In this document: positions 1 to 61,374 of the stretch, piece by piece
Layout: every line of letters begins with the position of its first letter
Numbering within the stretch: the stretch's first letter is position 1
DNA from: a virus
Length of the DNA stretch: 61,374 bases
Virus record (IMG/VR): IMGVR_UViG_3300009790_000009
Location: 1-61,374 of that record
Reading direction: 5' to 3' (one strand)
Translations under genes and position numbers: made by a program
Notes under the pieces: model-generated
The model's database searches: none
Told to the model about the DNA's origin: nothing
What the model saw: only the letters and a program-made list of their open reading frames with translations

Positions 1-1
1 A

Positions 2-1024
2 AATCCAGGAGCTGGATATAATATGGATCCATTAACATTAGTTCATAATCCATATATTGCTGGGTTTAATAGAAGAGATTTAATTGCAGTTGTATCAAAT
101 AAAGTTGGATCATTTAATCCAAATGAAAATTTACAACAAACAGTATCGTTACCAGGTTATTTAATTAACCACAGCAACAGTTCAACTAACGGTATAACAT
201 TAGCAGCTAATAGTGCTGCAATAACAATTGGTGAAGGTGTAATTCAATTAACAACTAATGCCACAGGCATTATTGAAAGTTCTAATGCTACACATATTAA
301 AGTAAAAGAAACAGTAGGAGCTTTTGATGATTCTTATGTTGTTCAAACACAATCATCAGGAGCTAACGTAACACCACTGACTAGTGGAGTAGTACAACAA
401 TCTGCATCAGCAATTGCAACAGGTGCATTTAAATCATCATCAACTGTTAATGGAGTAGAACAAATTAAAATTAGAAGATTAAAATTTGGTCAAGCATTTG
501 CAAATGGATCTACTTTAACAGGATTATCTTCTGGAGCAACAGCTACTGTTGAAAATGTATATGATGATGAAGATACAATGCCAATAGGATTAAATGCAAC
601 AATATCAGCAAACGTACAAACAGCTAACGGAATTGCAACAGGATTAGAGATTTTAGATTCTGGATATGGATATGAACAAAACTCAACAGTACAATTAACA
701 GCAGCTAATACAGCATATATTGTAACTGGTACAGCAGATGTTACAAAACAAGGCGTAGGACAAGGCTATTGGGTCAATAGGCGCTCGTTCCCAAGTGACA
801 TAAATAAAATACATGACAATGATTATTATCAGGACTATTCTTACGTAACAAGAACTGGTATATCATTAGAAAGATATGAAGACCAGTTAAAAGAGATTTT
901 ACACGTTGCTGGCCTAAAACTATTTGGTGAAGTTGTCAAAGTAGAAGATTCAGTTGCTTTAACACTATCAATAGCTAATAGTAGTATAGCCTCAGCTAAT
1001 GCTTATGAATCTTGGATGAATTAA
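2..1024 (+). CDS. Baseplate/virion structural protein, C-terminal part (truncated by window edge)
   Basis: The reading frame is open to the left edge (residues N-P-G-A-G-Y-N precede the first internal Met at 23), so this is the C-terminal part of a longer gene. It is rich in Asn, Thr, Ser and Gly with beta-type repeats. Its last ~90 residues hold a pattern (YYQDYSYVTRTG, then LKEILHVAGLKLFGEV) that I associate with C-termini of large baseplate-wedge or tail proteins of marine T4-like phages. Its place directly upstream of gp8, which it overlaps by one base (TAATG), fits gp6 or gp7 in T4 gene order. Which of the two it is cannot be decided from this fragment. Confidence 0.6.
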   Translation, partial: NPGAGYNMDPLTLVHNPYIAGFNRRDLIAVVSNKVGSFNPNENLQQTVSLPGYLINHSNSSTNGITLAANSAAITIGEGVIQLTTNATGIIESSNATHIKVKETVGAFDDSYVVQTQSSGANVTPLTSGVVQQSASAIATGAFKSSSTVNGVEQIKIRRLKFGQAFANGSTLTGLSSGATATVENVYDDEDTMPIGLNATISANVQTANGIATGLEILDSGYGYEQNSTVQLTAANTAYIVTGTADVTKQGVGQGYWVNRRSFPSDINKIHDNDYYQDYSYVTRTGISLERYEDQLKEILHVAGLKLFGEVVKVEDSVALTLSIANSSIASANAYESWMN

Positions 1025-3285
1025 TGAGTAAAGTAATAACAAAAAATTTCAACGTACACAGTGCAATCCAGTTTAAGGAAAGTTTCACAGAGCCTGCAAA
1101 TACGCTCTTATATCTTTTCTATGGTAATCATAAACCTTGGACAGACGATAACAACCCACCATCTACAAAAAATGCTATGGCGAATGTACATTTCGGTTCA
1201 TATGATAATATGATAGGTGGTAAACAGGTTACTGATACTGATGTACTCCATATGGTCAATAGAAAAACTTGGACCAATAACACACCTTACGCAATGTATG
1301 ATGATACTACTGAAGATCTTCATACTAAAGATTTCTTTGTGGTTGTTTCAGAACAATCAAAATATAATGTCTTTAAATGTTTAGATAATAACTATGGAGC
1401 CAATTCAATACAAGCTCCTTCTATTTTAGAGACTTCTGCGAATGATGAAGTATATATAACATCGACTGATGGTTATCAATGGAAATATATGTATACCATA
1501 CCATCAGCTAAGTGGGATAAATTTGCAACAGCAGATTACATGCCTGTGATCGCTAATTCTGATGTCACCTCCGCCGCAGTACCAGGTAGTATAAGTGCCA
1601 TCAAAGTAACGGATTCAGGCCGGGACTATGCAGCTTATGCTAATGGATTCGTTACGGAGTTTGGTGTAGGAGGTGATCCAAAATTAATAGCTATAGCTTC
1701 ACCATCATCATATGTGTATAGTTTCGGTACTGATTCTATATCAGGTTTTGTTAAAGAAGAAGTTGAAACAAAATATCTAGAATCAATATTAGTTGTTGAT
1801 GGAGGTGCAGGATTTGCAACTTCAGATACTATTACAGTTACCGGACCAGCTACTATTAATGCTACAGCTAATATAGCATCAGTAAATGCTACTGGTGGTA
1901 TAACTGGTATTAATATTACATCTCGTGGTAAATCATATTCAGGAACACCAACAGTTACTGTTGCAGGTGCTTCTAATACAGCTGCAGCTAATTTAATTGC
2001 AAGAGTTGGATCTGCTAATGGTGTTGTAGTATCATCTAATTCAACAACGTTGACAATTGGTAATATTAATGGTAACATAGATGATAATGATCAAATAAGA
2101 GGTGTATCATCAAATACTTATGCTAATGTGTCATCAAGAACAATGGAAGGTGATTCTTTATCTAGTAATACAGATTTCTATAAAGGATCTTCTTTATATG
2201 TTGAAAGAGGAACAGGAGCAGGACAATTAGGTATTATTGATGAGTATATTGTTACAGCCAATGAAAAGAGAGTATTATTAGCAAATTCATTTAGTGTTAA
2301 CTTAGATTCAACATCATTTTATAGTATTGGACCACAAGTTCAAATATTAGGTGATGGATCCGGAGCATCAGCTAGAGCTGTAATTAATAGCACATTAAAT
2401 GCTAATGTTGTAGCAAATGTCCAAATGGTTACTACAGGTAATAGTTATACTTGGGCATCATGTACAATTCAAGGTAATACAGGATTTGTAACTAATGCAG
2501 TATCAAATTCTTATATTACAACATCTTCAACTGCTCGAGCAATTATATCACCACAAGGCGGACATGGATCAACTGTATTACAAGAATTATTTGCAAATAA
2601 AATTGGTATTAGTGTATCAATAGCTAATACAGAAAGTGCTAAATTAGCAACTTCAAATGATTTTAGAGAAATTGGATTATTAAAAGATCCTTTATTTGCA
2701 AATGGTACTTTTGTATTAACAAGTAGTACAACAAACTTTACTGCTGGAGAAAAAATTACAGGTCAAACATCTAATGCAACTGCTATTACAGTATCAGCAA
2801 ACGCATCAGGTATTGCATATAAAGATATAAGAGGCTTCTTTACAGCTGGTGAAACTATTAAAGGTAATACTTCACCACAAGGTAATGCAGTAATACAAAC
2901 AGTGGCTCAACCGACAACTGTGTTTAGACAAACACATAAATATACTACAGAACTGAGTTATGCTGGAACATTGGGTGATGGTCTAGTTGAAGATGAAAAA
3001 GTATCACAAGATTCATCTTTAGCAAATGGTTATGTAGTAACTACTCCAGGCTCCGCGAATGGCGCTGTAGAATTGACAGGAGTTAAGAATGTTTTCTTAC
3101 TGTCGGATGTTTCGGGAGATAAATATTTTAGTGGAGCTAATAGTGCTGCACAAATGAAATTAACAGAGGTTGCTCTACCAGAAGTAAAAGACGGATCTGG
3201 AGAAGTAATCTATAAAGAATCAATGAGTCCTGTCGCGAGAGCAAATAACCAGACAGAGACATTTAAACTAGTATTGGAATTTTAG
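1024..3285 (+). CDS. 8: Baseplate wedge protein, T4 gp8-like, enlarged
   Basis: The N-terminal ~185 residues carry the gp8 pattern: a conserved opening with LLYLFYGNHKPW, a middle NVFKCLDNN and GYQWKYMYTIP. The C-terminus ends NQTETFKLVLEF, like the C-terminal beta strand of T4 gp8. T4 gp8 has 334 residues; this protein has about 753, with several hundred residues of Gly/Asn/Thr-rich repeats inserted between the conserved ends. In T4, gp8 is a dimeric wedge component of the baseplate. I chose ATG 1024, which overlaps the preceding stop codon; an in-frame TTG at 1012 is less likely. Gene order supports the call. Confidence 0.8.
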   Translation: MSKVITKNFNVHSAIQFKESFTEPANTLLYLFYGNHKPWTDDNNPPSTKNAMANVHFGSYDNMIGGKQVTDTDVLHMVNRKTWTNNTPYAMYDDTTEDLHTKDFFVVVSEQSKYNVFKCLDNNYGANSIQAPSILETSANDEVYITSTDGYQWKYMYTIPSAKWDKFATADYMPVIANSDVTSAAVPGSISAIKVTDSGRDYAAYANGFVTEFGVGGDPKLIAIASPSSYVYSFGTDSISGFVKEEVETKYLESILVVDGGAGFATSDTITVTGPATINATANIASVNATGGITGINITSRGKSYSGTPTVTVAGASNTAAANLIARVGSANGVVVSSNSTTLTIGNINGNIDDNDQIRGVSSNTYANVSSRTMEGDSLSSNTDFYKGSSLYVERGTGAGQLGIIDEYIVTANEKRVLLANSFSVNLDSTSFYSIGPQVQILGDGSGASARAVINSTLNANVVANVQMVTTGNSYTWASCTIQGNTGFVTNAVSNSYITTSSTARAIISPQGGHGSTVLQELFANKIGISVSIANTESAKLATSNDFREIGLLKDPLFANGTFVLTSSTTNFTAGEKITGQTSNATAITVSANASGIAYKDIRGFFTAGETIKGNTSPQGNAVIQTVAQPTTVFRQTHKYTTELSYAGTLGDGLVEDEKVSQDSSLANGYVVTTPGSANGAVELTGVKNVFLLSDVSGDKYFSGANSAAQMKLTEVALPEVKDGSGEVIYKESMSPVARANNQTETFKLVLEF

Positions 3286-3293
3286 GATAAGTA

Positions 3294-6200
3294 ATGGCGA
3301 ATTTAACAACTGATTTTAACGTAAGTCCTTATTACGACGACCACGATGAGTCAAAAAAATATTCACGTGTGCTATTTAAACCTGCTGTTGCTATTCAAGC
3401 GAGAGAGTTAACACAACTACAAACATTATTACAGGCACAGGTTGAAAGATTTGGTAATAATATCTATAAAGAAGGGACTATTATCGAAGGTTGTCAAATA
3501 ACTTTTGATGATTATTATTCATTCGTTAAAATTACTGATTTAGATACTGCAGGTGTTGTAGTAGCACCATCAACATATACTGGATACTTTGCAAAAGGTT
3601 CAACTACAGGTGTTGTAGCACAAGTATCAGCATACGCAGACGGTCTTGTATCACAGGATCCAAACTTAACTACTTTATATATTGATTATATTAAAGCAGG
3701 ATCAAGTGGTCAAAAAATATTTAATCATTCTGAAACAATCGAAATTCATTCAAGTGAATTTGCAAACGATTCAAGTCCAATAGCAACTATTACAGCTGCT
3801 GGTGGATCAATAACTACTGCAGCACAGGCAGTTGGTGATGCATTTGCAGTTCAGACATCAGAAGGTATAATTTATTCAAAAGGGCATTTCTTAAAAGTAG
3901 GTGCTAATACAGTTATTGCATCTAAGTATGACAGATATCCAGATAATGTGTCTGTTGGATTTAATGTTAAAGAAACAATTGTTACAGCAGATAGTGATAA
4001 CTCATTAAAAGATAATGCAGCTGGATTTAATAACGAAAATGCACCTGGTGCAGATAGATTAAAATTAGATCCTTATCTAGATGCTATTCCAACATCACAA
4101 GCAAGAGCAAATACAGACTTCTTAGCATTAGTTGATTTCCAGGCTGGTTTAGCTACATCAAAAAGATTTGATACACAGTGGAACTCTATTGGCGAAGAAA
4201 TGGCCAAGAAAACAAAAGAGACATCTGGAAGCTTTACAGTAACACAAAACCAATTTGCATCAGAATCAGCAAACACAACACACTTTAAAGTAGCAATTAG
4301 TCCAGGACTACATTATGTAAATGGACAAAGAGCAGAACAATTTAATACAACTAGAATAGCAGTTCCTAAAGCAATTGCTAATGCTAGTATGTCAGATGTA
4401 ACAGTAACTACAAACCAAGGTTATTATGTTGTATGTAAAGAATTAATTGGTAACTTTGCATCTAATACAATGCCAACTGTTTCATTAAGAGACACGGCTG
4501 GAACTTCAGTTACTGATGGTGATGCATTAAGTGTTGCACCAGGTAACGAAATAGGAACAGCAACATTACAAACAGTCATTCATTCTGAGGGTGGTAATAT
4601 AGCTAAGAATGCTACTTATAAAGTATTCTTAATGAATATTAAAATGAGTGCAGGAAAGAGATTCCATGAAGTTAGATCACTTCATGATTCTGGCGAAGGA
4701 ACAGCTGACATTGTTTTAGAGAATGATGGTATAAGAAATAAAGCTGTATTAAAAGAACAAGGCGCTACTATGATGTTGTGGCCTTTACCAATGCCAGCAA
4801 TTAAAGAAACAACTAGTGCTGATTTCATTTTTAGAACACAATCACAAGCATCAGTTTCATCATCAAACGTTATATCACTATCATTAGGATCAGGGTTATC
4901 ATTCCCTTATAGTGGTACTTTAACAGAAGAACAAAAGAAAGATTGGATTATAACTGCTAATACTACTGGATCAAATCTAGTACAAGGTGTACCATTATGG
5001 ACATCAGCAGCTAATATTCAAATATCAGGAACTACAGCCAATATAGATATTTCGGGCATAACTTCAGGAGCTCCATCTTCAGCATTTAATATTACATATA
5101 ATGCTAGGAAGGCTTCTGCTACACCATTAAAGAAAACAGAAAAGACCATATATGTCAAATTAGATACTGCTAACAATGCAGCAACAAATGCAGGACCATG
5201 GTCGTTGGGTGTACCAGATGTCCAATCAATTGAAGCTGTTTATATTTCTAATACATCAGTGTATGCTAACTCTACAGGATCTAGTTTTACTGACTCTAAA
5301 GACAACTTTATGTTAGAAGATGGTCAGAAGATTCAGCATTATGGATTATCAAATCTTTCATTGAAACCAGGTAATTCAGTAACATCAAATTATAAGATGT
5401 TAGTTAAATGTAAAGTATTTCAATCTGATTCCCCATCTGGAGGTGTTGGATTCTATACTGTATCATCATATAAACAATCAGATGGTACAACTGCATTAGA
5501 TCCAAGTGATATACCATTATTCGTTGATCAAGATAGAGGCAGATCATACGATTTAAGAAATGTTATTGATGGTAGACCTCAAGTAGCCAATACTGGAGCA
5601 TTTGGACTTACAGTAGCTGCAGCTACAATTAACCCAACTGCAACGGAAGCATTTACGTCAGCTGACCACTTTATAGCTTCCCCAGATCAACAGTTTACAA
5701 CAGATCTAGTTTACTACTTAGGTAGAATTGATAAGTTAATGATTACATCGACAGGGTATATTACTACCAAGAAAGGTGTACCATCATCTAAACCGATTCC
5801 TCCACAAGACGTGCCAGATTCAATGAACTTGGGTACAATAGTAGTACCTCCTTATCCTTCATTAACTTCTAATGAAGCAAGAAGTAAAAAACGAACAACA
5901 CAATCAGTTAAAATTAAGCCAGCAACTAATAGACGTTATACAATGTCAGAAATTGGTCAAATAGATAGAAGGCTTAAAAACTTAGAATATTACACAACAC
6001 TTAGTCAGCTAGAACAAAAAACAAGTAATATGGCTATTACTGATGCACAAGGTAATGATAGATTTAAAAATGGTATCTTTGTAGATCCAGCAACAGATTT
6101 AAATTCTTCAGATATAAGAAATAGAGAATTTAGATGTAAGGTTGATCCAACAGCATCAGTATTTCATCCACCTGCACCAAAAGATGATATAGATTTAGTT

Positions 6201-7640
6201 GTAGCTAATACATCAAATGTAATAGACCAAGACGGTCAATTCATGCTTAAAGCATCAGAGCACTTATTAAAAGAACAGACAGGTGCTACACATGCAAGAA
6301 CATGTACAGAATCATATTATAAACATTTTGGTTCAGTAAAAATATCCCCACCAATGGATAACGGTTATGATGTAACTGAAATGCCTACACAGGAAATTAT
6401 TAATGATACTGCAACAGGTGTTCAAGAATTGTTTGATGGTATTAATGAATTTTATCCATTAACTAGAACATCTACAGAACTTATTGGATCTGATGAACAA
6501 TCACAATCTGAATCAGAAGTAACCAAAGATCATTTCGATTATTACTGGCATGACTGGGATTACTATACAGGTTATAATGGTCATTGGCGTAATGATGGTT
6601 ACTATGGGCATTATGGTCAAGACTATGGATGGTATGGTTGGGGCTATGAAGGTTACGTAGAAACAACAACTACAACAACTACAACAGAAACAACAGATAC
6701 TTATTTAAAGACAACTGAACAATTGGCTATAGGTGTTAAAGAAACTACTGAAAAGGTAGGTGACTTTATAACTGATATATCATTCAATCCATTCATGAGA
6801 GCTAAAACAATTAAGATAGTTGCTTGGGGATTGAGACCAAATTTAAGACATTATTTCTATTTTGATAATCAGTCTATTGATGATAAAGTTAAAAAAGGAT
6901 TCCTTAATCCACCTGGCTGGACTAATGGTGAAGTTATCGGCAATGTTGCTGGAGGAATTCATCCTAAGTTCGTAGAACCAACAGGTACTAAAGGAGAAGC
7001 AGTCACAGCAGGTGCTCAAGGCATGCTCGCAGCAGTGTTCTATTTACCTGCTAGCACATTCCATGTCGGAGATAGAGAATTAGTTATTTCAGATTCTTCA
7101 TCACTAGCTGGCCTTAAAGGTTCTGTTTCTAAAGCAAGTGTTAAATATAATGCTTATAACTATAGCGCTGAGAAAACAGAATATACAATGACAACTAGAG
7201 CTCCAACATTTAGTATGTCATCTTCACACGACCAATATGAAGAAGTGACTGTAGATACACATACTGATGTAACATCTAATACATATTGGAGTTGGAATGA
7301 TAACTATTATGATCAATATTATTCAAATGGTTATTGGACATCTGATGGTCTTGTAATTAATAGCTATGCAAATTCATCAGTAAATACAATATGGGCAGAT
7401 TCAGAAATAGGAATTACTTCTATTAACGCAGCTGCATATACAGGATTGAATTTCTCATATGATGCAACAGACTTAAAAGTATATCCTAATACTACTACCA
7501 CAACAACAGGAACAGGTGATAAAGCTACAGGAGCTATTACAGGATCCGGAGGCGGAGCTAATAATTATAGTTATGTCGATGACTTCGCGAAGAATTGGAC
7601 TGATGGAACGTTCAATCTTATGATAGGGGGAATATTCTAA
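3294..7640 (+). CDS. Giant baseplate/tail structural protein with DUF4815-like N-terminus
   Basis: This 1448-residue protein begins with a segment matching the DUF4815 family of marine T4-like phages (KYSRVLFKPAVAIQARELTQ near residue 23, then QVERFGNNIYKEG). Family members are virion structural proteins near the baseplate and fibre genes; the exact role is not established. The middle holds beta-rich repeats. Around residues 1080-1122 there is a Tyr/Trp/Gly/His-rich stretch followed by a run of eight Thr, and a second aromatic-rich stretch lies near 1329-1352. The start is ATG 3294, eight bases after the gp8-like stop; the next gene starts on its last base (TAATG). By position it occupies the gp9/gp10 slot of T4, but I cannot show orthology. 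Confidence 0.7.
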   Translation: MANLTTDFNVSPYYDDHDESKKYSRVLFKPAVAIQARELTQLQTLLQAQVERFGNNIYKEGTIIEGCQITFDDYYSFVKITDLDTAGVVVAPSTYTGYFAKGSTTGVVAQVSAYADGLVSQDPNLTTLYIDYIKAGSSGQKIFNHSETIEIHSSEFANDSSPIATITAAGGSITTAAQAVGDAFAVQTSEGIIYSKGHFLKVGANTVIASKYDRYPDNVSVGFNVKETIVTADSDNSLKDNAAGFNNENAPGADRLKLDPYLDAIPTSQARANTDFLALVDFQAGLATSKRFDTQWNSIGEEMAKKTKETSGSFTVTQNQFASESANTTHFKVAISPGLHYVNGQRAEQFNTTRIAVPKAIANASMSDVTVTTNQGYYVVCKELIGNFASNTMPTVSLRDTAGTSVTDGDALSVAPGNEIGTATLQTVIHSEGGNIAKNATYKVFLMNIKMSAGKRFHEVRSLHDSGEGTADIVLENDGIRNKAVLKEQGATMMLWPLPMPAIKETTSADFIFRTQSQASVSSSNVISLSLGSGLSFPYSGTLTEEQKKDWIITANTTGSNLVQGVPLWTSAANIQISGTTANIDISGITSGAPSSAFNITYNARKASATPLKKTEKTIYVKLDTANNAATNAGPWSLGVPDVQSIEAVYISNTSVYANSTGSSFTDSKDNFMLEDGQKIQHYGLSNLSLKPGNSVTSNYKMLVKCKVFQSDSPSGGVGFYTVSSYKQSDGTTALDPSDIPLFVDQDRGRSYDLRNVIDGRPQVANTGAFGLTVAAATINPTATEAFTSADHFIASPDQQFTTDLVYYLGRIDKLMITSTGYITTKKGVPSSKPIPPQDVPDSMNLGTIVVPPYPSLTSNEARSKKRTTQSVKIKPATNRRYTMSEIGQIDRRLKNLEYYTTLSQLEQKTSNMAITDAQGNDRFKNGIFVDPATDLNSSDIRNREFRCKVDPTASVFHPPAPKDDIDLVVANTSNVIDQDGQFMLKASEHLLKEQTGATHARTCTESYYKHFGSVKISPPMDNGYDVTEMPTQEIINDTATGVQELFDGINEFYPLTRTSTELIGSDEQSQSESEVTKDHFDYYWHDWDYYTGYNGHWRNDGYYGHYGQDYGWYGWGYEGYVETTTTTTTTETTDTYLKTTEQLAIGVKETTEKVGDFITDISFNPFMRAKTIKIVAWGLRPNLRHYFYFDNQSIDDKVKKGFLNPPGWTNGEVIGNVAGGIHPKFVEPTGTKGEAVTAGAQGMLAAVFYLPASTFHVGDRELVISDSSSLAGLKGSVSKASVKYNAYNYSAEKTEYTMTTRAPTFSMSSSHDQYEEVTVDTHTDVTSNTYWSWNDNYYDQYYSNGYWTSDGLVINSYANSSVNTIWADSEIGITSINAAAYTGLNFSYDATDLKVYPNTTTTTTGTGDKATGAITGSGGGANNYSYVDDFAKNWTDGTFNLMIGGIF

Positions 7641-9667
7641 TGGCATTAACAAACAGTGATTACAAAGTAGATAGAAATCCTATCGCACAAACATTTAGGG
7701 TAGAAGCTAAAGATATTCCTGGTTCAGATGGTTGTTACTTAACAGCTGTTGATTTATTCTTTAAATCTGCAGCACCTAAAGCAGGTGTAACTGTATGGAT
7801 AGCTAATTGTGACAATGGTAAACCAGTAACATCACAATTAATAGAAGGAAGTGAGACTCATCTAATAGCAGATCAAATTCAAATATCAGATAATGCTACA
7901 ATACCAACAAGGGTTATATTTCCAGGTGCGGTATATGTAAAAGCAGGCAGACAATATGCAATATGTGTATATCCAGATGGTGGTAATCCAGACGTCAAAA
8001 TATTCGTTGCTCAACAAGGCGAAGAAGATGTTCTGTCAGGAGCAAAAAATCCAAACAATTGGAATGGTGGTACATTCTTTGCATCAGCTGGCGGCGCGTG
8101 GGAACCTAAATTAGATACTGATTTAAAATTTGCAATATATAGAGCAACCTTTGGAGCTGGTTATACTGGTAATGTAACCTTAACAAATGCTGACTTAGAG
8201 TTCTTTACATTAACAACTCAAACAGGAACCTTTACAAAAGGTGAAGAATTATGGCAAGTACCATCTTCTTATGTTAATGGTCATGCAACAGCAACATCTG
8301 GTAATACAACATTAGCAGGAACAAGTACAAAATTTAGTACTTGGTTTAGTGCTGGTGATACAATTGCATTGTATGCTAATTCAACAGTTTCAGATGTTGT
8401 TAAAATTAAATCAATTACATCTAATACCTCTATGGAATTATATCAAGGACCTTCGTTTGGTGCAACAGCTAATTTAGCATTAACGCCTTGTGGTGTTGTT
8501 GAAAAATATGAAACCAAAGACGGTGTTGTAAAGATTATAGTTAAAGATTCAACTGCTAAGACAGGAACATTATTTACACAATCAAGTAATATTAAAGGTG
8601 TAGATTCAAATGCTAATGCAGTAATTAGTACTATTGATAGTCATCCAATAAGTTATCTTAAACCATTTGTTGGTAGAACTACTCCATCAGCAACAAGAGT
8701 TTCATCAACCTTTACATCAACTAATGCTGCTGATATTACAGACACAGTAACTAAACCACTAATGTTCGGTTCTGATAATAGAATATCAGATCATGAAGGA
8801 GCTGTATTCTCCAAATCAAAAGAGATAGCAGATAATAGTGGTAATAAATCTTTTGTAGTAAGCACAACAATGAAAACAACTAATAAATTTGTTTCGCCAA
8901 TTGTTGATGGTGATATATCAATGTTAGAAACATATCATCATAAAATTAATAATGATAGTTCTAATGAAAGAACTTTTGGTCAAGGATCCGCTAATACTAA
9001 GTATGTTTCAAAAACAGTTACATTAGCAACAGGATTAGAAGCTGAAGATTTAAATGTTTATTTAACAGCATATAGACCAGCTAATACTACATTAGAATGT
9101 TATGCTAGAATTATTAATGCATCTGATACTGATACATTAATTGATAGACAGTGGACTAAATTGTTTGAAGAAGACGCACAGAAAAGTATGTTCAGTGATA
9201 ATAATCAATTGAATGATATGAGAGAATTTAAATTTAGTATACCACAAATACCTACAATAGATAGTACAAATAAACAAGCATATACTGCTAATACTACATC
9301 AGGTAGTACAGATATAACCACTAATGGTTCTGGATTTAGTTCCGGAGACTTAGTTGTAGTTTCAGATGGTACATGGGATACATATGCAACTGGTAGAGTT
9401 GTATCAGCAAACACAACTAAGATTGTATGTGGATCTGGAGTAGATGTAACTATTAGTAACGGTGACTTATATAAAGTTAAAACAGATGAAAAGAGATCAG
9501 CATTTAAACAAACAGTTGGATCATCATTTAGATTGAGATATTTTGATTCTTCAGGCAGAGAATTTGAGAACTTTAATATGTTCCAAATTAAGGTTGTGAT
9601 GTTAGCAGAACAAGCAAGAAGAGTTCCAAGAATTGCTGATGTAAGAGCAATAGCGTTGAGCGCATAA
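7640..9667 (+). CDS. Virion structural protein, tail-fibre/baseplate-associated
   Basis: A 675-residue protein. The N-terminal ~170 residues (DRNPIAQTFRVEAKD, a jelly-roll-like stretch with GVTVWIANCDNGKPV, AGRQYAICVY) look like the carbohydrate-binding-like domain found in many marine myovirus structural proteins. The middle is Thr/Ser/Asn-rich. The C-terminus (FRLRYFDSSGREFENFNMFQ, then RVPRIADVRAIALSA) resembles the end of large phage structural proteins. It is coupled to both neighbours by overlapping TAATG junctions, consistent with a stoichiometric virion assembly operon. No enzymatic motif is visible. The assignment rests on composition, context and general resemblance. Confidence 0.6.
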   Translation: MALTNSDYKVDRNPIAQTFRVEAKDIPGSDGCYLTAVDLFFKSAAPKAGVTVWIANCDNGKPVTSQLIEGSETHLIADQIQISDNATIPTRVIFPGAVYVKAGRQYAICVYPDGGNPDVKIFVAQQGEEDVLSGAKNPNNWNGGTFFASAGGAWEPKLDTDLKFAIYRATFGAGYTGNVTLTNADLEFFTLTTQTGTFTKGEELWQVPSSYVNGHATATSGNTTLAGTSTKFSTWFSAGDTIALYANSTVSDVVKIKSITSNTSMELYQGPSFGATANLALTPCGVVEKYETKDGVVKIIVKDSTAKTGTLFTQSSNIKGVDSNANAVISTIDSHPISYLKPFVGRTTPSATRVSSTFTSTNAADITDTVTKPLMFGSDNRISDHEGAVFSKSKEIADNSGNKSFVVSTTMKTTNKFVSPIVDGDISMLETYHHKINNDSSNERTFGQGSANTKYVSKTVTLATGLEAEDLNVYLTAYRPANTTLECYARIINASDTDTLIDRQWTKLFEEDAQKSMFSDNNQLNDMREFKFSIPQIPTIDSTNKQAYTANTTSGSTDITTNGSGFSSGDLVVVSDGTWDTYATGRVVSANTTKIVCGSGVDVTISNGDLYKVKTDEKRSAFKQTVGSSFRLRYFDSSGREFENFNMFQIKVVMLAEQARRVPRIADVRAIALSA

Positions 9668-9921
9668 TGTCAGAAAGATTTCAAAAAACAAATTTGCCCG
9701 GAATGGTTAAAGACCATGCGACTGGTGCAATACTAAATACTAATAAGGATGCTTTTGTAGCATATAAATCTAGGAAGGCTAAGATCATGGAATCGAATAA
9801 TAGAATTGATTCTATAGAGATGGTAGTAGCTAACTTACAAGTTGAATTACAAAAGAGTGATGATAAAATAACAGAGATTCATTCCATGTTAAAGGCAATG
9901 GTAGGAAATAATGGCGGATAA
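9667..9921 (+). CDS. Small coiled-coil protein between structural genes
   Basis: An 84-residue protein starting on the last base of the preceding stop (TAATG) and overlapping the next gene by 11 bases. Residues ~35-75 form a heptad-like amphipathic helix (SNNRIDSIEMVVANLQVELQ), suggesting a short coiled coil. Small proteins of this kind sit between fibre genes in marine T4-like phages; a role as connector or assembly chaperone is possible but not shown. Confidence 0.65.
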   Translation: MSERFQKTNLPGMVKDHATGAILNTNKDAFVAYKSRKAKIMESNNRIDSIEMVVANLQVELQKSDDKITEIHSMLKAMVGNNGG

Positions 9922-12658
9922 AAAATATATATCAGCAAATATAGCGTATCAAACTGATACATTTGGTGCTTGGGTTGAAAGAACCAACCAGATGGTATTT
10001 GATATGTCTGAAAGAGTAGTTACTGCACAAGTAAACTCCATAGGTGCTGCTACAACAGGTAATGTCGTAGTAACATCTAATGTATGGAATAGTGATACTA
10101 GCGCATATGTAAATTCAACAGGTGGTGTATTTCAAGCTAATACAATAGCAGCATATGATTATTTAAGAGGTGGTAGTGTAGCCACAGAAGGTATTTTATA
10201 TATTACTTCTAATACAAATATGTCTAATGGAAGTGTTAATGTAGCATCTAACTCAACAGTCAATTCAGTAACAATTAAAGGCACATGGGCAGATATAGAA
10301 TCAACAACAGCTTATGTAAATGGTACAACATTACAAGTTAGTTCTAATGTTCATATTAATAGTACATCAACTAACACATCAATTAATTCAACATCATTAC
10401 ATGTAACTGGTACAACATTAGATATTAATTCAACAACAGTTGATATGGATGGCACCGCATTAACATATGACGGTGATAATGTTACAGTAACTGCTAATGA
10501 TATAACATTAAAATCAAATTCAACTATATCAGTTGTAGACATTAATGGAGACGGAACTTCCTCTTCAGTAACACTTGCTGGTAATTTAGTTACAGTAGAT
10601 TCAGACGAATCAAACTTTAATGCTAATGTTACATTTGGATCCAATGATAGTGATACTGTCACAGTAACATCAGTAATAGATTCAGATGTTAAACCTTCTG
10701 CTAATTCAAAAGCATTAGGTAATACAACAGCCAGATGGGATATTAGTGCAGAAGATATAGATGCATCTAATACATTAAACGTATCTGGTAATGCAACTTT
10801 CTTAAGCGATGTTCAATTAGGTAATGCTAATACTGATACAATTGATTGGCAAGCCGAAGTAGAAGGCAATATAAATCCAATATCTAATTCATATGGATTA
10901 GGTTTAAATGATGCTAGATGGGATATTAAAGGTACAGCAGGTAACTTTAGCACAGACTTATCAGTAACAAAAACAATTACAGGATCCAATACATTAACTA
11001 TAGCAGGACAAGCTAATTTAAATAGCACAGTTAATATTACAGGAGCAGCAGCTTTATCAAATACACTAGGTGTTACTGGCGCTGCTACATTAAGTAATAC
11101 ACTAGGTGTTACTGGTGCTACTACTTTATCAAATACATTAGCGGTAACAAATACAGCTACATTTAGTAATACAGGATCCTTTGCAGGATTATTATCAACT
11201 GTAGATATTAATACTACTGGATCTGTTAATGCAACAGCTGGTATGAATGTAGGTGCTAATGTTAATGTTAATACTTCACAAATTTCAATTGGTAACTCAA
11301 CACAGAATACTTATTTTAATGCAACAGGAATCGAAACAGACGGAACATTAGGTGTTAATAAGACTATTACAGGAGCCAACACTCTAGTAATATCCGGAGC
11401 TGCAACTCTTCAAAACACCTTAGCGTTAACAGGTGCTGCTACATTAAGTAATACTTTAGGCGTTACCGGTGTAACAACATTTACTGCTAATGCCGTTAGT
11501 GGTAATGTAGAAATTTCACAAGCTAAAATCACAGTAGGTAATTCAACTGTTAATGCAGTAATAGCAGATAGCGGTAATATAACAACAGATGGTGCATTAG
11601 ATGTATTAGGTGGATCTACACTTAGAGGTGGATTAACATCTGTAGCTGGTGCTACTTTACAAGCAGGAGCTGATGTCACAGGTAATGTTGATGTTAATGC
11701 TGCTGTTAATATTGGTGCTAATGTTACTTTAGGAACTGAAACACTTAAAATAGGTAACTCAACAGTCAATGCAGTTGTTGGCGCAGCTGCTGGTATTCAT
11801 ACTAAAGGTGACATTACTGGTAATGGTGCTATCACTGTTGGTGGCGCAGGTGCTATAGGAACAACTTTATCAGCTGGTAATACAGATATAACAGGTTATA
11901 TAAATGTATCATCAACATCTAATGTTGGTGGTGTTGCATGGTTTAGAAATAATATAAATCAAGCTACAGGCAAGTATGCTAATTTATCTAATGTTAAAAT
12001 AACCGGTAATGTAACAACCAATGTAATACATACAGGTACAAGAGCAAGTTTAGTTTCAAATAATATAAACTTAACAGCTTCAGCATTAACTGTAACTCCA
12101 GATGCTACATTTAACGAAGATGTTACTGTATCTGGTAACTTAACAGTTCAAGGAACAACATCATTATCATCTAGTAGTGCATTATCATTAAACGTCGCTA
12201 CAATGACTTCTTTAACAGTATCGGGTTCTGCTAACCTAGCAGGTAACGTCCATATTGGTGAAACGTATGCTGACGATGTTATTAATTTTAATGGTAAACT
12301 TAATACAAACATCATGCCACTTGCTAATGGTAAGTCACTCGGTAATACAACAAAAACATTTAACGTCTATGCTGGAACAGTCGATGCGTCTGGAGCAGTA
12401 GGTGTTGCTGGTGCACTAACAATTAACACTTCATCACAAACAGGGTCCGCAGTACATTCTGGTGACGTTAGAATAGGTAATTCAACTTCTAATACTATTA
12501 TTTCCGGCTCAGGTGGTGCAATGACGGTAGATTCTACTTTAACAGTAGATGGCTCGTCAAATGTCGTAGGAGATTTTAGTATCCATTCAGATATAAAGAA
12601 TGAATCGGGAACACCGTTCAGAGTCTTATATGCGAATGGCGACGTAGCTTGGCCATAA
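9911..12658 (+). CDS. Repetitive tail-fibre protein
   Basis: A 915-residue, strongly Asn/Thr/Ser/Val-rich protein. The central part repeats a unit of the type TLGVTGAATLSNTL (about nt 11040-11470), and several units end in IGNSTxNAV, typical of trimeric beta-helical fibre shafts. A second repeated block, DSDVKPSANSKALGNTTARW with later variants, occurs three times. The C-terminus (GTPFRVLYANGDVAWP) is a short tip shared in style with the fibre ending at 31711. No membrane or signal segment is evident. Most likely a tail fibre or its shaft; the receptor is unknown. Confidence 0.7.
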   Translation: MADKKYISANIAYQTDTFGAWVERTNQMVFDMSERVVTAQVNSIGAATTGNVVVTSNVWNSDTSAYVNSTGGVFQANTIAAYDYLRGGSVATEGILYITSNTNMSNGSVNVASNSTVNSVTIKGTWADIESTTAYVNGTTLQVSSNVHINSTSTNTSINSTSLHVTGTTLDINSTTVDMDGTALTYDGDNVTVTANDITLKSNSTISVVDINGDGTSSSVTLAGNLVTVDSDESNFNANVTFGSNDSDTVTVTSVIDSDVKPSANSKALGNTTARWDISAEDIDASNTLNVSGNATFLSDVQLGNANTDTIDWQAEVEGNINPISNSYGLGLNDARWDIKGTAGNFSTDLSVTKTITGSNTLTIAGQANLNSTVNITGAAALSNTLGVTGAATLSNTLGVTGATTLSNTLAVTNTATFSNTGSFAGLLSTVDINTTGSVNATAGMNVGANVNVNTSQISIGNSTQNTYFNATGIETDGTLGVNKTITGANTLVISGAATLQNTLALTGAATLSNTLGVTGVTTFTANAVSGNVEISQAKITVGNSTVNAVIADSGNITTDGALDVLGGSTLRGGLTSVAGATLQAGADVTGNVDVNAAVNIGANVTLGTETLKIGNSTVNAVVGAAAGIHTKGDITGNGAITVGGAGAIGTTLSAGNTDITGYINVSSTSNVGGVAWFRNNINQATGKYANLSNVKITGNVTTNVIHTGTRASLVSNNINLTASALTVTPDATFNEDVTVSGNLTVQGTTSLSSSSALSLNVATMTSLTVSGSANLAGNVHIGETYADDVINFNGKLNTNIMPLANGKSLGNTTKTFNVYAGTVDASGAVGVAGALTINTSSQTGSAVHSGDVRIGNSTSNTIISGSGGAMTVDSTLTVDGSSNVVGDFSIHSDIKNESGTPFRVLYANGDVAWP

Positions 12659-12676
12659 AAGGGGGAATAAAAGATT

Positions 12677-15148
12677 ATGTCGAATCCCCTAAAAATGATC
12701 GCACACGCCAACGGGGTATATGCGAATGGCGTTCAAGAGACTTCTTCTGCAGAATTAGACTATCTGTCTAAGCTTCTCTTAATTAAAATGGGTACCGAAT
12801 CTGGTACTGGAGATAATACTGCCGATCTTAATATTGATTCAACAGGATCCTCTGTAGGTACTTTTGTTGATGAATATGCCAATGCAGAAATACTTTCTCA
12901 TGATAGCCCAGCTATTACAAGCACGACTTATACTTTTAAACAAAATACAGCTACAGCATCTGAATCTGGTATTCATCATTTAGTCACACATGATGGTGAT
13001 AATAGTAATCCAGGAACAATTAGAATATTAACAGATGCAGAATTAAATGTAGTAATAGATTTAGCAATATCAGAAATATCAAAAGCTAATTCAACTTATG
13101 CTGCACCAGGAACATATTACGTAAGTTCTTCTTCTCCAAGTATTGGTGGTACGTGGGTAGCACAAGATACTTTCTATGATGAATTAACCAATCATGCAAA
13201 TGATGATGATGAAAAAGTTACTTATAAACTTTGGCGTAAAACATCATATGATAATTCTCCATCTACTATTCCATTATTAAAACAAATTAATGGTGCTCTT
13301 AAAGTTCAAACAGAAGATGAATTAGAAAATTTAACATCTAGATTAAGAAATAGAATTATAGGGACTAGTAAAGGAAAATATGTTTTCCAAGCCTCTGCAC
13401 CAGGAGCAGGAACATGGGTAGCTAGAGGAACAGCAACAAATAGAAAACCACAAATTAGTGGTGTTCAATATACTGGAACTTATTCAGATCAATATGCTGG
13501 CCAGTATGGTAGAGCTTTCGCTAGACAGTTTGCTCGCCAATTTACCAGACAATATTCTGCACAATATACAGTTCAGTTTTTAAGACAGTTTCAAAGAGTT
13601 TATACTGGTCAATATGAAAGACAATACTCTAGACAATTTGCTAGAGGAACAGCTGGAGCTCAGTTTGCAGCTACTCAATATGCTAGAGTTTATTCAGCGC
13701 AATATACAAGAGAAACACCAAGCACAACATATTCAGATGGTCAATATGATAGAGTAACACCAGGACCACAGTATGGAGTTCAATATACTAGAATATATTC
13801 TGCCAACTATTCAGATGGTCAGTACGATAGAGAAAGACCGGGACCACAATACGCATCACAGTTCTTAAGAGAATATGCTGGTGGCACTTATGCCGTTTCG
13901 TATGTTCGTCAAACTCCTAGTACACAATATAATGCTCAATATCAAAGAATATATTCTGTTAACTATTCAGTTGCTTATACAAGATCAAATTATACTAGAA
14001 TATATGGTGGTTACGGTTATGCAATAGGTTATGCTGTTACTTATGGAGTATTATACGCTAGAACTAGACCAGGACCTAATTATAATAGATCAACACCAGG
14101 ACCACAATATTCTGGTACATCATATCAGAGATGGTTTGCATCAGGCCCATATCCAGAAAACTATTATCTAGGACCATATTATCCGTTTGGACCTATTCCT
14201 TATGCAAGACATGCATTTACTGGTATGTTCTATAGAGGACCTGCTTATGCAAGAGCAACTTACCATGCTCCAGGTACTGGTTATACGAGTTTCCATGCTA
14301 CCCCTATAGGGGAACCTGTCATTCTAACTTTCTATAGAACGGCTGGTTTTGGTAGAGTTAGCTATTCCGGGCCTGGTTCTGGTTATGCTAATATTTTCTA
14401 TAGAGAATTTGCTGGTCCACAATATGCTCCACAGTATAGTAGAACTTATTCAGCCCAATATGGTAGAACTTATACAGCTCAATATTCAGTTTACTATACT
14501 AGAACATATTATTTTAGAAACTATTATTATAGAGCAAGACCTGGACCAAATTATGCACAAACGTATTCCAGATCATTTGCTAGAAATAATCCTGGTCCTC
14601 TATATGCTGGTACACAATATACTAGAATGGTCTATGCACTATATACTGCAACAGCATATTCAAGATATAGACCAGGTCCACAATATACAGGTCAGTTTGC
14701 TAGAGCATATGATGGTCAATATGCAAGACAATTTACTAGATCAACTCCTAGCACACAATATACAGTTCAATATGCTAGAGAATATGCTGGCCAATATGCA
14801 AGACAATTTACTAGAGTAGTTACAGCTCAGTATACTAGAATTACTCCTGGTCCACAATATAACCTTACATATGAGAGACAATATGTTGGTCAATATACAG
14901 GTTATTATGCTAGGGGTGATCAATATACTAGAGCAACTCCAGGACCTATATATGCAGGAGCACAATATACTGTGCAATATGCCAGAACTACGGGTGGCCC
15001 ACAATATGAATCGCAATATGCAGGGGCACAATATACTATACAATATACAGGACAATATGCAGGATCAAGGTTACATCAATATACCGGAGACACAGTTACA
15101 GCAACTAATGATTCCGATACAAAGACCTTGTGGTTAAGGGTAGCATAA
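12677..15148 (+). CDS. Tyr/Arg tetrad-repeat structural protein, paralog 1
   Basis: The 823-residue protein has three parts. Residues 1-~260 form a non-repetitive domain (NPLKMIAHANG; LRNRIIGTSKGKYVFQASAP) shared with the next gene. Residues ~262-800 are a low-complexity array in which an aromatic residue recurs every four positions (QYARQFTRQYSAQYTVQ style) with interspersed PGPQY blocks. A less regular Gly/Pro/Tyr-rich segment interrupts it near residues 480-570. The last ~20 residues (GDTVTATNDSDTKTLWLRVA) are again shared with the paralog. It follows the fibre gene by 18 bases, with a GGGGGA ribosome-binding sequence. Probably a virion adhesin or fibre; I know of no demonstrated function for this repeat. 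Confidence 0.6.
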   Translation: MSNPLKMIAHANGVYANGVQETSSAELDYLSKLLLIKMGTESGTGDNTADLNIDSTGSSVGTFVDEYANAEILSHDSPAITSTTYTFKQNTATASESGIHHLVTHDGDNSNPGTIRILTDAELNVVIDLAISEISKANSTYAAPGTYYVSSSSPSIGGTWVAQDTFYDELTNHANDDDEKVTYKLWRKTSYDNSPSTIPLLKQINGALKVQTEDELENLTSRLRNRIIGTSKGKYVFQASAPGAGTWVARGTATNRKPQISGVQYTGTYSDQYAGQYGRAFARQFARQFTRQYSAQYTVQFLRQFQRVYTGQYERQYSRQFARGTAGAQFAATQYARVYSAQYTRETPSTTYSDGQYDRVTPGPQYGVQYTRIYSANYSDGQYDRERPGPQYASQFLREYAGGTYAVSYVRQTPSTQYNAQYQRIYSVNYSVAYTRSNYTRIYGGYGYAIGYAVTYGVLYARTRPGPNYNRSTPGPQYSGTSYQRWFASGPYPENYYLGPYYPFGPIPYARHAFTGMFYRGPAYARATYHAPGTGYTSFHATPIGEPVILTFYRTAGFGRVSYSGPGSGYANIFYREFAGPQYAPQYSRTYSAQYGRTYTAQYSVYYTRTYYFRNYYYRARPGPNYAQTYSRSFARNNPGPLYAGTQYTRMVYALYTATAYSRYRPGPQYTGQFARAYDGQYARQFTRSTPSTQYTVQYAREYAGQYARQFTRVVTAQYTRITPGPQYNLTYERQYVGQYTGYYARGDQYTRATPGPIYAGAQYTVQYARTTGGPQYESQYAGAQYTIQYTGQYAGSRLHQYTGDTVTATNDSDTKTLWLRVA
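13462..15085 (+). repeat. Tyr/Arg-rich 12-bp-period coding repeat array (paralog 1)
   Basis: Within the gene, codons for Gln-Tyr/Phe-x-Arg and variants recur with a 12-base period, interrupted by Pro-Gly-Pro-Gln-Tyr blocks and one degenerate central section (about nt 14110-14390). The repeats are imperfect at DNA level. The alternative-frame ORFs over this region are by-products of the periodicity. Confidence 0.85.
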
Positions 15149-15151
15149 ATA
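15144..15151 (+). promoter_or_regulatory. T4-type late promoter, CATAAATA
   Basis: A one-base variant of the T4 late promoter TATAAATA lies across the stop codon of the upstream gene and 34 bases before the next start, the spacing seen at several other late-promoter candidates here. Confidence 0.5.
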
Positions 15152-15184
15152 AAAATACAAAACTAAACACGGGGAAAGTGAAGC

Positions 15185-18043
15185 GTGGCGAATCCTTTAA
15201 AAATTAATACAAGTTCAGGTCAACCAAATACCACAAACTGGTCTGGCCTAAAAACAATGTCTGCAGCAGAGATGGACTATGCTTGTTATAAAATCCTTAC
15301 AAATTTCGCTACCGAAGCTAACTCAACTACATCTTATGTTGGTGATTTAAATACAATAGGCCTTGGTACTTCAAGAGGTGCTTACACAGATCAACGTTTT
15401 CAAGATGCAGTTGGCACTCACCCCTCAGCCGCATCCACTAATACTGTAGTAACAACTTTTTATCAAAATACTGATAGTGCATCAGAAACTAGTTTGATTA
15501 GACCATTAGAATGGCAAACCGGTGGACCTAAAGAACAAACAGACACTACTTTAAATAATTCTATTATAGATAGATGTTTAACTAAAATTGCAAATACATC
15601 TTCAGCTGCAATTGGTGAATATTATATTGATTCAACTGCTCCAGCAGGTGGAACATGGACAGAAGAAAAATCATTTACTGATACCTTAACTGCATCTGAT
15701 GGTACACATGCTACTTGGAAGCTTTGGAGAAAAACTTCTGATACCGCCCCTACAACAGTAAGACCTATTAAATGGTCTAATGGTGAAGGTCAGGATGGTA
15801 TTAATGAAATGACTGATACTGAGATTAATCATCTCACAGCTAGATTAAGAAATAGAATTATAGCTACTGGTGTTGGTACTTATGCATTTCAAGCTTCAGC
15901 ACCGGGAACAGGAACATGGACTCAAGTATCTGGTAATATAACAGATAATCAAGCTTCAATTGTAGCTACACAATATTCAGGACAATATACTGGAACATTC
16001 GGTAGACAGTTTGCCAGAACTTATTCAGCTCAATACGCTAGACAATTTACTAGAATATATTCAGCACAATATGGTAGACAGTTTGCCAGAACTTATTCAG
16101 CTCAATACGCTAGACAATTTGCTAGAACTTATTCTGCAGGCTATGGTCGACAATTTGCTAGAACATATGCAGGACAGTATGCAAGACAATTTACTAGAGT
16201 ATATCTAGGTCAATATCTTAGAGCTACAGATGGTCCTCAATACACAGTTCAATATACAAGAAATACTCCTGGACCACAATATACAGTTCAATATACAAGA
16301 ATAAATCCTGGACCTAATTACACTGATGGCCAATATACTAGAGCTACGCCAGGTCCTCAATATACTTCACAGTATGATAGAGCTACACCTGGACCTAATT
16401 ACACTGATGGTCAATATGCTAGAGCTACTGGTGGACCTCAATATACAGTTCAATACGCTAGAACTTATGCAGATCAATATACTGTTCAATATGCCAGAAC
16501 TTATTCTGCACAATATTCTAGACAGTTTGGTAGAGTATATTCAGTTACTTATGCAGTTCAATATGCAAGGGTATATTCAGTTAACTATGCTGTAAACTAT
16601 ACAAGACAATTTACAAGAGTAAGACCAGGACCTAATTATGCAGTTAACTATGGTAGATCAAGACCAGGACCAGCATACGGTGTTGCATATGGTAGATCAA
16701 GACCAGGACCAGCATACGGTGTTGCATATGGTAGATCAAGACCTGGACCTAGTTATTCTGTAGGATATACTGTTAACTATGGTAGAGTCTATTACGGATC
16801 TTATACAGTAAACTATGGTAGAGTATATTATGGATCCTATACAGTAAACTATGGTAGAACTTATTCTGGATCCTATACCAGTAACTATGGTAGAGTATAT
16901 TCTGGTAACTATGCTGGACCTGCTTATCAAAGACAAACTCTACATGAATTTTTTAATCCATGGAGTTATGAACCATATTTTAGATGGATAAATGGACCAA
17001 CTTATGGTGGTGGTAACTTTGCTAGGTCTAGACCAGGACCTGCTTATGGAGTATCATATGGTAGATCTAGACCAGGACCTGCTTATGGAGTATCATATGG
17101 TAGATCTAGACCTGGACCTGCTTATGGAGTATCATACGGTAGATCAAGGCCAGGACCAGCTTATGGAGTGCAATATTCTAGAAGCTTTGGTAGAGTCTAT
17201 TATGGATCCTATACTGTAAACTATGGTAGAGTCTATTATGGACAATATACTGTAAACTATGGTAGAGTCTATTCTGGGTCTTATGCTGTTAACTATGGTA
17301 GAACTTATTCTGGTCAATATAGTGGATCGGCATATGCTGTAAACTATACTAGACAAACTGGTGGACCACAATATACAGTAAACTATACTAGAATAAATCC
17401 TGGACCACAATATACAGTAAACTATGATAGAGCTACACCTGGTCCTCAATATACTGTTCAATATACTAGAGCTACTGGTGGACCTCAATATACTGTTCAA
17501 TACGCTAGAACTTATTCTGCACAATATGCTAGGCAGTTTGGTAGAATATATTCAGCACAATATGGTCGACAATTTGCTAGAACATATGCAGGACAGTATT
17601 CAAGACAATTCGGAAGAGTTTATTCCGTTCAATATACAATACAATATACTAGAGTATACGCTGGACAATATACAATACAATATACTAGAGTATATGGTGC
17701 TCAATATGATAGAGCAAGACCTGGACCTGGTTATTCCGACGGTCAATATACCAGAGCCACACCAGGACCTCAGTATAATATAGATTATGCTAGAGCGACT
17801 CCTGGTCCTCAATATACGGGAGATCAATATGCTAGAGCTACTGGTGGACCACAATATACTTCACAGTATGATAGAGCGACTCCCGGACCTAATTATACTG
17901 ATGGCCAGTATACTAGAGCTACTGGTGGACCACAATATACAGTGAATTACACTCAACAGTTTACAGGACAATATACTGGAGATACAGTGACATCAACTCC
18001 TGCGCTTAATAGTACATTAAAACTATGGCTTAGGGTTGCATAA
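15185..18043 (+). CDS. Tyr/Arg tetrad-repeat structural protein, paralog 2
   Basis: A 952-residue paralog of the preceding protein, with the same layout: an N-terminal domain (~1-260, NPLKINTSSG; LRNRIIATGVGTYAFQASAP), a long repeat array and a shared C-terminal tail (LKLWLRVA). The array is more regular here: RQFARTYSAQYARQF-type tetrads, PGPQYTVQYTRAT blocks, and near-identical RSRPGPAYGVAYG blocks in tandem around nt 16640-16745 and 17030-17170. A unique segment near residues 580-605 (HEFFNPWSYEPYFRW) divides it in two. The start is GTG 15185, in a leader containing GGGGAAAGTGA, also present before the fibre gene at 28628. Likely a virion surface protein; function unknown. Confidence 0.6.
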   Translation: MANPLKINTSSGQPNTTNWSGLKTMSAAEMDYACYKILTNFATEANSTTSYVGDLNTIGLGTSRGAYTDQRFQDAVGTHPSAASTNTVVTTFYQNTDSASETSLIRPLEWQTGGPKEQTDTTLNNSIIDRCLTKIANTSSAAIGEYYIDSTAPAGGTWTEEKSFTDTLTASDGTHATWKLWRKTSDTAPTTVRPIKWSNGEGQDGINEMTDTEINHLTARLRNRIIATGVGTYAFQASAPGTGTWTQVSGNITDNQASIVATQYSGQYTGTFGRQFARTYSAQYARQFTRIYSAQYGRQFARTYSAQYARQFARTYSAGYGRQFARTYAGQYARQFTRVYLGQYLRATDGPQYTVQYTRNTPGPQYTVQYTRINPGPNYTDGQYTRATPGPQYTSQYDRATPGPNYTDGQYARATGGPQYTVQYARTYADQYTVQYARTYSAQYSRQFGRVYSVTYAVQYARVYSVNYAVNYTRQFTRVRPGPNYAVNYGRSRPGPAYGVAYGRSRPGPAYGVAYGRSRPGPSYSVGYTVNYGRVYYGSYTVNYGRVYYGSYTVNYGRTYSGSYTSNYGRVYSGNYAGPAYQRQTLHEFFNPWSYEPYFRWINGPTYGGGNFARSRPGPAYGVSYGRSRPGPAYGVSYGRSRPGPAYGVSYGRSRPGPAYGVQYSRSFGRVYYGSYTVNYGRVYYGQYTVNYGRVYSGSYAVNYGRTYSGQYSGSAYAVNYTRQTGGPQYTVNYTRINPGPQYTVNYDRATPGPQYTVQYTRATGGPQYTVQYARTYSAQYARQFGRIYSAQYGRQFARTYAGQYSRQFGRVYSVQYTIQYTRVYAGQYTIQYTRVYGAQYDRARPGPGYSDGQYTRATPGPQYNIDYARATPGPQYTGDQYARATGGPQYTSQYDRATPGPNYTDGQYTRATGGPQYTVNYTQQFTGQYTGDTVTSTPALNSTLKLWLRVA
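15967..17975 (+). repeat. Tyr/Arg-rich tandem coding repeats (paralog 2)
   Basis: A long array of 12-base-period units encoding aromatic-x-x-x tetrads. It includes DNA-level tandem copies of a 39-base unit encoding GRSRPGPAYGVAY/SY around 16640-16745 and 17030-17170, and a GRVYYGSYTVNY unit around 16780-16860 and 17190-17260. All units stay in frame. Confidence 0.85.
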
Positions 18044-18064
18044 TAAATAACAATATAGTATAAT
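18036..18064 (+). promoter_or_regulatory. sigma70-like early promoter TTGCAT-N17-TATAAT
   Basis: TTGCAT (18036-18041) and TATAAT (18059-18064) are separated by exactly 17 bases, as in the candidates at 46101 and 55718. The -35 element overlaps the end of the repeat gene. The predicted start is near 18071, before a GGAG ribosome-binding sequence for the gene at 18089. AATAAATA at 18042-18049, a weak late-promoter variant, lies inside the spacer. Confidence 0.7.
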
Positions 18065-18088
18065 ATAATACATTATGGAGAAATTGAC

Positions 18089-18514
18089 ATGGCCCGATTT
18101 AAGTCTGTCTTATGGGAAGACCCCAATACAAAATTAAGAGTTAGAGCGCGAGAAATCACCGATGGTGGTAGTCGTGATGTCATTATTGACAAAAATGATA
18201 AAGAGAACTGGGATGCAGTAATTGCAGAATTTCCTTTAGAAGAAATAGATAAAGCATCTCAAGAAGATGTAGAACAACATCGTGTAAGAAAGGCAAAGCA
18301 AGAAGCTGAAGAACGCGATAGTATGGAACGAAGATTCCAAGAAGAACTATTCAACGTTAAAGTTGAAGTATTTGAAATACCTGAAATAAAAGAATGCACC
18401 GACAAATTAATGAAGAGGCGTATTAGAAAGTCTAAATCATTTGCAGAGCTATATGTTTATGCAGCTGCAATAGTAGTAGCAGACGATCTTGCGAAAGCTG
18501 ATGTTTCAGGGTGA
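18089..18514 (+). CDS. Conserved-type small phage protein of unknown function
   Basis: A 141-residue charged protein. The N-terminal ~45 residues look like a small beta domain (MARFKSVLWEDPNTKLRVRA). The middle is a Glu/Lys/Arg-rich helix (EQHRVRKAKQEAEERDSMER), and the C-terminus is a helical segment ending near FAELYVYAAAIVVADDLAK. I do not recognise the family. It is the first gene behind a sigma70-like promoter with a GGAG ribosome-binding sequence, so it is probably expressed early despite sitting among virion genes. Confidence 0.6.
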   Translation: MARFKSVLWEDPNTKLRVRAREITDGGSRDVIIDKNDKENWDAVIAEFPLEEIDKASQEDVEQHRVRKAKQEAEERDSMERRFQEELFNVKVEVFEIPEIKECTDKLMKRRIRKSKSFAELYVYAAAIVVADDLAKADVSG

Positions 18515-18893
18515 TCTATTAAATGGATGGCCAGAAGATGGCGAACCAGATAAGTCTACTTTATATAAAGTAAATATAAATGATATTGGTGGCGAGTTAT
18601 TAAAAGACACTGCACAATATACATTAAAAGATAATAAGCGTCTTAATAATTTAGTTCTTAGTAGCACATTCCTTAGAGCAAACCAAAAAACAAATGGCCA
18701 TACTCATAATGGTCAAGAAGAAGTATACTTCTTTATTAAAGGTAAAGGAAAGATGACTATTGATGATATTACTTTTGAAGTTAAAGAAGGTGATGTTATA
18801 TTAATTCCAGACGGCGCTTATCATAGAGTAATTAATGATAGTCATGTAGGACTATATTTTGTATGCGTGTTTGATGGAAAAAGAAACCACTAG
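18501..18893 (+). CDS. Cupin-fold protein
   Basis: A 130-residue single-domain cupin. Cupin motif 1 is visible as GHTHNGQEEVYFFIKGKG with candidate metal ligands His67, His69 and Glu73; motif 2 is GDVILIPDGAYHRVIN with His108. These four residues are the usual divalent-metal set. Substrates of small cupins vary widely (sugar isomerases, dioxygenases, binding proteins) and cannot be inferred here. I prefer ATG 18501 over an in-frame TTG at 18489; either overlaps the preceding gene. A glycosyltransferase and an oxygenase-like gene follow, so a role in modifying a surface sugar or a small metabolite is conceivable. Confidence 0.75.
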   Translation: MFQGDLLNGWPEDGEPDKSTLYKVNINDIGGELLKDTAQYTLKDNKRLNNLVLSSTFLRANQKTNGHTHNGQEEVYFFIKGKGKMTIDDITFEVKEGDVILIPDGAYHRVINDSHVGLYFVCVFDGKRNH

Positions 18894-19017
18894 TATACTA
18901 GATAAAATAGAAAAAGTCCACCCAATGAGACAAGTATTTTGGGCTTCGATAGTACAAATTTGTGTGTTGGGTTTTATGGCTTTATGTATGTTTATAATAG
19001 GAGCAACAATTGGATAA
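18874..19017 (+). CDS. 47-residue single-pass membrane protein
   Basis: A short ORF overlapping the cupin 3' end by 20 bases and the next gene's TTG start by 8. The product has a charged N-terminal ~18 residues and one hydrophobic helix (FWASIVQICVLGFMALCMFI). It fills an otherwise empty gap, and the overlaps match the style of the neighbourhood. Function unknown. Confidence 0.5.
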   Translation: MEKETTSILDKIEKVHPMRQVFWASIVQICVLGFMALCMFIIGATIG

Positions 19018-19777
19018 AGGCTTTGTAATATGTGTAACAGTGAAACCAGTCTTTGTTACGTTAGCATTAAATTTAATCGATTCTATTGATGAGTATTATC
19101 CTGATGCCAAAATAATGGTATCAACATTACCTCAATGGGCAGATGCATTTAAAGTATATGATCAAGTAGTAGAAGTTAGAACTGATGGTCCTAACAATAT
19201 AAGAAATAAGTTGTGGGCTTTACAGCATACACCATTTGATAAAACTTGTTATCTCGATGCTGATATGGAATTTAAATCAGAAAGAGCTAGTGAAGTGTGG
19301 GATCTATTAGATGATGATCATGATGTTGCATTCACTCAAATATGTCCACCAACAGGTATGACTACTGCAATTTATGAAGAAGAAGGTCGTAAAGAAATAA
19401 GAGATAATAATGTAGAAAGGCATTTAAGAAATCATGGAGGTTTCTTTCTATGGCATAAACATAAACCAAATGCTGTAAAAGCTATGAAGCGTTGGTGGGA
19501 ACTTTGGCAAGAGATTAATGAGAATGATAAATGGTGGGATGAGCGTCCTGAATACTTTAGAGCAAATCAATCATGGGATCAATTTTCATGGTGGTGGTTA
19601 ACTCAAAAAGAGATGCCAGAATTAAAAATACAAGAAATAGAAAATGATACTGCATATCAATATCAGTGGAATATGAATCCACAAGTATTTAAATTTATAG
19701 ATAAACCTGATGATTGGGAATTAATTATAGATCATCATCCAGCACATAAGGTGAAGAATGAGAGCGTACCAATATGA
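19010..19777 (+). CDS. GT-A-type glycosyltransferase-like protein
   Basis: A 255-residue protein. It opens with a Rossmann-like first strand (GFVICVTVKP), and has a strand-DxD element, CYLDADMEF (Asp83-Ala-Asp85), that would bind the metal and nucleotide-sugar phosphates in GT-A enzymes. Later segments HLRNHGGFFLWHK and NQSWDQFSWWWL are compatible with an acceptor-side region. The start is TTG 19010: it has an AGGAG ribosome-binding sequence seven bases upstream and is needed to include the first beta strand. The donor sugar and acceptor are unknown; virion proteins, DNA or the host envelope are all possible. Confidence 0.65.
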   Translation: MDKGFVICVTVKPVFVTLALNLIDSIDEYYPDAKIMVSTLPQWADAFKVYDQVVEVRTDGPNNIRNKLWALQHTPFDKTCYLDADMEFKSERASEVWDLLDDDHDVAFTQICPPTGMTTAIYEEEGRKEIRDNNVERHLRNHGGFFLWHKHKPNAVKAMKRWWELWQEINENDKWWDERPEYFRANQSWDQFSWWWLTQKEMPELKIQEIENDTAYQYQWNMNPQVFKFIDKPDDWELIIDHHPAHKVKNESVPI

Positions 19778-20601
19778 TAATGAGAGATATCAATATAAGA
19801 AATAAAGAATTTATTGATTTGCTGAACAAACTAGAAGTAGTAATTAAGGACTGGGTTGAAAACAGATCCGATAAAATTATGGAGTTATTCCATATACATC
19901 AAAATCAACAATGTCCTGATGCAAGAAAAAGAGATGATAAGGTCCCAATGGATCATCCAGGCGGAGCAAGTGAATTATATGCTGCGCATGATTTATATCC
20001 ACCTTGTGGCAGAGAAATGTTGGACTTGATGATAGAAAAGACTAAACAACATGGACCGCATGCTGAACTTACTAATGGGTTTCCTAGTAGAGAAAATTTA
20101 GTTGCATATAGATCAATTGAATCACAACCATGGTATGATGAGACAAAAGAACCTTTAGAGTCAGCTATCAAGGATATATCTTATAAATATTTAGGTGGAG
20201 GGTCAATGGCATTAGCTGCGTTTTATCCTCCTGGTGGATATATAGGATGGCATCATAATGGTAATGCTCCAGGTTATAATATATTATTACATTATAATTT
20301 TGGGGGCACTGGGAATTTCTATACATTTGATAATAATGAAATAATTGCTTATCCAGATAAACCTAATGAATGGGTTTGTAGAGCAGGCGACTTCGTTATA
20401 GCACATAACGATTCACGTGCAGAAGAAGTCATACAAAGAGGACACCAAGTCCAGGGCGCTGTTCCAAGGGTAGCAAAAGATGTTGAAGGAATGTCATGGC
20501 ATTCAGCTGAGAATCCGGATACATGGAGATTTACATTATCAACTGTAATTAATGATTTCGACATAAGAGAAGATTTATTAGATGAAATAGAAACCCCCTA
20601 A
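19774..20601 (+). CDS. 2OG-Fe(II) oxygenase-like protein with atypical metal motif
   Basis: The C-terminal half has the outline of a double-stranded beta-helix 2-oxoglutarate/Fe(II) oxygenase: FYPPGGYIGWHHNGNAPGYN, then CRAGDFVIAHND, then SWHSAENPDTWRFTLS. His160 or His161, His243 and Arg252 can be aligned with the first His, distal His and 2OG-binding Arg. The usual Asp of the HxD pair appears as Asn162, so the enzyme may bind metal differently or be inactive. The N-terminal ~140 residues are not recognised. The start overlaps the glycosyltransferase stop (ATGA). Role unknown; hydroxylation of protein, nucleotide or sugar is possible. Confidence 0.55.
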   Translation: MIMRDINIRNKEFIDLLNKLEVVIKDWVENRSDKIMELFHIHQNQQCPDARKRDDKVPMDHPGGASELYAAHDLYPPCGREMLDLMIEKTKQHGPHAELTNGFPSRENLVAYRSIESQPWYDETKEPLESAIKDISYKYLGGGSMALAAFYPPGGYIGWHHNGNAPGYNILLHYNFGGTGNFYTFDNNEIIAYPDKPNEWVCRAGDFVIAHNDSRAEEVIQRGHQVQGAVPRVAKDVEGMSWHSAENPDTWRFTLSTVINDFDIREDLLDEIETP

Positions 20602-20612
20602 TATCTAGATTG

Positions 20613-20620
20613 CCTAAATA
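20613..20620 (+). promoter_or_regulatory. Weak late-promoter-like element, CCTAAATA
   Basis: This is a two-mismatch relative of TATAAATA, 25 bases before the start at 20645 and at the head of the second fibre cassette. The position is right but the match is poor. Confidence 0.25.
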
Positions 20621-20644
20621 TATACAATAAATTTAGAGGGTAAC

Positions 20645-20992
20645 ATGGCAACTAAGTCAAATTTTACTATTGATAAAGGGACCGACTGGTCTACAGTAGT
20701 AGCAGTAACATCAGCAAATGGAGCAATCTTTGATGTAACAGGTTATGCCTGTACATGTAAATTCAGAAAGCATTGGTCTTCAAATAACGTATATCAAATA
20801 GCTGCGGACGTAAGTTCGGGCACTGAAGGTGAAATTACATTATCATGTCAGACTACAAATAGTTCAGCTATAGCATACTCCCCTAATTACGTACCAGGTA
20901 GATTCTCATATGATCTTGATGTCGTCAGTGACGGAAAGACTACTAGAGTATTACAAGGTACTGTAACTATAACTCCGGAGATGATATACTAA
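20645..20992 (+). CDS. Small beta-sandwich-like virion protein
   Basis: A 115-residue protein with alternating beta-type sequence (FTIDKGTDWSTVVAVT; FDVTGYACTCKFRKHW; YDLDVVSDGKTTRVLQGTVT). This pattern is common to small structural proteins that head fibre/adhesin cassettes in marine T4-like phages and some siphophages. It has an AGAGGG ribosome-binding sequence and is followed by a TAATG-coupled gene. Probably a virion or baseplate-associated adaptor; not identified further. Confidence 0.55.
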   Translation: MATKSNFTIDKGTDWSTVVAVTSANGAIFDVTGYACTCKFRKHWSSNNVYQIAADVSSGTEGEITLSCQTTNSSAIAYSPNYVPGRFSYDLDVVSDGKTTRVLQGTVTITPEMIY

Positions 20993-21213
20993 TGTCGAAC
21001 ACAGCAATATCAGCAACAATTAAATCTACATCAAATCCTATAGTAACTAAAATTATTGCAGGGAAACAAGCAGTAGATAGTTTAAACGGAACTAATATAA
21101 CATATCCTGTTACAAATGGCCACGTTTTAGCTTATAATTCTACGTCTAACACATTCTCACCTGTATCAGTATCTTCAGCACGTGGATCTATTGATGGTGG
21201 AGAAGTGACCTAA
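20992..21213 (+). CDS. Small unknown protein in fibre cassette
   Basis: A 73-residue Ser/Thr/Asn-rich protein joined to both neighbours by TAATG overlaps. The C-terminal part (NGHVLAYNSTSNTFSPVSVS) resembles short linker segments of phage tail proteins. It could be an adaptor to the large protein that follows; no family recognised. Confidence 0.55.
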   Translation: MSNTAISATIKSTSNPIVTKIIAGKQAVDSLNGTNITYPVTNGHVLAYNSTSNTFSPVSVSSARGSIDGGEVT

Positions 21214-24200
21214 TGTCTGATTTAATCCAGATAAAACGTTCGCAATCGGTTAACGCATTTGCGAATATTGTCTTTGGTGAATTAGCATTTACTACGAATG
21301 GCGATGTATTAGTCGTTGGTGATAGTACCAATGGTGTATCTATTCCTATAGCAGGTAGAAGAACACCAGGAACATTATCAGCCAACCAAGCAATCGTAGT
21401 TAACTCAACATCATGGGTTGATAATTTAAAGTCTGTTGACTTATCTATTTCAAACACAGCAACAGTTAATAACTTAGTTGTATCAACATCATTTGATCCG
21501 GGCAATGATGCAATACAAGATACTAAATTTCAAGGATTCAAAAAGACTTTAACCGTATCGGGTGGTAAATTCGTTACAGATGGTACATCTCAACAAGTCT
21601 TAACTTTAACTCCCGGAGTCAAGTATTATTTTGATCAATCAGATAATACTAATGATACTCATGTATTAAAATTCTCAGAAACATCAGACGGAACACATGG
21701 TGGTGGATCAGCATATACTACAGGTGTTACATCTGTAGGAACACCAGGAACAGCTGGAGCATATACCACTGTAAAATTAGAAGCTGATGCCCCAACAAGA
21801 TTATTCTATTTCTGTTCTGCTCATAGTGGTATGGGTGGAACTGTTAGAGTTCATGAACCACAAGTAATAGCTTCTAATAGTACTGTAATGACTATTACAG
21901 GAACATTACATGCAAATGATTTATCAATATCAAATAATTTAACAGTTAATGGCGATTTAATATTAAGAGGATCTAGTATTCAATTAGGTGATGGTGGTGA
22001 TGTAATATCATTAGGTGCTACAGTTAATACTAGCATTATTCCATCAGATAATGTAACATACGATTTAGGATCTTCAGCAAAACAATATAGACAAGTATAT
22101 GCTAATCAAATGACAGTATCAACAAATCCTGCAAGTGATTATCAAGTGTCTACTAAAAAATATGTTGATGATGAAATTGCAGGTATATCTGTAGTTGGTA
22201 ATACTATGAATATAGGAACACCAACAGATGGTACATCTGCAAATGGTAAAGGCACTGGAGCAGAAGGTGCAATCACTATAGCAGCCACAGATAAAATTGC
22301 AGATGCAGTTGACAGTCTTAATGAAGTAATGTATAATGTATATACTAATAATTATGTTAGAGACGTAACTGTAACTTGCACATCTGGTAATACAGGCGGA
22401 GCTCCATTAACAGCAACATTAACTTTAGCCGTTACTGGTAATGCTACACACTATGATATTAATTGGGGAGATGGTGATTGGTCTAATAATACAACTGATT
22501 CAACTCCTTCACACACATATTCTAATAATGCATTATCACCTTTTGATGTAACAGTAACAGCTAAAAATACATCAGCATTAGGTTCAGGTAATTCCGCATC
22601 ACATTCAGTAACAGATTTAATAACATTATATACTGCAGATCCAAATGCTGCTTTTGATATAATGTCAGCTTCATCTGGTGGTACTTCAATAACAGAAGCT
22701 AATATAAATCAAATAATATATGTTGATAATAATACAACAAATGCAAATGATGTAGTATCTACTTTCTTTATTAATTGGGGAGATGGTAGTTCAAACTCTA
22801 TTTCTAATACCTCTGTATCTGGTGGTACACAAGGTGCAAGAGAACCTCATACTTATACATCAGGAACAGGAACTGGATCCAATACAATAACATTATCTAT
22901 TAATACACATGCTACAGCTAATCCATCAGTATTGCCTGATTCAGCAACAAAGACAATTAAAATATTTGATACAGGTATTGCAGCACCAGATGGACTGTCA
23001 GCTAAAACATTTACTGTAACTGGATCTACAGGATCTAGTCCAAGAGTAGCATCCGGATTTATTAATAATTCAACACTGTCAACATATAGTGTAGGCGATA
23101 CTCCAATTAGAAAAACTGGAGCTTCAGCAGTAGAATCTAGTGGTACATCATTAACACAATTAGCATACAATGGTGCAAGCGGAACAATTAAAGCATATGT
23201 TAATGGTGCAGAAGATGGATCAATAACATTAGATTCAAGTAATAACGTAGGTGGTAATCAGTCTGTTGAGGTAACCGCAGATGAAGATTATTATAATGCT
23301 AACTCTATAGGTGAATCAATCTCCGCAGCAGTAAGAACATATGCACCAGGTTTATATGCAGGATTTAAATCTAAAGTAACTAAGTCAGCAAACCCAACAG
23401 GCGCTACTACTTATATGTTAAGTCATAGTAGTTCAGGTAATACATCTGTTGATAAATTTATATTAGATAATTTAACAGGCACACCAGTAATGCATTTTGG
23501 TGGAACTTCAGTTACACAAAACTCAGCTGGTACATTAGCATATGTATCAGGTATACCTTATTACACAAATGATGCATCTATAAATGTTGTTGGTGCATTA
23601 GTAAGTAACGTTGCAGGTCAATGTTATAGAAATACAACTACACCATTTAGTATAACAAGTGGAACTAATGTTGAGGGCGATAGTGGATCAGCATTTGCAT
23701 CACAAAATAAAGATTATACAATACTTCCTTCTGGTACATTAAACAGCAGCAAACCCATAGCTAACACAGGCATAGGCGCGAATGTAACGATTGATACCTT
23801 CCAGGTGTTAGTAAACGGTGGGGGCAGACGTACAGAAGGATTTGCAATGAATATGAACAACGTAAATGGCACAGGATCCACAGTTCAATTTGCAAATGTA
23901 TTAATACAAACACAGAATGGAAATTCGTCAGGTGTTAATGAAACTGCTATTGCAGTATCAGATAGTTTAGGAGCAGTTTATGATACAGACGGAAAACGAT
24001 TATCAAACTTCTCATCTACCAACGCAACTCCAAACTTTGCGAACAACGTTGACTACTACGTTAATAACGCTTGGAGCGGTGGTGTTACTGTTGCTGGTAC
24101 AGATGAAGCAATCGTTAGATATGGAACATTAAAACACTATACAACAAATTTAAGTTCAGGTTATTTACCTGCAGGTCCAGATCTTAATACAGGAAGATCA

Positions 24201-24584
24201 GGAACACAATATTTTAGAATGGCCTTTAAGAGGTCAACAATGTCAAGCTTCGATGTTAGATTAACTGGTAATTGCTCATCATTCCATATAGCAGCACCAG
24301 GAACTGATATTGATGATACATCAGATAGTAATGGATGGTTAAACTGTTCAGCAACTTATGGTGGTTCAGGAACTCCTGGCGCTAATACAACAGCTGGAGG
24401 AAATGGATCCGATGGTTGTGCATTTACATCTGGTGATAGAATAACAACAAGTACAAACCATAGTAACGCATCTTTTACTATGACCTTAGGGGATCAAAGT
24501 GCATCTAGCTCAACTAATAATCAAATAATAATTAGTATTGGTCTTGCTTCAGGTCAAAGTATTACCAAGTTGGAAATAGAATAA
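21213..24584 (+). CDS. Large multi-domain adhesin/tail fibre with cupredoxin-like and PKD/Ig-like domains
   Basis: The 1123-residue protein starts with a short receptor-binding-protein-type N-terminus (LIQIKRSQSVNAFANIVFGE; VLVVGDSTNGVSI), as in major tropism determinant-like proteins. Residues ~110-215 resemble a cupredoxin: His150 (DTHVLKF) and CSAHSGMGG, giving Cys201, His204 and Met207 in the order of a type-1 copper site. Residues ~220-330 hold fibre repeats and STKKYVDDEIAG. Two PKD/Ig-like segments follow (~370-460, NWGDGDWSNNTTD; ~520-585, INWGDGSSNS). The C-terminal ~500 residues are beta-rich and unrecognised. Likely a host-binding fibre; copper binding is an inference. Confidence 0.65.
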   Translation: MSDLIQIKRSQSVNAFANIVFGELAFTTNGDVLVVGDSTNGVSIPIAGRRTPGTLSANQAIVVNSTSWVDNLKSVDLSISNTATVNNLVVSTSFDPGNDAIQDTKFQGFKKTLTVSGGKFVTDGTSQQVLTLTPGVKYYFDQSDNTNDTHVLKFSETSDGTHGGGSAYTTGVTSVGTPGTAGAYTTVKLEADAPTRLFYFCSAHSGMGGTVRVHEPQVIASNSTVMTITGTLHANDLSISNNLTVNGDLILRGSSIQLGDGGDVISLGATVNTSIIPSDNVTYDLGSSAKQYRQVYANQMTVSTNPASDYQVSTKKYVDDEIAGISVVGNTMNIGTPTDGTSANGKGTGAEGAITIAATDKIADAVDSLNEVMYNVYTNNYVRDVTVTCTSGNTGGAPLTATLTLAVTGNATHYDINWGDGDWSNNTTDSTPSHTYSNNALSPFDVTVTAKNTSALGSGNSASHSVTDLITLYTADPNAAFDIMSASSGGTSITEANINQIIYVDNNTTNANDVVSTFFINWGDGSSNSISNTSVSGGTQGAREPHTYTSGTGTGSNTITLSINTHATANPSVLPDSATKTIKIFDTGIAAPDGLSAKTFTVTGSTGSSPRVASGFINNSTLSTYSVGDTPIRKTGASAVESSGTSLTQLAYNGASGTIKAYVNGAEDGSITLDSSNNVGGNQSVEVTADEDYYNANSIGESISAAVRTYAPGLYAGFKSKVTKSANPTGATTYMLSHSSSGNTSVDKFILDNLTGTPVMHFGGTSVTQNSAGTLAYVSGIPYYTNDASINVVGALVSNVAGQCYRNTTTPFSITSGTNVEGDSGSAFASQNKDYTILPSGTLNSSKPIANTGIGANVTIDTFQVLVNGGGRRTEGFAMNMNNVNGTGSTVQFANVLIQTQNGNSSGVNETAIAVSDSLGAVYDTDGKRLSNFSSTNATPNFANNVDYYVNNAWSGGVTVAGTDEAIVRYGTLKHYTTNLSSGYLPAGPDLNTGRSGTQYFRMAFKRSTMSSFDVRLTGNCSSFHIAAPGTDIDDTSDSNGWLNCSATYGGSGTPGANTTAGGNGSDGCAFTSGDRITTSTNHSNASFTMTLGDQSASSSTNNQIIISIGLASGQSITKLEIE

Positions 24585-25318
24585 TGGCTATAACAGATAC
24601 CAAAAAGATAGACTTACTTTGGAAAAAGGTCGCCTTCGGTAAAATGAAGACCGACACCAACGATAATAAAAAAGCACCCAATGAATCTATTGTTTCAGAG
24701 TTCATTGTTAAACCCTCTCAATTGTGGTCAGAAGCTGGAAGTGTACCCTCTACAATACCCGCTAGCAATTCAGGAGTCTTAATAATTTACACTGGACATG
24801 AAACAACGGAAGATGCTACCTCGACCGCAAGAAGAACGTGGAAAGCAGGTATATCTAATTGGGTGCCACCTACATTTGGATCTACATATCAATTAAAAGT
24901 ATATGTTGATTCAGCAGGATCCGGCAATCCAACATCTAATGGAACTCAATTATTTGAGACCGGATCTGGATCTAGTGATGAGTGGTTCTTTGATTATCAA
25001 TCAGGAACTTTACATTTCATTGGATCAAGTCTCCCTAGTGGAGTAACAAGCGGAAAAAGCATCTTTATTTCGGGTGCTAAATATAATGGTAATACTGGCT
25101 ATACTTCAGCTAATTTAGTAAGTGCCACTATTACAAGTTTAACGGCGCCATTAAGCACAGCTTATGGTGGTACTGGGTTAAGTTCATTTACAGCTAATGC
25201 TTTAATGGGAACTGCAAATACTAGTACAATTGATTTTAAAACCGGATCAAACGGACAGATTATGATTGTGACTGATAACGATGTTGACTTCGGTGATTTA
25301 GATGGTGGAACATATTAA
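24584..25318 (+). CDS. Virion structural protein, fibre-cassette type
   Basis: A 244-residue protein. The opening AITDTKKIDLLWKKVAFG is a pattern I associate with structural proteins in marine T4-like phage fibre cassettes. The central part contains YQLKVYVDSAGSG and WFFDYQSGTLHFIG, and the C-terminus is a short fibre-like segment (LSTAYGGTGLSSFTANALMG). The start overlaps the previous stop (TAATG). Probably a fibre or fibre-attachment protein; not assigned to a T4 gene. Confidence 0.6.
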   Translation: MAITDTKKIDLLWKKVAFGKMKTDTNDNKKAPNESIVSEFIVKPSQLWSEAGSVPSTIPASNSGVLIIYTGHETTEDATSTARRTWKAGISNWVPPTFGSTYQLKVYVDSAGSGNPTSNGTQLFETGSGSSDEWFFDYQSGTLHFIGSSLPSGVTSGKSIFISGAKYNGNTGYTSANLVSATITSLTAPLSTAYGGTGLSSFTANALMGTANTSTIDFKTGSNGQIMIVTDNDVDFGDLDGGTY

Positions 25319-25319
25319 T

Positions 25320-25592
25320 ATGATGAATTGGTTATTTAAAAAAACAACAAAAGATTTAAGCAATGATGATTTGGATACTATAGAATTAAAAGTGATTAGT
25401 AAATATATCCATAATCAGAAAGCAATAATAGAACAACTTTCGGAACGCAACATGCAATTAACTGCAGAAATAGAAGTATTACGCGAAGTCGTTGACGAGC
25501 TTAGTAGTATAAATAATATGAGTATAGATAAAGCAGTGAAAACTCGCAACGCAAAACGCCAAGCTTCTGCTTTTCGAAAAGTAAATAATTAA
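25320..25592 (+). CDS. Small coiled-coil protein
   Basis: About 90 residues (from ATG 25320 or the adjacent ATG 25323). Residues ~20-65 are a heptad-like helix (NQKAIIEQLSERNMQLTAEI), and the C-terminus is basic (KTRNAKRQASAFRKVNN). A similar small coiled-coil gene follows the next fibre gene (26743), so fibre genes here alternate with small coiled-coil partners. A trimerisation, anchoring or chaperone role is possible. Confidence 0.6.
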   Translation: MMNWLFKKTTKDLSNDDLDTIELKVISKYIHNQKAIIEQLSERNMQLTAEIEVLREVVDELSSINNMSIDKAVKTRNAKRQASAFRKVNN

Positions 25593-25606
25593 CTTAGGAG
25601 TTAAGA

Positions 25607-26713
25607 ATGGCTAGACAAGCACTTATTAAACTCAGGAGGGGTACGGGCGCTCCTGCGAATAATGTGCTGGCTGAAGGCGAATTAGCAATTGATATAGCGG
25701 CAAAGAAACTATACAGTGCTAACTCAAACGGTAATGCGTTTACACTTTCGGGCGACCAGTACAATATGTCACAGTCCGGTAATGCCACACATGGTATTAT
25801 CACCCTTACTGTTGACAACACGACTCTATCAAATGATAGTGTATTAATTACTGGTGGATCAGATATTACCGTTGCTGGTAATTCTACTGTAGTAAATGTA
25901 AATTCTACATCAACACTAGATACCGTACTAGGAAGAGGAGCATCTTCTTCTAAAACTCTAGGCGTTGGAAACACAACAATAACAGGTTTTGCTAATGTTA
26001 CTTCAACATTAGAAGTAGGTAGCACATCACAATTTGATGGAGCTATCACAGTAGGTAACTCAACAGTCAATGCAGTAATTGCAGCATCTGGTAATATAGA
26101 TACAGATGGATTATTAACTGTTGGTGGCAATACCGCATTAAGTGACTCTTTAACCGTAGCAGATACTTCCACATTTAGTGGCGCAGTAACTGTAGGTAAT
26201 TCAACTGTCAATGCTGTTATAGCAACATCAGGTAATATTAATACCGATGGTACATTAACAGTAGCTGGTAATACAGCATTCAACGGCGCTAATAATGAAA
26301 TCGCCGGTCAAGTAAATATCAATGATACAACAACTTCATCTTCTGTCTCTACTGGAGCATTAGTTGTAGATGGTGGTGTTGGTATTGCAGAAAACTTATT
26401 TATTGGTGGTAACTTATCAGTTGCAGGTACAACAACAACAGTATCTTCAACAACAGTTACAATTGATGATAACTTAATTAAACTTGCTGCTAATCAAACA
26501 GCAGATGATACAGACGCAGTTGACACGGGGTTATATTCTACCTATGATGTAGGTGGAACACAAAAATATTCAGGTTTCGTTAGAGATACTTCAAATTCAA
26601 ATAAAGCATTTATATTCTTTGAAGGTATCACAAGTGAACCTGCAGGAACAGTCTCGTACACTGCATCAGACCTTGCTTACATAGAAGCTATTGTGGATGG
26701 TGGAACGTACTAA
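25607..26713 (+). CDS. Tail-fibre/receptor-binding-like protein
   Basis: A 368-residue protein with an N-terminus typical of phage receptor-binding proteins (ALIKLRRGTGAPANNVLAEG; ELAIDIAAKKLY). A repetitive shaft follows with repeated ITVGNSTVNAVIA units, shared with the fibre at 9911. The distal part (DDNLIKLAANQTADDTDAVD; GLYSTYDVGGTQKYSGFVRD) resembles tip domains of marine phage fibres. A TTAGGAG ribosome-binding sequence precedes ATG 25607. Most likely a tail fibre. Confidence 0.7.
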   Translation: MARQALIKLRRGTGAPANNVLAEGELAIDIAAKKLYSANSNGNAFTLSGDQYNMSQSGNATHGIITLTVDNTTLSNDSVLITGGSDITVAGNSTVVNVNSTSTLDTVLGRGASSSKTLGVGNTTITGFANVTSTLEVGSTSQFDGAITVGNSTVNAVIAASGNIDTDGLLTVGGNTALSDSLTVADTSTFSGAVTVGNSTVNAVIATSGNINTDGTLTVAGNTAFNGANNEIAGQVNINDTTTSSSVSTGALVVDGGVGIAENLFIGGNLSVAGTTTTVSSTTVTIDDNLIKLAANQTADDTDAVDTGLYSTYDVGGTQKYSGFVRDTSNSNKAFIFFEGITSEPAGTVSYTASDLAYIEAIVDGGTY

Positions 26714-26742
26714 TATATAAAATTGAATTGAGGAGTTAAATT

Positions 26743-27009
26743 ATGGATTCGTTTATAAAAGCAGATGATTTGTATGTTAAAAATTATATAGCACAAATCA
26801 ACACAGAACATCAAACTAAATGTTTAGAAGTTCTAAGTTTAAAGGCTCGTGTGGATGTTCTTAATACGCAAGTACAAGAATTAGCATTAAGACTACAGGA
26901 ATATGAACCTCCTACGACCGAAGAAGCTCTTGGTGAAGATGAAGTTGTAGATACAACCACAGACGTTCGAGACCCGGACGCACCAAAAGCAGATAAGAAA
27001 AAGAAGTAG
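26743..27009 (+). CDS. Small coiled-coil protein with acidic/basic tail
   Basis: An 88-residue protein with a good AGGAG ribosome-binding sequence. Residues ~25-50 are a leucine-rich amphipathic helix (VDVLNTQVQELALRLQEY), followed by an acidic tail and a lysine-rich end (KADKKKK). It sits between two fibre genes like the protein at 25320. Function unknown. Confidence 0.6.
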   Translation: MDSFIKADDLYVKNYIAQINTEHQTKCLEVLSLKARVDVLNTQVQELALRLQEYEPPTTEEALGEDEVVDTTTDVRDPDAPKADKKKK

Positions 27010-27034
27010 GTGAGTAGAGGATAGTGATTCTTCA

Positions 27035-27050
27035 CCTCTTATATAAGAGG
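27035..27050. promoter_or_regulatory. Perfect 16-bp palindrome in intergenic gap
   Basis: CCTCTTATATAAGAGG is its own reverse complement and lies 12 bases before the ATG at 27062. An alternative pairing (AGGTGA at 27008-27013 with TCACCT at 27032-27037) overlaps it. There is no T-run after it, so it is not a standard terminator; an operator or mRNA structure near the ribosome-binding site is possible. Confidence 0.4.
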
Positions 27051-27061
27051 AAATAAGCCAC

Positions 27062-28180
27062 ATGGCAGCAAAGTTTTTAGTTAAACGTTCTTCGGTATCG
27101 GGGAACAAACCTAATACATCACAAATATCAACAGGAGAGTTAGCACTTAACTTACCTGATGGTGTTATGTATGGGTCTAATGGCACCGTAGTATTTGAAA
27201 TCGGTGCTAATACTACAGTTATGTCTGTCGGCGCGAATAATATTCATGCTAATTCATCTACAGCAAAAGTCAACACAGCACTTACAGTTGGTAATATCAC
27301 AATACCAAGAACTGATGGTAGTGCTAATCAAGTTTTAACAACAGACGGAAGTGGATCCCTTTCATGGGTCAATCAGTCTGGAGGCGGTGGCGGTGGCGTC
27401 ACTATTAAAACATTTACCTATGATATCACATCTAATACAACTGTAGTCGGCGGAGCCGATAGAAATAGTAATACATTAAGTTATACTACAGGTGAAGAAG
27501 ATGTTTATTTAAATGGTGCAAAATTAATAGATGGTGGTTCAGACTATGCTGCAACCAACGCATCTCATATAACCTTACAATCTAATGCAGTTAATGGTGA
27601 CACTGTTGAAGTCATTAACATAGTTGGGATTAAAGGAAGAAAAGAATTTACCTATAGCATATCGTCTGGTTCTACAACAATAACAGGCGCAGATGATGAT
27701 AGTCAAATATTATCTTATGTAGAAGGTAAAGAACAATTATTTATTAATGGTGTTAAGTTCGTAAGAGGATCAGACTATACTACACCAAATACATCACACA
27801 TATCATTAGTAAGTGCAGTAACAAGTGGTGATATTGTAGAAGTAGTAGTATATCCTTCAGCAACAAATGACTTAGATGAAGCAACAGGTATCGCATCAAG
27901 TGATACAAGTACATTTACTTTAAATACATTTAACGCTAGCACCTATCGAACTGCTAAATACTATATACAAGCAAATACATCTTCGCACTATCATTCATGT
28001 GAATTGATGGTAACACATAACGATTCAGATGCTTATGTAACTCAATATGGTTCTGTTAAATCAGGATCCGATTTATTTACAGCAGCAACAGATGTTAATA
28101 GTGGTGATGTAAGATTAAGAATAACGCCCGCGGGAAACGGGACAACGTTTAAACAAAAAAGAATTTTAATTAAGGTGTAA
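27062..28180 (+). CDS. Tail-fibre/receptor-binding-like protein with C-terminal beta domain
   Basis: A 372-residue protein with a receptor-binding-type N-terminus (FLVKRSSVSGNKPNTSQIST; GELALNLPDG). Two internal copies of a domain with YTTGEEDVYLNGAKLIDG and YVEGKEQLFINGVKF follow; this is a beta domain common in marine phage fibres. The C-terminal ~80 residues (TYRTAKYYIQANTSSHYHSC; VTQYGSVKSGSDLFTAATD) match the next gene product in pattern. Likely a tail-fibre protein. Confidence 0.7.
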   Translation: MAAKFLVKRSSVSGNKPNTSQISTGELALNLPDGVMYGSNGTVVFEIGANTTVMSVGANNIHANSSTAKVNTALTVGNITIPRTDGSANQVLTTDGSGSLSWVNQSGGGGGGVTIKTFTYDITSNTTVVGGADRNSNTLSYTTGEEDVYLNGAKLIDGGSDYAATNASHITLQSNAVNGDTVEVINIVGIKGRKEFTYSISSGSTTITGADDDSQILSYVEGKEQLFINGVKFVRGSDYTTPNTSHISLVSAVTSGDIVEVVVYPSATNDLDEATGIASSDTSTFTLNTFNASTYRTAKYYIQANTSSHYHSCELMVTHNDSDAYVTQYGSVKSGSDLFTAATDVNSGDVRLRITPAGNGTTFKQKRILIKV

Positions 28181-28181
28181 C

Positions 28182-28592
28182 ATGGCATTGACAAAGGCAA
28201 ATGAACTAGCAGAAATAGTAAGACACTTTACATATGATAATAGTAATGCGAAATTTACTACTACTAAGCCAATTGATACAGGAAGAAGAACTGGTAAAAC
28301 ATTTACTGCAGCTTCTACTAATGCGGCTAACTTAGATACTTTCGCACACGCAACATACAGAGGCGCTCAGTATTTTATTATCGTAAAGGCAGGTTCAGAT
28401 TACCACGGAGTCGGCATAAATGTTATACATGATGGTACAAATGCATACTATAACCAGTATGGTGATGTGAAGTCAAGTGGAGACTTGGCTACATTTACGG
28501 CAGATATAAGTGGCGATAACGTCAGAATCCGTATTACTCCTACAAGCGCTAGTGCAACTGCGACGTTCCAGCGAGAACTCGTGGATGTATAA
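28182..28592 (+). CDS. Small fibre-tip-like protein
   Basis: A 136-residue protein starting one base after the previous stop. Residues ~45-136 (TYRGAQYFIIVKAGSDYHGV; YNQYGDVKSSGDLATFTADI) align in pattern with the C-terminal domain of the protein before it, so the gene appears to be a detached copy of that domain with a different ~40-residue N-terminus. It could be a separate fibre tip or a decoration subunit. Confidence 0.6.
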   Translation: MALTKANELAEIVRHFTYDNSNAKFTTTKPIDTGRRTGKTFTAASTNAANLDTFAHATYRGAQYFIIVKAGSDYHGVGINVIHDGTNAYYNQYGDVKSSGDLATFTADISGDNVRIRITPTSASATATFQRELVDV

Positions 28593-28595
28593 ATA
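28588..28595 (+). promoter_or_regulatory. T4-type late promoter TATAAATA
   Basis: An exact match to the T4 late promoter, 32 bases before the ATG of the long fibre gene at 28628. The leader contains GGGGAAAGTGA, also found before the GTG at 15185. Confidence 0.75.
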
Positions 28596-28627
28596 TAGAC
28601 GATACAACTAGGGGAAAGTGATCCAAG

Positions 28628-31600
28628 ATGGCAAATCAAAATTTTAGAGTCAAACACGGTCTAGAAGTAGGCGGCGTAGAGATAGCAAATAGCTCTGGAG
28701 CCGTTAATGCTTCAAGTTTACCAGCATCAGGTGTTACAGCAGCATCATATGGTAATACTACAAAGATAGCAAAATTAACTGTTAACGCAAAAGGTTTAAT
28801 AACTGCGGCAGAGGATGTCACTCCAGGTGGAATGGTATCAGATTTTGATTATACTGCTGCTAATACAACATATACATTAGTAACTGGTGGTGGAACTTAT
28901 GCACAAACAATTCCAGTAGCTAACTCAACTGTAAGAGGTTTAGTAGCTTTAGCTAATGGTATAAGTGCTAACGCAACTGGCTATTTAAATGTATTAGCTG
29001 GTAACTCACAAGTCGTATCGAATACAACAGGTGTATGGATTGCAGAAGGCAATATAGACATACACAACTTATCAGGCTATGTAGCCAACGAAAATATAGA
29101 TCATTCAAGTGTTAATATAACAGCTGGAAATGGTCTAACAGGTGGTGGAGATATATCGGCCACAAGAACAGTATCAGTAAATGCTAATAATGGTATTACA
29201 GTAAATTCAACTGGTACATTCGTCAGATCAGGAACAGGAACAACTGTTAACTCTACTGGTGTTCATATTGGACAAGCAGTAGGAACTACATCTGACGTAG
29301 AATTTAGAGACTTAACTATATCTGGTAATTTAACCGTAACAGGTACACAGACAACAGTTAATACAACTAACATGATAGTAAACGATGCTATCATTACTCT
29401 CGCTTCAGGACAAACAGGAACTCCTTCATTAGATTCAGGATTTGAAGTAGAACGTGGATCCGCAGCCAATGCCCTATTCTATTGGGATGAGTCAACAGAT
29501 AAATGGACTCATAAGTTAGCTGGTGGAACCGAATATAAATTCTTTACTAAAGCAGAAGATATCGCTTTAGGAACAGATACTTCAGGTAATTATATGACAG
29601 ATACTTCTGCCGGTAACGGTATGTCAGTATCTCATACTCCTGGTGAAGGATCAACAGCAACAGTAACAGTTAATGCACAAACAGGTTTAACTGCTAACTC
29701 AACTGGTTTATATACCAATGATGGTGAAATAGATATTCACAGTCTTTCAGGTTATGTTGCAAATGAACATATAGATCATAGTTCAGTATCAGTTACTGCA
29801 GGTAACGGTCTAGAAGGTGGTGGTACAATTGCTGCTACTAGGACAGTTGCAGTTTTAGCTAATACAGGTATTACATCTAACTCAACTGGTGTATTCACTA
29901 AAGATTCAGAAATAGATCACGATAGTTTATCTAACTTCGTAGCTAACGAACATATAGATCATAGTAGTGTTACTATGACAGCTGGTAATGGTTTAACAGG
30001 TGGTGGTACAATTGCTGCTACTAGAACATTAGCAGTAAATCCAGGTACAACATCTCCATTTATAGCTAACTCAACAGGATTGTGGTTAAAAGCTAACACA
30101 GGTATTGTTGCTAACTCATCCGGTGTCTTTGCAGGATCCGGTGGTATTGTTCATGATGACTTATCTGGATTCGTAGCTAACGAACATATAGACCACTCAG
30201 GTGTTGATATAACAGCTGGTAATGGTTTAACTGGTGGCGGTGATATTACAGCTACTAGAACATTAGCAGTAGAAGCTAACACAGGTATTGTTGCTAACTC
30301 TGATGGTGTGTTTGTTAATGCTGGCCAAGTAGATCACGATGGTTTATCTAACTTCGTGGCTAACGAACATATCGATCACAGCACAGTATCTGTAACCGCA
30401 GGTAATGGTTTATCTGGTGGTGGCACTATAGCAGCTACTAGAACATTAGCGGTAGTTGGTAATACTGGTATTACATCTAATTCAACTGGTGTATTCACTA
30501 ACGATTCAGAAATTGATATACATAGTCTTTCAGGATACGTAGCCAATGAGCATATAGATCATAGTAGTGTTACTATGACAGCTGGTAATGGTATAACTGG
30601 CGGTGGTACAATCGCTGCTACAAGAACATTCGCAGTAGAAGGAAATACAGGTATTACTGTAAGTAGTGATGGTGTATTTACAAACGATAGTGAAATTGTT
30701 CATGATAGTTTAAGTGGCTTTGTAAGTAATGAGCATATAGATCACTCGAGTGTTAGCGTAACTGCTGGCAATGGATTATCTGGTGGTGGAGATATAACTA
30801 CTACTAGAACAATAACTGTTAAAGCTAATAATGGTATTTCAGCAAACTCATCTGGAGTCTTTGCAAAGGTTGGATCATCATTAGTAGTTAACTCAACAGG
30901 TATTCATACACCTCAGGCTTTAAGCACAACAGATAACGTACAGTTTAACGATTTAACAGTAGCTGGTAACTTAACAGTATCAGGTGCTACAGTAACAATT
31001 GATGCAACAACATTATCAGTTAATGATAATATAATCACACTTTCATCCGGTCATTCAGGTGCACCTTCAGCAGACGCAGGTTTATCTGTTAATAGAGGAT
31101 CCTCTGCTAATGCAGAACTTTATTGGGATGAATCGACTGATAGATGGACACACAAATTAGCTGGTGGATCTGAATATGCTGTTCACACAAAAGCAAATGA
31201 TATTGCTTTAGGAACAGATACTTCAGGTAACTATGTTGATAATGTCACAGCTGGAGTTGGTCTTGCAGTAACAGGATCAGCAGGAGAAGGTTGGGAACCA
31301 GCAGTAGCAGTAGTAGCCAATACTGGTATTACAGCTAACTCAACAGGTATATTTACAAACGATTCAGAAATTGATATACACAGTTTATCCGGATATGTAG
31401 CTAATGAACATATAGATCATAGTGGAGTTACAATAACCGCTGGTAATGGTTTATCAGGTGGTGGAGATATAACTGCTACTAGAACATTAACATTACAAGC
31501 AAACAATGGTTTAGTTGCCAACTCAACTGGTGCCTTTGTAGTAGCCGGAACTGGAGTAACAGTAAATTCAACAGGTGTTCATATCGGTCAATCTGTAGGC

Positions 31601-31711
31601 ACAGGTGACGATGTAACATTTAACAACGTAGATGTCGATGGAGACCTAAGAGACGGCTCAAACAGAGTATTTAAGGTTTACAATTCAAGTGGCACGGTTG
31701 TATGGGGGTAA
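28628..31711 (+). CDS. Long tail-fibre protein with AGNGLTGGG repeats
   Basis: A 1027-residue protein with a short N-terminal attachment region (NFRVKHGLEVGGVEI). About seven ~50-residue repeats follow, built from SLSGYVANEHIDHSSV, TAGNGLTGGGTIAATRTLAV and NTGITSNSTGVF. Two related blocks (VNDAIITLASGQTGTPSLDS with YWDESTDKWTHKLAGG, and a second copy near 31030-31180) punctuate the array. The C-terminal tip is VFKVYNSSGTVVWG. This is the architecture of trimeric long tail fibres. It is the last fibre gene before the neck genes and has its own late promoter. Receptor unknown. Confidence 0.75.
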   Translation: MANQNFRVKHGLEVGGVEIANSSGAVNASSLPASGVTAASYGNTTKIAKLTVNAKGLITAAEDVTPGGMVSDFDYTAANTTYTLVTGGGTYAQTIPVANSTVRGLVALANGISANATGYLNVLAGNSQVVSNTTGVWIAEGNIDIHNLSGYVANENIDHSSVNITAGNGLTGGGDISATRTVSVNANNGITVNSTGTFVRSGTGTTVNSTGVHIGQAVGTTSDVEFRDLTISGNLTVTGTQTTVNTTNMIVNDAIITLASGQTGTPSLDSGFEVERGSAANALFYWDESTDKWTHKLAGGTEYKFFTKAEDIALGTDTSGNYMTDTSAGNGMSVSHTPGEGSTATVTVNAQTGLTANSTGLYTNDGEIDIHSLSGYVANEHIDHSSVSVTAGNGLEGGGTIAATRTVAVLANTGITSNSTGVFTKDSEIDHDSLSNFVANEHIDHSSVTMTAGNGLTGGGTIAATRTLAVNPGTTSPFIANSTGLWLKANTGIVANSSGVFAGSGGIVHDDLSGFVANEHIDHSGVDITAGNGLTGGGDITATRTLAVEANTGIVANSDGVFVNAGQVDHDGLSNFVANEHIDHSTVSVTAGNGLSGGGTIAATRTLAVVGNTGITSNSTGVFTNDSEIDIHSLSGYVANEHIDHSSVTMTAGNGITGGGTIAATRTFAVEGNTGITVSSDGVFTNDSEIVHDSLSGFVSNEHIDHSSVSVTAGNGLSGGGDITTTRTITVKANNGISANSSGVFAKVGSSLVVNSTGIHTPQALSTTDNVQFNDLTVAGNLTVSGATVTIDATTLSVNDNIITLSSGHSGAPSADAGLSVNRGSSANAELYWDESTDRWTHKLAGGSEYAVHTKANDIALGTDTSGNYVDNVTAGVGLAVTGSAGEGWEPAVAVVANTGITANSTGIFTNDSEIDIHSLSGYVANEHIDHSGVTITAGNGLSGGGDITATRTLTLQANNGLVANSTGAFVVAGTGVTVNSTGVHIGQSVGTGDDVTFNNVDVDGDLRDGSNRVFKVYNSSGTVVWG
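29040..31490 (+). repeat. In-frame fibre repeats (EHIDHSSV / AGNGLTGGG)
   Basis: Roughly 150-base units encoding the EHIDHS-AGNGLTGGG-ATRT-NSTGVF module recur through the gene, with a few shortened units. DNA-level identity between some units is high (for example around 29750-29990 and 30540-30640). Confidence 0.75.
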
Positions 31712-31714
31712 TTA

Positions 31715-32461
31715 ATGGCGCTTCCCGCGAGTAGAACAGCTTTTAAAGAATATTGTTTAAGGAAGCTTGGTTATCCAGTTATTGAAATTAACGTAGAGGA
31801 TGATCAATCAGAAGATAGAATAGACGAAGCTTTATCTTTTTATTGGGACTATCACTTTGATGGATCCGAAAGAACTTTCTATAAATGGACAATTACAGAT
31901 GATGATATTGCAAACAAATATTTAACTGTACCAGAAAATATTATTGGTGCTGTTAGAATATTTGATATTGGTGATGCTCTTTCTACAAATAATTTATTCA
32001 ATATTAGATATCAGATCGCATTAAACGATCTATATGATTTAACTTCTTTTAATCAATCATTAGTAACATATTATACTAATATGATGCATATTAGATTTAT
32101 AGAAGAAATATTAGTTGGTAGACAACCAATTAGATATAATAGACATATTAATAAACTATATGTTGATATGGATTGGGATAAGATGCAAGCAGGCGAAAAG
32201 ATTATTGCTGAGTGTTATCAAATAGTAGATCCTGATACTTATACAGATGTATGGAAAGACAGATGGTTGCAGAATTATGCAACTGCTAAAATAAAATTTC
32301 AATGGGGATCTAATCTATCAAAGTTTGAAGGTCTTCAATTGCCAGGTGGTGTACAATTTAATGGTACTAAAATACAGGATGATGCATTGCAAGAAATTGC
32401 AAAGTTAGAAGAGGAGATGCTTGTATCCTATAGCTTACCTGTAACAGATATGATAGGATGA
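31715..32461 (+). CDS. 13: Neck protein gp13
   Basis: A 248-residue protein matching the T4-like neck protein gp13 in sequence pattern (FKEYCLRKLGYPVIEINVED; DRIDEALSFYWDYHFDGSER; EKIIAECYQIVDPDTYTDVW) and in order, directly before gp14. T4 gp13 has 309 residues; this shorter form is usual in marine relatives. With gp14 it completes the head after packaging and forms the collar to which the tail joins. A GGGGG ribosome-binding sequence overlaps the end of the fibre gene. Confidence 0.88.
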   Translation: MALPASRTAFKEYCLRKLGYPVIEINVEDDQSEDRIDEALSFYWDYHFDGSERTFYKWTITDDDIANKYLTVPENIIGAVRIFDIGDALSTNNLFNIRYQIALNDLYDLTSFNQSLVTYYTNMMHIRFIEEILVGRQPIRYNRHINKLYVDMDWDKMQAGEKIIAECYQIVDPDTYTDVWKDRWLQNYATAKIKFQWGSNLSKFEGLQLPGGVQFNGTKIQDDALQEIAKLEEEMLVSYSLPVTDMIG

Positions 32462-32467
32462 TAAAGC

Positions 32468-33223
32468 ATGGCCAGAAGCAACTACTTTCAAAACTATCAA
32501 GCTAGTGGTGAGACTCGTTTAATAGACGATCTCATTATTGAGGCTATAGGCATATATGGCCAAGAAGCCTTCTTCCTACCTAGAACGGTAGTTAATCAAG
32601 ACAACCTATTTTCCGAAGATACTATTTCACAGTTTGCGGGTGCATATCCGTTAGAGATGTATATTAAGGATGTTGAAGGGTTCTCTGGTGAAGGTGATTT
32701 CTTATCTAGATTTGGTTTAGAAATTAGAGATCAGATAACAATGTCTATCTCTAGAAGAAGATTTGGTGAAGAAGTAACAGAATGGGATACTTCAATAACA
32801 AGACCAAGAGAAGGTGATTTAGTTTATCTTCCTTGGATTAAAGGATCCTTACCGTCAGCAATAGGTGCTTTATTTGAAATCAAGTATGTAGTCCATGATG
32901 CACTATTCTATCAATTAGGGGATTTATATACTTATGATATGACCCTAGAAAGATTCGAATATAGTGATGAGAGATTAGATACAGGATTAGAATTAATTGA
33001 TAATATTGAAGTAGATGAATCTCAATCTTATCAAATAACTAAAGCGCAATTAGCAACAGAGACAGGAGCCATTATCGCAATGGAGAATGGCACATATTTA
33101 ATTAATGATAATTATTCTAAACGATTAGTAGATAAGGATGATGATTCAGATTTCTTCCAAAGCGGTGGATCTGGATTCATAGACTTCTCAGAAATAAATC
33201 CGTTTAGTGAGGGAACATTTTAA
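32468..33223 (+). CDS. 14: Neck protein gp14
   Basis: A 251-residue protein, close to the 256 residues of T4 gp14, with recognisable segments ([51 protein letters not shown]). It is part of the head-completion/neck complex with gp13. It lies six bases after gp13 and its stop overlaps the start of the acyl carrier protein gene (TAATG), breaking the gp14-gp15 adjacency of T4. Confidence 0.88.
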
Positions 33224-33438
33224 TGATAGAAAAAATATTAGCAGAGCAGCTTGGCATTAGCGAAGATGCAATTAAAGACGAATCTAACTTTATGGAAGAT
33301 TTAGGTGCGGACTCATTGGACATTGTTGAATTAGTAATGTCTATAGAAGAAGAATTTGATATAGAAATATCTGATGATGAAGCAGAAACAATAAAAACAG
33401 TTAAAGATTTAAAAGAACATATTGAGGCTTATTCCTAA
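33223..33438 (+). CDS. acpP: Acyl carrier protein
   Basis: A 71-residue, strongly acidic, four-helix acyl carrier protein. The prosthetic-group motif [12 protein letters not shown] is intact, with Ser31 as the expected 4'-phosphopantetheine site. Helix 3 and 4 patterns ([24 protein letters not shown]) are also canonical. It overlaps gp14 upstream and gp15 downstream by one base each, so it is co-translated with late neck genes. In bacteria ACP carries acyl chains for fatty-acid, lipid A and related synthesis. Why a phage makes it with virion proteins is unclear: it could feed lipid metabolism, divert a host acyltransferase, or have been recruited as a structural or assembly factor. Confidence 0.92.
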
Positions 33439-34271
33439 TGTTCGGACAGAAGTTTTACAACGGAGTTATTCGTAAGTATGTTATATACTTTGGAACCCTA
33501 TTTAATCAAATAGAAATTGATAGAGTAGATGGTTCAGGTGATACCATACAGAATATTCGTGTGCCTATATCATATGGGCCAAGGCAAAGCTTCATAGAAA
33601 GACTTAATGTAGATCCTAACCTCGATAGACAAGTAGCAGTACAATTACCTAGAATGTCATTTGAAATGTCTAACATGCAATATGCACCTGAAAGAAGATT
33701 GAACCCAGCTAGAAAATTATATCAAGTTAAGTCAGACGACACACATAGATTTAAATCAACATTCACTCCAACACCTTTTGATATTAACTTTCAATTATCA
33801 ATTGCGGTTAAGAACGCAGAAGATGGAGTTAGAATATTAGAACAAATATTACCATTCTTTACACCTGAGTATACTGCGACATTAAAGTTATTAGATGACT
33901 TTGATGTTAAGATGGATATACCAGTTGTATTTCAATCATTAACGTCTGAAGACACATATGAAGGTGATATGGAAACGCGAAGAGCATTAATACATACTTT
34001 AGACTTTATTGTTAAAGGATATATATTTGGTAGAGTATCTGATCAAGGCGGATTAATTAGATCTGCTAATACACAATTCTTTGTTGATACAACAGCGAAT
34101 GGTGCATTTACTTTAGACGGATCCGATCCATCATCTAAGGTGGTTATCAAACCAGGTCTAGATGCAAATGGCAATCCTACAAGTAATTCTAGTGTTAGTA
34201 TAAATACTAATAGTATTAACGCCAATGATAATTTTGGTTATATAAGTGAGAAGACGGTAGAAAATGGATGA
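33438..34271 (+). CDS. 15: Tail sheath stabiliser/completion protein gp15
   Basis: A 277-residue protein (T4 gp15 has 272) with the conserved opening GQKFYNGVIRKYVIYFGTLF, the central QLPRMSFEMSNMQYAPERRL and DFIVKGYIFGRV. In T4 it forms the hexameric ring terminating the tail and joining the neck. The C-terminal ~60 residues are Asn/Ser-rich. It overlaps the ACP gene upstream and gp16 downstream. Confidence 0.9.
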   Translation: MFGQKFYNGVIRKYVIYFGTLFNQIEIDRVDGSGDTIQNIRVPISYGPRQSFIERLNVDPNLDRQVAVQLPRMSFEMSNMQYAPERRLNPARKLYQVKSDDTHRFKSTFTPTPFDINFQLSIAVKNAEDGVRILEQILPFFTPEYTATLKLLDDFDVKMDIPVVFQSLTSEDTYEGDMETRRALIHTLDFIVKGYIFGRVSDQGGLIRSANTQFFVDTTANGAFTLDGSDPSSKVVIKPGLDANGNPTSNSSVSINTNSINANDNFGYISEKTVENG

Positions 34272-34668
34272 TAAAATTGGTAAGTTTCTTGAACTAGATC
34301 CTTTAGAACAAGATATATCAAAAGCAAAAGATATAGTAAAGGACTCTAAAATAGACAATGACTTTGAATATGCACGTGGTAATTTATACCAAGTTGTAGA
34401 ACAAGGAAGTCATGCGCTCGAAGAATTATTGCAAGTAGCGCAAGCAAGTCAACACCCCAGAGCATTTGAAGTAGTAGCAACATTAGTTAAAGTATTGGCT
34501 GACGCCAATATGACCTTAATGGATTTAACTAAGAAGAAACAAGATATAACAAATGAATCTGGTAAAGGACCCAACACAGTTAATAATACTTTGTTCGTTG
34601 GATCTACCGGCGAGCTCCAAAAATTAATCAAGAAGCAAATAAAAAATGTCGACAGCACAACAAATTAA
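34264..34668 (+). CDS. 16: Terminase small subunit gp16
   Basis: A 134-residue, mainly helical protein in the gp16 position. The central coiled-coil region (DFEYARGNLYQVVEQGSHAL; HPRAFEVVATLVKVLADANM) matches T4-like small terminases, which form rings and regulate gp17 during packaging initiation. It overlaps gp15 by 8 bases and gp17 by 23 bases, suggesting translational coupling. Confidence 0.87.
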   Translation: MDDKIGKFLELDPLEQDISKAKDIVKDSKIDNDFEYARGNLYQVVEQGSHALEELLQVAQASQHPRAFEVVATLVKVLADANMTLMDLTKKKQDITNESGKGPNTVNNTLFVGSTGELQKLIKKQIKNVDSTTN

Positions 34669-36265
34669 AGAGAATTATCTAGGTAATCCTAATTTAAAAC
34701 GAGCTAATATACCACAGGAGTTTACTCCGGAGCAGGTAGAAGAGTTTGTTAAGTGTTCACAGGATCCTCTTTATTTTATACAAGAGTATATTAATATTGT
34801 CAACATTGATGAGGGCTTAATAAAATTTGAGCCTTATGATTTTCAAAAAGAAATAATAGAATTAGTCAAAGACGAAAGGTTTGTCATATGTAAAATGCCT
34901 AGACAGACCGGTAAGACAACTACTATATGTGCAGTCTTACTTTGGTATATGATGTTCACAGAGAGCTTTAACATAGCTATACTCGCGCATAAGAGCTCAC
35001 AATCGCGAGATATTCTTGGACGTATACAGTTGGCATACGAACACTTACCGCGATGGTTACAACTAGGTATAGTAGAGTGGAACAAAGGTAATGTAGAGTT
35101 AGAGAATGGATCTAAGATCCTAGCAGCTTCTACATCAGCATCGTCTATTAGGGGTGGATCATTTAACCTAATATACTTAGATGAGTTTGCTTTTGTCCCT
35201 ACACATGTACAAGAAGAATTCTTTGCTTCTGTATATCCTACGATATCTTCTGGTCAATCATCAAAGGTATTAATCACATCTACGCCTAATGGTTTAAATT
35301 TGTTTTATAAACTATGGCATGATAGTGAAGAAAACTTAAACGAATATAAAAGAATAGATGTTCATTGGTCAGATGTTCCTGGTAGAGATAAGGAATGGCA
35401 AGAACAGACTATAAGAAATACAAGTGAAGAACAGTTCAGACAAGAGTTTGAATGTGAATTTATAGGATCGACTAATACGTTAATTAGTCCTAGTGTATTA
35501 AAAAGGCTGGTTTATGAGAAACCTGTTACTCAGAATGAGCATGTTAGAGTGTATGATGAACCGAAGCCAAAACATATATATACTATAGTTGTTGATACTT
35601 CTAGAGGTGTTAATCAAGATTATTCTGCATTTGCAGTAATAGATGCAACAGAGTTACCACATAAGGTAGTATGTTGTTATCAGAATAATGAAATATCACC
35701 AATGCAGTATCCACAAGTTATACAAGGATTTGCTAAATCATACAACGAAGCGTTTGTTTTAGTAGAGTCAAATGATATTGGAATGGCAGTGGCAGAGTCA
35801 CTACATTCCGAATTAGAAGTAGATAATGTATTAATGTCTGCTGCTAGAGGAAGAGCTGGTCAGGTGTTATCTTCTGGATTTGGGGGTGTAGGCCAACAAT
35901 ATCTTGGAGTTAGAACAACTAAACAAGTAAAACGTAATGGTTGTTTACATCTAAAAACAATTATTGAGAAAGATCAGCTTATTATTAATGATTACAAGGT
36001 GCTAGAAGAATTAACACACTTTGTACAAAAGGGGGAGTCTTACGAAGCCGAAGGTGGGAACCATGACGATTTAGTCATGTGTTTAGTATTATATGGTTGG
36101 CTTTGTGTTCAAGACTACTATAAAGAGCTTATAAGCTCAGACATAAGAAAGCATATACAGGATCAGAACGCGAAAATTGTAGAAGATGATATGATCCCGT
36201 TTGGATTTGTTAATGACGGTGTTGAAGAATTACCTGAAGGATATGCCCAAGAAGGCAGTTGGTAA
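34646..36265 (+). CDS. 17: Terminase large subunit gp17 (ATPase-nuclease)
   Basis: A 539-residue packaging motor. The Walker A motif is MPRQTGKTT (residues 84-92) and Walker B with catalytic Glu is LIYLDEFAF (175-183), followed by a coupling motif ITSTPNG (210-216). The C-terminal RNase H-like nuclease shows VVDTSRG (Asp317), VESNDIG and GNHDDLVM, the usual acidic metal ligands. It translocates DNA into the prohead through the gp20 portal and makes the headful cut. The start ATG 34646 lies inside gp16. Confidence 0.95.
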   Translation: MSTAQQIKENYLGNPNLKRANIPQEFTPEQVEEFVKCSQDPLYFIQEYINIVNIDEGLIKFEPYDFQKEIIELVKDERFVICKMPRQTGKTTTICAVLLWYMMFTESFNIAILAHKSSQSRDILGRIQLAYEHLPRWLQLGIVEWNKGNVELENGSKILAASTSASSIRGGSFNLIYLDEFAFVPTHVQEEFFASVYPTISSGQSSKVLITSTPNGLNLFYKLWHDSEENLNEYKRIDVHWSDVPGRDKEWQEQTIRNTSEEQFRQEFECEFIGSTNTLISPSVLKRLVYEKPVTQNEHVRVYDEPKPKHIYTIVVDTSRGVNQDYSAFAVIDATELPHKVVCCYQNNEISPMQYPQVIQGFAKSYNEAFVLVESNDIGMAVAESLHSELEVDNVLMSAARGRAGQVLSSGFGGVGQQYLGVRTTKQVKRNGCLHLKTIIEKDQLIINDYKVLEELTHFVQKGESYEAEGGNHDDLVMCLVLYGWLCVQDYYKELISSDIRKHIQDQNAKIVEDDMIPFGFVNDGVEELPEGYAQEGSW

Positions 36266-36283
36266 TATTAAGAACAGTAGTCT

Positions 36284-36291
36284 TATAAATA
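36284..36291 (+). promoter_or_regulatory. T4-type late promoter TATAAATA
   Basis: An exact match in the 67-base gap between gp17 and gp18, 41 bases before the gp18 start, which has an AAGGAG ribosome-binding sequence. Confidence 0.8.
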
Positions 36292-36332
36292 TATCCAAAC
36301 AGTTTATATGACATTTATAAAGGAGACAAAAA

Positions 36333-38426
36333 ATGGGATTTCAAGTTAGTCCTGGTGTTAATGTTAGCGAAATAGACTTAACAACCGTTGTCCCTGCGGT
36401 CTCTACGACTGAGGGCGCCATTGCTGGTGTGTTCAATTGGGGTCCAGTAGAACAACGAGTATTAGTCGATAGCGAAACAACATTAGTATCACGATTCGGT
36501 AAACCTACCTCCGATAACGCAGAGACTTTCTTTACTGCGGCTAATTTTTTAGCTTATGGTAATAAGTTGTATGTGGTAAGAACTGCGTCTTCAGGTGCTT
36601 TAAATGCTACCGGTGTTACATCTTCGGGTGGAAACACAGATGGTGTTTTAATTAAGAACCAAGACCTTTTTGAATCTAATGGTGTAACTGCCAATGCTAA
36701 CTGGATTGTAGCAGCAAAATATGCTGGTACAGACGGTAATAGTTTAAGAGTTGAAGTATGTGATACTCCAGCTGCTTTCTCTAGTAACGTTGATCCAGCT
36801 TGGGGTGGCGGTACTTCCAATAATGCTTCATTAGACCCAGCAGATGCTAATACTCATTTAGCATTTACAATTGGTTCTAATACAGCTACATTGGTATTAA
36901 GAGCTACAGATTCAAGTATTACCAATACTGCACTTAGTACTTTAGCTGATAACGTAGTTGCAGATTTACAAGTCGGCGATCTTATCAAGGTTGGAAATTC
37001 TTCTATCGGTGAACAATCATTAGAAGTAAGCGCTATTGCAGCAAGCGGAGCTGATTCATACGCAGACACAGGTTCAAGCGTATTTAACGTAAGCAGAAAC
37101 ATTAGCTTAAAGAACAGATATACTTTATCTGAAGATATTAATATGGGTACAATCCAAAGACGTTGGAAATATTTCGAGTCTTTCGATTCAGCACCTGGCA
37201 CAACTGACTATGTCTCTGACAGAAGCGGCGCTGGTGATGAACTTCATATTGTTATCGTAGATGAAGACGGAACAATTTCAGGAATACCTGAAACAATATT
37301 AGAATCATGGCCTAGCATGTCTAGAGCAACAGACGCGAAGACTGAGTCTGGAGATTCTAATTATTATTACGATAAAATTAATCAGTCATCCAGTTGGTGT
37401 TATTTCATTAACCATCCAGCAGGAAGCTATTCAACAACTGCAAGTGCTTCAGCAGCGTTAGCAACAGCATTACCTTATAGATATTCTATGGGCGGTGGTG
37501 TAAGTGGTAACAATGAAAGCGCAATCAGCTTGGCAGATCTAGCAAAAGGATATGATTTATTCGCAGATGCTACAGACGTAGATGTTTCCCTAGTTATGCA
37601 GGGAAGAGCAAAAGGCGGCACTAATGGTGAAGGCCTATTCAACTACATCGTAGATAATATAACATCTAAGAGAATGGATTGTGTTGTATTTGGATCTCCA
37701 GAAAAAGCAGATACAGTTGGTGTAACATCAGCATCAGATGCAGCAGACAATGTTGTAGCATTCAGAAACTCATCTAGATCAAGCTCTTACGCTGTTCTAG
37801 ATAGTGGTTATAAGTATCAATACGACAAGTATAATGACGTATATAGATACATTCCATTGAATGGTGATTCAGCAGGTCTAGTAGCTAGAACTGATTCTGA
37901 TAGGGATCCTTGGTTCTCACCAGGTGGATTCAACAGAGGTCAAATTAAGAACGTTGTTAAACTTTCTTATAACCCACGTCAAGCATATAGAGACATTCTT
38001 TATAAAGCAGGCGTTAACCCAGTTGTATCATTTCCAGGACAAGGAACAATTCTATATGGTGACAAAACATTACTTGCTAAACCAAGTGCATTTGATAGAA
38101 TCAACGTAAGACGTTTATTCATCGTACTTGAGAAAGCAATTAGTACTGCTGCTAAATTCACATTGTTTGAATTCAATGATGAGTTTACAAGAGCACAGTT
38201 TGTTAACTTAGTAGAACCTTTCTTAAGAGATGTTCAAGGAAGAAGAGGAATTCAAGACTTTAGAGTTGTTTGTGACGAATCAAATAACACAGGCGAAGTC
38301 ATTGATAGAAACGAATTTGTTGGAGACATATATGTTAAACCAGCAAGATCAATTAACTTCATTCAGTTAAACTTCGTGGCTGTTAGATCAGGCGTTGAGT
38401 TTTCTGAAGTCGTAGGTAAATTTTAA
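36333..38426 (+). CDS. 18: Tail sheath protein gp18
   Basis: A 697-residue contractile sheath protein (T4 gp18 has 659). The N-terminus (FQVSPGVNVSEIDLTTVVPA; EGAIAGVFNWGPVEQRVLVD) and C-terminus (GDIYVKPARSINFIQLNFVA; GVEFSEVVGKF) match the T4-like sheath. The variable domain lies between about residues 90 and 330. Codon choice here is less AT-skewed (more AAC, GAC, CGT) than in the fibre genes, as expected for a highly expressed protein. It has its own late promoter and AAGGAG ribosome-binding sequence. Confidence 0.95.
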   Translation: MGFQVSPGVNVSEIDLTTVVPAVSTTEGAIAGVFNWGPVEQRVLVDSETTLVSRFGKPTSDNAETFFTAANFLAYGNKLYVVRTASSGALNATGVTSSGGNTDGVLIKNQDLFESNGVTANANWIVAAKYAGTDGNSLRVEVCDTPAAFSSNVDPAWGGGTSNNASLDPADANTHLAFTIGSNTATLVLRATDSSITNTALSTLADNVVADLQVGDLIKVGNSSIGEQSLEVSAIAASGADSYADTGSSVFNVSRNISLKNRYTLSEDINMGTIQRRWKYFESFDSAPGTTDYVSDRSGAGDELHIVIVDEDGTISGIPETILESWPSMSRATDAKTESGDSNYYYDKINQSSSWCYFINHPAGSYSTTASASAALATALPYRYSMGGGVSGNNESAISLADLAKGYDLFADATDVDVSLVMQGRAKGGTNGEGLFNYIVDNITSKRMDCVVFGSPEKADTVGVTSASDAADNVVAFRNSSRSSSYAVLDSGYKYQYDKYNDVYRYIPLNGDSAGLVARTDSDRDPWFSPGGFNRGQIKNVVKLSYNPRQAYRDILYKAGVNPVVSFPGQGTILYGDKTLLAKPSAFDRINVRRLFIVLEKAISTAAKFTLFEFNDEFTRAQFVNLVEPFLRDVQGRRGIQDFRVVCDESNNTGEVIDRNEFVGDIYVKPARSINFIQLNFVAVRSGVEFSEVVGKF

Positions 38427-38436
38427 GGAGTAAGAA

Positions 38437-38982
38437 ATGGCATTTAATGTAAATGAAATCAGATCACAGCTTACTTTAGGCGGTGCTAGGAACTCCTTAT
38501 TCCAAGTAAGAATTAATAACCCAGCTAATTCAGCTGGTGACTTAAAAGTACCTTTCTTGGTTAAAGCTACGCAAATTCCTGCATCAACCTTAGGCGTGAT
38601 AGAAGTACCTTATTTCGGTAGAAAGATGAAGATCGCTGGTGATAGATTATTCGCCCCTTGGCAAGTAACAGTCATCAATGATGAAGACTTTCTAATCAGA
38701 AACTCTTTAGAAGAGTGGATGGGAGAAATAAACAAGCATGCAGAAAATACTAGAGGATTCGGCTCAGCTGGACCAGACGGTTATAAGAAAGATGCTACTG
38801 TCACACAATTTAGTAAAACTGGTGTTCCGATTAGAGAATACAAATTTGTAGGAATATATCCTGCAGAGCTTGCGGAAATCGATTTAAACTGGGAAGCAGT
38901 TGATCAGATTCAAGAGTTCCAATGCATTTTCCAATACGATTATTGGACAGTGTCTGGTGCTACTGGTAACGCAGGTACATAA
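38437..38982 (+). CDS. 19: Tail tube protein gp19
   Basis: A 181-residue protein (T4 gp19 has 163) with the tail-tube pattern RNSLFQVRINNPANSAGDLK, QIPASTLGVIEVPYFGRKMK and WTV at the C-terminal strand. It forms the hexameric inner tube inside the gp18 sheath. It starts ten bases after gp18 with an AAGGAG ribosome-binding sequence. A related fold is suspected for the gene at 45550. Confidence 0.93.
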   Translation: MAFNVNEIRSQLTLGGARNSLFQVRINNPANSAGDLKVPFLVKATQIPASTLGVIEVPYFGRKMKIAGDRLFAPWQVTVINDEDFLIRNSLEEWMGEINKHAENTRGFGSAGPDGYKKDATVTQFSKTGVPIREYKFVGIYPAELAEIDLNWEAVDQIQEFQCIFQYDYWTVSGATGNAGT

Positions 38983-38985
38983 ATA
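38978..38985 (+). promoter_or_regulatory. Late-promoter variant CATAAATA before gp20
   Basis: A one-base variant of TATAAATA overlapping the gp19 stop codon. A start about six bases downstream would place the hairpin at 38995-39020 at the very 5' end of the portal mRNA. Confidence 0.5.
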
Positions 38986-38994
38986 TAATTGAAA

Positions 38995-39029
38995 GAGGGA
39001 TAAGGATGGTCCTATCCCTCTTCATTTTT
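38995..39029 (+). terminator. Intrinsic-terminator-like hairpin between gp19 and gp20
   Basis: GAGGGATA (38995-39002) pairs with TATCCCTC (39013-39020), with two more inner G-C pairs and a five-base loop, followed by TTCATTTTT. It could attenuate read-through from gp18-gp19 into gp20, lowering portal expression relative to tail proteins. Confidence 0.65.
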
Positions 39030-39044
39030 GACATGGAGAAATAA

Positions 39045-40697
39045 ATGGCAGAACTTTTTGGTTTCGAGATCAAAAGGAAATCCGAAAGCGACTCAAACGC
39101 TAAGGAAGTTTCATTTGCAGCACCCCAACAAGACGATGGAGCCTTACAGGTTTCAGCTACGGGCGGTGCGTATGGAACGTATGTTGACCTCGAAGGAACA
39201 GCAAAAAACGAAGCCGAACTTGTTACTCGTTATAGAAAGATGGGCATGCAGCCTGAATGTGAGCATGCTATCGATGATATCGTTAATGAAACAATCGTTT
39301 CAGATCCTACAGAAAAAGTAGTAGATATCAATTTAGATAATGTAAAGATCACAGCGAATGTTAAGAAAGCCATCATGGCAGAATTCGAAAACATTACGTC
39401 ACTTCTTAATATTAACAAACTCGGTTATGAAATTTTCAGAAAATGGTATGTAGATGGTAGACTCTACTTTCATGCTATCATAGATGAGAACGCACCAGAA
39501 CATGGTATTAAGGAATTAAGATACGTGGATCCACGGAAGATTAGAAAGGTCCGTGAGGTTAAAAAACAAAGAGATAGAAATAACGTTATACATCAGAAAG
39601 TCACTAAAGAGTTTTATGTATATAACGACAAAGGGTTTCATAGTAAATCATCTATGACACCTGATCCAATAGCTGCTGGTGGCGGCGCAATGGGCTTAAA
39701 GATTGCTAAAGATTCTATCGTCCACGTTACATCTGGATTAACAGATGAAAATAATAAAATGGTAGTTAGCCATTTACATAAAGCAATCAAACCATTAAAC
39801 CAGCTACAAGTATTAGAAGATGCTTCAGTTATCTATAGGATATCTAGAGCACCTGAAAGAAGAATATTCTACATCGATGTAGGTAATTTACCTAAGATGA
39901 AAGCAGAACAGTATCTACGTGATATGATGACTAAACATAAAAATAGATTAGTCTACGATGCAGCATCTGGTGAAATAAGAGACGATAGAAAGTTCATGAC
40001 TATGATGGAAGATTTTTGGTTACCACGAAGAGAAGGTGGTAGAGGTACTGAAATTACTACATTACCGGGCGGACAGAACTTAGGAGAAATGGAAGATATT
40101 GAATACTTTAAAAAGAAATTATTCAGATCTTTAAATGTTCCCGTATCTAGATTAGAACCAGAAGCAGGATTTACCTTAGGTAGAGCTTCAGAAATATCTA
40201 GAGATGAACTTAAATTTAATAAGTTTATAAGAAGATTAAGACTTAGATTCTCTCAGTTGTTTGATAGTTGCTTAGAGAAACAACTAGTATTTAAAGGCAT
40301 TTGTACAATTGATGAATGGCATGAAATGGCACAAAGCATTAAATACGATTATGTTGAAGATAATCACTTCGCAGAATTAAAGAACTCAGAGGTCGTAAGA
40401 GAAAGATTACAAACACTAAATGACATTGAAAACAGTGTCGGTGTTTATTATTCCAAGGATTGGATTAAACGTAATGTTCTTAAACAGAATGAACAAGAAA
40501 TTAAGGACATGCAATCAGAGATGGATGCTGAAAGAGAAGACAGTGATGACTTCGGTCCAGGTGGTGGTTCAAGACCAGATGCACCTTGGAATGCATTAGC
40601 TACCAGACCTGGTTATGTCGCTCAACCGGGCGCGAATCCAGAGCCTGAACAAGAACAACTAAACAGTGAGTTGAAAAAAACCAGCCGTAAAGGTTAG
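39045..40697 (+). CDS. 20: Portal vertex protein gp20
   Basis: A 550-residue protein (T4 gp20 has 524) with well-conserved portal segments: RYRKMGMQPECEHAIDDIVN, ELRYVDPRKIRKVREVKK, YRISRAPERRIFYIDVGNLP, GGRGTEITTLPGGQNLGEME and LNVPVSRLEPEAGFTLGRAS. It forms the dodecameric entry ring and docks gp17 and the neck. The C-terminal ~60 residues are acidic and Pro/Gly-rich and probably disordered. The start ATG 39045 follows a GGAG ribosome-binding sequence. Confidence 0.95.
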   Translation: MAELFGFEIKRKSESDSNAKEVSFAAPQQDDGALQVSATGGAYGTYVDLEGTAKNEAELVTRYRKMGMQPECEHAIDDIVNETIVSDPTEKVVDINLDNVKITANVKKAIMAEFENITSLLNINKLGYEIFRKWYVDGRLYFHAIIDENAPEHGIKELRYVDPRKIRKVREVKKQRDRNNVIHQKVTKEFYVYNDKGFHSKSSMTPDPIAAGGGAMGLKIAKDSIVHVTSGLTDENNKMVVSHLHKAIKPLNQLQVLEDASVIYRISRAPERRIFYIDVGNLPKMKAEQYLRDMMTKHKNRLVYDAASGEIRDDRKFMTMMEDFWLPRREGGRGTEITTLPGGQNLGEMEDIEYFKKKLFRSLNVPVSRLEPEAGFTLGRASEISRDELKFNKFIRRLRLRFSQLFDSCLEKQLVFKGICTIDEWHEMAQSIKYDYVEDNHFAELKNSEVVRERLQTLNDIENSVGVYYSKDWIKRNVLKQNEQEIKDMQSEMDAEREDSDDFGPGGGSRPDAPWNALATRPGYVAQPGANPEPEQEQLNSELKKTSRKG

Positions 40698-40702
40698 ATA
40701 AA

Positions 40703-40710
40703 TATAAATA
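40703..40710 (+). promoter_or_regulatory. T4-type late promoter TATAAATA
   Basis: An exact match in the 28-base gap after gp20, with a second imperfect copy, GATAAATA, at 40697-40704. The ATG at 40726 is close, so the leader would be only ~10 bases, yet it contains part of the GGAGAG ribosome-binding sequence. Confidence 0.6.
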
Positions 40711-40725
40711 TAATGGAGAGATATA

Positions 40726-41238
40726 ATGCCAGAACCAGAATTTAGTGTTGATGACATGATTCAGAACGCGATCGGGGATAAACCCGTAGGTGTTCAAAAA
40801 GCTTTTGATCAAGTAATGGTTCAAAAGGTTGCCAATTTAATTGGCGGTAAGAAAGAAACTTTTATGAAAGGATTATTTGATCCTGAGATGGTTCCAGAAG
40901 AACCAGTAGAAGCGGAAGAACCTGTTGACGTTGATAATGAAAGCGATGAGTCTTTAGAAGCAGAACCTACAGAAGATGAAATTCAAGCAGCGCTTGACGA
41001 CATCGAACAACAAGGGGAAGCAAATGAAGATGATAATGAAACGGGCGAAGAGCCAGGGGAAGAAATTCCACAAACTGATGAAAGCGGGGAGAATCCAGAA
41101 GGTATGCCGGATGGTGACGCACCCGAAGAAGTCGAAGAACCAGAAGAACAAGAACCTTCAGACGACGTAGAGGTTGAAGAACCAGAAGCAGAAGAAGCTG
41201 AAGAAATAGAAGAACCAGAGGAAAATAACAATGGCTAA
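40726..41238 (+). CDS. 67: Prohead core protein, gp67-like
   Basis: A 170-residue protein. The first ~60 residues (AFDQVMVQKVANLIGGKKET) resemble the N-terminal part of T4 gp67. The remainder is an extremely Glu/Asp-rich tail (~110 residues, pI very low). T4 gp67 is an acidic internal core protein cleaved by gp21 during maturation; it is 80 residues, so this version has a long acidic extension. Location between gp20 and gp21 supports the call. Confidence 0.7.
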   Translation: MPEPEFSVDDMIQNAIGDKPVGVQKAFDQVMVQKVANLIGGKKETFMKGLFDPEMVPEEPVEAEEPVDVDNESDESLEAEPTEDEIQAALDDIEQQGEANEDDNETGEEPGEEIPQTDESGENPEGMPDGDAPEEVEEPEEQEPSDDVEVEEPEAEEAEEIEEPEENNNG

Positions 41239-41752
41239 AATGTTAAAAGATATCTTAGGAATGTGGCAAGAAGCTGCATTAGATGCTCCTCACCATGGTC
41301 GCGAAGAAGCTGAAGGTGAAGTACAATTCAAAAAAGCACATACAGATAATGTTAATATAAAAGATTATCCTGTCGATGCAAAAAACCAATTCAAAGCTGA
41401 TAAAATTAAAAAGGATAAATCTAAGAAAGCAGGTTTATCTCATGAGGAAGAAATCACAGCATACGAACATGTTAATGCTGAAATAGAAAAGATCCTTATG
41501 GAAGAGAATGAAGTTGTTGAAGGGGTTATGGAACAACTTAAAGCAATCGCCGAATCAGGTGAAGATGCTGAAATAACATTAAACGATGATACTACAATCG
41601 AAGTAGACTCACAAACAGCAAGCGCTGTTATTGATGTTATGGAATTTTTAAACGATAATAACAAACAACAATTTGAAGATAAGATCGAAGCAAACCAAGA
41701 AGACTTTCTTAAGATGGTAGACTTCGCAATTCAAATGAGAGGTGGCGAATGA
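41231..41752 (+). CDS. 68: Prohead core protein, gp68-like
   Basis: A 173-residue protein in the gp68 position (T4 gp68 has 141 residues). The N-terminus (LKDILGMWQEAALDAPHHG) is a short amphipathic helix. A Lys-rich central region and a helical acidic C-terminal half follow. It overlaps the gp67-like gene by 8 bases and the next gene by 4. Similarity to gp68 is mainly positional and compositional. Confidence 0.6.
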   Translation: MAKMLKDILGMWQEAALDAPHHGREEAEGEVQFKKAHTDNVNIKDYPVDAKNQFKADKIKKDKSKKAGLSHEEEITAYEHVNAEIEKILMEENEVVEGVMEQLKAIAESGEDAEITLNDDTTIEVDSQTASAVIDVMEFLNDNNKQQFEDKIEANQEDFLKMVDFAIQMRGGE

Positions 41753-42000
41753 AGATCATTATTCTAAAGGGTAATGAAGTCGCAGCCGGCGCTGATTTAG
41801 CTAACGCTAGTACAATCAGTAATGCAAAAGTAGTTAAACATTATCATACTGCAGCAGCAACTATTACATTAGTTGATAGTGCTAATACTGCAATTGGTAA
41901 TACTACTGTCGCAGCAGGCGTTTCTTACTTTGAGAAAGCCACCGACGATAAGATTTACGCAACAGCAGGAAAATTTACTCCTGTAGGGTACGGACAGTAA
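41749..42000 (+). CDS. Small beta-rich protein before the prohead protease
   Basis: An 83-residue protein starting in an ATGA overlap. The sequence alternates hydrophobic strands (KIIILKGNEVAAGADLANAS; AAATITLVDSANTAIGNTTV; KIYATAGKFTPVGYG), suggesting a small beta-sandwich. There is no counterpart at this position in T4. Its place inside the prohead operon suggests a head-associated or decoration role, which is inference. Confidence 0.6.
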   Translation: MKIIILKGNEVAAGADLANASTISNAKVVKHYHTAAATITLVDSANTAIGNTTVAAGVSYFEKATDDKIYATAGKFTPVGYGQ

Positions 42001-42001
42001 T

Positions 42002-42670
42002 ATGAAACTAATAGCCGAAGTATTAGACGGTAGCGTAGAATACGTTACTGAAGAAAATAAAAAGACTGGTGAAAAAGATTTTTTCATCGAAGGTGTTTTT
42101 ATACAGACCGAACAGAAAAACCGTAACAATAGGATTTATCCTAAACATGTTATGGAAAAAGAAATTGATAGATATAATAAAGAACATATCAATAAGAATC
42201 GGGCTTACGGCGAATTAGGACATCCACAAGGTCCGACAATTAACTTAGAAAGAGTTTCCCATATGATACAGTCTTTGAAAGAAGAAGGCAACAATTATAT
42301 TGGAAGAGCTAAAGTTATGGATACCCCATACGGTTCTATTGTAAAGAACCTTATGAAAGAAGGTGCACAGTTAGGTGTGTCTTCAAGAGGGATGGGATCC
42401 CTCAAAGCGAATAAGAACATCATGGAAGTCCAAGATGACTTCATGTTGGCAACCGCAGCTGATATTGTTGCGGATCCGTCAGCTCCTGACGCTTTCGTCA
42501 AGGGTGTAATGGAAGGGTGTGAATGGATCTATGATTCTGAAAACGGTAGTTGGTCTAAACAAACTATAGAAATAGTTGAAGATATACTAGATACTGGTAA
42601 GAAGAGTAGTAGGGAATTAATGGAAAGGAAGATTGAATTGTTCGACCGTTTCCTTAAATCCTTAAAGTAA
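42002..42670 (+). CDS. 21: Prohead maturation protease gp21
   Basis: A 222-residue serine protease of the T4 prohead/herpes assemblin type (T4 gp21 has 212). Catalytic candidates are His74 in AYGELGHPQGP, Ser127/Ser128 in LGVSSRGMGSL, and Asp in IVADPSAPDAF near 158. The opening GVFIQTEQKNRNNRIYPK is strongly conserved. It is a core component of the prohead and cleaves gp22, gp23, gp67 and gp68 after LxE/IxE sites before degrading itself. Confidence 0.93.
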   Translation: MKLIAEVLDGSVEYVTEENKKTGEKDFFIEGVFIQTEQKNRNNRIYPKHVMEKEIDRYNKEHINKNRAYGELGHPQGPTINLERVSHMIQSLKEEGNNYIGRAKVMDTPYGSIVKNLMKEGAQLGVSSRGMGSLKANKNIMEVQDDFMLATAADIVADPSAPDAFVKGVMEGCEWIYDSENGSWSKQTIEIVEDILDTGKKSSRELMERKIELFDRFLKSLK

Positions 42671-42683
42671 ATAGTTCTGTTCT

Positions 42684-42691
42684 TATAAATA
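42684..42691 (+). promoter_or_regulatory. T4-type late promoter TATAAATA
   Basis: An exact match in the gp21-gp22 gap, 41 bases before the gp22 start, the same spacing as at gp18. An AGAGGAG ribosome-binding sequence follows. Confidence 0.8.
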
Positions 42692-42731
42692 ATACAAAAT
42701 ACAATTTAAAGATATAACAGAGGAGTCTCAA

Positions 42732-43754
42732 ATGTCTGAAAAAGAATTGGAAGTGAACCAAGAAGACGTACAACTTGACGAGTTCAAGGCGACTGGTGAT
42801 GCTTCTATGGTCGCTGATCCGATTGCTACTAAGAGCAATAAGAGACCTGCTGATAAAGAACAAGGTGATAAAGCCGTTCCTACGCTCAGCAGAGCTGGTC
42901 AGATTTCAGCTATCGTACAAAAGCTTAACAGCTTTAGCGGTGGTGAAGTCGGCGACGCATATAACGTCATCTTCGGCAAGTCTGCTCCAGATAATTCAGC
43001 TAAGAATAAAATGTCTATCACACCGAAAGGTATGAAAGAAGACATTGATGAAATATTCGGTGGTGAAGAATTTGATGCGGATCTTAAAGAGAGAGCTGAA
43101 ACAATTTACACAGCAGCAGTTAACGCTAAAGCAGGTGTAGAAATTTCAAGACTCGAAGAAGAGTACGCCGAAAAGCTTGAAGAAGCTAAAAATACTTTCG
43201 TCGAAGAATCTGGAAAGAAAATCGATGAATACGTTACTTATGCTGCTGAAGAGTGGGCTAAGGAAAATGAAGTCGCAATCGAGTCTTCATTTAAAGTAGA
43301 AGTTGCTGAGAACTTCATGAATGGTATTAAATCATTGTTTGAAGAAAACTATATCGACCTACCGGAAGAGAAAGTTGACTTAGCTGCTGAAGCTATCGAA
43401 AAAACAGAACAACTTGAATCCGATCTTAACGAATCCGTAAAGGAAAAGATCGAGCTTCAAAAAGAAATTGACGATCTGAAAGTTAGTGCAATCGTTGCCG
43501 AGTCCGGCGAAGGTTTAACATTGACTGAAAGAGAAAAATTATCTTCACTAGCTGAAGGTATTGAATATGATGATCTTGAGGATTTTAGCAAGAAGCTAGA
43601 TGTAATCAAGGAAAACTACTTTGCTTCAAAAAGCGAATCACCTGATGTATTTCAGGAAAATGACGAGCCGCTAGAAGAGGCAGAAGAGAAGGCTGCAATC
43701 GATCCGTCGATGGAAAGATATGCTAGTGCGATAACTCGTACAATTAAAAAATAA
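42732..43754 (+). CDS. 22: Prohead scaffold protein gp22
   Basis: A 340-residue, mostly helical, charged protein. It has long coiled-coil segments (EISRLEEEYAEKLEEAKNTF; EQLESDLNESVKEKIELQKE) and an acidic C-terminal region, as in T4 gp22 (269 residues). It forms the internal scaffold on which gp23 assembles and is destroyed by gp21. It lies between gp21 and gp23 with its own late promoter. Confidence 0.88.
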   Translation: MSEKELEVNQEDVQLDEFKATGDASMVADPIATKSNKRPADKEQGDKAVPTLSRAGQISAIVQKLNSFSGGEVGDAYNVIFGKSAPDNSAKNKMSITPKGMKEDIDEIFGGEEFDADLKERAETIYTAAVNAKAGVEISRLEEEYAEKLEEAKNTFVEESGKKIDEYVTYAAEEWAKENEVAIESSFKVEVAENFMNGIKSLFEENYIDLPEEKVDLAAEAIEKTEQLESDLNESVKEKIELQKEIDDLKVSAIVAESGEGLTLTEREKLSSLAEGIEYDDLEDFSKKLDVIKENYFASKSESPDVFQENDEPLEEAEEKAAIDPSMERYASAITRTIKK

Positions 43755-43782
43755 TTGATAAGGAATATTTAGGAGAGCTATA

Positions 43783-45108
43783 ATGAACCTTAATTCACAA
43801 TTAGTTGAGAAGTGGCAGCCAATACTAGAGCACGAAGATTTACCATCTATTGGTGATTCACATAAACGTGCCGTGACTGCTCAACTTCTAGAAAATACTG
43901 AGATTAGTCTCAGAGAAGGGTCTACTTTCTCTAGTCAATCACTATTAAGCGAGGCGACTCATACGCCTACTAACGCTACTGGTAATGACGTAGATAATTA
44001 TGATCCTGTACTAATCAGCTTAGTACGAAGAGCGATGCCTAATCTAGTTGCTTATGACATGTGTGGTGTTCAACCTATGTCAGGCCCAACTGGCTTAATT
44101 TTCGCTATGAGAAGCAAGTACTCAAACCAAAGTAACTCAGCTACTGAAGCATTTTATAATGAAGCTAATACTTCATTCTCTTCAGTTGTTGCAAATGCTA
44201 ACACACTTGGTGACAAGCACGTCGGAAGCGTTCCTGTATCAGCAAACAATGCTGAAGCTGGATCATATAACTTCGGAGACGGAATGCCTACTAACCAAGC
44301 TGAAGCATTAGGTCATGCATCTAACGTTGCATTCCCTGAAATGGCTTTTTCAATCGAGAAAGTCTCTGTAACTGCTGGTTCAAGAGCTTTAAAAGCCGAG
44401 TACACAATGGAATTAGCACAAGACCTTAAAGCAATTCATGGTCTAGATGCTGAAACTGAGCTTGCAAATATCTTATCTACTGAGATCCTAGCGGAAATCA
44501 ACAGAGAGATAATTAGAACTATTAACGTAGTTGCTAAGCAAGGTGCTCAAGATGATACCACAACTGCTGGTACTTTTGACTTAGACGTTGATTCAAATGG
44601 AAGATGGTCCGTTGAGAAATTCAAAGGATTAATGTTCCAGATTGAAAGAGATGCTAACCAGATCGCAAAAGACACAAGAAGAGGAAAGGGTAACGTATTA
44701 ATCACATCTAGTGATGTTGCTTCTGCTCTTCAAATGGCTGGCGTGTTGGATTATGCACCTGCACTTAACTCTAATAACCTACAAGTTGATGACACAGGTA
44801 ATACTTTTGCTGGTGTTCTTAACGGTAGATATAGAGTTTACATTGACCCATACACTACTGGAAACTACTATACTTTAGGGTATAAAGGTTCTAGTGCGTT
44901 TGATGCTGGTTTATTCTATTGCCCATACGTACCTCTACAAATGGTTAGAGCCGTTGGCGAGAATACTTTCCAACCAAAAATCGGATTTAAAACACGTTAC
45001 GGCGTTGTTGCAAACCCATTTGCGGAAGGTGCTACAGCTGGTCTTGGTGCATTAACTAAAGATTCTAATGTATATTACAGAAGAGTTCTAGTTAACAACA
45101 TCATGTAA
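43783..45108 (+). CDS. 23: Major capsid protein gp23
   Basis: A 441-residue T4-like major capsid protein (T4 gp23 has 521; marine relatives are shorter). Conserved segments include NYDPVLISLVRRAMPNLVAY, GVQPMSGPTGLIFAMRSKY and IGFKTRYGVVANPFAEG. A gp21-type cleavage site is visible at LSE-A (after Glu57), which would remove the N-terminal propeptide. A TAGGAG ribosome-binding sequence precedes ATG 43783, and a strong terminator follows. No gp24 vertex paralog is adjacent. Confidence 0.96.
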   Translation: MNLNSQLVEKWQPILEHEDLPSIGDSHKRAVTAQLLENTEISLREGSTFSSQSLLSEATHTPTNATGNDVDNYDPVLISLVRRAMPNLVAYDMCGVQPMSGPTGLIFAMRSKYSNQSNSATEAFYNEANTSFSSVVANANTLGDKHVGSVPVSANNAEAGSYNFGDGMPTNQAEALGHASNVAFPEMAFSIEKVSVTAGSRALKAEYTMELAQDLKAIHGLDAETELANILSTEILAEINREIIRTINVVAKQGAQDDTTTAGTFDLDVDSNGRWSVEKFKGLMFQIERDANQIAKDTRRGKGNVLITSSDVASALQMAGVLDYAPALNSNNLQVDDTGNTFAGVLNGRYRVYIDPYTTGNYYTLGYKGSSAFDAGLFYCPYVPLQMVRAVGENTFQPKIGFKTRYGVVANPFAEGATAGLGALTKDSNVYYRRVLVNNIM

Positions 45109-45126
45109 GCCAAACCTTTTAGGTTT

Positions 45127-45155
45127 AAAAAGAGCTCTTCGGAGCTCTTTTTTTT
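45127..45155 (+). terminator. Strong intrinsic terminator after gp23
   Basis: GAGCTC (45132-45137), loop TTCG (45138-45141), GAGCTC (45142-45147), extended by A-T pairs from the flanking A-tract and T8. It is a UUCG-type tetraloop hairpin with U-tract, the clearest terminator in the window, and closes the late capsid transcription unit. Confidence 0.93.
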
Positions 45156-45159
45156 GCCT

Positions 45160-45167
45160 TATAAATA
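45160..45167 (+). promoter_or_regulatory. T4-type late promoter TATAAATA
   Basis: An exact match placed just after the gp23 terminator T-run and 53 bases before the ATG at 45220. It restarts late transcription for a single small gene. Confidence 0.75.
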
Positions 45168-45219
45168 TTATTAGGTAAGACATGAGGTCGAACCATACAC
45201 ACACATACAGGAGAATACT

Positions 45220-45444
45220 ATGGCAACTACAGCCGGAAAATCTGGGTACGAAATACGTGCCGATCTATTAAACCAAGCACAAGGACTTGTTGAAGGAAAC
45301 ATTCAACGTGAGTTCGATGCGGTTTATATGCATAACGATAACTTTCCTAACGACAAAAAACCTCTACCAAGTAGAGACATTGTTGTTACAGATGTTATTG
45401 CAATTGCAAAAGAGCTAAATGAATTTGTTACCTCACAGGTATAA
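45220..45444 (+). CDS. Small protein of unknown function downstream of the capsid gene
   Basis: A 74-residue mostly helical protein (GYEIRADLLNQAQGLVEGNI; REFDAVYMHNDNFPNDK; DVIAIAKELNEFVTSQV). It has a strong CAGGAG ribosome-binding sequence, its own late promoter and a terminator on each side, so it forms a one-gene late unit. I do not recognise it from T4; small proteins in this position occur in marine T4-like phages. Strong isolated expression suggests an abundant virion or head-related protein, which is inference. Confidence 0.7.
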   Translation: MATTAGKSGYEIRADLLNQAQGLVEGNIQREFDAVYMHNDNFPNDKKPLPSRDIVVTDVIAIAKELNEFVTSQV

Positions 45445-45456
45445 TCATAAGATCAG

Positions 45457-45480
45457 AAAGGGAGAGAAATCTCCCTTTTT
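45457..45480 (+). terminator. Intrinsic terminator
   Basis: AAAGGGAGA (45457-45465), loop GAAA, TCTCCC followed by TTTTT. A GNRA-loop hairpin with a T-run located 13 bases after the stop of the 74-residue gene. Confidence 0.88.
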
Positions 45481-45483
45481 ATG

Positions 45484-45512
45484 TTGACATCTATATAACG
45501 TTTTATTATAAT
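45484..45512 (+). promoter_or_regulatory. Consensus sigma70 promoter TTGACA-N17-TATAAT
   Basis: TTGACA (45484-45489) and TATAAT (45507-45512) match the bacterial consensus at all twelve positions with a 17-base spacer. The element sits directly behind a terminator and in front of the recombination/late-sigma gene block, so it is a likely strong early promoter for host RNA polymerase. Confidence 0.9.
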
Positions 45513-45536
45513 AATCTATGTAGATGCGGGAAGTAA

Positions 45537-45544
45537 TATAAATA
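45537..45544 (+). promoter_or_regulatory. T4-type late promoter TATAAATA
   Basis: An exact match only five bases before the ATG at 45550, downstream of the consensus early promoter. If used as in T4, the late transcript would begin at about the start codon. The gene would then have tandem early and late promoters. Confidence 0.55.
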
Positions 45545-45549
45545 ATAAT

Positions 45550-46092
45550 ATGGCAGCAATAACTCAACAACCTAAAAACGTTAATTTCTTATCCCCTTTA
45601 AAGTTTAGCTTTACTGTTAAGAAATTACCTAACGTTAACTTCTTTGTACAACAATGTACTCTACCTAATATTGCTATTGGTAGATTTGATGTTCCTACTC
45701 CCTTTATTAAATTACCGGAGCCTGGAGATCATTTAGAATTTGGAGAACTTCAATTAACATTCCGTTTAGATGAAGATATGAAAAACTATCTTGAACTCTA
45801 TAATTGGATGATGGCTTTAGGTTTCCCAGAGAAATTCGAACAATATAAAACTCTAGCAGATAAGGATCAAAGGAGAACTGGGTTTAATGCTTCTGGTGAT
45901 GATAGTTTAATGAGTGATGCCACTCTTATGATATCTAATAGTAATGTTAATTCTAATATAAAGGTCAACTTCCTTAACTTATGGCCTACAACAATTCAAG
46001 ACCTCATATTTGACTTCAGACAATCAGACGTAGAATATATGGAATGTTTAGTTACATTTGCATATGAACGTTTCGATATAATAGACGTATAA
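45550..46092 (+). CDS. Tail-tube-fold (gp19-like) structural protein
   Basis: A 180-residue protein whose layout resembles tail tube proteins: FKFSFTVKKLPNVNFFVQQC, PGDHLEFGELQLTFRLDEDM, NYLELYNWMMALGFPE, and a C-terminal strand YMECLVTFAYERFDI. Proteins of this fold include gp19 and the tube-initiator proteins gp48/gp54 of T4. It is not close to the gp19 at 38437. It might be a tail-tube terminator, a tube-baseplate connector or a minor tube subunit. No good Shine-Dalgarno sequence is close to ATG 45550. Confidence 0.6.
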   Translation: MAAITQQPKNVNFLSPLKFSFTVKKLPNVNFFVQQCTLPNIAIGRFDVPTPFIKLPEPGDHLEFGELQLTFRLDEDMKNYLELYNWMMALGFPEKFEQYKTLADKDQRRTGFNASGDDSLMSDATLMISNSNVNSNIKVNFLNLWPTTIQDLIFDFRQSDVEYMECLVTFAYERFDIIDV

Positions 46093-46100
46093 AAAATACG

Positions 46101-46129
46101 TTGCATTCCACATAAAAATACCGTATAAT
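46101..46129 (+). promoter_or_regulatory. sigma70-like promoter TTGCAT-N17-TATAAT, leaderless geometry
   Basis: TTGCAT (46101-46106) and TATAAT (46124-46129), spacer 17. The segment TATAATATAGTATATGA runs straight into the ATG at 46137, so the predicted +1 coincides with the start codon. The promoter at 55718 has the same layout. Confidence 0.85.
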
Positions 46130-46136
46130 ATAGTAT

Positions 46137-46619
46137 ATGATTAATAAGGATAAGATAGTTATCCGGGATAATGTATTAGATCCTGATCAATGTTCGCACT
46201 TAATAGAAATTTTTGAGCGCGAAGATGTTGTGCTTAAAACTAATAGTAAAGTATTATCTATACAGAAGCACCCATATTTAGATATAATAACGGGTCATAG
46301 TAATACTAATTTTAAGACGGCAGAGTATTGGGCCCAGATAGTAAAGAGATCCAAAGGTCAATATCAGAAGTTACATACTGATGAAGCTAGTGAAACAACT
46401 TTATTAACTAGTGTTACATTCCTCAATCAAAATTTTGAGGGCGGCGAATTAGTCTTTAATGATTTATTTGTTAAACCAAAGGCTGGTCGTCAAGTAATGT
46501 TTGATGGTCAATATTATCCACATGCGGTTATGGAAATAATCAATGGTGATAGATACACTGTTAATTGTTGGTATGATACTCATAAACCAAAACAGAATTT
46601 TACTTTAAGAACAAAATGA
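46137..46619 (+). CDS. 2OG-Fe(II) oxygenase (prolyl-4-hydroxylase-type fold)
   Basis: A 160-residue compact 2-oxoglutarate/Fe(II) dioxygenase. The motif set is complete: KLHTDEA gives His80 and Asp82, FEGGELVFNDL is the typical core strand pair, YYPHAVMEI gives His129, and RYTVNCWYD gives Arg139 for 2OG binding. Small enzymes of this kind are common in marine T4-like phages; their substrates are mostly unknown. It is the first gene of the early operon leading to uvsY, probably from a leaderless mRNA. Confidence 0.85.
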   Translation: MINKDKIVIRDNVLDPDQCSHLIEIFEREDVVLKTNSKVLSIQKHPYLDIITGHSNTNFKTAEYWAQIVKRSKGQYQKLHTDEASETTLLTSVTFLNQNFEGGELVFNDLFVKPKAGRQVMFDGQYYPHAVMEIINGDRYTVNCWYDTHKPKQNFTLRTK

Positions 46620-47050
46620 ATTTAGAAGAGATACTAGACACATGGGCAAGTGATTGCAATATAGATAGAACAGAGCTCGGTGAGGAATCATTAAAAATAC
46701 CACAATTACACTCAAAGTATTTTAAGATCTTCTCTACCGAGCGCCTTGCTATGCGTAAGATTGAAGAGAGTATGAAAGAACTTAGAAAGTTGAAATATCA
46801 ATATTATGATGGTACACTAGATAAGTATGAATTAGATGAACATGGATGGGAACCAAACCCACTTAAAATTTTGCGCGGCGATTTAAAAGACTATGTCGAT
46901 GCAGATAAAGATGTAATAGATTATAACCTTAAGTTAGCTTACGCTAAAGAAAAGGTAGATCTCTTAGAGAATATAATAAGGTCTTTAAACACCCGAGGGT
47001 ATAATATTAAAAGTGCTATTGATTGGGAAAAGTTTAAAGTTGGAATTTAA
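46616..47050 (+). CDS. uvsY: Recombination mediator UvsY
   Basis: A 144-residue helical protein (T4 UvsY has 137). Recognisable features are the LHSKYFKIFSTERLAMRKIE region, a YYDGTLDKYELDEHGWEPN segment matching the T4 YYSGRGD region, and DADKDVIDYNLKLAYAKEKV. UvsY loads UvsX recombinase onto gp32-coated single-stranded DNA. It overlaps the oxygenase stop (ATGA) and its stop overlaps uvsW (TAATG), the order expected in T4-like genomes. Confidence 0.87.
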   Translation: MNLEEILDTWASDCNIDRTELGEESLKIPQLHSKYFKIFSTERLAMRKIEESMKELRKLKYQYYDGTLDKYELDEHGWEPNPLKILRGDLKDYVDADKDVIDYNLKLAYAKEKVDLLENIIRSLNTRGYNIKSAIDWEKFKVGI

Positions 47051-48537
47051 TGTCAGACAACATAGCGATAGAGAAGTATGATGACGTGCACGTGCGTTGT
47101 TATTGCGAACCTGGTATAGGATACGAACTACAAGAATACTTTACATTTGAAGTTCCTGGAGCAAGGTTCATGCCACAGGTCAGGAATAAATTCTGGGATG
47201 GTAAAATAAGATTATTTAATCCTGCAACGGGATTAATATATGCGGGTCTAGTTCCTTATATAAGAGAGTTTGCAAAGAACTATGAATACACTGTAGAGCT
47301 AGATGATGATCTATCTGATGAATCATTTTCATTAAAAGAAGCCAAATCATATGCTACTAAACTATTAGAAGGGACAGGATTCACACCTAGAGATTATCAA
47401 TTAAAAGCTTTTGCACATGCAATGAGAACAAGGAGAGCTTTATTATTATCTCCCACAGCGAGTGGTAAGTCTCTTATAATTTATATGATAGCCCATATGA
47501 TGAAAGAGATGGGCAATAAAATATTAGTAATAGTTCCAACAACATCATTAGTATATCAAATGCAAACAGACTTTAAGGACTATGGATTCGGAGAACAAAC
47601 AAGAGTTATAGATGGAACCCAAGACAAGTCGTGGCGTAGCTCTATAGATGAATCAATAGTAATATCAACATGGCAATCTATATATAAGATGCCCAAGCCG
47701 TGGTTCAACCAATTCAAATGCGTTATTGGTGATGAAGCACATAATTTTAAATCTAAATCCTTAACTACTATAATGACTAAGTTAATAGACTGTCCTTATA
47801 GATTTGGTTTTACAGGAACATTAGATGAGACACAGACACACAAATTAGTATTAGAAGGGTTGTTTGGATCCGTTAAAAAGGTTACAAGCACATCTGAACT
47901 AATAGAAAAGGGAACCCTTGCGGAGCTTGGAGTTAAATGTATTGTATTAAAACATCCTGCAGAGTCTGCTGCTTTATTAAAGAAAGCAACATACCAAGAT
48001 GAACTACAACACATTGTAGGATCCAAAGCAAGGAATAGTTTTATTAATAATTTAGTTTTATCACTAGACGGCAACACATTAGTTTTGTATCAATTGGTTG
48101 AAAAGCATGGCAAAGTGTTGTATAATAATATATTAGAACAGCAACAAAAAGAGGTTGTTGATCGAAATGTGTTTTTTGTTAGTGGCGAAGTTGATGCAAA
48201 AACCAGAGAAGAAATAAGAGGATTGGTAGAGAATGATACTGATGCAATTATAGTAGCTTCCTATGGTACGTTCGCAACAGGCATAAATATTAAAAACCTA
48301 GACAATGTGGTATTTGCCTCCCCGAGTAAGTCCAAGATTAGAGTTTTACAATCTATAGGTAGAGGTCTAAGAAGGTCAGAAAGGAAATCAAAGGCTACCT
48401 TATTTGATATAGCAGATGATCTGCAACACAAAGCGCATAAGAATTTTACTCTTAAACACTTTGCAGAGCGTGTGAAATATTATAATGATGAAAAATTTGA
48501 TTACAAAATATACCAGGTTAAACTAAATGGAATTTAA
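47050..48537 (+). CDS. uvsW: Superfamily 2 helicase UvsW
   Basis: A 495-residue DEAH-type helicase (T4 UvsW has 502). Visible motifs are a Q-like TPRDYQLKA (112-120), Walker A SPTASGKS (134-141), DEAH at 228-231 in VIGDEAHNF, TGTLDE (motif III region), and QSIGRGLRRSE (motif VI). The N-terminal ~90 residues match the small UvsW DNA-binding domain. It unwinds R-loops and branch-migrates recombination intermediates, switching replication from origin to recombination mode. Confidence 0.93.
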   Translation: MSDNIAIEKYDDVHVRCYCEPGIGYELQEYFTFEVPGARFMPQVRNKFWDGKIRLFNPATGLIYAGLVPYIREFAKNYEYTVELDDDLSDESFSLKEAKSYATKLLEGTGFTPRDYQLKAFAHAMRTRRALLLSPTASGKSLIIYMIAHMMKEMGNKILVIVPTTSLVYQMQTDFKDYGFGEQTRVIDGTQDKSWRSSIDESIVISTWQSIYKMPKPWFNQFKCVIGDEAHNFKSKSLTTIMTKLIDCPYRFGFTGTLDETQTHKLVLEGLFGSVKKVTSTSELIEKGTLAELGVKCIVLKHPAESAALLKKATYQDELQHIVGSKARNSFINNLVLSLDGNTLVLYQLVEKHGKVLYNNILEQQQKEVVDRNVFFVSGEVDAKTREEIRGLVENDTDAIIVASYGTFATGINIKNLDNVVFASPSKSKIRVLQSIGRGLRRSERKSKATLFDIADDLQHKAHKNFTLKHFAERVKYYNDEKFDYKIYQVKLNGI

Positions 48538-48922
48538 ATATTTTAAACTAACAGATAAAACAATAATTCTAGGTGAAGTGTCTGGAGAAGATGATAACAC
48601 TGTCCAGCTTCACAATGCCGTTGAATTGGGAGTAGATAATACCTCTCTCGAATTATATGTAGAACAAAGATATTATTTTAAAGGTATGTACTGTCCTTTT
48701 GTAAAAGGAAATCCAATAATCTCAAACATTAGTAAAGACAAGATTGTAAGCATTCATTCTGATATGGAAAATGATTTAAGAGAACAGTATAACAAATTTT
48801 GTAAGGAGTGGTTCAAGCAGAGAGTGTTTAGAAAACCAACAGAGGAAGCAGCTAGAGAAAATTTAGAAGAGCTTACTGCGTGGTTAGAAAGAACAGCTAT
48901 CTCCAATAACCAAATACACTAA
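48527..48922 (+). CDS. Unknown protein between uvsW and gp55
   Basis: A 131-residue protein overlapping uvsW by 11 bases and gp55 by one. The N-terminal half is a probable small beta-barrel (YFKLTDKTIILGEVSGEDDN; VQLHNAVELGV; YCPFVKGNPI) and the C-terminal half is charged and helical. The barrel pattern is superficially Sm-like. Proteins at this location occur in marine T4-like phages without a known role; a link to gp55-dependent transcription or RNA is possible by position only. Confidence 0.65.
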   Translation: MEFKYFKLTDKTIILGEVSGEDDNTVQLHNAVELGVDNTSLELYVEQRYYFKGMYCPFVKGNPIISNISKDKIVSIHSDMENDLREQYNKFCKEWFKQRVFRKPTEEAARENLEELTAWLERTAISNNQIH

Positions 48923-49494
48923 TGGGAAAACATTACGTAGATAATAAAAGACTATATGCAGTCTTGGTCCAATATAAAAAGGATCGAACAAAAGCAGAGA
49001 AGGCAAACAAACCAATACCACCAATACCAAATTATATTGGTGAGTGCCTATTACAAATAGCAAACAGACTATCCTATAAACCTAACTTCGCAAACTATAT
49101 GTTTAGAGAAGAAATGGTAGGTGATGGAATAGAAAACTGTATTAATTATTTGAACAACTTCAATCCGGACAAGTCAACAAATCCGTTCGCGTATTTTACT
49201 CAAATAATATATTATGCATTTCTCAGACGAATAGAAAGAGAAAAAAGACAATTGTACATCAAGCACAAAGCTCTAGAGCAAAGTGTTGTACATGATGAAT
49301 TATCCGATGCACATGAAAGTGCTGGTGGTGAAAAGAAACAAGGTGAAATTAAAATTAATTTACACACAGACTATATGAAAGATTTTGTGGGTAACTTTGA
49401 GCAAAAGATAGCGGATAGAAAGGCTAAGCGTGAAGCTAAGAAAGCTGAAGCTAAAGGTTTAGAAAAATTCTATAACCGTCCGGAGACTAAATGA
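48922..49494 (+). CDS. 55: Late-transcription sigma factor gp55
   Basis: A 190-residue minimal sigma factor (T4 gp55 has 185). A sigma region 2-like segment runs from about residue 62 to 104, including NPFAYFTQIIYYAFLRRI, the part that binds the polymerase clamp and recognises the late -10-like TATAAATA. The presence of many TATAAATA elements in this window agrees. The C-terminal region is Lys/Ala-rich and helical; in T4 the C-terminus contacts gp33/sliding clamp functions. Confidence 0.92.
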   Translation: MGKHYVDNKRLYAVLVQYKKDRTKAEKANKPIPPIPNYIGECLLQIANRLSYKPNFANYMFREEMVGDGIENCINYLNNFNPDKSTNPFAYFTQIIYYAFLRRIEREKRQLYIKHKALEQSVVHDELSDAHESAGGEKKQGEIKINLHTDYMKDFVGNFEQKIADRKAKREAKKAEAKGLEKFYNRPETK

Positions 49495-50543
49495 AGATAG
49501 CACTAGTAACTGATTTACACTTCGGTGTAAGAAATGACAACCAAAGAGTAGCTGACTTTCAAGAGAGATTCTTTAAGGAAGAATTCTTCCCTTACTTAGA
49601 TGAACATGGTATTGATACCGTTGTTGATTTAGGTGATACATTTGATAGAAGAAAGTTTATTAATTTCTATTCTTTGGATAGAGCTAAAAAGATGTTCTTT
49701 GAACCTCTTAGAGAACGCAATATAACCCTACATGCATTAGTAGGTAATCATGATGCATTCTATAAAAATACTTTAGAAATTAATAGTATGAATCTCTTAG
49801 CAGAGTCATATGAAAATATTATAGTATATAATGAAGCTAAAGAATGGAATGGGATTCTAATGATACCTTGGATATGTGGTGAGAATGAAGAAGAAATATT
49901 TAATGCAGCTAGGACTACTAACTGCCAAGTATTGTTTGGTCATTTAGAACTAGAAGGTTATTGCATGTATAAAGGCCAGGTATTACATTATCATGGCATT
50001 AAAGATGATTGGTTAAAGAAATTTGATGTTGTATGCACAGGACACTATCATACAAAATCTACAACAGGCAACGTTCATTATTTAGGAACTCCATATGAGA
50101 TGACATGGAATGACGCAGATGATGATAAAGGATTTCATGTATACGATACTGAAACAAGAGAACTAGAGTTCATTAAGAACCCTAATAGAATGTTCAAGAA
50201 GATATGGTATAATGATAAAGACGCAGTAGTAACTGATATTATAGAACAAGACATGGATCAATATTCCAATTGTTTTATTAAATTAATAATCAAGAACAAA
50301 ACAAACCCCTATTGGTTTGATATGTTTATTGAGAGATTAGAAAGAGCAAATCCAATTCACTTACAAGTAGTAGAAGATCACTTGAATTTGGATTTAGAAG
50401 ATGATGATGATGTTATAGCAGAAGCCGAAGACACCCTAACAATTTTAAATAATTATATTACAGGGTTAGAAATTGCTGCTAATAAAGAGGAAGTAACAAA
50501 AGAGGTTCACGATCTTTATAGTGAAGCGTTACAAATTAGTTAA
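49491..50543 (+). CDS. 47: Recombination nuclease subunit gp47 (SbcD/Mre11-like)
   Basis: A 350-residue metallophosphoesterase (T4 gp47 has 339). Nuclease motifs are in order: TDLHFG (Asp8, His10), VVDLGDTFDRR (~44-54), GNHDAF (85-90), LFGHLEL and CTGHYHTKS. With gp46 it resects DNA ends and helps degrade host DNA. It overlaps gp55 by four bases (ATGA) and gp46 by one (TAATG). Confidence 0.94.
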   Translation: MKIALVTDLHFGVRNDNQRVADFQERFFKEEFFPYLDEHGIDTVVDLGDTFDRRKFINFYSLDRAKKMFFEPLRERNITLHALVGNHDAFYKNTLEINSMNLLAESYENIIVYNEAKEWNGILMIPWICGENEEEIFNAARTTNCQVLFGHLELEGYCMYKGQVLHYHGIKDDWLKKFDVVCTGHYHTKSTTGNVHYLGTPYEMTWNDADDDKGFHVYDTETRELEFIKNPNRMFKKIWYNDKDAVVTDIIEQDMDQYSNCFIKLIIKNKTNPYWFDMFIERLERANPIHLQVVEDHLNLDLEDDDDVIAEAEDTLTILNNYITGLEIAANKEEVTKEVHDLYSEALQIS

Positions 50544-52258
50544 TGATTACATTTAAAAGTTTGAAGTGGAAGAACTTTCTATCCACAGGAAATTCATTTA
50601 CAGAATTAGATTTAGAATCTAACCCATCAACGTTGGTTATTGGGGATAATGGTGCAGGTAAGTCTACCTTCTTAGATGCGTTATCGTTTGCCTTATATGG
50701 TAAAGCGTTTAGACGTATTAATAAACAACAATTAGTTAATAGTATTAATCGTAAAGGATTAGTAGTAGAAGTTATATTTGATGTTAAAGGTCAAACCTAT
50801 AAAGTAGTAAGAGGTGTTAAACCAAATTACTTTGAAGTTTGGAAAGACGATAAGATGATTAATCAAGATGCAAGTGTTAGAGACTATCAAGAGTTTTTAG
50901 AGAAGCATGTTCTTAAATTATCTCATAAGGCATTTAGTCAAGTTGTTGTATTAGGATCCACAACGTTTGTACCATTTATGCAAATGGATGCTAAGAGTAG
51001 AAGAGAAATTATAGAAGACTTATTAGACTTACAAATATTCTCTGTTATGAATTTATTATTAAAGGATAAGGTTACAGCTGTTCAACAGGATGTTCAGGAA
51101 GCAGAATTTGAGGTTAGATCGCTTAATGATAAGATAGTAATAGTAGAGGACCATATAACAGAATTAGAAGCAGACAACGCGTCTAAGGTCGATTTAAACA
51201 ACAGGAAAATCGATGTTCTGAATGGAGAGACGAATACTTATAATGAGATCATTCAAGAAAATTCAGAAAAGATAACAGGGCTTCAAAAGATAGTTAAAGA
51301 TATTAATAAACAAAAAACAAGATATAGTGAATTACAAAAGCTGGGTGGTAAACTATCAAATAAGATATCTGATTTAGAAGAGCATATTAAATTTTATGAT
51401 GATCACGACAACTGTCCTGTATGTAAACAAGACTTGGATCCTGAACTAAAAGAATGTGAAGTAACTAAAAGCAGAACAAAATTACAAGAAACTATTACTG
51501 GCAAAGAAACTTTAAACACAGAAGTACAATTAACATTAGAAAAGATATTAGAAATAGAAAAGACCAATGAAGAAATAACTAAGATTCAGAATATTATATC
51601 TGAAAACAATTGGAAGATAAAAACTAATATGGATCAATTAAAACTTCTTCATGAAGAAAATATTTCGTTAAGTGATGTTAAAGGTTCTAGACAAAAAGAA
51701 TATAAAAAATTAGATAGCTTTAAATCAAGTCTGTTAAAGCAGATGGAAATCAAAGAAGAAACTTCCCACCGCAAAGAAACATTAAATGTAGTGTCAATGA
51801 TATTAAGAGACACGGGAATTAAGACTAGAATTATAAAACAATACATTCCTATAATGAACAAACTTATTAATAAGTATCTTGCTTCAATGGACTTCTTTGT
51901 TCAATTTGAATTAGACGAAGCCTTTAATGAAACAATTAGATCTAGACATAGAGATGATTTTACTTATGCGTCCTTTAGTGAAGGTGAGAAGATGAGAATT
52001 GACTTAGCATTATTGTTTACATGGAGATCAATAGCCAAGATAAGGAATAGTGCATCTACTAATTTATTAATAATGGATGAAGTGTTTGATAGTAGTTTAG
52101 ACTCCACTGGAACAGACGAATTCTTAAAAATAATAAATGAGTTGATTTCTGACACAAATGTTTATATAATAAGTCATAAGGGAGATCAATTACTAGACAA
52201 GTTCCATAATGTAATTAGATTTGAGAAACATAAAAACTTTTCGAGGATAGCTCAGTGA
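50543..52258 (+). CDS. 46: Recombination ATPase subunit gp46 (SbcC/Rad50-like)
   Basis: A 571-residue SMC-like ATPase (T4 gp46 has 560). Walker A is GDNGAGKST (34-42). Coiled-coil arms flank a zinc hook NCPVCKQDL (CPVC ~291-294). The ABC signature SFSEGEKMRIDLALL and Walker B LLIMDEVFD are intact near the C-terminus. It is the partner of gp47. It overlaps the peptide deformylase gene by four bases (GTGA). Confidence 0.95.
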   Translation: MITFKSLKWKNFLSTGNSFTELDLESNPSTLVIGDNGAGKSTFLDALSFALYGKAFRRINKQQLVNSINRKGLVVEVIFDVKGQTYKVVRGVKPNYFEVWKDDKMINQDASVRDYQEFLEKHVLKLSHKAFSQVVVLGSTTFVPFMQMDAKSRREIIEDLLDLQIFSVMNLLLKDKVTAVQQDVQEAEFEVRSLNDKIVIVEDHITELEADNASKVDLNNRKIDVLNGETNTYNEIIQENSEKITGLQKIVKDINKQKTRYSELQKLGGKLSNKISDLEEHIKFYDDHDNCPVCKQDLDPELKECEVTKSRTKLQETITGKETLNTEVQLTLEKILEIEKTNEEITKIQNIISENNWKIKTNMDQLKLLHEENISLSDVKGSRQKEYKKLDSFKSSLLKQMEIKEETSHRKETLNVVSMILRDTGIKTRIIKQYIPIMNKLINKYLASMDFFVQFELDEAFNETIRSRHRDDFTYASFSEGEKMRIDLALLFTWRSIAKIRNSASTNLLIMDEVFDSSLDSTGTDEFLKIINELISDTNVYIISHKGDQLLDKFHNVIRFEKHKNFSRIAQ

Positions 52259-52815
52259 GTAAGGGTAAATATATTATACCATTAGGTGATCAAAACGACA
52301 TGCTTCTAGACAAAGGCCTAGAGGCTTTTAATTTTGAAGATCCTCAAAAGGATCCTATTAAGTTCGCAAAGGAGTTAATAGAGACGATGCAAGAGAATAA
52401 TGGGATTGGATTAGCTGCTAATCAAATTGGAGTCCCATTAAAAGTATTTTGTATGCAAACAGATCCACCAATGGTTTGTTATAATCCTAGGATTACATAT
52501 GCCTCTGAAGAGACCGTCATATTAGATGAGGGTTGTTTATCTTATCCTGGTGTCTGGGTAAAAATAGAAAGACCACAAATGATAAGATGCAGGTTTCAAG
52601 ATCCCTATGGTAACATGGTTACAAAAAAATTCGCCGGTATGGCAGCTAGAGTATTTCAACATGAGATGGAACATCTAGAAGGTAAGCTATTCTGGCAAAA
52701 CGCTAATTGGTTTAATCAAGAGAAATTCCAGAAGCGTTGGATTAAAGCTAAAAGAACATTAAGAAACGCAACAAGACCAACAAAGAAAAGAAAGAGTAAA
52801 TTTAGAAAGAAATGA
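52255..52815 (+). CDS. def: Peptide deformylase
   Basis: A 186-residue deformylase with all three family motifs: GIGLAANQIG (50-59), EGCLS (92-96) and HEMEH (136-140); the metal ligands would be Cys94, His136 and His140. It removes the formyl group from nascent protein N-termini. Deformylases are known auxiliary genes in marine T4-like phages. The start is GTG 52255, overlapping the gp46 stop. The C-terminal ~30 residues are very basic (RPTKKRKSKFRKK), which could bind ribosomes. Confidence 0.94.
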   Translation: MSKGKYIIPLGDQNDMLLDKGLEAFNFEDPQKDPIKFAKELIETMQENNGIGLAANQIGVPLKVFCMQTDPPMVCYNPRITYASEETVILDEGCLSYPGVWVKIERPQMIRCRFQDPYGNMVTKKFAGMAARVFQHEMEHLEGKLFWQNANWFNQEKFQKRWIKAKRTLRNATRPTKKRKSKFRKK

Positions 52816-53360
52816 AGATCAATTTAATATATGGTACGGAGACCGGATATACTGAACTCATCGGTGAAGATATAATGGAACGATGGGTAAGAGCTTGGCC
52901 GGATGATGATTTTAAAATAGTAAGAGTAGATGAGACTATACCAGAAGATTGGAAAGCGGATCTATTAATATTAGGAGCACCTACATGGTGTGAACCAAGA
53001 CTAGAAGTTTTGGGGGAGCTAAGTGAAGATTGGAATGGTGAGATGGATGACATCAAGAAAAGAGACTTCACTGGACAGAAAGTAGCAATATATGGTTTAG
53101 GAGATCAACATGGTTATGGTGATAACTTTGTTGACGGTTTGGGTTTATTAGCTAAACCTATTATCGAAAATGGAGGAACCATTATTGCTACAACCTCTAC
53201 AGCAGGATATAGTTTTACTGAGTCTTATGGACTTATAGATAAAGACACATTTTATGGTTTGGCAATAGATGAAGACCAACAAGCCAATAGAACAAACGAC
53301 AGAATTATAAATTGGTTACATCAAATAGAACGAGAATTATATGACGGCGATAGGACATAA
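52812..53360 (+). CDS. Flavodoxin
   Basis: A 182-residue long-chain-type flavodoxin. The FMN phosphate loop is TETGYTE (9-15), and the isoalloxazine-contact loops are GAPTWCEPRLE and YGLGDQHGYGDNFVDG. It carries one electron at low potential. A possible local client is the radical-SAM enzyme QueE encoded next, since such enzymes need a flavodoxin-type reductant. It overlaps deformylase by four bases and QueE by 20. Confidence 0.92.
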   Translation: MKINLIYGTETGYTELIGEDIMERWVRAWPDDDFKIVRVDETIPEDWKADLLILGAPTWCEPRLEVLGELSEDWNGEMDDIKKRDFTGQKVAIYGLGDQHGYGDNFVDGLGLLAKPIIENGGTIIATTSTAGYSFTESYGLIDKDTFYGLAIDEDQQANRTNDRIINWLHQIERELYDGDRT

Positions 53361-54252
53361 CCAGAGACAATACGCTTACTCTGAAATCTTTGATTCAATA
53401 CAAGGTGAAGGACATTATACCGGCCGTCCTACAGCATGGTTAAGATTTTTCTTATGTAATTTACAATGTAATGGATTTGGTCAAGACGATCCAACGGATC
53501 CAGATTCGTATGAACTTCCATATAAAGACTTTGAGGGTATGGAAAAAATAAAGGTTATGACAGACTTACCTGTATGGGAGAAAGGTTGTGATAGCTCTTA
53601 TTCTTGGTCTAGAAAATTTAAACACCTACAACATAAAGAGACTGCGGAAGAGATAGGTGATAGAATTAGAGCTGAATTTACAAATGAACATAATGATGGC
53701 AAGTGGTTAGAAAGACATATGTGTTTTACAGGTGGTGAACCTTTGATGAAACATGCACAACAGTGTAGCATGGATGTTATGAAATATTGGATAGAGGAAA
53801 GAGACTTTCCTAGATATGTAACATATGAAACTAATGGAACACAAGTCTTAAGAGATGATTTTAAAGAATTTTGGATGGAATACAGAGACGTTTGGGGAGG
53901 TGAATTATTCTTCTCTTGTAGCCCAAAATTATGGAATGTAGCAGGTGAGAAAACAAAACGTGCTATCAGACCAGAAGTGGTAGCTGAATACTGTCAAATA
54001 ATAACTCCAGGTAAAGGTCAATTGAAGTTCGTAGTGAACGGAACACCTGCATGCTGGGAAGAGTTAGATGAGACAATAGAAAAATTCAGATACTATGGAG
54101 TGGATTGGCCAATATGGATAATGCCTGTAGGGGCTACTGTAGAAGGTCAAAAATTAGTAGATGGTGATGTAGCCGCAGAAGCCTTTAAAAGAGGTTATAA
54201 TGTTAGTGCCAGGGTACACACCTATCTCTGGGGCAACTTAATTGGAGTATAG
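53341..54252 (+). CDS. queE: 7-carboxy-7-deazaguanine synthase QueE (radical SAM), divergent
   Basis: A 303-residue radical-SAM enzyme. EIFDSIQGEGHYTGRPTAWL and CFTGGEPLM are QueE signatures. It converts 6-carboxytetrahydropterin to CDG in the preQ0 pathway. The iron-sulfur motif is unusual: Cys39 and Cys43 (CNLQC) are followed not by x2-Cys but by a ~39-residue insertion before Cys83 (GCDSSYSW), which aligns with the usual CDTKYAW end of CX3CX2C. The protein is also longer than most QueEs (~220 residues). Likely active if Cys83 completes the cluster. Confidence 0.88.
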   Translation: MTAIGHNQRQYAYSEIFDSIQGEGHYTGRPTAWLRFFLCNLQCNGFGQDDPTDPDSYELPYKDFEGMEKIKVMTDLPVWEKGCDSSYSWSRKFKHLQHKETAEEIGDRIRAEFTNEHNDGKWLERHMCFTGGEPLMKHAQQCSMDVMKYWIEERDFPRYVTYETNGTQVLRDDFKEFWMEYRDVWGGELFFSCSPKLWNVAGEKTKRAIRPEVVAEYCQIITPGKGQLKFVVNGTPACWEELDETIEKFRYYGVDWPIWIMPVGATVEGQKLVDGDVAAEAFKRGYNVSARVHTYLWGNLIGV

Positions 54253-54805
54253 TAAAACAACAATTCTTAATGATGATGAAGTAAAATATCTACGAGATGA
54301 ATTATTACCATCATTAGAAGTTACTAGGCTTCGAAGATACTATAACTTATTCTATTGTGATAAGATAGGTATACCTCAAGGCATCCCAGAATTTAAAGCA
54401 ATATCAGAAAAACTTTTAAACGGCGCAGGTGATAGTACAGGCGTATACTCTCATTACTTTATGAGATATAAGCACCCATCTTTCGTTAGAAGACATGCTG
54501 ATAATGCAGATGAAGTCTCTAACACTCTAATAACTCTTCTTCAAGAATGTGAAGAAGGTGGTGAAACTATTATATATGGCGTTCATCGTAAAGATGATTA
54601 TCCTTGGGAGGATGACTCAGACGTTAATAGATATAATAAGGGGGATGATTGTATAGACGATCCAATTATTCCATTAGTTATGAAACAAAGTGTAGGTGAA
54701 ACATTAATATATGATCGAGATGTTCTACACGAGGTCGCGCAAGTTCAAAAAGGTGAACGAATAGTCTTGGTCAGCTGGTTTAAAAATGAGCAAAGAAAAA
54801 ATTGA
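54242..54805 (+). CDS. 2OG-Fe(II) oxygenase-like protein
   Basis: A 187-residue protein with the 2OG oxygenase residue set: RRHADNADE (His85, Asp87), CEEGGETIIYG core strands, VLHEVAQV (His163) and GERIVLVSWF (Arg173). An ~35-residue acidic insertion lies between the strands (PWEDDSDVNR). The start appears to be TTG 54242, overlapping queE by 11 bases; no in-frame ATG exists near it. It sits within the deazaguanine-pathway operon, so modification of a base or intermediate is possible but unproven. Confidence 0.75.
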   Translation: MEYSKTTILNDDEVKYLRDELLPSLEVTRLRRYYNLFYCDKIGIPQGIPEFKAISEKLLNGAGDSTGVYSHYFMRYKHPSFVRRHADNADEVSNTLITLLQECEEGGETIIYGVHRKDDYPWEDDSDVNRYNKGDDCIDDPIIPLVMKQSVGETLIYDRDVLHEVAQVQKGERIVLVSWFKNEQRKN

Positions 54806-55256
54806 ATATTCATACGAACAGTTTGAAGAAGGTATCGATAAGATACGTGATAACATTTTAGCACTAGGTAATCCATTTAATAGAATAGTTGGTGTATGTA
54901 GGGGTGGACTTTTCCCTGCAACTAGGTTATCATATATGTTAAAGTTACCTTTGACTACATTATCTTGGTCCCTCAGAGATTACAATTCAGAAAGAGAATC
55001 TTTAGAGTGGTTAGCACAAGACATTAATGCAGGTCAAAAAATATTGTTAGTCGACGATATCATTGATAGCGGAGAAACAATTAATAGTATCCTAGCAGAC
55101 TGGGATGCGAATGTAGGAGGTACATTAGACAGAGAAAATATTTCTATTGCTACATGTATCTATAATATGGACTTAGAGATTACTCCCGATTTTTGGGATC
55201 AAGCAATCTCTAGAAAAGAAGATCAACGATGGGTTGATTTTTGGTGGGAGAAATAA
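54786..55256 (+). CDS. Phosphoribosyltransferase-family protein
   Basis: A 156-residue type-I phosphoribosyltransferase. The PRPP-binding motif is ILLVDDIIDSGET (86-98), with the GVCRGGLFPATRLSYML loop near 36-52. The hood region (TLSWSLRDYNSERE) resembles xanthine/guanine enzymes. It could salvage a purine or a 7-deazapurine base to its nucleotide; its position between queE and queD makes the second possibility interesting. It overlaps the upstream gene by 20 bases and abuts queD. Confidence 0.85.
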   Translation: MSKEKIEYSYEQFEEGIDKIRDNILALGNPFNRIVGVCRGGLFPATRLSYMLKLPLTTLSWSLRDYNSERESLEWLAQDINAGQKILLVDDIIDSGETINSILADWDANVGGTLDRENISIATCIYNMDLEITPDFWDQAISRKEDQRWVDFWWEK

Positions 55257-55712
55257 ATGCATAAGAGTACAAAAACATATGGACATCATGAAGGACTATC
55301 ATGTGTCTTTAGACAACCTAATGCAGATCATTCTCATTGCAGCTTATTACATGGATATGCTTTATCCTTTAGGTTTGAATTTGGTTGCAATGAATTAGAT
55401 GAAAGAAACTGGGTTGTAGATTTTGGCGGTCTTAAAGAATTGAAGCAATGGTTAAAGGATAGCTTTGATCATAAAACTGTCTTAGATACTGCGGATCCAA
55501 AGAAAGGACTTATAGAAGCACTAGTGCCTGAAGGCATTGCTGAAGTAGTATATTTCGATGGAGTAGGATGTGAGAAGTTTGCAGAACATGCTTTAAAGAA
55601 AGCTGATGAAATAGTTCAAAGAATAACAGGTGGAAGATGCTATTGTATATCATGTGAAGTATCAGAACATGGTGCAAATAGCGCGATATTTTTAAGAGAA
55701 GATTTCGATTAA
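55257..55712 (+). CDS. queD: 6-carboxytetrahydropterin synthase QueD (PTPS family), HGY variant
   Basis: A 151-residue PTPS/QueD-fold protein. The active-site Cys and zinc region are CSLLHGYALSFRFEF: Cys28 and His32 are placed as expected, but the second His of the usual HGH is Tyr34. FDHKTVLD provides the catalytic Asp/His pair and SCEVSEHGANSAIFL the Glu near the C-terminus. It converts dihydroneopterin triphosphate to 6-carboxytetrahydropterin after FolE. It starts directly after the phosphoribosyltransferase stop. Confidence 0.85.
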   Translation: MHKSTKTYGHHEGLSCVFRQPNADHSHCSLLHGYALSFRFEFGCNELDERNWVVDFGGLKELKQWLKDSFDHKTVLDTADPKKGLIEALVPEGIAEVVYFDGVGCEKFAEHALKKADEIVQRITGGRCYCISCEVSEHGANSAIFLREDFD

Positions 55713-55717
55713 ACCTG

Positions 55718-55746
55718 TTGCATTATAATACATTCTGTGTTATAAT
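55718..55746 (+). promoter_or_regulatory. sigma70-like promoter TTGCAT-N17-TATAAT, leaderless geometry
   Basis: TTGCAT (55718-55723) and TATAAT (55741-55746), spacer 17. TATAATATATTATATGA leads directly into the ATG at 55754. The layout is almost identical to the promoter at 46101. Confidence 0.85.
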
Positions 55747-55753
55747 ATATTAT

Positions 55754-56176
55754 ATGAGTGTGAATAAGTTTAGTATTGATTGGCAGATTTGTAGGGTGAG
55801 AGCTCGTAGTATAAAAGATGTCGACAATAAAATTAAGTTTGTGATTAGTTTTCTAGAGACTTATAGATCTAAAGAAAATGTAGAACGCGTGCTTAATTGG
55901 CTAAAGATGACGCGAGTCGGTTATAAAGACGAAGCGATCAGAAAGAAATTCGATAGAGTTATAGATGATGTTAAAGTGACAGGTCTAGACTATTTCGAGA
56001 AAGATAATGTAAATGATCTAAGTTGTGTATCTGATGAAGATATAGAAATGGTATTAAAAGATCTGAATAAAAGAAAATATGGATTTCAGTTTAATAAAGT
56101 ACCAAAAGATCATGTTAAATTTGTTTCAGCTTTAGAGGCTGAATTGGAGATCAGAAATGATAGTAAATGTTGGTGA
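55754..56176 (+). CDS. Unknown early protein
   Basis: A 140-residue charged, mostly helical protein (SIDWQICRVRARSIKDVDNK; KENVERVLNWLKMTRVGYKD; DEDIEMVLKDLNKRKYGFQF). I do not recognise the family. ATG 55754 is preferred over an upstream in-frame TTG at 55718, because that TTG is inside the -35 element. It is the first gene of the last operon and is probably translated from a leaderless transcript. A regulatory or host-takeover role would fit its position but is a guess. Confidence 0.65.
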   Translation: MSVNKFSIDWQICRVRARSIKDVDNKIKFVISFLETYRSKENVERVLNWLKMTRVGYKDEAIRKKFDRVIDDVKVTGLDYFEKDNVNDLSCVSDEDIEMVLKDLNKRKYGFQFNKVPKDHVKFVSALEAELEIRNDSKCW

Positions 56177-56666
56177 GACATTCCCTTCTTTTGAAATAGA
56201 TGTAGTGAATGCAGACAACGAGATGGTTAAAGAAACCGTCGAACCAGATGGTCAGTGGAAAGTAATATACTTCTATCCTAAAGACTTTACTTTTATATGT
56301 CCAACTGAAATTTCAGATATGGATAAGCTTACAGGAAAAGCAAGAGTTATGGGAATCTCAGGTGATAATGAGTTCTGTAAATTAGCTTGGAAACAATCAA
56401 ACGAATTGATAGGATCTATCAAACATAGTTTGGGTGCAGACACAGGTCTTAATATATCAAGACAAATTGGTGTCGTTAATCCAGAAGCAACAGTATGCCT
56501 AAGAGCTACTTATATTCTAGATGGTGCTAGTAAGGTTAAGCATGTATCAGTAAATGAACTTGACACAGGTAGAAATGCAGATGAAATTCTTAGAACTTTT
56601 GAAGCATTACAAGCTGGCGGTCTTACAGGATGCGCATGGCAGCCTGGTGATGATTTTGTAGCGTAA
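56157..56666 (+). CDS. Peroxiredoxin (AhpC/TSA family)
   Basis: A 169-residue thiol peroxidase. The peroxidatic motif is FYPKDFTFICPTE with Cys48; a C-terminal GCAWQPG provides a candidate resolving Cys159. It lacks the longer C-terminus of typical two-Cys PrxI enzymes, resembling shorter AhpC-type proteins. It would reduce hydroperoxides during infection. It overlaps the upstream gene by 20 bases and the next by one. Confidence 0.92.
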   Translation: MIVNVGETFPSFEIDVVNADNEMVKETVEPDGQWKVIYFYPKDFTFICPTEISDMDKLTGKARVMGISGDNEFCKLAWKQSNELIGSIKHSLGADTGLNISRQIGVVNPEATVCLRATYILDGASKVKHVSVNELDTGRNADEILRTFEALQAGGLTGCAWQPGDDFVA

Positions 56667-57442
56667 TGAATAACACATTAATTAGCGTAGAGCTTCCTAA
56701 ACAATTATTTTATAAACATGATGACTATAATGATTGTGCGTTTGTATTATTGCATAAGTTATTAGAGGATCCTGTTTATGAAGACTTCTATACCAATTAT
56801 AAAGGGTTTAAAATATTAGATAATAGTTGTTACGAATTAGGCGAGTCTATGTCTAATGAAACCTTGGCAGAATGGGTTACAAAAATTAATCCAAATGTTT
56901 TTATCTTACCTGATAAGTTAGGAGATATGGACGTTACTGTTCAAAGATCAATGAATTTCTTAGAACAATATCCCTTCTTTAAAGATAGAGCAATGCCGGT
57001 GGTTCAAGGTAGCACAGTAGATGAATTCTTCCAGTGCTATCAATATTTCAGAGATGAGATTAAGCCTGAGTTTATTGGGATCCCATTTTGTTTTCCTTGG
57101 ATAGAACCTTGGGACGATGGAGAACAACAAGCTCAAGAAAGAGTCAATCTCCTTCATGCACTAGATAAAAATGGAGCTGTAGATAAAACTATCAAGCATC
57201 ATCTATTAGGTACATGGAGAGTTTTTGAATATGAGTTTTATAAAGACTTTGATTGGGTTTATAGTATTGATACTAGTAATCCTATTGCAGCAGCATTCGA
57301 AGGAACAAAGTATGAAGCTCATGGTTTAGATTATAAACCAAAAATTAAGTTTGATGAGTTTTACGAGAAAGAAATTTCCCGTGACATTCTGAATACTTTT
57401 AAGTATAATATGAAAAGATTGAGGAGTATAGTAAATGGCTGA
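56666..57442 (+). CDS. TGT/DpdA-like 7-deazaguanine base-exchange enzyme (probable)
   Basis: A 258-residue TIM-barrel-like protein. The segment order resembles the tRNA-guanine transglycosylase superfamily: LDNSCYELGES (Asp52), NVFILPDKLGD, AMPVVQGSTVDEF (QG at 114-115), EFIGIPFCFPW, HLLGTWR, and VYSIDTSNPIAA with Asp202 as candidate nucleophile. I see no C-terminal Zn-binding CxCxxC motif, which tRNA-acting bacterial TGTs have; DNA-acting DpdA proteins of phages differ from those. With FolE, QueD, QueE, QueC and an amidotransferase nearby, insertion of a preQ0-derived base into phage DNA is the best hypothesis. Confidence 0.6.
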   Translation: MNNTLISVELPKQLFYKHDDYNDCAFVLLHKLLEDPVYEDFYTNYKGFKILDNSCYELGESMSNETLAEWVTKINPNVFILPDKLGDMDVTVQRSMNFLEQYPFFKDRAMPVVQGSTVDEFFQCYQYFRDEIKPEFIGIPFCFPWIEPWDDGEQQAQERVNLLHALDKNGAVDKTIKHHLLGTWRVFEYEFYKDFDWVYSIDTSNPIAAAFEGTKYEAHGLDYKPKIKFDEFYEKEISRDILNTFKYNMKRLRSIVNG

Positions 57443-57686
57443 TAAAATTAATCCACAGCATTATCAAAATAGAAATGATAATCTGCAAGTAATTGATGTG
57501 ATAGAACAATTTAATTTGAACTTTCATAGGGGCAATGTTGTTAAGTATGCTATACGTGCCGGTCGTAAAGACGAACAGGGTTATGAAAACCTTGAGAAGG
57601 CGATTGAAGATCTTGAAAAAGCTAAGTGGTATTTGGATAGACAGATACTTGATTATAGAAATTTAATGGAGAAAAGCGATGATTAA
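57435..57686 (+). CDS. DUF3310 family protein
   Basis: An 83-residue protein with the DUF3310 pattern: INPQHYQNR at the start, VIDVIEQFNLNFHRGNVVKY, and AIRAGRKDEQGYENLEKAIE. The family is common in phages; the fold resembles MazG-like helices and a nucleotide-related role is suspected but not established. It overlaps both neighbours by 8 bases. Confidence 0.85.
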   Translation: MADKINPQHYQNRNDNLQVIDVIEQFNLNFHRGNVVKYAIRAGRKDEQGYENLEKAIEDLEKAKWYLDRQILDYRNLMEKSDD

Positions 57687-58359
57687 TCGTGAGAAGTGTG
57701 ATCCTCTTTTAGGGGAACAAGTATTTGAACATATGGTTGATGTTGGTCTTGAGACACCAACTACTGAATTGGTAAGTGTACCAAGGGAAGATAAGTTAGC
57801 AAGGCTTGAACCTGCTTTGACTGAGTTTGTAGAAACATTAGGTCTAGACCTAGATGATGATTCAATTCAAGATACACCTAGGCGTTTAGCTAAGATGTAT
57901 GTTGATGAACTTACATGGGGATTGAATTATAATAACTTTCCTAAATGTACAAGGATCGAAAATAAAATGAATTATAAGGGATCCTTTGTATTAGAAAGAG
58001 ATGTACAATGTATGTCTTTGTGTGAACACCATTTTGTAACTATTGATGGGTTAGCTAGTATAGCTTATATACCTGATCAATATGTATTAGGGTTATCTAA
58101 GTTAAATAGAATTGCACAATTCTTTAGTAGACGCCCACAAGTTCAAGAAAGATTAACAGAACAAATAGCAGAGGCGATTGCCTTTGTTGCTGGTACAAAC
58201 GATGTAGCAGTAGTAATGAGAGCTAATCATTATTGTGTTAAGTCAAGAGGTATTATGGATGCAAATTCAGATACATTGACAGCCGCCTTTAGAGGTGTGT
58301 TTGAAGACTATGATGGGGCTTTAAGAAAAGAATTCTTATCGTGCTGTAAAAATGGTTGA
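57679..58359 (+). CDS. folE: GTP cyclohydrolase I FolE
   Basis: A 226-residue GTP cyclohydrolase I. Zinc ligands Cys115 and His118 are in SLCEHHFVTIDG and Cys186 in ANHYCVKSRG. Other motifs are DTPRRLAKMYVDEL, GLSKLNRIAQFFSRRPQVQE and EAIAFV. It makes dihydroneopterin triphosphate, the entry substrate for both folate and the QueD-E-C pathway. Co-location with queD, queE and queC points to the deazaguanine use. Confidence 0.96.
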   Translation: MINREKCDPLLGEQVFEHMVDVGLETPTTELVSVPREDKLARLEPALTEFVETLGLDLDDDSIQDTPRRLAKMYVDELTWGLNYNNFPKCTRIENKMNYKGSFVLERDVQCMSLCEHHFVTIDGLASIAYIPDQYVLGLSKLNRIAQFFSRRPQVQERLTEQIAEAIAFVAGTNDVAVVMRANHYCVKSRGIMDANSDTLTAAFRGVFEDYDGALRKEFLSCCKNG

Positions 58360-58501
58360 TAAGATAAAAGAACAAATTGAAATATGCAGATGCAATTGGA
58401 AGACTCTATTTGTAGGAAGCTTCGTAATGCACTTCTTCTTTGACTGGGTTGTCTTAGCAGTAGGTGTTTTAATTGGAATGCATATAGGACACGGACATTA
58501 A
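58352..58501 (+). CDS. 49-residue membrane protein
   Basis: A short ORF overlapping folE by 8 bases and ending one base before the next ATG. A charged N-terminus (MVDKIKEQIEICRCNWK) is followed by a hydrophobic span (VMHFFFDWVVLAVGVLIGMH) and a His-rich end (IGHGH). Function unknown; the tight spacing supports it being real. Confidence 0.6.
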   Translation: MVDKIKEQIEICRCNWKTLFVGSFVMHFFFDWVVLAVGVLIGMHIGHGH

Positions 58502-58502
58502 T

Positions 58503-58697
58503 ATGAGAATATTACATGAATATCAAAACCCCGATAATGAAGGGGTAAGAGCAGAAGTAGTCTTTGATGGTAAAGTCTTTGGTTGTAATTTTTATAATCA
58601 AGGAGTTTTAGTTAAGACAGAAATGTATGAAGGCAAGAGTGAAGCATGGGCAGAGAGCGCAGCTGATAACTATGTGTTGGGAATTAAACTATTGTAA
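58503..58697 (+). CDS. Small unknown protein
   Basis: A 64-residue protein with a probable three-stranded sheet and one helix (VRAEVVFDGKVFGCNFYNQG; KSEAWAESAADNYVLGI). It sits in a run of three small ORFs between folE and queC. No family recognised. Confidence 0.6.
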   Translation: MRILHEYQNPDNEGVRAEVVFDGKVFGCNFYNQGVLVKTEMYEGKSEAWAESAADNYVLGIKLL

Positions 58698-58699
58698 TT

Positions 58700-58828
58700 A
58701 TGACAAGAGCTTGGAGAAAGAAAAATATACAAGGTCGAAGACAGGTTGCTTTAGATAATTTATTAAAGGTTAAAGAACCTAATAAAAGACAATTGAAAGA
58801 AATTGAAACAATACAAAAGAGATTATAA
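58700..58828 (+). CDS. 42-residue basic protein
   Basis: A short ORF from ATG 58700, two bases after the previous stop, ending in a TAATG overlap with queC. The product is strongly basic (TRAWRKKNIQGRRQVALDNL; KRQLKEIETIQKRL) and probably helical. It may bind nucleic acid; this is only compositional. Confidence 0.55.
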   Translation: MTRAWRKKNIQGRRQVALDNLLKVKEPNKRQLKEIETIQKRL

Positions 58829-59592
58829 TGGATTTACAAACGGCTTTAGATAGATTACCAGATACTAATAAGAATGTATTAGCAGTATTGTCTGGAGGAT
58901 TAGATTCCTCTGTAATGACAATGATGTTGGTAAAGAAATATGGCGCTAATGCAGTATCAGCCATTAGTTATGACTACGGACAGAAACAAAGAGTAGAGTT
59001 GGAAAAGGCTTTTGAACTTTGTAATAAGTTAGGTATTTCACATAAGATTTTAAATTTAGATATTTTAGGTGAAATAGCTAGACCGATGTCTGCTAACATA
59101 GGCGGTACAGATATAGCTATGCCTAATATTAAAGACGTTTTAGGGGATCCACAACCCCCGACATATGTTCCTTTTAGGAATTTAATAATGTTGTCTCTAA
59201 CAATGAGTGCAGCAGAAGTGGCAGGTGCAAGTCATGTATTCACAGGACTACAAGTTCATGATGAATATGGATACTGGGATACTAGTCAAAAGTTTGTTGA
59301 TAGTATTAATGCAGTAGCAGCACAAAATAGAACATTTAAAGTAGAAGTCCTTGCTCCTTTTAGTGAGATGAGCAAGCAACAGGAAATTGAATTAGCAATT
59401 GAGATGGATCAATTTGATTTATTGGGTAGTACAATAAGTTGTTATGATCCAGATAATGGTAAGTCTTGTGGCGTATGTCCAACATGTGCAGAAAGAATAA
59501 TGAACTTTATTCGAACAAGAACACAAGATCCAATTGAATATGTAGAAGGATTTGATTGGAGTACTGTAGTATCTAAGTATGAGGTGACATAA
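58828..59592 (+). CDS. queC: 7-cyano-7-deazaguanine (preQ0) synthase QueC
   Basis: A 254-residue ATP-pyrophosphatase-family enzyme. The PP-loop is SGGLDSS (22-28). Zinc ligands are Cys205, Cys214, Cys217 and Cys220 in SCYDPDNGKSCGVCPTCAER. YDYGQKQRVELEKA is also typical. It converts CDG to preQ0 with ATP and ammonia. It is followed after only five bases by a class-II amidotransferase gene; in some phages the two activities are fused (Gat-QueC). Confidence 0.96.
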   Translation: MDLQTALDRLPDTNKNVLAVLSGGLDSSVMTMMLVKKYGANAVSAISYDYGQKQRVELEKAFELCNKLGISHKILNLDILGEIARPMSANIGGTDIAMPNIKDVLGDPQPPTYVPFRNLIMLSLTMSAAEVAGASHVFTGLQVHDEYGYWDTSQKFVDSINAVAAQNRTFKVEVLAPFSEMSKQQEIELAIEMDQFDLLGSTISCYDPDNGKSCGVCPTCAERIMNFIRTRTQDPIEYVEGFDWSTVVSKYEVT

Positions 59593-59597
59593 ATAAT

Positions 59598-60230
59598 ATG
59601 TGCGCTATATTTGGAAGCTACGATCAGGAAAAGCTAGAGGAACTAGCAGAGCTTAATAGTTATAGAGGGCAATTGTCTTATAGTATAAGCGAATTTGACC
59701 CTAAAACCAAACAATTATTCCTGAAGCGAAAGAGTATGGGAGCCTTTAGTCTTGAGCACGTGCAGCTCAATGACGGGATGTATAAAATCGCCCACATCCA
59801 GGCCCCGACCACCGCGGCTTCTGCCACAGCAAGCATTCACCCGAGCGCGCGCAATGAGGACGGTGATCTTCTGTGGCATAACGGTATTCTAAAGGAATCT
59901 TTTGTAGAGCATATGCAAAAGGCCCTAGACTCTGATGAAGAGTGGGACACTGGTCTATTACATGACTGGATCCTAACTGGAAAAGAGTTGAGCGAGGTTG
60001 ATGGAACCTTCGCTTGTGTAAGATGTAATAACTATGATATGAGAATATTTCGAAATGAAATTTCTCCCATGTTTTACGACGGGAACCTAAATATTAGTAG
60101 TACCAAATTTGAGGGATCCCAATCCCTTCCACCCAATAAAATATTTGTTATGGACTTTAATAAACGTGATCTTTTAACAGTATCCACATTTACAACAAAA
60201 GAAAATCCATACTACTTTGGAGATGAATAA
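59598..60230 (+). CDS. Class-II glutamine amidotransferase-like protein (stand-alone Gat)
   Basis: A 210-residue Ntn-type glutamine amidotransferase domain. After Met removal, Cys2 (MCAIFG) would be the nucleophile. SYRGQLSYS, LLWHNGILKES and LSEVDGTFACVR match the usual RGxD, NG and GxFA regions. No synthetase domain is attached. Adjacent to queC, it probably supplies ammonia, as in phage Gat-QueC proteins that lead to amidine-bearing deazaguanine (archaeosine-type) DNA bases. A ~120-base stretch (about 59761-59880) is markedly GC-rich relative to its surroundings. Confidence 0.8.
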   Translation: MCAIFGSYDQEKLEELAELNSYRGQLSYSISEFDPKTKQLFLKRKSMGAFSLEHVQLNDGMYKIAHIQAPTTAASATASIHPSARNEDGDLLWHNGILKESFVEHMQKALDSDEEWDTGLLHDWILTGKELSEVDGTFACVRCNNYDMRIFRNEISPMFYDGNLNISSTKFEGSQSLPPNKIFVMDFNKRDLLTVSTFTTKENPYYFGDE

Positions 60231-60722
60231 GTGATCCACATAGGAAGTAAATTTACTAAGAGCTCTTTAACTAACGTACAGGATGGAGATGTCCAACCTA
60301 ATGCTGTTGATTTAAGAGTTGATAAGATATTTGATATCAAACAAGAAAGATTTTATATCAGTAATGATAAGAAACAACATAGAGGTAGCACAGAGAAGCT
60401 ACTCTCTAGAGAAGGTGAATGGTTTCTGCAACCAGGAGCTTATGAAGTTATCTTTGAAAACATTATTGATGTTGCAGAAGGTGAAGCTGGTTTTGTTATA
60501 ACCAGATCTTCATTAAATAGAAACGGATTATATTTAACTACTGGTCTATATGACAGTGGGTATAATGGAGTTATGGCAGCGGTGTTACATGTGACTACAG
60601 CGCCAGCTGTTATAAAGAAAGGAACAAGACTTGGACAATTCTTATTGTTTAAGTCTGAAACACTATCAATGTATGATGGTGATTATGGGCTCAATAAAGA
60701 GCACGATAAAAAATACGATTAA
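60231..60722 (+). CDS. dCTP deaminase/dUTPase-family protein
   Basis: A 163-residue protein of the Dcd/dUTPase fold. Visible motifs are DVQPNAVDLRVDKI, VITRSSLNRNGLYLTTGLYD, GYNGVMAAVLHV and GTRLGQFLLFK. The RSSLNRNGL block favours dCTP deaminase; such enzymes make dUTP (or dUMP when bifunctional) for thymidylate synthesis and limit uracil in DNA. The start is GTG 60231, immediately after the amidotransferase stop. Confidence 0.82.
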   Translation: MIHIGSKFTKSSLTNVQDGDVQPNAVDLRVDKIFDIKQERFYISNDKKQHRGSTEKLLSREGEWFLQPGAYEVIFENIIDVAEGEAGFVITRSSLNRNGLYLTTGLYDSGYNGVMAAVLHVTTAPAVIKKGTRLGQFLLFKSETLSMYDGDYGLNKEHDKKYD

Positions 60723-60734
60723 TAGGAGTATATT

Positions 60735-61184
60735 ATGTTAGTCAATCCAATTGATTTTGTGAAAGGTGTTAAAGAAGGAACAGGTTATTCAGTTCCAGTT
60801 AACGCTTCAGCAGTTGAAGGATACCAAGGCAATCCATTTGTTATGACAAGTGCTGAAGGTAAAGATTCTCAACTTGATAGAACCACCTACGAACTACAAA
60901 CTATGATAGATCCGGGTGACTTAGAAAAGAAAAGAGAAATTAACCACATGTATCCAGGAGTATATAAATTTACTAGTGATGTTTATTTAGATCTTCCTGA
61001 AGATATGGTTGCAACCTTAGTAGCTAATGAAAGAATGCAAGCTGGTGGTTGTAGTGTTATGGGAACATTCGCACCAGGATTTAAAGGATTAATCTCCGGT
61101 CAACTTAGAGTTGATGGTGGAGAGTTCTTCTTCGAACCGGGTGAAGATGTAGCTGAACTACTAGTACAAAAAGTAGAGGGCTGA
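60735..61184 (+). CDS. Dcd/dUTPase-fold-like protein, possibly degenerate
   Basis: A 149-residue protein with an AGGAG ribosome-binding sequence. The second half (KFTSDVYLDLPEDMVATLVA; CSVMGTFAPGFKGLISGQLR; FEPGEDVAELLVQKVEG) follows the strand order of dUTPase/dCTP deaminase, including the PGFxG element and a final GEDVAELLV strand. However, catalytic Asp/Glu residues are not clearly conserved. It may be a non-catalytic partner of the preceding enzyme, or a separate nucleotide-binding protein. Confidence 0.5.
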   Translation: MLVNPIDFVKGVKEGTGYSVPVNASAVEGYQGNPFVMTSAEGKDSQLDRTTYELQTMIDPGDLEKKREINHMYPGVYKFTSDVYLDLPEDMVATLVANERMQAGGCSVMGTFAPGFKGLISGQLRVDGGEFFFEPGEDVAELLVQKVEG

Positions 61185-61185
61185 T

Positions 61186-61374
61186 ATGGAATTACAAGTA
61201 CAAATTGCAGACCTACAAAAGAAGAAACTCTTTGTAGCTGCCCCAATGTATGGCGGTCAATGCGCGGGAATGTTTTGTAAATCCACCAATGATTTAAGTG
61301 CTTTGTTTAGAGCACATGGTATTGAATTAAAGTTTTACTACTTGTTCAATGAGAGCTTAGTTACTAGAGCAAGA
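61186..61374 (+). CDS. Glycosyltransferase-like protein, N-terminal fragment
   Basis: The frame is open to the window end (63 residues visible). KKLFVAAPMYGGQCAGMFCK resembles the first strand and loop of GT-A-fold glycosyltransferases annotated in marine T4-like phages, and the visible end NESLVTRAR matches the frequent ESLVTRARN motif of that group. ATG 61186 lies one base after the previous stop. The acceptor is unknown. Confidence 0.6.
   Translation, partial: MELQVQIADLQKKKLFVAAPMYGGQCAGMFCKSTNDLSALFRAHGIELKFYYLFNESLVTRAR

Follow-up and report, generated by a model that had tools for sequence, protein, structure and literature searches.

The described enzymes close to the protein analyzed here include DpdA1 of Enterobacteria phage 9g, DpdA2 of Vibrio phage nt-1, the bacterial DNA preQ0 insertase DpdA (PDB 7ui4) and bacterial tRNA-guanine transglycosylase (TGT). 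A further family was reportedly named DpdA3 by Cui et al. in 2023 and linked to complete replacement of G, and Crippen et al. are said to have found in 2019 that firehammerviruses carry 100% dADG. Campylobacter phages of the CP220 group have been reported to be highly modified by dADG, and in the 2019 listing Campylobacter phages appear with preQ0 genes and dADG-rich DNA and without a DpdA (PMC6884629).

We have analyzed a 61,374-bp linear IMG/VR record (the window, i.e., the whole stretch of DNA) of a virus known from this metagenomic fragment. It carries T4-like genes, and its capsid gene is ca. 75–77% identical to those of Methylophilales phage Melnitz and Pelagibacter phage HTVC008M. One of its open reading frames (ORFs) very probably codes for a compact DpdA3-like phage DNA-guanine transglycosylase that would exchange G in the phage DNA for a 7-deazaguanine:

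56666..57442, + strand: probable DNA-guanine transglycosylase of the DpdA3-like phage family (PHROG 19058), 258 aa, assigned from the ORF, AlphaFold/Foldseek, alignment and tree

The ORF runs from an ATG at 56666 to a stop at 57442, exactly as the preliminary description had delimited it, and the opposite strand is full of stops and non-coding. Its start overlaps the stop of an upstream peroxiredoxin gene (TAATG), and a DUF3310 gene (57435) begins within its 3′ end. These overlaps at both ends resemble a co-translated operon and make expression of the ORF plausible. Elsewhere in the window (15185–18043) there is a 952-aa ORF that consists for the most part of tandem repeats of 36 and 39 bp (16001–17940); its product is probably a structural or fibre protein of repetitive build.

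Family, active site and predicted fold

Searches with the single 258-aa sequence gave no match in Pfam, NCBIfam or the PDB, and its profile match was PHROG 19058, annotated as “unknown function”. By tblastn we found the family in 24 phages. In Flavobacterium phage immuto the gene bears the annotation DpdA; in the Campylobacter firehammerviruses and in the Bacillus and Weizmannia phages it is for the most part called hypothetical. A scan by pattern and tblastn showed relatives in at least 529 viral contigs. The protein had been put forward as a divergent TGT/DpdA-like candidate; the likeness stands, but it is no lone candidate or new kind of enzyme, being a member of an already known family that is large in phages. 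A scan of cellular genomes gave 13 loci. All of the contigs concerned belong to assemblies that are uncultured or binned; the likely source is phage contigs binned together with cellular ones, and therefore we claim no cellular copies.

The segments LDNS, VVQG, FIGIPF, LLGTW and IDTSNP, from which a TGT-like active site had been proposed, do follow each other in this order in the translation (L51-D52-N53-S54, V112-V-Q-G115, F136-F141, L180-W184 and I201-P206). An extra motif had been overlooked, LPDxLGD around Asp83, which corresponds to the second active-site Asp of TGT (E. coli D143). Over 43 aligned homologues, reaching down to ca. 23% identity, the invariant residues were E9, H30, D52, N53, S54, E57, P82, D83, R159, H179, G182, D202 and P206, with Q114 and G115 nearly so. 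We aligned the family by L-INS-i and E-INS-i, unforced in both cases, together with six DpdA1 proteins, five DpdA2 proteins and the TGT of E. coli, and the active-site codons could be assigned as follows:

56819..56821, + strand: Asp52, aligned with D89 of E. coli TGT and D72 of 9g DpdA, invariant in the 43 sequences
56912..56914, + strand: Asp83, aligned with D143 of E. coli TGT and D114 of 9g DpdA, invariant in the 43 sequences
57005..57007, + strand: Gln114 (of VVQG), aligned with Q187 of E. coli TGT; phage DpdA1 has His
57269..57271, + strand: Asp202 (of IDTSNP), predicted nucleophile, aligned with D264 of E. coli TGT and D215 of 9g DpdA, invariant in the 43 sequences

In the same alignments G182 pairs with G245 of E. 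coli TGT. The corresponding TGT residues act as nucleophile, as general acid/base and in base recognition. The proposed order of the active site (Asp52, Gln114, Asp202 on D89, Q187, D264) was thus recovered, with Asp202 falling on the nucleophile and Asp52 on the other catalytic Asp. When the family was aligned with DpdA1 alone the matching catalytic residues were found again. With DpdA1 removed (TGT and DpdA2 only) the columns of D52 and D83 slipped, while those of Q114, G182 and D202 held. The family and phage DpdA1 have 12 conserved columns in common, against 7 for the reversed family and 2–6 in 12 column-shuffled controls, i.e., the agreement in catalytic residues exceeds chance.

The AlphaFold2 model, built from 42 family members, had a pLDDT of 94.4 and a pTM of 0.91, and predicts with high confidence a TIM barrel of the TGT type, as the preliminary description had expected. 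Compared to the PDB with Foldseek, nearly all of the 50 listed matches were TGT or DpdA structures, including 7ui4. Matches to the TGTs and to 7ui4 had a probability of 1.00 and E values of 4e-7 to 1e-5 (about 1e-7 to 1e-6 for the best ones); the TM-scores were moderate (0.5–0.65 of the query), as expected at ca. 11% identity. Among viral models (BFVD) the best matches were uncharacterized proteins of phages, among them Cellulophaga phage phiST (TM 0.84), followed by phage “queuine tRNA-ribosyltransferases” and the 464-aa protein of nt-1. PdxJ, a TIM barrel of the generic kind, is scored by Foldseek as well, and one might suspect an unrelated barrel enzyme in which the order of the motifs is coincidental. 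The predominance of TGT and DpdA among the listed matches, the coincidence of catalytic residues beyond the shuffled controls and the preQ0 gene cluster that recurs around the homologues leave this idea with a negligible probability, and at the level of prediction it is refuted.

The links to known enzymes are fainter by sequence. In a PDB profile search the match to a known DpdA had an E value of 0.016 with 8 sequences, weakening to 0.22 with 43, so that we take it only as a lead. The PADLOC DpdA profile gave 0.0064 at best. With hhalign, little could be learned from the sequence of 9g or of nt-1 taken singly; small profiles did better, and the family against a small DpdA1 profile gave a P value of 1.6e-4. 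Nothing in the window matched the Pfam TGT family (PF01702) above the cut-off, against 14 of 14 in the control genomes. As had been noted earlier, the 258-aa protein has no CxCxxC zinc motif, which E. coli TGT carries at position 302, and neither has any of the 43 family members. However, the motif is equally absent from the 11 phage proteins checked (six DpdA1 and five DpdA2), and for this reason its absence cannot serve as a distinguishing trait.

Relationship to the known DpdA types

This family, with the protein gp056 of the Campylobacter Firehammervirus CP220 in it, is presumably the DpdA3 of Cui et al. 2023 (NAR 51:9214). The CP220 protein is 31.6% identical to that of the window over 98% of the length (HMM E value 5.5e-85), also has 258 aa and the same active-site residues, and is the only transglycosylase detected in CP220, a phage that has QueC and QueD. 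The window differs in belonging to a separate marine T4-like subgroup and in having DUF3310, QueC and a glutamine-amidotransferase-like (Gat-like) gene directly downstream. Phage immuto gp64, annotated as DNA guanine transglycosylase DpdA, shares 32.5% identity over 98% and lies in a QueD-QueE-phosphoribosyltransferase-FolE cluster. In contrast to the window fragment, where no QueF was found, immuto has QueF, which points to preQ1.

DpdA1 of 9g and DpdA2 of nt-1 share with the window protein the aligned catalytic Asp residues, the preQ0 cluster and the lack of CxCxxC. However, they are longer (300–464 aa against 258 aa), their profiles do not cross-detect, and in the tree the family, DpdA1 and DpdA2 form three separate supported groups (support 97/98 and 100/97 for the separation from DpdA1); the branches are very long and the tree serves for grouping only. 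Membership in DpdA1, whose profile had no match in the DpdA3-like phages, and in DpdA2, whose profile matched only nt-1 among 11 phages, is accordingly rejected. The window protein forms a pair with L001, to which it is 77% identical; CP220 and immuto belong to a different, supported group of 24 rows. The resemblance to the bacterial DpdA of 7ui4 and to bacterial TGT lies in the fold and in an HLLG...S-D segment aligned by profile search. Both are larger proteins, and TGT has the zinc site that is lacking here.

The distribution among 11 phages bearing QueC was exclusive. Eight carried the family and none of these eight matched DpdA1 or DpdA2, while 9g had only DpdA1 and nt-1 only DpdA2, an indication that the family enzyme fills the transglycosylase slot. 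Vibrio phage 2.275.O has QueC, a Gat-like gene, FolE, a QueF-type reductase and a COG1738 transporter, and no match to DpdA1, DpdA2 or the DpdA3-like family; two of its large hypothetical genes (4331–6121 and 6149–7261) may hide another transglycosylase. Two variants occur in other contigs. One is a 428-aa ORF (L057:3304-4590) in which ca. 155 additional residues at the N-terminus precede the transglycosylase; it has no Pfam match and looks GIY-YIG-like by eye only. The other (L063:567-1370) is a second TGT-like protein near a DpdA3-like gene, with LDSGGF and VHLLG and, as read by eye, apparently no Asp at the nucleophile position.

With a fold and an active site that are those of TGT, the enzyme might act on host or phage tRNA, in which case the gene cluster would boost queuosine in tRNA and leave DNA unmodified. 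Such a role has been proposed for phages with preQ0 genes and no DpdA, but QueA, QueG and QueH were not found in these viruses (PMC6884629). The protein itself has no zinc subdomain and scores under the Pfam TGT cut-off, and its family includes CP220, of the Campylobacter phage group with dADG in its DNA. We consider action on tRNA very unlikely. For DNA as the substrate, which the preliminary description had suggested, the gene context and the relatives in 7-deazaguanine phages give support, and it is from these that we infer it.

The preQ0 cluster and its neighbors

The transglycosylase gene lies among the following genes, all on the same strand:

53341..54252, + strand: QueE-like 7-carboxy-7-deazaguanine synthase (radical SAM); NCBIfam QueE N-terminus match E 1e-9, under the curated cut-off; QueE-like genes also found beside homologues
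54786..55256, + strand: purine (xanthine-guanine type) phosphoribosyltransferase; PF00156; NF006613 XPRT E 2e-11, under cut-off; PDB 1vdm E 2e-7
55257..55712, + strand: QueD-like 6-carboxytetrahydropterin synthase; PF01242 E 8e-13; TIGR03367 E 3e-9
57435..57686, + strand: DUF3310 protein overlapping the end of the transglycosylase gene; PF11753
57679..58359, + strand: GTP cyclohydrolase I, FolE; PF01227 E 1e-53; TIGR00063 above cut-off
58828..59592, + strand: QueC, preQ0 synthase; PF06508 E 1e-48; TIGR00364 above cut-off
59598..60230, + strand: stand-alone class-II (Ntn) Gat-like protein adjoining QueC; weak PurF match, 4e-4

The cluster also contains a 2OG-Fe(II) oxygenase-like gene (54242–54805) and the AhpC-type peroxiredoxin gene (56157–56666), each present in one further related locus. 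Over 86 homologous loci, many of which are short contigs, QueC was present at 65 and FolE at 63, DUF3310 at 50 and the Gat-like gene at 43, QueD at 32 and QueE at 24. preQ0 genes also surround the family gene in Bacillus phage BSP7 and Weizmannia phage Youna2. Two contigs encode a fusion protein in which a DUF3310 domain follows the transglycosylase at the C-terminus (L031:3751-4812 and L037:3797-4858), which together with the adjacency in the window suggests a functional link between the two.

Enzymes of the TGT fold that act on protein do exist (PMC11996544), and the target here might not be a nucleic acid, as in the Cap10 family of type IV CBASS, which attaches deazaguanine to protein. Yet there was no CBASS gene among the annotated neighbors, and the ORF lies amid phage replication genes and a complete pathway to preQ0. 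This makes a target of that sort highly improbable compared to DNA.

A phosphoribosyltransferase within the preQ0 cluster was also found in immuto and in one marine relative, and could salvage the guanine displaced from DNA. A universal linkage is rejected, PF00156 being present in only two of the eight DpdA3-like phage records tested besides the window. The Gat-like protein may decide which 7-deazaguanine is made. Its orthologues adjoin QueC in nt-1, Vibrio phage 2.275.O and marine relatives; here too a universal linkage is rejected, since the gene was in three of the eight DpdA3-like records and yet also in nt-1 and Vibrio phage 2.275.O, both without the family.

Proposed reaction and implications

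In the mechanism that we propose, FolE, QueD, QueE and QueC of the cluster would convert GTP to preQ0, and a base exchange like that of TGT on tRNA would take place in the phage DNA after replication. Asp202 would attack C1′ of the deoxyguanosine and guanine would leave, by way of a covalent Asp202–C1′ intermediate, to be replaced by a 7-deazaguanine base (preQ0 or a derivative) held by Asp52, Asp83 and Gln114. The Gat-like neighbor may supply ammonia to QueC or convert preQ0 to an amide or amidine (ADG or G+). DNA modified in this way would resist host restriction enzymes.

A bolder scenario, doubtful in our view, would extend this to the marine T4-like phages as a widespread group. The compact enzyme would swap all or most G for 7-deazaguanine, the amidotransferase-like partner would set the base, and in some of them the gpt-like phosphoribosyltransferase would return the tens of thousands of guanines displaced per genome to GMP.

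Most of the sequenced family members still carry the label hypothetical (PHROG 19058, “unknown function”, and the Campylobacter, Bacillus and Weizmannia phages). With 258 aa and no zinc subdomain, the protein is among the smallest TGT-fold enzymes in this comparison and a convenient scaffold for biochemistry. If G were replaced as completely as it reportedly is in firehammerviruses, restriction and cloning of the phage DNA would be affected. With the family recognized, hundreds of contigs of uncultured viruses stand out as probable modifiers of DNA with 7-deazaguanine.
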